This document shows positions 1 to 23,619 of a stretch of DNA of 23,619 nt, one piece after another (the first letter of the stretch is position 1; every line of letters begins with the position of its first letter). The notes beneath the pieces are model-generated. The model was given only the letters and a program-made list of their open reading frames with translations. It was not told the origin of the DNA and did not search any database. Made by a program: the position numbers and the translations under genes. This DNA is from a virus. The stretch spans positions 1-23,619 of the IMG/VR virus record IMGVR_UViG_3300042924_001557; one strand, 5' to 3'.

Positions 1-21
1 CAAAATTTTCAGCGGCGTTAG
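1..21 (+). CDS. 3' end of an upstream gene, probably a fibre-like paralogue of the next gene (partial)
   Basis: Only seven codons are visible, reading QNFQRR and then TAG at 19-21. The next protein ends in NSNFQRATNQNP, so the shared NFQR near the terminus suggests two related virion genes in tandem. A competing reading in another frame ends in KFSALGQ with TAA at 27-29, also an ending compatible with this kind of fibre module. Too little is present to decide firmly. Confidence 0.35.
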   Translation, partial: QNFQRR

Positions 22-32
22 GACAGTAAACT

Positions 33-587
33 ATGACACAAAGAATCGGTTCAACCAGAATTGCGAATACTTCTATAACTGGCCAAAAGTTAGCTGACAA
101 TTCAGTTCGTGCTAATAATATTGTTGCTGGTCAAATTTCTGGCAATACACTTGCATCTAATCTACATATATCTTTATCACAAGCACTTGAATCGGCGAAC
201 ATATTTGCGACAGCAGTTGGTGGTAATGTAAACATTGATTTAGAAAATAATACTTTGTATTTCTTTTCGTCAAACACTACTGCAAATGTGACCTTTAATT
301 TAAGAGCAAACACACAAAATACTCTTGATTCACAATTGTTAACCGGACAGTCAATCACTGCTGGTATTTTATTGAAACAAGGTGCAACAAGATATCGTGC
401 AAACGTATACATTGATGGTACACTACAAACTCCATTTTATTTGGGTAACTCGGCTCCTTCTTTTGCAACATCTCAACAAGAATCAATCGATGCTTACGCA
501 ATTAATGTGATAAAAACAGCATCGAATACATATACAGTATTGGTGTCAAATTCGAATTTCCAAAGAGCAACAAATCAGAATCCATAA
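33..587 (+). CDS. Small fibre-like virion structural protein
   Basis: This 184-residue protein is rich in Asn, Thr, Ser and Ala and has no Cys. Its first 40 residues have the short repeat style (ANTSITGQKLADNSVRANNI) seen at fibre or whisker attachment ends. From about residue 60 it reads as a beta-rich module with the order NVNIDL...YFFSSNTTANVTFNLR...GQSITAGILLKQGA...VYIDG...SIDAYAINVIKTA...TVLVSN. That module recurs at the C-termini of tail-fibre and other virion proteins of marine T4-like phages. The start at 33 has a GGA Shine-Dalgarno core at 21-23. It lies directly upstream of neck gene 13, where T4-like phages place whisker, baseplate and fibre genes. Which appendage it belongs to cannot be told. 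Confidence 0.6.
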   Translation: MTQRIGSTRIANTSITGQKLADNSVRANNIVAGQISGNTLASNLHISLSQALESANIFATAVGGNVNIDLENNTLYFFSSNTTANVTFNLRANTQNTLDSQLLTGQSITAGILLKQGATRYRANVYIDGTLQTPFYLGNSAPSFATSQQESIDAYAINVIKTASNTYTVLVSNSNFQRATNQNP

Positions 588-590
588 CCT

Positions 591-1544
591 ATGGCAACTA
601 TAAACACAAGACAACAGTTCAAAGATTACTGTCTGCGTAGACTAGGATTTCCAGTCATTGAAATTAACGTTGACGATGATCAGGTAGATGATCGTATCGA
701 TGATGCGTTAAATTTCTGGCGGGATTATCATTACGATGGAACAGAAAAACTGTTCATGAAACATCAAATTACTCAAACAGATATTGATCGTCAATGGATT
801 TACTGTCCAGATGCCGTACAATTTGTCACAGGTATTTTTCCGTTTGATCAGTCAAACGCATCGATCAATATGTTTGATTTGCGTTATCAGTTGCGTCTAC
901 ACGACCTTTATGATTTTACATCGGTGTCGTATGTGTCATATGAAATTACGATGCAACATTTACGCACATTGAATCTTCTATTTTCTGGCACACCTCAATT
1001 CAGATTCAATCGTCATCAAAATAAAGTGTTTCTTGATATTGATTGGTCAAGAGATGTTGAGCCGGGAGAATGGGTTGTTGTTGAATGCTATCGTACAATT
1101 CGACCAGAAACCGTTGTACTGACTGGTACAGTAACAGGCTCACCATCATCAAATACCATTACTGGTTATGGTACAAAGTTTGATCAAGAGATTGTGCCGT
1201 TTGACTTCATTACCATTGGTGGTGAATCGAAGCAAGTTGGTAATATTGAGTCGCCCACAAGTCTGACATTAGTTGGACCGCCGACATTGACACATAATAA
1301 TTCGGCAATTCAAATTGAAGGTACAACGGATGTGTGGAATGATCGTTTTCTAAAACAATTGGCCACAGCAAAAATCAAACAACAATGGGGCAATAATCTC
1401 AAAAAGTTTGAAGGTATTCAGATGCCTGGTGGTGTTACATTGAACGGTCAAAAAATTTATGATGAAGCATCGGAAGAAATAAAAGAAATGGAAGAACAAA
1501 TTTATATGATGGGTTCACTGCCGTCAGAAATCTTTACTGGCTAA
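591..1544 (+). CDS. 13: Neck protein gp13
   Basis: The 317-residue product matches the head-completion neck protein that joins the filled head to the tail together with gp14. Diagnostic stretches are the N-terminal FKDYCLRRLGFPVIEINVDDDQ, with the acidic VDDRIDDALNFWRDYH helix, and the C-terminal TDVWNDRFLKQLATAKIKQQWG followed by MPGGVTLNGQKIYDEA. Between them, residues about 175-244 (positions 1113-1322) form a beta-rich insert with the pattern GTVTG...NTITGYGTKF...FITIGGESKQV...SLTL. Relatives go almost directly from the CYRTIRPE segment to the VWND segment. The gene follows the fibre-like gene by 3 bases, and its stop overlaps the next start as TAATG, suggesting translational coupling. 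Confidence 0.88.
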   Translation: MATINTRQQFKDYCLRRLGFPVIEINVDDDQVDDRIDDALNFWRDYHYDGTEKLFMKHQITQTDIDRQWIYCPDAVQFVTGIFPFDQSNASINMFDLRYQLRLHDLYDFTSVSYVSYEITMQHLRTLNLLFSGTPQFRFNRHQNKVFLDIDWSRDVEPGEWVVVECYRTIRPETVVLTGTVTGSPSSNTITGYGTKFDQEIVPFDFITIGGESKQVGNIESPTSLTLVGPPTLTHNNSAIQIEGTTDVWNDRFLKQLATAKIKQQWGNNLKKFEGIQMPGGVTLNGQKIYDEASEEIKEMEEQIYMMGSLPSEIFTG

Positions 1545-2449
1545 TGACTACTAATTTTTACTTTAATAATTTTCCAAACAGATTAGGAGGCAACAGTGTT
1601 GTCACTCCTGAACAGTTATTGGTTGAAAATCTTGTTATTGAAGCACTCAAGATTTATGGTCTTGATGTTTATTATTTGCCACGCACAACACGTGATCAAG
1701 TAGATTATCTGTTTGGTGAAGATGTTCTGAAAGAATATCGCACAGCACATCCAATTGAAATGTATCTAGAAAATGTAACAGGCTTTGATGGTGAACAAGA
1801 CTTTATATCTAAGTTTGGTTTAGAAATTCGTGATGAAGCAACTCTGCTTGTTTCAAGGCTGAGATTTAGATATGCGGTTAATGGTTACACAAGACCCCGT
1901 GAAGGTGATTTAATTTTTATACCAATGACCACAAGTTTCTTTGAGATTACGAGTGTTGAATCTGAGAACGATCAAGCAATGTTTTACACATTAGGTCGTG
2001 GTCGTGGTGGTAATGTATATGTTTATGCTTTGAAAATGAAACAGTTTTATTTTTCAAATGAAATTATTGAAACTGGTATTGATGAGATTGATGGTAACAT
2101 TCGTAATTACTATCCAAAACTACGTATCTCATTAGGTTCTGGTTCAGGTAAATTTCTCAATGATGAGATTGTGTATCAAGGGTCAAATCTATCATCGGCT
2201 ACAGCACAAGCACTTGTTCATGACTTTGAGCCGAATGCTTATATTGATGTGTATCGTATGCAAGGTGATTTTACAACATCAGCAAATGTAATAGGCAATA
2301 CAAGTTCAGCGCAGTGGACAGTTACACTTGCGTCTGATGCTGCTGTACAAAACACAGCATTTGAGGACATTATTGACAATGCTCGTATTGAAGCAGCCAG
2401 TGATGGTATCATTGACTTTACGGAAGTCAATCCGTTTGGAGAACCGTAA
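1544..2449 (+). CDS. 14: Neck protein gp14
   Basis: This 301-residue protein partners with gp13 in the neck that seals the packaged head. The family signature is clear at the N-terminus: FYFNNFPNRLGGNS, EQLLVENLVIEALKIYGLDVYYLPR, and DYLFGEDVLKEY. It continues with the AHPIEMYLENVTGFDGEQDFISKFGLEI region. It is longer than T4 gp14 (about 256 residues) because of a beta-rich module at about residues 197-265, with the pattern GKFLNDEIVYQGS...ATAQALVHDF...GDFTTSANVIGNTSSA. Modules of this kind are frequent in virion proteins of marine T4-like phages. The start overlaps the gp13 stop (TAATG), and the gp14 stop overlaps the gp15 start in the same way. Confidence 0.88.
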   Translation: MTTNFYFNNFPNRLGGNSVVTPEQLLVENLVIEALKIYGLDVYYLPRTTRDQVDYLFGEDVLKEYRTAHPIEMYLENVTGFDGEQDFISKFGLEIRDEATLLVSRLRFRYAVNGYTRPREGDLIFIPMTTSFFEITSVESENDQAMFYTLGRGRGGNVYVYALKMKQFYFSNEIIETGIDEIDGNIRNYYPKLRISLGSGSGKFLNDEIVYQGSNLSSATAQALVHDFEPNAYIDVYRMQGDFTTSANVIGNTSSAQWTVTLASDAAVQNTAFEDIIDNARIEAASDGIIDFTEVNPFGEP

Positions 2450-3447
2450 TGTTAGGTAATGCACAATTTTATCATCGCACCATTCGTAAGATGGTTGTTG
2501 TGTTTGGCACAATGTTCAATGACCTTGAAATTGTTCGCTACACACAATCTGGTAGTCCAAAAGAAAAACTTAAAGTGCCTTTGTCATATGGTCCTAAAGA
2601 AAGATATTTGACACAGATTACTTCTGATCCAAATTTGATCAAGTCAATTAATTCTGTGATACCAAGAATGTCTTTTAATCTTGATAGTCTTGAGTATGAT
2701 TCAAGTCGTAAACAGATTTCTACATTACAGAATTTTGCCGCCGTTACAAACACTGGGGTTAGCACACAATATCTACCTGTGCCATATAACTTTGAATTTA
2801 GTTTGTCGATTTATGTTCGCAACACAGAAGATGGTACACAAATACTAGAACAAATCCTACCATTCTTTACACCAGACTTTAGTGTAGTAGTAGATTTTAT
2901 TCCTCAAATGGGTCAGAAATATACTGTGCCTATCATACTCAATTCTGTTGCATCTACAGTTGAATATGAGGGTGCTATGGGTGACGGTACAACAAGAATC
3001 ATTATTTGGGATTTGACGTTTACTGCCAAAAGCTTTATTTGGCCACCAGTCAAATCTGGCAAAATTATCAATTCTGCTAATACCAATATCAACATTGACC
3101 TTACTTCAAAAGAAATTCAGAAAGTTTATGTTGACTATGCGAATGGTAATAATGTATTCACTACTGGTGAAACGATTCGTGACAGCGCCAATGGGTTCTT
3201 TGGCACAGTAGAATACTTCAGCAACACCGCACTTGGCACTTTAGTGATCACTGGTGGTAATGATTACATTAAACCTGGATATACACTCACAGGTGATTAT
3301 TCTGGTGCAAAATATAATGTCTCTACATTAGACACAACTTCGATTAATGCTGCTGCGGTAATTGTTGAGCCCAATCCAACAACAGCCGCACCACCTGCTG
3401 ATTTTGGATTTATTGAAACGATCAAAGAATGGCCCGACACATTATGA
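2449..3447 (+). CDS. 15: Tail sheath stabiliser / tail completion protein gp15
   Basis: The 332-residue product fits gp15, which caps the top of the contractile tail and provides the docking face for the neck. Recognisable features are MLGNAQFYHRTIRKMVVVFGTMFNDLEI at the start and VPLSYGPKERYL. The FNLDSLEYDSSRKQIST segment and the VPYNFEFSLSIYVRNTEDGTQILEQILPFFTPDF core follow. The conserved body ends near residue 220. Residues about 225-295 add a module reading VFTTGETI...GFFGTV...LGTLVITGG...PGYTLTGDYSGAKYNV, similar in layout to the one in gp14. T4 gp15 is about 272 residues, so the extra length is roughly that module. The end overlaps the terminase small subunit gene. Confidence 0.88.
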   Translation: MLGNAQFYHRTIRKMVVVFGTMFNDLEIVRYTQSGSPKEKLKVPLSYGPKERYLTQITSDPNLIKSINSVIPRMSFNLDSLEYDSSRKQISTLQNFAAVTNTGVSTQYLPVPYNFEFSLSIYVRNTEDGTQILEQILPFFTPDFSVVVDFIPQMGQKYTVPIILNSVASTVEYEGAMGDGTTRIIIWDLTFTAKSFIWPPVKSGKIINSANTNINIDLTSKEIQKVYVDYANGNNVFTTGETIRDSANGFFGTVEYFSNTALGTLVITGGNDYIKPGYTLTGDYSGAKYNVSTLDTTSINAAAVIVEPNPTTAAPPADFGFIETIKEWPDTL

Positions 3448-3845
3448 AAAAACTGAATAAAAATTTATCTGAAATCTTTGATGTAGAACCTATCGAAGAA
3501 AAAAGAATAGAGGCATTACCTGTTGTCGTAGATGATAGCGCCAATCAAATTGATGCTGATGCTGAATTTGCTCGTACCAATATGCGTTCATTGATTGATA
3601 ATGGTAACAAAGCATTAACTGAATTGGCATCAGTTGCCAATCAATCAGAGTCACCAAGAGCATACGAAGTCTTAGCCACAATGATGAAAAATCTGGCTGA
3701 GATGAATAAAGATTTACTAGAGTTACAAAAAAGAAAGAAAGAGCTTGCACCTCAGTCTGAGTCTAGTAAAGGAGTCAACATAGATAAAGCAGTCTTTGTT
3801 GGCTCCACCAACGAATTACTTAAAATGATTAAAGGAAATAAATAA
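3444..3845 (+). CDS. 16: Terminase small subunit gp16
   Basis: The product is 133 residues from the ATG at 3444. The small terminase recognises concatemeric phage DNA and regulates the gp17 motor. The N-terminal KKLNKNLSEIFDVEP resembles the opening of small terminases in marine T4-like phages. The centre (residues about 40-100) is helical with heptad-like leucines and an EMNKDLLELQKRKKEL stretch, matching the coiled-coil oligomerisation core. The C-terminal FVGSTNELLKMIKG is the usual conserved tail. I chose 3444 over the in-frame ATG at 3429 because 3444 gives the family-like N-terminus and an ATGA overlap with the gp15 stop. No strong ribosome binding site precedes either start, consistent with coupling. 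A dps-like gene separates it from gene 17. Confidence 0.85.
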   Translation: MKKLNKNLSEIFDVEPIEEKRIEALPVVVDDSANQIDADAEFARTNMRSLIDNGNKALTELASVANQSESPRAYEVLATMMKNLAEMNKDLLELQKRKKELAPQSESSKGVNIDKAVFVGSTNELLKMIKGNK

Positions 3846-3854
3846 AATTATGGA
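3845..3854 (+). repeat. Left copy of a 10-bp direct repeat flanking the dps-like gene
   Basis: AAATTATGGA here recurs exactly at 4283-4292. Each copy spans the untranslated junction and the first codons of the gene that follows (dps-like here, gene 17 at the other copy). Because it contains the start codon and AT-rich bases, chance is possible. Confidence 0.5.
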
Positions 3855-4284
3855 ACAACTAATCGAACAAATGAAAGTTATCTTGGGTACAAATTTTGCT
3901 TTGTACTTTAAGGCACATACTTTTCATTGGAATGTAGAGGGTCCAGACTTTGCTCAATATCACGGTTTCTTAGGAGACTTTTACGAAGCAGTGTTTGACC
4001 AAACCGATTCAATTGCTGAACATATCCGTGCGTTGAATTCGTATGCGCCAACAACTCTTGGTAGAATGAGTGAACTGTCAAAGATTACTTTTAACGTAGC
4101 GATACCTGCGCCAATCGTAATGATGTCAGAACTTGCTGCGGATAACGACAAATTTATTATGGAACTTCGTACTGGTATTGCTGTTGCTGATGCCGCCGAT
4201 GAACCTGCGGTAGGTAATTTCTTACAAGATATTTTAGATGCTCATCAAAAACATGGTTGGATGCTGAAGAGTTTTACACGCTAA
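3850..4284 (+). CDS. Dps/ferritin-like protein encoded between the terminase genes
   Basis: The 144-residue product is close to a minimal Dps subunit. The family signature is plain: Lys-x-His-x-Phe-His-Trp-Asn-Val-x-Gly-Pro at residues 21-32, then F34-x3-H38, and D53-S-I-A-E57-H-I-R-A-L. Dps proteins form 12-subunit shells that oxidise and store iron with peroxide, and some bind DNA. Ferroxidase-site residues corresponding to H26, H38, D53 and E57 are present. The Asp normally four residues after the second His is Gly (G42), with an Asp one place later (D43), so iron chemistry may be altered. There is no Lys-rich N-terminal tail of the kind that binds DNA in E. coli Dps. It lies 4 bases after gene 16 and 3 bases before gene 17, so it is probably co-transcribed with the packaging genes. 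The family call is firm; the role in phage is unknown. Confidence 0.88.
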   Translation: MEQLIEQMKVILGTNFALYFKAHTFHWNVEGPDFAQYHGFLGDFYEAVFDQTDSIAEHIRALNSYAPTTLGRMSELSKITFNVAIPAPIVMMSELAADNDKFIMELRTGIAVADAADEPAVGNFLQDILDAHQKHGWMLKSFTR

Positions 4285-4292
4285 ATTATGGA
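4283..4292 (+). repeat. Right copy of the 10-bp direct repeat flanking the dps-like gene
   Basis: AAATTATGGA repeats the sequence at 3845-3854, running from the dps-like stop into the first codons of gene 17. The pair brackets exactly one gene, as a cassette gained through short homology would, but chance cannot be excluded. Confidence 0.5.
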
Positions 4293-5919
4293 TGACGGAT
4301 ACCTTGGTAATGCCCGACTTAAACGAGTCGGTGTTGAAATATCCTACACAGAAGAGCAACTAAAAGAAATTGTAAAATGCACCGAAGATCCGGTGTACTT
4401 TATTCGTACCTACGTTAAAATTGTCAACGTAGATAAAGGTCTTGTTCCTTTTGAGATGTGGCCGTTTCAAGAAGAAATGGTCACTCAATTTCACAACAAT
4501 CGTTTTGTCATTGCAAAAATGCCACGACAGGTCGGTAAGACAACTACCACTGTCGGTTATATGCTTTGGTCTGCCTTGTTTAATGAAGAATTTGTAATTG
4601 GTATTCTTGCCAACAAACTTCAACTTGCACAAGACATTCTTGCCAAGATACAGAAAGCATATGAGTATCTACCCATGTGGCTTCAGCAAGGTATTATCAA
4701 CTGGAACAAACGTTCGATTGAATTAGAGAACGGCTCAAAGATTTATGCGTATGCAACGTCGGCAGCAGGTGTTCGTGGTGGTTCGTATAATCTGATCTTC
4801 CTTGATGAATTTGCTTTCGTGCCACACAACATGGCGGTAGACTTTTTTACTTCTACTTACCCTGTTATTTCTTCTGGTAAAACATCTAAAGTAATTATTG
4901 TTTCTACACCGAACGGCTTAAATCTATTCTACAAGATGTGGATGGATGCAATTGAAAATCGTTCACTGTACAAGACACTTGAGATTCACTGGTCGATGGT
5001 GCCGGGTCGTGATGAAAAGTGGAAAGAAGAAACGATACGAAACACTTCTGAAGAACAGTTCCGTCAAGAATTTGAGACAGAGTTTATTGGTTCTTCAGCG
5101 ACACTGATTTCTGGTGCTAAGTTACGTTCACTAGCATTTCATGATCCAATGCGAATTGAAGATGATGGAAATCTGTTTGTATATGAAGACCCCAGACCAG
5201 GTAGACTATACATTGCTACCGTAGACTGTGCTGAAGGTGTTGGATTAGATTATCACACAATCAATATTTTAGATGCCACAGAAGCACCTTACAAACAAGT
5301 TGCAAGATACCGAAATAATAAGCTGCCCCTATTGTTTTTACCTACAGTCATCTATGCTTTAGCAAATCGTTACAATCAAGCATACGTTCTGATTGAGACA
5401 AACAATGTAGGACAACAAGTAGTAGATATTTTACACTACGATCTAGAGTATGAGAACATCTATAAGCTAGAGCATCATCACATTAAGGGACAGAGCATCT
5501 CTGCTGGCTTCAAACGTTCAGTGTCTTTTGGTGTAAAAACGACCAAATCAGTTAAGAAAATTGGCTGTGCTAATCTCAAGACATTGATCGAAAACGACAA
5601 ACTGATCATCAATGATTTTGACACAATTGCTGAACTGAATACCTTCGTTCGAACAAGAGACACATATGCTGCCGAAGAGGGTAATAATGACGATATTGTG
5701 ATGGGTTTAGTGCTTTATGCATGGCTGACAGCACAGACTTTCTTCAAAGATGAGACAAGAATTGACATCCGTAAGATTATGTTGGAAGAGCAAAACCTGT
5801 TGGGAGAAGAAAGTATGCTACCGTTTGGCTTCATTGAAGACGGGCTGCGTAGAGAGATGGAAGTGGAAGATGGTGATATGTGGGAGCCGCCAGCTGGTTA
5901 TTTATCATCAAGTTTGTAA
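4288..5919 (+). CDS. 17: Terminase large subunit gp17 (packaging ATPase/nuclease)
   Basis: The 543-residue packaging motor has both expected domains. In the ATPase half, the Walker A motif is MPRQVGKTT at residues 78-86 with K84. Walker B is LIFLDE with D173-E174, followed by a coupling-type segment VSTPNG. In the RNase-H-like nuclease half the acidic residues are D313 in TVDCAEG, E370 in VLIETNN and D468/D469 in NNDDIVMG. It pumps DNA through the portal and cuts the concatemer at headful. T4 gp17 is 610 residues; this one is shorter at both ends, as in marine relatives. Start 4288 follows the dps-like stop by 3 bases with no obvious Shine-Dalgarno, so coupling is likely. The nearest downstream gene, 18, has its own promoter-like motif. 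Confidence 0.95.
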   Translation: MDDGYLGNARLKRVGVEISYTEEQLKEIVKCTEDPVYFIRTYVKIVNVDKGLVPFEMWPFQEEMVTQFHNNRFVIAKMPRQVGKTTTTVGYMLWSALFNEEFVIGILANKLQLAQDILAKIQKAYEYLPMWLQQGIINWNKRSIELENGSKIYAYATSAAGVRGGSYNLIFLDEFAFVPHNMAVDFFTSTYPVISSGKTSKVIIVSTPNGLNLFYKMWMDAIENRSLYKTLEIHWSMVPGRDEKWKEETIRNTSEEQFRQEFETEFIGSSATLISGAKLRSLAFHDPMRIEDDGNLFVYEDPRPGRLYIATVDCAEGVGLDYHTINILDATEAPYKQVARYRNNKLPLLFLPTVIYALANRYNQAYVLIETNNVGQQVVDILHYDLEYENIYKLEHHHIKGQSISAGFKRSVSFGVKTTKSVKKIGCANLKTLIENDKLIINDFDTIAELNTFVRTRDTYAAEEGNNDDIVMGLVLYAWLTAQTFFKDETRIDIRKIMLEEQNLLGEESMLPFGFIEDGLRREMEVEDGDMWEPPAGYLSSSL

Positions 5920-5922
5920 AAA

Positions 5923-5930
5923 ACTAAATA
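5923..5930 (+). promoter_or_regulatory. Late-promoter-like motif upstream of gene 18
   Basis: ACTAAATA matches the T4 late consensus TATAAATA at six of eight positions, and its CTAAATA core is identical to the motif before gene 19. It sits just after the gene 17 stop, 44 bases before the gene 18 start, with an AGGAG ribosome site at 5963-5967. T4-type late promoters need only this -10-like octamer, read by the phage gp55 sigma factor. Confidence 0.5.
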
Positions 5931-5974
5931 GACAATAAAAAGAATATTGACCCAACAATAAAAGGAGAAATCCA

Positions 5975-7666
5975 ATGGCATTTCAATTATCACCTGGAGT
6001 GAATGTATCAGAGGTTGATCTGACTACAGTTATTCCTTCAGTTGCCACTTCTACTGGCGCTTTTGTAGGACCTTTTAATTGGGGACCAATTGGTGTTGTA
6101 ACAACTATTTCCGATGAAGTTCGTCTAGTGAACACATTCGGTAAACCAGATAGCGATAATTATGAGTATTGGTTCTCTGCTGCGAACTTTCTAGCATATG
6201 GAAATAACTTAAAGATTGTTCGTACTCAAGGTTCTGGCGCTCTAAACGCCACGGCAAATGGTACAGGCGTACTGATCAAAAACGAAGACGATTATGTTGA
6301 CAATCACAAAGGCTATGCAGACGGTGCATATGGCGCTACAGGTGGTTGGGCAGCACGTTTTGCTGGCTCACTAGGCAACAGCATTCTTGTTTCGATGGCT
6401 GACGCTAATACATGGAATGTATGGCCATACAGAACACAATTTAGCGCAACTCCAAACACATCTTCTTATGTTGCTAGCCGTGGTGGTGCTAATGACGAAG
6501 TTCATATTGTAGTTGTTGACGAAGATGGTTTGTGGACAGGTGCAGCCGGTACAGTTCTAGAAAAATATGCATTTGTTTCTAAAGCTTCTGATGCAAAAGA
6601 CGATAGCGGCAACTCAAACTACTACAAAGATGTTATTCAGAATAAGTCACAGTATATTTGGTCACTGTCACATCCAACAAATCTAGGTGTAGGTACAGCT
6701 TGGGGTTCTGCGGCAAACACTAGCGCATTCAAACTTCTATCAAGCAACTCATCAAACTCACTGTCTGCTGGTGCTATTGGCACAAGTGGCACAGCAAATG
6801 TTACATCAGGATGGGATGAATTCAAGAATGCAGAATCAGTTGATATTTCTCTGCTAGTAACTGGAACAGGTAACAGCACAGTTGCATCATATGTTATCAG
6901 CAACATTGCAGAGACACGTAAAGACTGTGTAGCATTTATTTCACCCGAAAAAGCAGACTGCGTTGACAATGCAGGTAATGAAGTTACCGATATTACAGCA
7001 TTCCGTAATGGTCTAACATCATCTTCATACGCTGTAGTAGATTCTGGCTACAAATATCAGTACGATAAGTATTCAGACACATATCGCTGGATTCCACTGA
7101 ACGGAGACATTGCTGGTCTATGTGTTCGTACAGATAACGAACGTGACCCTTGGTTCTCACCAGGTGGCTTTAATCGTGGACAAATCAAGAACGTAATTAA
7201 GCTTGCATGGAATCCAACAAAAACAAACCGTGATGATCTGTATCAAATCGGCGTCAATCCTGTTGTAAGTTTCCCAGGTGAAGGCACAGTTCTTTATGGT
7301 GATAAAACTATGTTGAGCAAGCCAAGCGCATTTGATCGTATCAATGTTCGCCGTTTGTTCATCACACTTGAGAAAGCAATCTCACGTGCAGCACGTTTCT
7401 CTCTGTTCGAATTCAACGATCAGTTCACACGTGCCCAGTTTGTTGCTCTAGTTGAACCATTCCTGCGTGATGTTCAAGGTCGTCGTGGTATCACAGACTT
7501 CCGTGTAGTTTGCGACGATACAAACAATACAGCGGAAATTATTGACCGTAATGAATTTGTTGGTGACATTTACATTAAACCTGCTCGTTCTATCAACTTC
7601 ATTCAACTTAACTTTGTTGCTGTACGCACAGGTGTAAGTTTCAATGAAGTCGTAGGGGCAGCCTAA
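5975..7666 (+). CDS. 18: Tail sheath protein gp18
   Basis: The 563-residue product is the contractile sheath subunit. The N-terminus FQLSPGVNVSEVDLTTVIPSVATSTGAFVG is the hallmark opening of T4-type sheath proteins, followed by GPFNWGP and DNYEYWFSAANFLAYG. The C-terminal core has LCVRTDNERDPWFSPGGFNRG, then INVRRLFITLEKAI, and ends in a strand-rich segment YIKPARSINFIQLNFVAVRTG. The middle (residues about 95-330) carries the variable surface domains. T4 gp18 is 659 residues, so some surface domain is missing, as in cyanophage relatives. It has its own late-promoter-like motif and a good Shine-Dalgarno (AGGAG, 7-base spacing), fitting a protein needed in large copy number. Confidence 0.95.
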   Translation: MAFQLSPGVNVSEVDLTTVIPSVATSTGAFVGPFNWGPIGVVTTISDEVRLVNTFGKPDSDNYEYWFSAANFLAYGNNLKIVRTQGSGALNATANGTGVLIKNEDDYVDNHKGYADGAYGATGGWAARFAGSLGNSILVSMADANTWNVWPYRTQFSATPNTSSYVASRGGANDEVHIVVVDEDGLWTGAAGTVLEKYAFVSKASDAKDDSGNSNYYKDVIQNKSQYIWSLSHPTNLGVGTAWGSAANTSAFKLLSSNSSNSLSAGAIGTSGTANVTSGWDEFKNAESVDISLLVTGTGNSTVASYVISNIAETRKDCVAFISPEKADCVDNAGNEVTDITAFRNGLTSSSYAVVDSGYKYQYDKYSDTYRWIPLNGDIAGLCVRTDNERDPWFSPGGFNRGQIKNVIKLAWNPTKTNRDDLYQIGVNPVVSFPGEGTVLYGDKTMLSKPSAFDRINVRRLFITLEKAISRAARFSLFEFNDQFTRAQFVALVEPFLRDVQGRRGITDFRVVCDDTNNTAEIIDRNEFVGDIYIKPARSINFIQLNFVAVRTGVSFNEVVGAA

Positions 7667-7669
7667 ATA
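7662..7669 (+). promoter_or_regulatory. Late-promoter-like motif upstream of gene 19
   Basis: CCTAAATA shares its CTAAATA core with the motif before gene 18. It overlaps the gene 18 stop codon (TAA at 7664-7666) and lies 23 bases before the gene 19 start, with GGAG at 7681-7684. The spacing matches that before genes 22, 23 and 67, supporting a real late promoter. Confidence 0.5.
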
Positions 7670-7692
7670 AAAGAGAAACAGGAGAATAATAA

Positions 7693-8238
7693 ATGGCATT
7701 TAACGTAAATCAGTTCCGTTCACAACTAACAGGTGACGGTGCCCGCCCAAATCTATTTGAGGTAAGTATGCCGTTTCCTGCGTTCTCACTACCAGGAAAC
7801 GCACAAACAAAAATGACGTTCATGTGTAAGACAGCACAACTTCCAGGGGCAACTCTGGGTGTTGTGCCAGTTCAATACTTTGGCCGTGAATTAAAGTTTG
7901 TGGGCAATCGCACGTTTGCTGACTGGACAGTAACAATTATCAACGACGAAGATTTTATTGTGCGTAATGCATTTGAGCGTTGGATGAATGGCATCAATAG
8001 TCATAATCTAAACGTTCGTAATCCAGCCGCTGGTACACCACTAGGTTACACAACTGATGGTGAAGTTACACAGTTTGGTAAAGCGGGTAACTCAATTAAG
8101 AAATATAAATTTGTTGGAATGTTCCCATCAGACATCACACCAATTGATGTTGATTGGGGATCAAATGATACGATTGAAGAGTTTTCTGTAACACTTACCT
8201 ACCAGTGGTGGGAAGCAGTTGCAGATGGTGTGGTCTAA
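7693..8238 (+). CDS. 19: Tail tube protein gp19
   Basis: The 181-residue protein forms the rigid inner tube of the tail. Family features are FRSQLTGDGARPNLFEVSMPFP at the N-terminus, and CKTAQLPGATLGVVPVQYFGRELKFVGNRTFADWTVTIIND. The helix FIVRNAFERWMNGINSH follows, and the C-terminal strand pair is YKFVGMFPSDITPID...EEFSVTLTYQWWE. T4 gp19 is 163 residues. It has its own late-promoter-like motif and Shine-Dalgarno and is closed by a terminator directly after the stop codon, so it can be made as an independent abundant transcript. A diverged paralogue is encoded at 15490-16029. Confidence 0.93.
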   Translation: MAFNVNQFRSQLTGDGARPNLFEVSMPFPAFSLPGNAQTKMTFMCKTAQLPGATLGVVPVQYFGRELKFVGNRTFADWTVTIINDEDFIVRNAFERWMNGINSHNLNVRNPAAGTPLGYTTDGEVTQFGKAGNSIKKYKFVGMFPSDITPIDVDWGSNDTIEEFSVTLTYQWWEAVADGVV

Positions 8239-8239
8239 G

Positions 8240-8262
8240 AGTAGGGCTTTTGCCCTACTTTT
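8240..8262 (+). terminator. Rho-independent terminator after gene 19
   Basis: An 8-bp perfect stem, AGTAGGGC (8240-8247) pairing with GCCCTACT (8252-8259), encloses a TTTT loop and is followed by T residues (8259-8262). It starts two bases after the gene 19 stop. It separates the tail genes from the endonuclease and portal genes. Confidence 0.85.
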
Positions 8263-8281
8263 ATTACAGGATGATAATTTA

Positions 8282-8926
8282 ATGGCGTTATACCTTCTTG
8301 TCAAAGAACATGCTGACACAGGTTTAAAATACTTGTGTAAGCATGTTGCTTCTTCTTTTTCCGAATGTGAAAAATATAAAGGTTCTGGCATTTATTGGAA
8401 AAGACATATAAAACAACATGGTAACAATGTAAAAACTATCTGCCTGTTTGTCACTGAAGACGAAAAAGAGTTTCGTCAAGTTGCTAAAAAATATTCTTTA
8501 AAGTTCAATGTGATTGAATCTAAAGAGTGGGCTAATCTTTGTAATGAAGAGGGCCAAGGCGGCAACACCGTTGTTGATAAAAAAGAACACGGTAAAAAAA
8601 CTAAAATTAAACTACATCATCCAGATGTTAGAGAAAAACATCTTGCACATTTGAAAGAACACGTAAAAATTACTCAACCATTAGCAGCAAAAGCAGCAAA
8701 AGAAAAACTTACTGGCGTTTCAAAAACTGAACGGCATAAAGAAAATATGCGTGGTAAAAGACCCCATGTTATTCAGTCGGGTAGTAAAAATAATAATGCT
8801 AAAAGCATTCAAACTCCTTACGGAATATTTGGTAGCATACGTGAAGCATCACAACAAATTGAAGGACATACATACAAAATGATTTGGGATAGACTACAAA
8901 ATGATAATTCGTGGGGGTATATCTAA
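8282..8926 (+). CDS. Free-standing homing endonuclease, GIY-YIG/Seg-like
   Basis: The 214-residue product has the layout of phage homing endonucleases. The N-terminal block is ALYLLVKEHADTGLKYLCK followed by YKGSGIYWKRHIKQHG, then ESKEWANLCNEEGQGGNT. These are typical of the GIY-YIG-like group in T4-type phages, though the GIY motif itself is degenerate. The middle is Lys-rich. A NUMOD3-like segment (KTERHKENMRGKRPH) precedes a C-terminal DNA-binding segment TPYGIFGSIREASQQIEGHT...MIWDRLQND. Such enzymes cut an allele lacking the gene and are copied in by repair. I start at 8282 because upstream codons would run through the gene 19 terminator. Its stop overlaps the gene 20 start (TAATG). Exact nuclease class is less certain than the homing role. 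Confidence 0.78.
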   Translation: MALYLLVKEHADTGLKYLCKHVASSFSECEKYKGSGIYWKRHIKQHGNNVKTICLFVTEDEKEFRQVAKKYSLKFNVIESKEWANLCNEEGQGGNTVVDKKEHGKKTKIKLHHPDVREKHLAHLKEHVKITQPLAAKAAKEKLTGVSKTERHKENMRGKRPHVIQSGSKNNNAKSIQTPYGIFGSIREASQQIEGHTYKMIWDRLQNDNSWGYI

Positions 8927-10596
8927 TGGCACTACGCCTGTTCGGCTTTACTATAGGCTCAAAGGATGTCGTCAAGGTTGAAAAACCAGAGCAGGCATCC
9001 TTTGCTTTGCCTTCTGCTACCGTAGATGATGGTGCGGTTACCGTTACGCAAAATGCGTACTATGGTACCTATGTTGATCTCGAAGGTTCTGTTCGTAACG
9101 AAATAGAACTTATCACACGATATCGTGAGATGTCAAATCATCCAGAATGTCAAATGGCAATTGATGAAATCGCCAATGAAGCCATTACACATGATGATCA
9201 AGGCAAAGTAGTTGATATTGTTCTTGATAATCTGAAACAACCAGAAACGATCAAGAAAAAAATTATTGAAGAGTTCAACAATGTATTAAAGATGTTGAAC
9301 TTTAGTAATTTGGCTGATGATGTTTTTAAACGTTGGTATATTGATGGTCGTGTTTTTTATCACATCGTAGTCAACGACAAGAATCCTAAAGAAGGTATTC
9401 AAGAACTTAGATACATTGATCCACGCAAGATTCGTAAAGTGCGTGAGATTAAAAAAGATCGTGATCCAAAAACCGGAGCAATGGTTGTAGTATCGGTTGC
9501 TGAATACTATGTCTACAATGATCGTGGTACCACGACACAGACATTTACATCAAACGTAGGTCAAGGTATTCGTATTGCACCAGACGCTATCATCAATGTG
9601 AACTCTGGTCTGATGGATGCCAAGAATACGTTTGTTATTTCGTATCTACACAAAGCAATCAAGCCACTTAATCAGTTGCGTATGATTGAAGATGCGATTG
9701 TTATTTACCGTATTAGCCGTGCGCCAGAACGCCGTATTTTCTATATTGACGTTGGTAACTTGCCACGTGGTAAAGCAGAACAATATCTGCGTGACATCAT
9801 GATCAAGTACCGTAACAAGTTGGTGTATGATGCCAACACAGGTGAGATCCGTGATGAACGTAAGCATATGTCAATGCTTGAAGACTTCTGGCTGCCCCGC
9901 CGTGAAGGTGGTAAAGGCACAGAGATTACCACACTACCTGCAGGTCAAAATTTAGGTGAACTAGAAGACGTAAAATATTTCCAAAAGAAACTTTTGCAGT
10001 CTCTCAATGTACCATATTCACGCCTTGAATCACAAGAAGGTGGGCTTGCAGGACTTGGTCGTTCACAAGAAGTAACACGTGATGAATTAAAATTTGCCAA
10101 GTTTGTTGTGCGCCTGCGTAATAAGTTCTCACAAATCTTTGATGAAGCATTGAAAGTACAATTGGTACTTAAAGGTATCTGTACACGTGAGGAGTGGGAA
10201 TCATTTAAGGAAGATGTTTACTACGACTTCCGTAAAGACAATAACTTTACCGAACTGCGTGAAGCAGAACTGCTACAAAACAGATTGCAAATGGTAAGTC
10301 TGGTTGATCCATTTGTTGGTCGTTACTTCTCTAACAATTATGTTATGAACAAAGTTCTCATGATGACGGATGAAGAAATTGAAGCAATGAAAGAAGAAAT
10401 ACAAAAAGAAAAAGACACATTACCCGATGATATGCAAGGCCCTGTCTTAGGCGGGCCACCACAAGGTGCGACACCACAAGCAGAACCGGAAGACAATACA
10501 GTTGAAAACACCGAAGAAACAGAAGAGTCATTGACACCCGGTCTTGACGATGAGGTAAACAAGTCAGTTGTCAATATAAATAACAGACGCAGATAA
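8926..10596 (+). CDS. 20: Portal vertex protein gp20
   Basis: The 556-residue product forms the dodecameric portal, the nucleus for prohead assembly and the channel for packaging. Recognisable segments are MALRLFGFTIG at the start, then GTYVDLEGSVRNEIELITRYREM. Next come NHPECQMAIDEIANEAI, RWYIDGRVFYHIVV and LRYIDPRKIRKVREI. Later segments are SYLHKAIKPLNQLRMIEDAIVIYRISRAPERRIFYIDVGNLPR, MLEDFWLPRREGG and QSLNVPYSRL. The C-terminus (after about residue 480) is acidic and Pro-rich. T4 gp20 is 524 residues. The ATG at 8926 overlaps the endonuclease stop and follows a GGGGG-containing ribosome site at 8912-8917; an upstream in-frame ATG at 8911 would destroy that spacing. No promoter-like octamer is seen just before it, so expression may depend on read-through or coupling. 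Confidence 0.95.
   Translation: MALRLFGFTIGSKDVVKVEKPEQASFALPSATVDDGAVTVTQNAYYGTYVDLEGSVRNEIELITRYREMSNHPECQMAIDEIANEAITHDDQGKVVDIVLDNLKQPETIKKKIIEEFNNVLKMLNFSNLADDVFKRWYIDGRVFYHIVVNDKNPKEGIQELRYIDPRKIRKVREIKKDRDPKTGAMVVVSVAEYYVYNDRGTTTQTFTSNVGQGIRIAPDAIINVNSGLMDAKNTFVISYLHKAIKPLNQLRMIEDAIVIYRISRAPERRIFYIDVGNLPRGKAEQYLRDIMIKYRNKLVYDANTGEIRDERKHMSMLEDFWLPRREGGKGTEITTLPAGQNLGELEDVKYFQKKLLQSLNVPYSRLESQEGGLAGLGRSQEVTRDELKFAKFVVRLRNKFSQIFDEALKVQLVLKGICTREEWESFKEDVYYDFRKDNNFTELREAELLQNRLQMVSLVDPFVGRYFSNNYVMNKVLMMTDEEIEAMKEEIQKEKDTLPDDMQGPVLGGPPQGATPQAEPEDNTVENTEETEESLTPGLDDEVNKSVVNINNRRR
10575..10582 (+). promoter_or_regulatory. Late promoter (perfect TATAAATA) upstream of gene 67
   Basis: An exact match to the T4 late octamer lies inside the last codons of gene 20, 25 bases before the gene 67 start, with an AAGGAAGG ribosome site between them (10595-10602). 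The expected start point, about 6 bases past the motif, would leave a short untranslated leader of under 20 bases. It likely drives the prohead core genes. Confidence 0.7.
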
Positions 10597-10607
10597 GGAA
10601 GGTTATT

Positions 10608-10808
10608 ATGGAATTAAAAGATATTATCAACAATATTGCCGCTGGTGATAGCGCAGCAGCAAAAGAAGGCATAGAAAATGTTTTATCCGCAAAAGCGTTC
10701 GATGCGCTGCAAGGCCGTAAGCAAGAAATCGCTTCTACTCTATTTGGCGGGAAAGACCAAAGCGACGAAGAAGTTGCCGACAGTGAAGAAGCCGTAGAGC
10801 AAGAATGA
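10608..10808 (+). CDS. 67: Prohead core protein gp67
   Basis: This 66-residue protein has the design of T4 gp67 (pip): an amphipathic helical N-terminal half (LKDIINNIAAGDSAAAKEGI...FDALQGRKQEIASTLF) and a strongly acidic tail (DQSDEEVADSEEAVEQE). Gp67 is a minor internal component of the prohead scaffold and is degraded by gp21 on maturation. Its position directly after the portal gene is the T4 position. A strong Shine-Dalgarno precedes it, and its stop overlaps the next start as ATGA. Confidence 0.82.
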   Translation: MELKDIINNIAAGDSAAAKEGIENVLSAKAFDALQGRKQEIASTLFGGKDQSDEEVADSEEAVEQE

Positions 10809-11464
10809 AATCTTTACTTGAGTTTAAATCTATTGTAGAAGAAGAGAAGTCAGACTATTCAAAGTTTGACGCTCTTGTTCGTGCTGGCTTAGCCAACAAA
10901 GCACAGTTGGCTCGCATTCACAAAATCTTAGATAAGATGGGTGAAGAACGCCCACAGTTCAATAATGCTGATCGTGAAATCATGCGTAATCTTTTCAACC
11001 GCATGGTAGATTTAGTTTCGAGTAAACAGATTTATGGTAAAGCAAGACAAGCAGTTCGTGAAGAAATGGAACTTGATGAAGCACGTATGGATACGCCATT
11101 AGTGCCAGATCCACCAGTCATTTTGGTGATCAAACGTAAAGCGGTAAGATTGTACCCAGACGGCACACGCATTGCTCTTTATTGGAGTGATAAAATAAAA
11201 AGAGCATTTAGTATTCCTTATGGCCCAATGGTTGATGCTCCAGTTCAAGCAGAAGAATATATTAAAGAACTTGCTGAAGCAGAAGAAATAACGCTCAATG
11301 ATGGTATTACTATTTCTCTAGACGAAAAAACAAAACAACAAATTATAAACACATACGGACAGTTAGAAGAAGATAGCAAAGAAATCTTTTGGCAACAACT
11401 AACTGAATCTGTAACAACATTTGGAAAACTATATGAATTTTGTAGAACTAATTCTACAGAATAG
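10805..11464 (+). CDS. Unassigned prohead-region protein
   Basis: I do not recognise this 219-residue protein by function. The N-terminal 90 residues are helical and charged (KFDALVRAGLANKAQLARIHKILDKM and DREIMRNLFNRMVDLVSS). They end in the sequence Leu90-Asp-Glu92-Ala, which fits the gp21 protease preference for (Leu/Ile)-x-Glu. The middle (about 100-145) looks like a small strand-rich domain (ILVIKRKAVRLYPDGTRIALYW). The last part is helical and acidic. Its place between 67 and the 68-like gene, overlapping both, makes a role in core assembly or an internal virion protein likely. Relatives probably exist in marine T4-like phages; T4 itself has no gene here. It could instead be a fusion of a core protein with a small virion domain. 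Confidence 0.6.
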   Translation: MKSLLEFKSIVEEEKSDYSKFDALVRAGLANKAQLARIHKILDKMGEERPQFNNADREIMRNLFNRMVDLVSSKQIYGKARQAVREEMELDEARMDTPLVPDPPVILVIKRKAVRLYPDGTRIALYWSDKIKRAFSIPYGPMVDAPVQAEEYIKELAEAEEITLNDGITISLDEKTKQQIINTYGQLEEDSKEIFWQQLTESVTTFGKLYEFCRTNSTE

Positions 11465-11894
11465 ATTAGACGAAGCCAAAGAATTAATCTTTGAGCGTCT
11501 GAACGATATTGCTTCTGTTCGTATGGAAGAAGCAAAGCCATATATCGTTGATGCAATGTTTGAAGAGATTGAAGTTGACGAAGAAGTATTGGAAGAAGCG
11601 GCTAAGAAACGCAATCCAAACATTCAAAAGATGGGTCGTATTACAAAAGTACGCCGTCGAATTCGTCGCAACAAAAAAGGTAGAATTGTTGTACAAAGAA
11701 ATGTACGCAAATCGGGCATTAAGGGTTATCGCATTTCTGGTAACACAGTTAAACGCATACCGGCAACAGTAAGATTACGTAAAGCACGTTTATTGAAACG
11801 TTCTTGGAAGACAACAAGAAAAAGTAAACTCAGACGCACATTGATGAAAAGAAAAATGTCAATGCGCCGTCGTCAAGCAATGGGACTAAAATAA
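11433..11894 (+). CDS. 68: Prohead core protein gp68-like, acidic head and very basic tail
   Basis: From the ATG at 11433 this is 153 residues. The first 58 are helical and acidic (FVELILQNRLDEAKELIFERL...EEIEVDEEVLEEAA). The remaining 95 are extremely rich in Arg and Lys (RITKVRRRIRRNKKGRIVV, KARLLKRSWKTTRKSKLRR, MKRKMSMRRRQAMGLK). Position between 67 and 21 and this split charge suit the gp68 prohead core protein. The junction holds Leu53-Glu-Glu55-Ala, a plausible gp21 cleavage site that would release the basic peptide into the head to neutralise DNA. The start is preceded by GGA at 11423-11425. An upstream TTG at 11421 is less likely. The gene overlaps its predecessor by 32 bases. Assignment as gp68 rests on position and composition. 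Confidence 0.65.
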   Translation: MNFVELILQNRLDEAKELIFERLNDIASVRMEEAKPYIVDAMFEEIEVDEEVLEEAAKKRNPNIQKMGRITKVRRRIRRNKKGRIVVQRNVRKSGIKGYRISGNTVKRIPATVRLRKARLLKRSWKTTRKSKLRRTLMKRKMSMRRRQAMGLK

Positions 11895-11895
11895 A

Positions 11896-12258
11896 ATGCC
11901 ATTTGAAATTACTAATACACTCAGAGGGTCGTCGATTGTTCGAGCAGTAGATCCTGGAACATATACAATCACTCTGAATAATTTAAGAGCAAACGCCACA
12001 ACTGAAACTGTTACTGCTGCTGACATCAAACATGTTTTGTGGTCAACAAACGGCAACATACGTATCATTCGAAACGGTGTACCTTTGTTAGCACTTCAAA
12101 ATGGCGGCGACATGGATTTCGATTCTTATGGATATTCAGTCGCAAACAACAACACTCAAAGCATTGTAATTGAAATCAATACTGGCGGCACAGTTATTTT
12201 ACATCTTGCCAAGTATGCGACATACAATGTCGATCCATATACAGGAGTAACTCTATAA
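11896..12258 (+). CDS. Small beta-rich protein of the prohead gene cluster, function unknown
   Basis: The 120-residue protein has no Cys and alternates hydrophobic and polar residues in a way that suggests a beta-sandwich: SIVRAVDPGTYTITLNNLRAN, DIKHVLWSTNGNIRIIRNGVPLLAL, TQSIVIEINTGGTVILHLAKYATYNVDP. I do not recognise a T4 counterpart. It begins one base after the 68-like stop and ends in a TAATG overlap with protease gene 21, so it is made together with head genes. That makes a head-associated virion component (for example a decoration or internal protein) the most natural guess, but nothing in the sequence proves it. Confidence 0.6.
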   Translation: MPFEITNTLRGSSIVRAVDPGTYTITLNNLRANATTETVTAADIKHVLWSTNGNIRIIRNGVPLLALQNGGDMDFDSYGYSVANNNTQSIVIEINTGGTVILHLAKYATYNVDPYTGVTL

Positions 12259-12908
12259 TGAAACTCATCAAAGAACACATTGAAAATGTAAGATATCTTA
12301 CCGAAAAAACAGAAGACGGTAAAAAGAATCTTTACATTGAAGGTACATTTCTGGTTGGCGATGCAGTCAATCGCAACAACCGTATGTACAAAATGGACAC
12401 ACTTCGTAATGAAGTTGCACGATATACAGAAGAATACATTAACACAAATCGTGCGCTTGGTGAACTGGGACATCCAGACACACCATCATTGAATCTAGAA
12501 CGTGTGTCACACAAGATTACAAGTTTGGTAGAGAACGGCAATACATTTGTCGGTAAAGCACTGATCATGGAAACACCATATGGCTTGATCGCTAAGAATC
12601 TAATTGAGTCTGGTGTTAATCTAGGCGTTTCATCACGTGCTTTAGGTTCTGTCGTTATGACAAAAGAAGGTTATAATCTAGTACAAGATGATCTGCGTCT
12701 TGCAACTGCTGCTGATATTGTTGCTGATCCTTCTGCACCTGGCGCTTTCGTTCAGGGCATTATGGAGAACAAAGAATGGATGTTTGTAGAAGGCAAGTTT
12801 GTCGAGTCTCATATCGACTATGCTAAACAACAAATTCGTAAAGCATCACGCAAAGATATTGAATCAGTTGGATTGCAACTTTTCGAAAACTTTCTACGAA
12901 AACTTTAA
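12258..12908 (+). CDS. 21: Prohead core protease gp21
   Basis: This 216-residue protein is almost the length of T4 gp21 (212), a serine protease that digests the scaffold and trims capsid proteins before packaging. The catalytic region is well preserved: ALGELGHPDTPSLN with H72, and NLGVSSRALGSV with S125/S126, the family's His and Ser motifs. The opening FLVGDAVNRNNRMYKMDTL is also typical of the family. It would be active inside the prohead and self-destruct. It overlaps the preceding small gene (TAATG) and is followed by a late promoter for the scaffold gene, allowing scaffold to be made in excess over protease. Confidence 0.93.
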   Translation: MKLIKEHIENVRYLTEKTEDGKKNLYIEGTFLVGDAVNRNNRMYKMDTLRNEVARYTEEYINTNRALGELGHPDTPSLNLERVSHKITSLVENGNTFVGKALIMETPYGLIAKNLIESGVNLGVSSRALGSVVMTKEGYNLVQDDLRLATAADIVADPSAPGAFVQGIMENKEWMFVEGKFVESHIDYAKQQIRKASRKDIESVGLQLFENFLRKL

Positions 12909-12912
12909 AATT

Positions 12913-12920
12913 TATAAATA
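12913..12920 (+). promoter_or_regulatory. Late promoter (perfect TATAAATA) upstream of gene 22
   Basis: An exact T4 late octamer lies 4 bases after the gene 21 stop and 22 bases before the gene 22 start. A strong AAGGAGA ribosome site lies between at 12930-12936. The geometry is the clearest of the set. Confidence 0.75.
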
Positions 12921-12942
12921 AGAAATCATAAGGAGATATTCA

Positions 12943-14031
12943 ATGGCAACAAACAAACTCATGGAAGCAGCAGCAGAGATTCTTGCAGGAAGCAAGTCAT
13001 CTGCTCCTGGTATGCCAATGCCTAAACTGCCTTCTGTTACTCCAGGTAATTCTGGAACACCTGAAGACTTAGGCGGTCCTACACCTCAGAACAACAAGCC
13101 TACTGATGATTCTAATAAGTTGTCAAGCAAGGCTTCAGCTAAGAGTGCAGTAGCACCTACAACAAAACCTTCAGCAGCATCAAGCGATGTTCAACTTGGT
13201 GACAAGAATATGAAAGCTGGCACAGGTACAGCAATGATGCCTGAGCAAGCTGAAGAAGAAGAACTGATTGATGATGAATCAGCAATTCAAGAAATGAAAG
13301 CACAAATGAAAGAAGATGTTGCTTCATTGTTTGCTGATGATTCAAGCATCTCAGAAGACTTCAAAGCAAAAGCCGCTACAATCTTTGAAGCACGTGTGTT
13401 TGACCGTGTTGCACAGATTCAAGAACAAATGGAAGCAGAATATGCTGGCATGTTGGCTGAGGCTCTTGAAGAAATCAAATCTGAACTTACAGAAAAGGTA
13501 GATGATTACCTGAACTACGTAGTAGAGCAGTGGATGGACGAAAACGAAATCGCTATCGAAAGCGGTCTGCGTTCAGAAATCACCGAAGACTTTATTGCTG
13601 GTCTGCGTAATCTGTTTGCCGAAAACTACATCAACGTTCCAGAAGATAAAGTCGAACTGGTAGATGAACTTGCATCTAAAGTCGAAGAACTGGAAGTTAA
13701 ACTGAATGAAGAAATTGAAGCCAATATTCAGTATAAGAAACAACTTACTGAGGCAATTAAGGTACAACTAGTAAATGAAGTTTGCGAAGGACTCACAGCA
13801 ACTCAAGTAGAAAAAATCAAGTCACTTGCAGAGAGTGTAGAATTCTCCACAGAGGAAGAGTTCGTAGAAAAACTTGAGACAATTCGTGAGAATTACTTCC
13901 CATCAGGCATCAAAAAAGCCGATGTAGCACAACTTCATGAAGAAGTAGAAGACGATGGCAGCGAAAAGAAAGTATCTGCTGACCCATACGTTGCTTCGGT
14001 TGTACAAGCGATTTCGAAAATCAAAATTTAA
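12943..14031 (+). CDS. 22: Major prohead scaffold protein gp22
   Basis: The 362-residue product fits the internal scaffold that shapes the prohead. The N-terminal 100 residues are Pro/Ser/Gly-rich and look disordered. From about residue 108 the chain becomes a long, strongly acidic series of helices with coiled-coil character (DESAIQEMKAQMKEDVASLFADDS, RVAQIQEQMEAEYAGMLAEALEE, VEELEVKLNEEIEANIQYKKQL). It contains several Leu-x-Glu sites suited to gp21 digestion. The end VVQAISKIKI resembles the C-terminal helix that binds capsid protein. T4 gp22 is 269 residues; the extra length is mostly the disordered N-terminus. It has its own late promoter and ribosome site, and gene 23 follows after its own promoter-like motif. 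Confidence 0.9.
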   Translation: MATNKLMEAAAEILAGSKSSAPGMPMPKLPSVTPGNSGTPEDLGGPTPQNNKPTDDSNKLSSKASAKSAVAPTTKPSAASSDVQLGDKNMKAGTGTAMMPEQAEEEELIDDESAIQEMKAQMKEDVASLFADDSSISEDFKAKAATIFEARVFDRVAQIQEQMEAEYAGMLAEALEEIKSELTEKVDDYLNYVVEQWMDENEIAIESGLRSEITEDFIAGLRNLFAENYINVPEDKVELVDELASKVEELEVKLNEEIEANIQYKKQLTEAIKVQLVNEVCEGLTATQVEKIKSLAESVEFSTEEEFVEKLETIRENYFPSGIKKADVAQLHEEVEDDGSEKKVSADPYVASVVQAISKIKI

Positions 14032-14034
14032 ATA
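14027..14034 (+). promoter_or_regulatory. Late-promoter-like motif upstream of gene 23
   Basis: TTTAAATA differs from TATAAATA at one position, overlaps the gene 22 stop codon (TAA at 14029-14031), and lies 20 bases before the gene 23 start with AGGAG at 14043-14047. Position and spacing match the motifs before genes 22 and 67. Confidence 0.55.
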
Positions 14035-14054
14035 ATAACAAAAGGAGATACTAA

Positions 14055-15398
14055 ATGTATTTGTCTGAAAATCTACAAAAGAAATGGGACGCAGTTCTGG
14101 ATCACCCAGACATGCCTGCCATTGCAGATCCATACCGTAAAGCAGTTACAGCGGTAATTCTGGAAAACCAAGCTCAGGAAATGATCAAAGAAGGTCATAT
14201 TCTGAACGAAGCTGGTTCACCAACTAACTTTGCTGGTACAGGCGGTTTCAGTGGCGGTGCTGCTGCTGCTGGTCCTGTTGCTGGTTTTGACCCAATCCTG
14301 ATCAGCCTGGTTCGTCGTTCACTGCCAAACCTGATCGCTTATGACGTTTGCGGCGTTCAGCCAATGACAGGTCCTACTGGCCTGATTTTTGCGATGCGTA
14401 CACGTTATGCTGGTCAAGCTGGTACAGAAGCATTCTACAACGAAGCAAACACAGCATTCTCAGGTGCTAACGGTGCAATCGTTGCTTCTTCAATGAACAT
14501 TGCTGGTAACACAACAGACTATCTGTTCGTTGGTAACGCTGCTCCAACTGGCGCTATGACAACTGGTTCTGCTGAAGCACTGGGTGACGGCGCTGCTGGT
14601 AACACATTCCAAGAAATGGCATTCTCAATTGAGAAAGTCACTGTAACAGCCCGTACACGTGCGCTGAAAGCAGAATACTCAATGGAACTGGCACAAGACT
14701 TGAAAGCAGTTCATGGTCTTGACGCTGAAACAGAACTGGCTAACATTCTGTCCGCTGAAATTCTTGCTGAAATCAACCGTGAAGTTATCCGTACAATCTA
14801 CAGAATCGCTAAGCCAGGTTGCCAGGCAGGTACAACAACTGCTGGTGCATTTAACCTTGACACAGATTCTAACGGTCGTTGGATGGTTGAAAAGATCAAA
14901 GGTCTGGCATTCCAGATCGAACGTGAAGCAAACCAAATCGCTAAGACAACCCGTCGTGGAAAAGGTAACATCGTTATCTGTTCTTCAGACGTAGCTTCTG
15001 CTCTGGCGATGGCTGGTATTCTCGACTACAACTCAGCACTTGCTGGTCAAGTATCACTGACAGTTGACGATACTGGTAACACATTTGCTGGTACAATCTT
15101 CGGTCGTATCAAAGTCTACATCGATCCATACTTCCCAGTTGGTTCGACATCCGAATTTGCTGTAGTTGGTTACAAGGGTACAAACGCATACGATGCTGGT
15201 ATGTTCTACTGCCCATACGTACCGCTGCAAATGGTTCGTGCAGTTGACACTGGTACATTCCAGCCAAAGATTGGCTTCAAGACTCGTTACGGTCTAGTTG
15301 CTAACCCATTTGCTGAAGGTACTACACAAGGTCTGGGTACTCTGAATACTCAGTCGAACAACTACTATCGTGGTTTCCGTATTGCAAACCTGATGTAA
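14055..15398 (+). CDS. 23: Major capsid protein gp23
   Basis: The 447-residue product has the HK97-type capsid protein of T4-like phages. The N-terminal 52 residues form the delta region removed by gp21. The likely cleavage site is Ile49-Leu-Asn-Glu52 before Ala53-Gly. The mature protein then reads GFDPILISLVRRSLPNLIAYDVCGVQPMTGPTGLIFAMRTRY, the best-known gp23 signature. The body continues with SIEKVTVTARTRALKAEYSMELAQDL, HGLDAETELANILSAEILAEINREV, and the C-terminal YCPYVPLQMVRAVDTGTFQPKIGFKTRYGL. T4 gp23 is 521 residues; marine relatives are shorter. No gp24 vertex paralogue appears next to it. A promoter-like motif, strong Shine-Dalgarno and downstream terminator fit the most abundant virion protein. 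Confidence 0.97.
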   Translation: MYLSENLQKKWDAVLDHPDMPAIADPYRKAVTAVILENQAQEMIKEGHILNEAGSPTNFAGTGGFSGGAAAAGPVAGFDPILISLVRRSLPNLIAYDVCGVQPMTGPTGLIFAMRTRYAGQAGTEAFYNEANTAFSGANGAIVASSMNIAGNTTDYLFVGNAAPTGAMTTGSAEALGDGAAGNTFQEMAFSIEKVTVTARTRALKAEYSMELAQDLKAVHGLDAETELANILSAEILAEINREVIRTIYRIAKPGCQAGTTTAGAFNLDTDSNGRWMVEKIKGLAFQIEREANQIAKTTRRGKGNIVICSSDVASALAMAGILDYNSALAGQVSLTVDDTGNTFAGTIFGRIKVYIDPYFPVGSTSEFAVVGYKGTNAYDAGMFYCPYVPLQMVRAVDTGTFQPKIGFKTRYGLVANPFAEGTTQGLGTLNTQSNNYYRGFRIANLM

Positions 15399-15444
15399 TT
15401 TGTTTCTTAGCAGATGAAGTCACCGTTAAGAGTGACAACTTTAG

Positions 15445-15471
15445 AGAGGCTCCTTCGGGAGCCTCTTTTTT
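15445..15471 (+). terminator. Strong Rho-independent terminator after gene 23
   Basis: A perfect 9-bp stem, AGAGGCTCC (15445-15453) pairing with GGAGCCTCT (15458-15466), carries a TTCG tetraloop closed by C-G, one of the most stable RNA loops. It is followed by six T residues. It ends the capsid transcript 47 bases after the gene 23 stop and immediately precedes a late promoter. Confidence 0.95.
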
Positions 15472-15476
15472 ATGCT

Positions 15477-15484
15477 TATAAATA
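15477..15484 (+). promoter_or_regulatory. Late promoter (perfect TATAAATA) abutting the tail-tube paralogue
   Basis: An exact T4 late octamer lies just after the gene 23 terminator. Only five bases separate it from the ATG at 15490, so a transcript starting about 6 bases downstream of the motif would begin at or in the start codon. The AGGAG at 15484-15488 is also only one base from that ATG. The motif may therefore give a leaderless message, or the true start of the gene is elsewhere. Confidence 0.55.
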
Positions 15485-15489
15485 GGAGT

Positions 15490-16029
15490 ATGACAGTTCT
15501 CACACGCAATCCATTAAATCCAAATTCGTTACAGCCTAACAAGTTTACGCTAAATCTGGCTCGTACACCGAATCTACAATACTTTGCACAGACGATTTCT
15601 TTGCCCGGACTTTCTACTTCTGAAATTCCGGTACAAAACCCGTTCGTTGAATTGTATGCACCTGGTGAAAAAGCAATCTATGATGTATTGAATGTTACCT
15701 TTATTGTTGATGCTGAACTATTATCTTGGTTAGAAATACATGATTGGCTTCGTGCTTTAACATTCCCAACAGAGTACGAAGAATATCAAAACTTGGCAAA
15801 ACTGAATCAATTTGCTTCAGCAATACCAACAACAACACCACAGTATTGTGATGGTGCTGTAACACTTTTATCGGCATCAAACAAGCCTTACTATCGTTTT
15901 AACTTCAAAGATTTATTTCCTATTTCTCTTTCTGGTTTTGTTATGTCTTCTACCGACACTCCAGATACAATCATTACAGCAGACGCCACATTCAGATTTA
16001 CCTATTACAACGTAGAAAAATTATTTTAA
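15490..16029 (+). CDS. gp19-like tail-tube-fold protein (paralogue of tail tube)
   Basis: The 179-residue product (185 if begun at the ATG at 15472, inside the terminator tail) lines up with gp19 of this same phage along its length. FTLNLARTPN matches FEVSMPFP, and QTISLPGLSTSEIPVQ matches KTAQLPGATLGVVPVQ. A strand-helix pair containing a Trp (LEIHDWLRAL versus FERWMNGI) follows. The C-terminal YRFNFKDLFPISLSGF...TADATFRFTYYNVEK matches YKFVGMFPSDITPI...EEFSVTLTYQWWE. The tube fold is shared by gp19, gp48 and gp54 of T4, so a tube-initiator, terminator or distal tube role is possible. It lies between capsid and recombination genes, insulated by a terminator upstream and with its own late promoter. 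Fold is well supported; exact role is not. Confidence 0.75.
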   Translation: MTVLTRNPLNPNSLQPNKFTLNLARTPNLQYFAQTISLPGLSTSEIPVQNPFVELYAPGEKAIYDVLNVTFIVDAELLSWLEIHDWLRALTFPTEYEEYQNLAKLNQFASAIPTTTPQYCDGAVTLLSASNKPYYRFNFKDLFPISLSGFVMSSTDTPDTIITADATFRFTYYNVEKLF

Positions 16030-16041
16030 ATGTGATATACT
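16013..16041 (+). promoter_or_regulatory. Possible sigma70-type promoter for uvsY
   Basis: A TAGAAA box at 16013-16018 (four of six matches to TTGACA) is 17 bases from TATACT at 16036-16041 (five of six matches to TATAAT). The predicted start, near 16048, would place the ribosome site at the extreme 5' end of the message. In such an AT-rich sequence, boxes of this quality can arise by chance. Confidence 0.3.
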
Positions 16042-16057
16042 CCTATTAGGAGGTATA
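16036..16057 (+). promoter_or_regulatory. Hairpin that hides the uvsY ribosome binding site
   Basis: TATACTCCT (16036-16044) can pair with AGGA-GTATA (16048-16057) around a three-base ATT loop, leaving one G bulged. The pairing arm on the right contains the complete AGGAGG Shine-Dalgarno (16048-16053) of uvsY, so transcripts entering from upstream could fold to block translation. This is read directly from the sequence; the regulatory effect is inferred. Confidence 0.5.
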
Positions 16058-16059
16058 CT

Positions 16060-16494
16060 ATGACTAAACTTGAAGAAGTATTACAAATGTGGACTGCGGA
16101 TTCTAACATCGACCGCACTGAACCTGGCAAAGCATTAATTGATATTCCTAAGCTTCATTCGAAGTATCTAAACATTCTTTCTTCACATAGGTTGTTAGCC
16201 AAAGAAGCAGAGTTCAATTACAATAAATGGCGTAAGTTGAAATGGGAATACTACACAGGCAGACTTGACGAAGAAGAACTTGAGAAGCGTGGATGGGAAC
16301 CATTTCCATATACACTCAAATCTGAGATCAATACATACTTAGAAGCAGATGAAGATATCAACAAATATCTTGCCAAGAAGTTACTGCATGAAGAAATTGT
16401 TGAAGTGTGTCAGGCAATATTAAAAGAGTTAAACAATCGAACTTGGGAACTACGTTCGTTTATTGATTGGGAAAAATTCGTACAAGGTGTCTGA
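16060..16494 (+). CDS. uvsY: Recombination mediator UvsY
   Basis: The 144-residue protein matches T4 UvsY (137 residues), which loads the UvsX recombinase onto single-stranded DNA coated with gp32. Characteristic segments are LEEVLQMWTADSNID, then LIDIPKLHSKYLNILSSHRLLAKEAEFNYNKWRKLKWEYYTGRLDEEELEKRGWEPFPYTLKSEI. The C-terminal helix runs LAKKLLHEEIVEVCQAILKELNNRTWELRSFIDWEKF, involved in hexamer formation in the family. It begins after a perfect AGGAGG six bases upstream that lies in a hairpin. It overlaps uvsW by 8 bases, so the two recombination genes are translated together. Confidence 0.93.
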   Translation: MTKLEEVLQMWTADSNIDRTEPGKALIDIPKLHSKYLNILSSHRLLAKEAEFNYNKWRKLKWEYYTGRLDEEELEKRGWEPFPYTLKSEINTYLEADEDINKYLAKKLLHEEIVEVCQAILKELNNRTWELRSFIDWEKFVQGV

Positions 16495-17968
16495 TCTAAT
16501 ACTATACAAACAAAATGAGGCATTTATCAGGTTTGCGTGTGAGAAAAGTATTGCACAAGAACTTGCAGACTACTTTACTTTCTTTGTACCTGGCTATCAG
16601 TTTATGCCGGCGTACAAAAATCGTTTGTGGGATGGCAAAATAAGGCTTGCTGATCTACGTACATATACTATCTATCATGGTCTGGTGCCTTACATTGAAA
16701 AGTTTTGTGAAGAAAGAGATTACAAACTTGAGATTGATTCTGCTGTAAACAACACTGAGAGTTTTTCAGCATTGGAGGCTAATGAGTTTCTAGAGCAACT
16801 TCAATTGGACAAAAGCATTATATCAGAAGGTGTAAGGGAGTATCAATACAAATCCTTCTTATTTGCCATAAGAAACAAAAGAATGTTGTTACTATCGCCG
16901 ACCGGTTCTGGTAAGTCATTGATACAATACCTTATATTACGTTATCTACAATACAAAGGTTACGAGAAAGGATTGCTAATTGTTCCTACAACTTCTCTTG
17001 TTGAGCAAATGTATTCTGATTTTGAATCTTATGGTTACGATGCCGCAAACTATGCCCATCGACAGTATTCAGGAAAAGATAAACATACAGATAAATTTCT
17101 GACGATTACCACTTGGCAATCCATCTATAAGAATCCACCAGAATACTTTGAGCAGTTTGATTTTGTATTGGGTGATGAAGCACATCAGTTCAAGGCAAAG
17201 TCATTGACTACTATTATGACTGGATTGAAGAATGCCAAATATCGTATTGGCTGTACAGGTACAATTGATGGCACACAGACACATCGTCTTGTGTTAGAGG
17301 GATTGTTTGGTCCTGTATATCAATCAACCACTACTGCCAAGTTAATTGAAAACAAACAACTGGCAGACTTTCGTATTAAGTGTTTGGTCTTGAAATATCC
17401 AGAAGAAGTGTGTAAGCTATCTAGAGGTTGGGACTATCAATCTGAGATAGACTACATAGTTAAAAGTGCAGCAAGAAACGAATTCATTCGTAATCTGGCA
17501 TTGTCGCTTGAAGGCAACTCACTTATACTTTTCAATTTGGTTGAGAAACACGGTAAGCATCTTCACAAACTCATCAAAGAAAAAGCTGGCAATAGACATG
17601 TCTTCTTTGTGTATGGTGGAACCGATGTAGAAGTTCGTGAGCAAGTTCGTGCGATTACCGAAAAACAAAATGATGCCATTATTGTTGCTTCATACGGTAC
17701 CTTTAGTACAGGCATCAATATACGTAATCTTCACAATGTTGTTTTTGCTTCACCGTCAAAGTCTAGAGTTAGAAATCTACAGTCAATCGGTAGAGGTTTA
17801 AGAATCGGAGATAACAAAACTGAAGCGGTACTTTATGATATAGCAGACGATTTTCGTATCGGTAAACATGTGAACTATACCTTGACACATCTTCAAGACC
17901 GTGTTAGGATATACGATGAAGAAAAATTCAAATACAAGTTTTACAATATAGAGGTCAAGAATGCATAA
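16487..17968 (+). CDS. uvsW: Recombination and fork-remodelling helicase UvsW
   Basis: Read from the GTG at 16487, the product is 493 residues. UvsW is a superfamily 2 helicase that branch-migrates Holliday junctions, unwinds R-loops and helps switch T4 from origin to recombination-dependent replication. The N-terminal domain has GYQFMPAYKNRLWDGKIRL. Helicase motifs follow in order: Walker A SPTGSGKS with K143, DEAH at 230-233 (T4 has DECH), the GCTGT motif, ASYGTFSTGINIRNL, and motif VI QSIGRGLR beginning at Q432. The GTG start lines up with the T4 N-terminus to within one residue and overlaps uvsY by 8 bases. A TTG at 16463 would add eight residues with no homology and is less likely. The stop overlaps the next gene by 8 bases. 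Confidence 0.93.
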   Translation: MSDLILYKQNEAFIRFACEKSIAQELADYFTFFVPGYQFMPAYKNRLWDGKIRLADLRTYTIYHGLVPYIEKFCEERDYKLEIDSAVNNTESFSALEANEFLEQLQLDKSIISEGVREYQYKSFLFAIRNKRMLLLSPTGSGKSLIQYLILRYLQYKGYEKGLLIVPTTSLVEQMYSDFESYGYDAANYAHRQYSGKDKHTDKFLTITTWQSIYKNPPEYFEQFDFVLGDEAHQFKAKSLTTIMTGLKNAKYRIGCTGTIDGTQTHRLVLEGLFGPVYQSTTTAKLIENKQLADFRIKCLVLKYPEEVCKLSRGWDYQSEIDYIVKSAARNEFIRNLALSLEGNSLILFNLVEKHGKHLHKLIKEKAGNRHVFFVYGGTDVEVREQVRAITEKQNDAIIVASYGTFSTGINIRNLHNVVFASPSKSRVRNLQSIGRGLRIGDNKTEAVLYDIADDFRIGKHVNYTLTHLQDRVRIYDEEKFKYKFYNIEVKNA

Positions 17969-18380
17969 CGTCAAACTAATAAGAATGCAATCTGGTGAAG
18001 ATATTATGGCTTCTATGTTTGAAGATGGTGAATCTGATCAAATACAAATCAATGATCCCATGCGTATTGTGTTTCGTCGTTTACCAACAGGTCAAACGGT
18101 TATGATGATGATGCCTTGGTTGCCAGTAGAATTGATCAAAGAGAACTCTGCAATGATTTATTATTCAGATATTGTAACCGTAGTAGAACCAAAAGAATCA
18201 ATGATAAGATACTATGACAAACTTGTTGAGCGAACTATAGAAGAAATGGCTGACTCTGATAAGATGATAAACAATCTCTTAGAAGAGCAAGAAGGTGAAG
18301 AAGAACAAAATATAGAAAATGAAATTATGGACGATGTGCTTCAAAGTATATACGAGGCAAAGAACAAGAAACTACACTAA
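17961..18380 (+). CDS. Small conserved protein after uvsW, possibly an Sm-like barrel
   Basis: The 139-residue protein has an N-terminal strand-rich half (NVKLIRMQSGEDIMASMFED, IQINDPMRIVFRRLPTGQTVMMMMPWLPVEL, AMIYYSDIVTVVEP) and an acidic helical tail (TIEEMADSDKMINNLLEEQEGEEEQNIENEIMDDVLQSIYEA). The VKLIR-x2-SGEDI opening followed by a compact set of strands, including the PWLP turn, is seen in uncharacterised small proteins of marine T4-like phages. It is reminiscent of Sm/Hfq-type barrels, but that fold call is a guess. It overlaps uvsW by 8 bases and is therefore part of the recombination operon. T4 UvsW.1 occupies a comparable place but I see no clear similarity. An RNA-binding or protein-interaction role is possible. 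Confidence 0.6.
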   Translation: MHNVKLIRMQSGEDIMASMFEDGESDQIQINDPMRIVFRRLPTGQTVMMMMPWLPVELIKENSAMIYYSDIVTVVEPKESMIRYYDKLVERTIEEMADSDKMINNLLEEQEGEEEQNIENEIMDDVLQSIYEAKNKKLH

Positions 18381-18394
18381 TAGGAATTTTCGTT

Positions 18395-19915
18395 ATGTCA
18401 AAAGTGGTGACATTTGTTATACCAAGCAGTGCTGCTCAAGCATATCAAGCACTTGCTAATAAGTATGCGGCTATTGAGCCACCAACGTGGGCATTGCTTC
18501 TAGCAAATGCTGTTCGTGTTGAAGGTCACGATCCATGTATTCTAGACTTCGATGCTGATCCAGCAAGAGACTTAGAATTTGCTGCACACAAAATTGCTGC
18601 TACAGGCGCAGACATAGCAGTATTTGTTCTCTACGGACAAAATCCAAACTCAGGCACCACGATGATGATTGGTGCATCTCTGTTAGCAACACAACTCAAA
18701 CTTTCACATCCCTCAATTAAAACTGTATTCATTGGCTCACATGCATCTGCGTTGCCATATGATGTGATTGGTCTGCCTTACGTTGATTTCGTATTCATCA
18801 ACGAAGGTGTATATGGTCTGCTAGATTTACTTCAAACAAATTACAAAGATGATTTAGATAAAGTTCGTGGACTTGTTTACAAGAAACACGGCTTTGCTGC
18901 TACGGGTGCGCCAGGTGAAATTGTACAGACGAAAGACATGGATCGTGTGATGCCTGGTTATGCATGGGATTTGCTACCAAAGAATAGAAAATTACTAGAC
19001 AAGTATCGTGCCCACTATTGGCATAACTATTTTAAAGATGATGGGCGTACACCTTTTGCTGCTATCTCAACATCATTAGGTTGTTCGTTTGGATGTAACT
19101 TCTGTATGATCAACATTGTGAATCGTACATCATATGAACACGGCACTGTTTCATCTGACTCACGTGGTATGCGTTTTTGGTCACCTGAGTTGATGCTCAA
19201 AGAGTTTGAGTATTTGTATGAGAATGGTGTTCGTACTGTGCGTTTGACTGATGAGATGTTCTTTTTGAATAAAAAGTATTACATACCAATTCTAGAAGGC
19301 ATCAAACAACGTGGTATGGATTTCAACTTTTGGGCATATGCACGTGTTGATTCTGTTCGCAAAGATCAATTAGAATTATTCAAAGAAGCAGGTGTCAATT
19401 GGCTATGTCTTGGTATCGAAGCAGCAAATCAAAATGTACGACTTGAGATCGAAAAAGGTAAGTTTGAAGATGTAGATATTCGCCGAGTTGTTGCTGATGT
19501 AAAAGCAGCAGACATCAATATTCTTGGCAACTACATGTTTGGTTTTCCAGAAGATACGATGGAGACAATGCAAGAAACACTAGACTTGTCACTTGAGTTG
19601 AATACTGAACACGCTAACTTCTATGCAGCAATGGCATTACCTGGTAGTCCATTGTACATGTATGCAAAAAATAGTGGTTGGGATTTACCAGAGAAATTTG
19701 AAGAGTTTGCATTCTTATCTTATGATTGTAAACCGCTACGCACAAAGACATTGACTGGTGCAGAAGTGTTGAAGTTCCGTGATGAAGCATGGCACAAATA
19801 CTTTTCACATGAGCCATTCTTGAATCTTGTTGAAACAAAGTTTGGTGCTGATTCAAGACACAACCTTACAGAGATGTCAAAAATAAAATTGAAACGAAAA
19901 ATACTTGGAGATTGA
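18395..19915 (+). CDS. B12-binding-type radical SAM enzyme
   Basis: The 506-residue enzyme has two parts. Residues 1-160 form a Rossmann-like domain of the cobalamin-binding type (PPTWALLLANAVRVEGHDPCILDFDAD, DIAVFVLYGQNPN, VFIGSHASALP, VDFVFINEG), but the His of the DxHxxG cobalamin motif is not evident. The radical SAM core follows from about residue 222, with the [4Fe-4S] motif C230-x3-C234-x2-C237, then RLTDEMFFLNKKYY, LCLGIEAANQNVRLEIEKG, and GNYMFGFPEDTMETMQETL. These are barrel elements of the BchE/methyltransferase-like class. Reactions in the class include methylation, cyclisation and sugar or lipid modification; the substrate here is unknown. Its stop lies two bases before the transketolase start, marking it as the first enzyme of a sugar cassette. 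AGGAA at 18383-18387 serves as ribosome site. Confidence 0.85.
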   Translation: MSKVVTFVIPSSAAQAYQALANKYAAIEPPTWALLLANAVRVEGHDPCILDFDADPARDLEFAAHKIAATGADIAVFVLYGQNPNSGTTMMIGASLLATQLKLSHPSIKTVFIGSHASALPYDVIGLPYVDFVFINEGVYGLLDLLQTNYKDDLDKVRGLVYKKHGFAATGAPGEIVQTKDMDRVMPGYAWDLLPKNRKLLDKYRAHYWHNYFKDDGRTPFAAISTSLGCSFGCNFCMINIVNRTSYEHGTVSSDSRGMRFWSPELMLKEFEYLYENGVRTVRLTDEMFFLNKKYYIPILEGIKQRGMDFNFWAYARVDSVRKDQLELFKEAGVNWLCLGIEAANQNVRLEIEKGKFEDVDIRRVVADVKAADINILGNYMFGFPEDTMETMQETLDLSLELNTEHANFYAAMALPGSPLYMYAKNSGWDLPEKFEEFAFLSYDCKPLRTKTLTGAEVLKFRDEAWHKYFSHEPFLNLVETKFGADSRHNLTEMSKIKLKRKILGD

Positions 19916-19917
19916 TT

Positions 19918-20688
19918 ATGGATTTGCAAAGAAAAGCAAACTTATATCGTAAAGAATTATTTGAAAAGTTTGTTGAAGTAAAACAAGGACATCCTGGTTC
20001 TACTTTCTCAATGCTAGAGATTGTTACCACATTGTATCATGGTGGGTATGTTGGCTTTGAAGATAAAGTTATTATCAGCAAGGGTCATGCAACAGTAGCA
20101 CTGTATCCTATTCTGCGTGACTTGGATATTATTCCACAAGAAGATTGGGATAATTGGGGTAAAGGTAAACCAACGTGTCTGCGTGTGTTTGGTAACATCT
20201 CAATACCAGGCATTGATATGACATCAGGCTCACTTGGGCATGGTATTGGTGTTGGTGCTGGTATGGCAATTGCTGATCCAAACAGTCATGTTCATGTTGT
20301 TATCTCAGAAGGTGAACTGTATGAAGGCTCGACATGGGAAGCATTGTTGTTTGTTGCACATCGTCAAATCAAAAACATGACAATCTTTATTGACATTAAT
20401 AATCTTATTATTCTTGGTAAGACGGATGATTGTTTGATGCTCAATAGCATTCGTGAGAAGTTGTCTGGTTTCCCGTTTGACATATACTCAGTTGATGGAC
20501 ATAATACAAAAGAAATTACACATGCTTTGGATGAAGTAGCATATCAACCAAAGATTATTTTATGTCATACAGTTAAAGGTAAAGGCTTCTCATTGATGGA
20601 GAACAAACCTGAATGGCATTATATGCAAGCAATTACACCAGAACAAATTGAACAGTGCCGTAAGGAGATTAATGATGCTACAGCGTGA
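19918..20688 (+). CDS. Transketolase-like enzyme, N-terminal (ThDP pyrophosphate) subunit
   Basis: The 256-residue product corresponds to the N-terminal third of transketolase. It has the conserved histidines H25 in QGHPGS, H57 in SKGHAT and H108 in GSLGHGIGVGAGMA. The pyrophosphate and metal-binding motif, usually GDGE...N, reads S130-E131-G132-E133-x2-E136-G with Asn161, exactly 30 residues after position 131. The metal-ligating Asp is therefore Glu, an unusual change in this position. The C-terminal KGKGFSLMENKPEWHY is typical. ThDP enzymes of this family move two-carbon ketol units. It is encoded as a separate subunit with the C-terminal half next door. The start at 19918 follows GGAG by 7 bases; an in-frame TTG at 19912 is too close. 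Confidence 0.9.
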   Translation: MDLQRKANLYRKELFEKFVEVKQGHPGSTFSMLEIVTTLYHGGYVGFEDKVIISKGHATVALYPILRDLDIIPQEDWDNWGKGKPTCLRVFGNISIPGIDMTSGSLGHGIGVGAGMAIADPNSHVHVVISEGELYEGSTWEALLFVAHRQIKNMTIFIDINNLIILGKTDDCLMLNSIREKLSGFPFDIYSVDGHNTKEITHALDEVAYQPKIILCHTVKGKGFSLMENKPEWHYMQAITPEQIEQCRKEINDATA

Positions 20689-21592
20689 TGCATTTATTGA
20701 AGAAATAAGCAAAAGATTACAAACAGACAGAGACATTTATTTTTTGTCAGCAGATTTTGGTGCAGCAGCACTAGATTCTCTGCGTGAAATGTATCCAGAT
20801 AACTTCATTCATTGTGGTATCTCAGAACAAGCAATGATTGACATTGCAACTGGTCTTGCACTTCAAGGTAAAAAAGTATTTTGTTATGCAATGGCACCAT
20901 TCATCTCTCTTCGTGCAATTGAACAAATCAAGTGTGGACCATCGATGATGAATCTACCAATTGCTATTCTTTCAGTTGGTATTGGTATTGGTTATGCCGA
21001 TGCTGGTCCTACACATTACATTACTGAAGACTTTGCATGTATGCGTTCAATTCTCAATCTGAATGTCTATACATTGGCAGATGCAAGTTCTGCAAAAAGA
21101 TTAGCAAATAGTCTCTTAGACAATCCCGAATTGTGTTATGTTCGTTTTGATCGACATGAACAACCAGAACTACCTGTAACCAACTTTACACAAGACTTGA
21201 CTTATCGTTTGATGGGTGACACAGTTACTTCAGAGAAAGTTCTTGTGATTGGTTCAGGTAAGATGTCACACATCATTGCTGATGTCTATAAAGAAACTTC
21301 AGATAAAGTTGTTGGTATTGATTTGATTCGTGCCAAACCATTTCCTAATACACTGAATATGTTGTTAGAAGAATGTGGTGGTGTAATTGTAGTTGATGAA
21401 CAAACACCATGCGGTTCTTTGGGTGCCGCTGTGCTTGAAGCAATGTCACAGAGAAACTCACTCAATAAAAAAGTAAAAGTAATCACACTACCAGAAGAGT
21501 ATTTGTTTGAGAATGGTGGTCGTGAATATCTACTAAAGAAACACGGTTTGAGCAAAGAAAATATTCTGAAAACACTCAATGATAATTTCTAG
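20675..21592 (+). CDS. Transketolase-like enzyme, C-terminal (pyrimidine) subunit
   Basis: This 305-residue partner supplies the aminopyrimidine-binding and C-terminal domains of transketolase. Residue E51 in HCGISEQAM is the glutamate that activates the cofactor in the family. It is followed by DIATGLALQGKKVFCYAMAPFI, SVGIGIGYADAGPTHYITEDFACMRSI, and a C-terminal Rossmann domain (KVLVIGSGKMSHIIADVY, VIVVDEQTPCGSLGAAVLEAM). It overlaps the N-terminal subunit gene by 14 bases, so the two would be made in equal amounts, and it overlaps the following kinase gene by 14 bases. AAGGAG (20662-20667) is 7 bases from the chosen ATG; the ATG at 20672 is equally possible. The split gene form is common for transketolases in archaea and in surface-sugar gene clusters. 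Confidence 0.9.
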   Translation: MLQRDAFIEEISKRLQTDRDIYFLSADFGAAALDSLREMYPDNFIHCGISEQAMIDIATGLALQGKKVFCYAMAPFISLRAIEQIKCGPSMMNLPIAILSVGIGIGYADAGPTHYITEDFACMRSILNLNVYTLADASSAKRLANSLLDNPELCYVRFDRHEQPELPVTNFTQDLTYRLMGDTVTSEKVLVIGSGKMSHIIADVYKETSDKVVGIDLIRAKPFPNTLNMLLEECGGVIVVDEQTPCGSLGAAVLEAMSQRNSLNKKVKVITLPEEYLFENGGREYLLKKHGLSKENILKTLNDNF

Positions 21593-22562
21593 AACACCAT
21601 ACAGACTATCACTGTTTGGTGGTGGAACAGATTATCCAGATTGGTTTCAATCAAGGCAGACTAAGGTAATATCTGCCGCTATGGCGCATTATTGCTACAT
21701 AAATTTAAAAAAGTTACCGCCTTATTTTGATTATGTAAATAGAGTTATCTACTCTAAAATAGAAAGTGTATCTGATGTTTCGCAAATAGAGCATCCTTCT
21801 GTAAGGGAGTGTTTAAAATACTATGGCATACCTAACGGCGTTTCTATTACTCACGATGGCGATCTTCCTGCTCGTTCTGGCATTGGATCATCTTCTTCAT
21901 TTACTGTTGGACTGATTCACGCTATACTGACATCACAAGGTAAGTTGCCTACACCATATGGTTTGGCAATGGATGCTATCAATATAGAACAAAACTATAT
22001 TGGTGAGTCTGTTGGTGTTCAAGATCAAATCATGGCTGCGTACGGTGGCATTCGTGTCATTGAACTTTCTGGTGCAAACATGCATGTTCGTGACCTGAGA
22101 ATCAAAGACGATTATGTTTTAGATTTAGAAGATCATATCATGTTGGGTTTTTCTGGCATTGACAGATTTTCAAATGTTCATGCTAAACAACAGATTGATG
22201 CTATCAAAGAGGGTAAATCTAAAAAGCTTCTTGAAGAAATTACAACAATTACCGAAACAGCATTGCATATTCTTGAGAATCATGGTAAAATAAAAGAGAT
22301 AGGTGAATTGCTGAAGTATCAGTGGAGCCGTAAGCGTGAACTTACAGATAGTGTTACAACTGATTACATAGATACAATATACAACAAAGCAATCAATGCT
22401 GGTGCATATGGTGGTAAGTTGATGGGTGCAGGTGGTGGTGGATTCTTTATGTTTCTTGCACCACCAGATACACATCAAAAGATAAAAGAAGCAATACCTG
22501 GAATCAATGTATGGGTGCCTTTCAAGTTTGATTTTGAAGGCTCAAAAATTATTATGGAGTAA
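21579..22562 (+). CDS. GHMP sugar kinase, D-glycero-D-manno-heptose 7-phosphate kinase-like
   Basis: The 327-residue protein belongs to the GHMP kinase family. Its start IISRTPYRLSLFGGGTDYPDWF is characteristic of HddA-type heptose 7-phosphate kinases and their fucokinase-like relatives. The ATP-binding loop is P97-A-R-S-G-I-G-S-S-S-S-F, followed by IEQNYIGESVGVQDQIMAAYGG and, near the end, KLMGAGGGGFFMFL (G283-A-G-G-G-G288). HddA phosphorylates D-glycero-alpha-D-manno-heptose 7-phosphate at O1 on the way to GDP-heptose. A neighbouring transketolase could make the sedoheptulose 7-phosphate from which that pathway starts. No isomerase (GmhA), phosphatase (GmhB) or nucleotidyltransferase (HddC) is visible here; they could lie beyond the window or come from the host. 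Substrate assignment is by family only. Confidence 0.82.
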   Translation: MIISRTPYRLSLFGGGTDYPDWFQSRQTKVISAAMAHYCYINLKKLPPYFDYVNRVIYSKIESVSDVSQIEHPSVRECLKYYGIPNGVSITHDGDLPARSGIGSSSSFTVGLIHAILTSQGKLPTPYGLAMDAINIEQNYIGESVGVQDQIMAAYGGIRVIELSGANMHVRDLRIKDDYVLDLEDHIMLGFSGIDRFSNVHAKQQIDAIKEGKSKKLLEEITTITETALHILENHGKIKEIGELLKYQWSRKRELTDSVTTDYIDTIYNKAINAGAYGGKLMGAGGGGFFMFLAPPDTHQKIKEAIPGINVWVPFKFDFEGSKIIME

Positions 22563-22564
22563 TG

Positions 22565-23619
22565 ATGAAGTATCCTTTAATGTCAGACAATATTACTAGA
22601 GAAGATTTAGATTTGGTAATAGAACATCTAAAAAAAGATAATCCTAAACTTACAAATGGACCAGAGTGCCGTGCTTTTGAAGAAGCATGGAGTAAATGGC
22701 TTGGTGTAAAGTATTCTGTGTTTGTCAACTCAGGTGCTTCTGCAAATCTGTTGTCAATGACAATGTTGAAGATCAAACATCCAGAGGGTGGTGAAGTTAT
22801 CGTGCCACCATTCACATGGGTGTCTGATATTGCTTCTATACTTCAATGTGGTTTTACTCCAGTGTTTGTGGATATTGATTTAGATACACTTGGTATGAAT
22901 GAGTTTGGCATACTCAATGCAATCACTGACAAGACACGTGCAGTCTTTATTACATATGCACAAGGCTTTGATTGCTTATCTCCTAGAGTATTAGAAGTTC
23001 TACGTCATCGTAAAATACCTTTGATTGAAGACGTTTGTGAATCACACGGTGCAACACACAACGGTAAATTGTTGGGAAGTTATGGTTGGATGTCTAACTT
23101 CTCTTTCTACTTTGCACATCACATGTCTACTATTGAAGGTGGTATGGTGTGTACAAATGATCCTGAAGTGTATCACACAGTTCGTATGCTTCGTTCACAC
23201 GGTATGGTTCGTGAATGTGGTGACTGGATAATGGCTGACAAATATAAAGCAGAATATCCAGAGTTGAATTCAGACTTCATATTTGCCTATGCTGCCTACA
23301 ATATGCGTAACAATGAAATTGGCGGTATACTTGGGCAAAATCAGTTGAAACATTTGGATGAAAATGTTAAACTACGAAATGAGAATCTATTTTACTTCTT
23401 GTCAAAACTAGATCAAAAGAAATATAAGGTTGACTTTAGATTGATTGGTTGCAGTAACTATGCGTTCAACATTGTTTTACAGCCAGAGTATGCAAACAAA
23501 GAGTTCGTAGAGAGATTGATGGGCAAGATGCGTGATGAACAAATTGAGTTTCGTCGTGGCTCTGCTGGTGGTGGTAATCAACTACGTCAACCATACTTGA
23601 AAAAAATTGTGCCAGAAGA
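22565..23619 (+). CDS. PLP-dependent NDP-4-keto-sugar 3-dehydratase, DegT family (partial, runs off the window)
   Basis: The frame is open from the ATG at 22565 to the last base, giving 351 residues without a stop. The DegT/DnrJ/EryC1 fold is clear: FVNSGASANLLSM (cofactor phosphate loop), VIVPPFTWVSDI, PVFVDIDLDTLGM, PLIEDVCESHGA. In aminotransferases of this family a Lys holds PLP. Here the segment is FYFAHHMSTIEGGM, with His185 at that position and His186 next. His at the Lys site is the mark of the dehydratase branch (ColD, and the RfbH/E1-type enzymes), which remove the 3-hydroxyl from an NDP-4-keto-6-deoxyhexose. LRSHGMVRE, NYAFNIVLQ and FRRGSAGGGNQLRQPYL also match that branch. An ATG at 22562, overlapping the kinase stop, is an alternative start. 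GGAG lies at 22556-22559. Confidence 0.88.
   Translation, partial: MKYPLMSDNITREDLDLVIEHLKKDNPKLTNGPECRAFEEAWSKWLGVKYSVFVNSGASANLLSMTMLKIKHPEGGEVIVPPFTWVSDIASILQCGFTPVFVDIDLDTLGMNEFGILNAITDKTRAVFITYAQGFDCLSPRVLEVLRHRKIPLIEDVCESHGATHNGKLLGSYGWMSNFSFYFAHHMSTIEGGMVCTNDPEVYHTVRMLRSHGMVRECGDWIMADKYKAEYPELNSDFIFAYAAYNMRNNEIGGILGQNQLKHLDENVKLRNENLFYFLSKLDQKKYKVDFRLIGCSNYAFNIVLQPEYANKEFVERLMGKMRDEQIEFRRGSAGGGNQLRQPYLKKIVPE

Follow-up and report, generated by a model that had tools for sequence, protein, structure and literature searches.

The window, by which we mean the whole stretch of DNA analysed (23,619 nucleotides), is a 23.6-kb IMG/VR virus record related to the Kyanoviridae. Its gp23, gp17 and gp20 are 64-65%, ~54% and 53-55% identical, respectively, to those of cultured Kyanoviridae (cyanophages and pelagiphages), and its ORFs and their families follow the module order gp13-14-15-16-(x)-17-18-19-20..23 of T4-like (Kyanoviridae-related) phages. 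Three genes on the plus strand form the locus of interest. The gp16 gene (3429..3845) encodes the terminase small subunit (Pfam DNA_Packaging, PF11053, E 5e-11; phrog_445, terminase small subunit, E 2e-33). The dps gene (3850..4284) encodes a 144-aa Dps-type mini-ferritin of type I (Pfam Ferritin, PF00210, E 3e-19; PDB Dps chains, E 5e-18; phrog_3636, labelled 'DNA binding protein'). The gp17 gene (4288..5919) encodes the terminase large subunit (Pfam Terminase_6N/6C, PF03237, E 4e-29, and PF17289, E 5e-16; labelled terminase large subunit in PHROGs). All three ORFs are intact, and the gp16/dps and dps/gp17 joints consist of 4 nt (3846-3849) and 3 nt (4285-4287), respectively. Thus, the ORFs and profile matches confirm the first-pass annotation in that a complete dps gene lies between gp16 and gp17 with joints of 4 and 3 bases. 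The 10-bp sequence AAATTATGGA is also present at both joints, as that annotation reported. Copy 1 (3845..3854, plus strand) consists of the last base of the gp16 TAA stop (3843-3845), AATT and ATGGA of dps, and copy 2 (4283..4292, plus strand) consists of the last two bases of the dps stop, ATT and ATGGA of gp17. Elsewhere in the window, a 235-aa ORF between gp19 and gp20 (8219-8926) looks like a homing endonuclease (GIY-YIG/Seg-like) and has no Pfam match at E 0.001. The region at 18395-23617 contains radical SAM/B12, split transketolase (two overlapping ORFs), GHMP kinase and DegT aminotransferase genes, and is likely a gene block for surface-sugar modification.

The AlphaFold2 model of the window Dps (pLDDT 96) has helices at residues 2-28, 34-61, 70-76, 88-115 and 119-143, which is the Dps-type ferritin-like four-helix fold with a short BC helix. 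The best 50 Foldseek matches of this model are all Dps or Dps-like ferritins, with TM scores of 0.89-0.96 to solved Dps subunits. His26 (3925-3927), His38 (3961-3963), Asp53 (4006-4008) and Glu57 (4018-4020), encoded within 3925..4020 on the plus strand, align with the H, H, D and E ligands of solved Dps at a spacing of 12, 15 and 4, so that the predicted protein has the His, His, Asp and Glu ligands of an inter-subunit ferroxidase centre. These four residues are invariant in 168 of the 168 distinct Dps sequences of the set. The same fold and the same ligands are found in the Dps mini-ferritins Bacillus Dlp-1/Dlp-2, Brevibacillus Dps, Pseudomonas PA0962, Listeria Dps and HP-NAP, and the best solved matches of this kind are 22-31% identical to the window Dps. 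Unlike these proteins, the window Dps is encoded by a phage and has no tail. The Lys/Arg-rich N- or C-terminal tail of the E. coli-type DNA-binding Dps is absent from it, because its N-terminal sequence MEQLIEQMK starts at helix A and its C-terminus is the end of the last helix. All 168 distinct Dps sequences are acidic (pI 4.7-6.0). The median dN/dS is 0.08 for dps, as compared with 0.02 for gp17 and 0.06 for gp15, and 300 of 303 complete dps copies are intact. These substitution rates and alignments show dps to be under purifying selection with every predicted ferroxidase ligand kept.

The nearest cellular Dps found is 30-42% identical to the window Dps. Recent capture of the gene from a bacterial host is therefore rejected, because no cellular Dps found exceeds 42%. 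One match of 47% (locus L360, CAIWHI010000271.1) lies on a 132-kb contig in a 'Bacteroidetes' MAG, but the genes around this dps match phage structural genes, and the contig is probably a misbinned phage. Stand-alone Dps proteins, with a proposed role against iron and peroxide, are also encoded by other phages ('Gratiaviridae' and others of the gut, Lactobacillus myophages, and Synechococcus S-SRM01 and S-EIV1). The dps genes of S-SRM01 and S-EIV1 are located away from the terminase genes, and their products are at most 31% identical to the window Dps. For the gut phages (PMC8008677) and the Lactobacillus phages (PMC6669764), a role in oxidative stress has been proposed, and these papers do not place dps between the terminase genes. 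No published description of a dps gene lying between terminase genes was found in the open literature, which is the part of the literature covered.

Genes 16 and 17 were described in the first-pass annotation as normally adjacent. This holds for T4, in which the two genes overlap, but not for the aquatic relatives HTVC008M, Mosig and ACG-2014e, in which 1-10 other ORFs lie between them. Cargo of this slot in cultured relatives includes plastocyanin, PhyH and halogenase. The gp16-gp17 interval has been described as a hot spot in T4-like phages (PMC3037559), and the region between g15 and g18 is hypervariable in T4-like cyanophages (PMC2984593). The dps gene of the window thus occupies the same slot as the host-like or auxiliary genes of the gp15-gp18 / gp16-gp17 hyperplastic region of T4-like cyanophages (Millard 2009, as cited in PMC2984593; Sullivan 2010, PMC3037559). 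However, the cyanophage g15-g18 region contains 4-14 varied genes, whereas the slot in the window clade usually contains one gene, dps, which is kept in place across a wide clade and is exchanged as two allelic types.

When IMG/VR contigs are searched with Dps and gp17 queries, at least hundreds of contigs are matched, and the resulting counts are lower bounds. The gp16-dps-gp17 order is found in at least about 290 of at least 359 loci, which overlap between searches and some of which share a contig. A gp17 tree was built from 84 representative lineages of <95% identity as a quick tree with some long branches. In this tree, 65 representatives have dps, 16 lack it and 3 are unscorable, 4 of the 16 dps-less rows being cultured outgroup phages. 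The identity to the window Dps among relatives that hold dps in the slot goes down to ~42%. This range of identity, together with the presence of dps in 65 of the 81 scored lineages, indicates that the arrangement is old. The dps gene was probably already in the ancestor of the clade, because early branches inside the clade carry it; the root rests on the cultured outgroup. The presence and absence of dps require 7 state changes on the tree, of which at least 5 are forced by starred branches, and a single clade of dps-less phages is rejected by the AU test (p-AU 0.0004). No cultured phage with dps in the slot was found among the 50,697 phage records searched, of which only 7 contain a similar Dps at any location.

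The states of the slot seen are empty, type I dps, type II dps, dps with an HEG and dps with an adhesin. ORFs of 191-192 aa that are NUMOD3/GIY-YIG-like are located exactly between dps and gp17 in L001 (after 6432), L004, L127, L265 (2415-2990) and L299 (3984-4559), and homing by these endonucleases could drive recombination at the slot. Two extra ORFs are located between gp16 and dps in L157 (1426-3539) and L321 (2316-3968), one of which is glycine-rich (Gly_rich_2, Calx-beta/Ig-like) and tail-adhesin-like. The interval from gp16 to dps is also long in L320, L322, L324, L325 and L354.

The presence and absence of dps can be compared in a natural set of empty and full slots, in which L056, L061 and L065 have dps and L277 lacks it. 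The flanks of L056 and L277 are identical at 93.6% of nucleotides over 2.2 kb and at 96.3% over 4.6 kb, and dps is missing precisely. The sequence of L061 is TCTAATAAAT-AGGAATACT[dps]AAGTAAAAAAT-GACTATTG, and that of L277 is TCTAATAAAT-GAATATTG. The difference between them is explained by a putative join at AAAT and one substitution, in which AAATTATGGA is not involved. L056, L061 and L065 form, with L277, clean present/absent natural pairs for testing. The gene is also found in decay. It is broken by an internal out-of-frame deletion in L088, and its start is lost in L290, in which AATAAA of the gp16 end runs into the gene, an assembly error being possible in either case.

The resident of the slot is also swapped. 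The Dps proteins fall into two types, I (including that of the window) and II (for example, that of L129), which are split by a fully supported branch, and type II is 42-46% identical to the window Dps. When type I (40 rows) and type II (22 rows) are placed on the gp17 tree, 9 exchanges are needed, and type II as a single gp17 clade is rejected by the AU test (p-AU 7e-5). Strict vertical inheritance of dps is rejected by this test. Like flanks with a different dps are found in L143/L174 (dps 53%, gp16 79%, gp17 84%), and a like dps with different flanks is found in L109/L058 (dps 94%, gp16 75%, gp17 76%) and in L053/L058 (dps 87%, gp16 66%, gp17 56%). In pairs of these types, the identity steps up or down at the ends of dps, the breakpoints being known as such steps between diverged pairs only. 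The Spearman correlation of identities is 0.55 between gp16 and gp17, but only 0.26 between dps and gp17 and 0.22 between dps and gp16. These comparisons show that the slot is old, that dps occupies it in most lineages and that it can be empty. They also show that lineages exchange the resident as a single gene, the breakpoints falling at its ends, and that gp16 and gp17 remain in place. Because the resident is kept in the slot and yet swapped, the slot acts as a site of exchange for which dps is the preferred resident. In L053, L055, L313 and their kin, gp17 is ~44% identical to that of the window, and the Dps of L053 and L055 is 70-71% identical; it appears that in these phages gp17 itself was replaced.

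A late-promoter-like box, ATAAATA (HTAAATA), is located at 3838..3844 on the plus strand, where it overlaps the gp16 end and lies 5 nt before dps; its function as a promoter is putative. The window contains fewer copies of HTAAATA than expected by chance (8 versus 16.9), and the forward copies sit right before structural genes or at gene starts. The copies at 3838, 5924, 7663, 10576, 12914, 14028 and 15478, which precede dps, gp18, gp19 and head genes, are candidate late promoters, and the motif is depleted elsewhere. Among the relatives, HTAAATA precedes dps in 114 of 168 distinct joints with dps, as compared with 1 of 14 joints without it, and it precedes gp18 in 81 of 92, gp14 in 0 of 98 and gp15 in 1 of 137 cases. 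Of the 98 loci in which gp16 ends with Asn-Lys, 78 use AATAAA for these two residues, as compared with 355 of 974 elsewhere; both this contrast and that for HTAAATA are inflated by shared ancestry. The box ends 3-10 nt before the dps ATG in nearly all cases, with a median of ~7 nt, so that a transcript from the box would be almost leaderless. Part of the conservation of the box may come from the C-terminal Asn-Lys-stop of gp16. These results suggest that the box is a candidate late promoter belonging with dps, and it is treated as a lead.

From these results, dps probably encodes a late-expressed ferroxidase mini-ferritin that limits iron and peroxide damage, and is an exchangeable cargo gene of a hot spot already known in T4-like phages. 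The gene would be expressed late, from the box at the gp16 end, by read-through, or both. The Dps dodecamer would oxidise Fe(II) with peroxide and store the iron, and would thereby reduce the Fenton damage that phage DNA, whether replicating or packaged, suffers in the dying cell, the oxidative-stress setting of infection being assumed. Exchange of the gene would proceed through recombination within or close to the flanking terminase genes, which are conserved, and the short AT-rich stop/start text, with no dedicated repeat. Control of iron and peroxide, one of the roles suggested in the first-pass annotation, fits the intact predicted ferroxidase centre. In L474 (1403-2337), in which dps is not at the terminase slot, dps is immediately followed by a gene for Fe/Mn superoxide dismutase with a targeting-like N-terminus (MRDLLSIIES), and this neighbourhood would agree with a role against peroxide.

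It is rather unlikely that Dps is instead a component of the virion or of packaging, made with the terminase, bound to the genome in the head or enclosed there with it, and possibly carried over into the next host. The location of dps inside the packaging operon and the late-promoter-like box are consistent with such a role, but the window Dps has no N-terminal extension able to target the head, and the slot in relatives also holds plainly non-virion cargo, such as plastocyanin, PhyH and halogenase. In large phages, dps is found at a second site (L344-L353 and many of L441-L513) among ORFs with T4-internal-protein-like N-termini (M..EFI.E). Its neighbours there often begin with MRAKEFI- or MKTFQEF-like sequences, T4 ipI beginning with MKTFKEF, and 30 of 428 ORFs there have an N-terminus of this kind, as compared with 6 of 1798 in the 16/17 loci. 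However, the second-site Dps ORFs examined are not fused. The BFVD viral structure library contains Dps domains in proteins of 290-763 aa, and several large Dps-bearing proteins in it are named 'prohead protease'. One scan of IMG/VR with a bacterial-like Dps profile gave stand-alone Dps only and no Dps-prohead protease fusion, and the BFVD names therefore stay a lead. The second-site genes, their ipI-like neighbours and the BFVD names may keep a virion role of the window Dps alive. The specific form of this role, in which a mini-ferritin is made late with the terminase, coupled to packaging and carried in the head with the genome, is a little less probable still. If it were true, T4-like phages of aquatic habitats would package an enzyme that handles iron and peroxide.

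The family name and the PHROG label suggest binding to DNA, by which Dps would compact or shield the DNA of the phage or silence that of the host, but this role is improbable. The window Dps starts at helix A without a Lys/Arg-rich tail, the pI is 4.7-6.0 in all 168 sequences, and the solved proteins closest to it in fold and sequence include Dps without tails, for example the Dlp proteins of Bacillus. The Dlp proteins are regarded chiefly as ferroxidases, and tail-less Dps is still able to bind DNA in some species. Direct compaction of DNA by a tail-less acidic Dps is unlikely. A role against iron and peroxide is better supported than DNA binding, because the ligands and the fold are kept, a basic tail is lacking and the pI is low.

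That dps is a neutral passenger of no benefit, in a slot that tolerates any cargo, is very improbable. The homing endonucleases (L001, L004, L127, L265 and L299) and glycine-rich adhesin-like genes (L157 and L321) in the slot would agree with such tolerance, as would the repeated loss of dps and the damaged copies of L088 and L290. However, a dN/dS of ~0.08, the intactness of almost all copies and the invariance of the ligands argue against it, as does the retention of two diverged Dps types at the same place.

The first-pass annotation further proposed that dps was gained by recombination at AAATTATGGA. A third copy of AAATTATGGA is located at 18322-18331, within coding sequence, and the chance expectation for the whole window is 0.10. 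This shuffle expectation overstates the surprise, because the copies at the joints are stop- and start-codon text: the end of a TAA stop, a spacer of 3-4 nt, ATG, and GA opening a second codon for Glu or Asp. Of 161 distinct junction pairs, 12 have AAATTATGGA at each joint and 17 at one joint alone; in every one of the 12, the identity of Dps to that of the window is 83% or more. It is absent from every dps-less gp16/gp17 joint listed, in which a single copy is expected if the insertion was mediated by the repeat. Other lineages carry other joint matches (AAAATAAAT and AATATTATGGA). The joints around dps do share somewhat more text than others, with at least 10 bases shared in 16 of the 161 pairs versus 0-1 in five control joint pairs, and a mean longest match of 6.30 versus 4.7-5.3. 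However, joints paired across different loci are nearly as similar (mean 5.98), because both genes often start with ATGGA and the upstream genes end in AT-rich stops. The comparison of junctions with and without dps, which the annotation had suggested, speaks against its proposal as well, because the best natural pair (L061 and L277) joins at a different short AT-rich match, although it indicates that deletion through such matches is possible. Sharing of the repeat at chance level, which the annotation had named as evidence against itself, is roughly what is found outside the subclade of the window. Thus, what stands is that dps is a discrete unit that enters, leaves and is replaced exactly at the joints, and what falls is AAATTATGGA as the record of an insertion. 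Since occupancy of the slot by dps is old and widespread, the joint of L061/L277 differs, the repeat flanks dps in few junctions, which are all close to that of the window, and it is missing from the dps-less joints listed, AAATTATGGA is rejected as an insertion scar, and a recent insertion at this repeat is scarcely credible and largely refuted already by these alignments.

These results correct a tempting inference, in that a short repeat found where genes abut tightly can consist of stop/start text. They describe how phages of a wide clade keep one auxiliary gene in a named slot and yet exchange that gene. With dps read as a mini-ferritin gene, they would suggest that stress from iron and peroxide is a recurrent problem late in the infection of aquatic bacteria.
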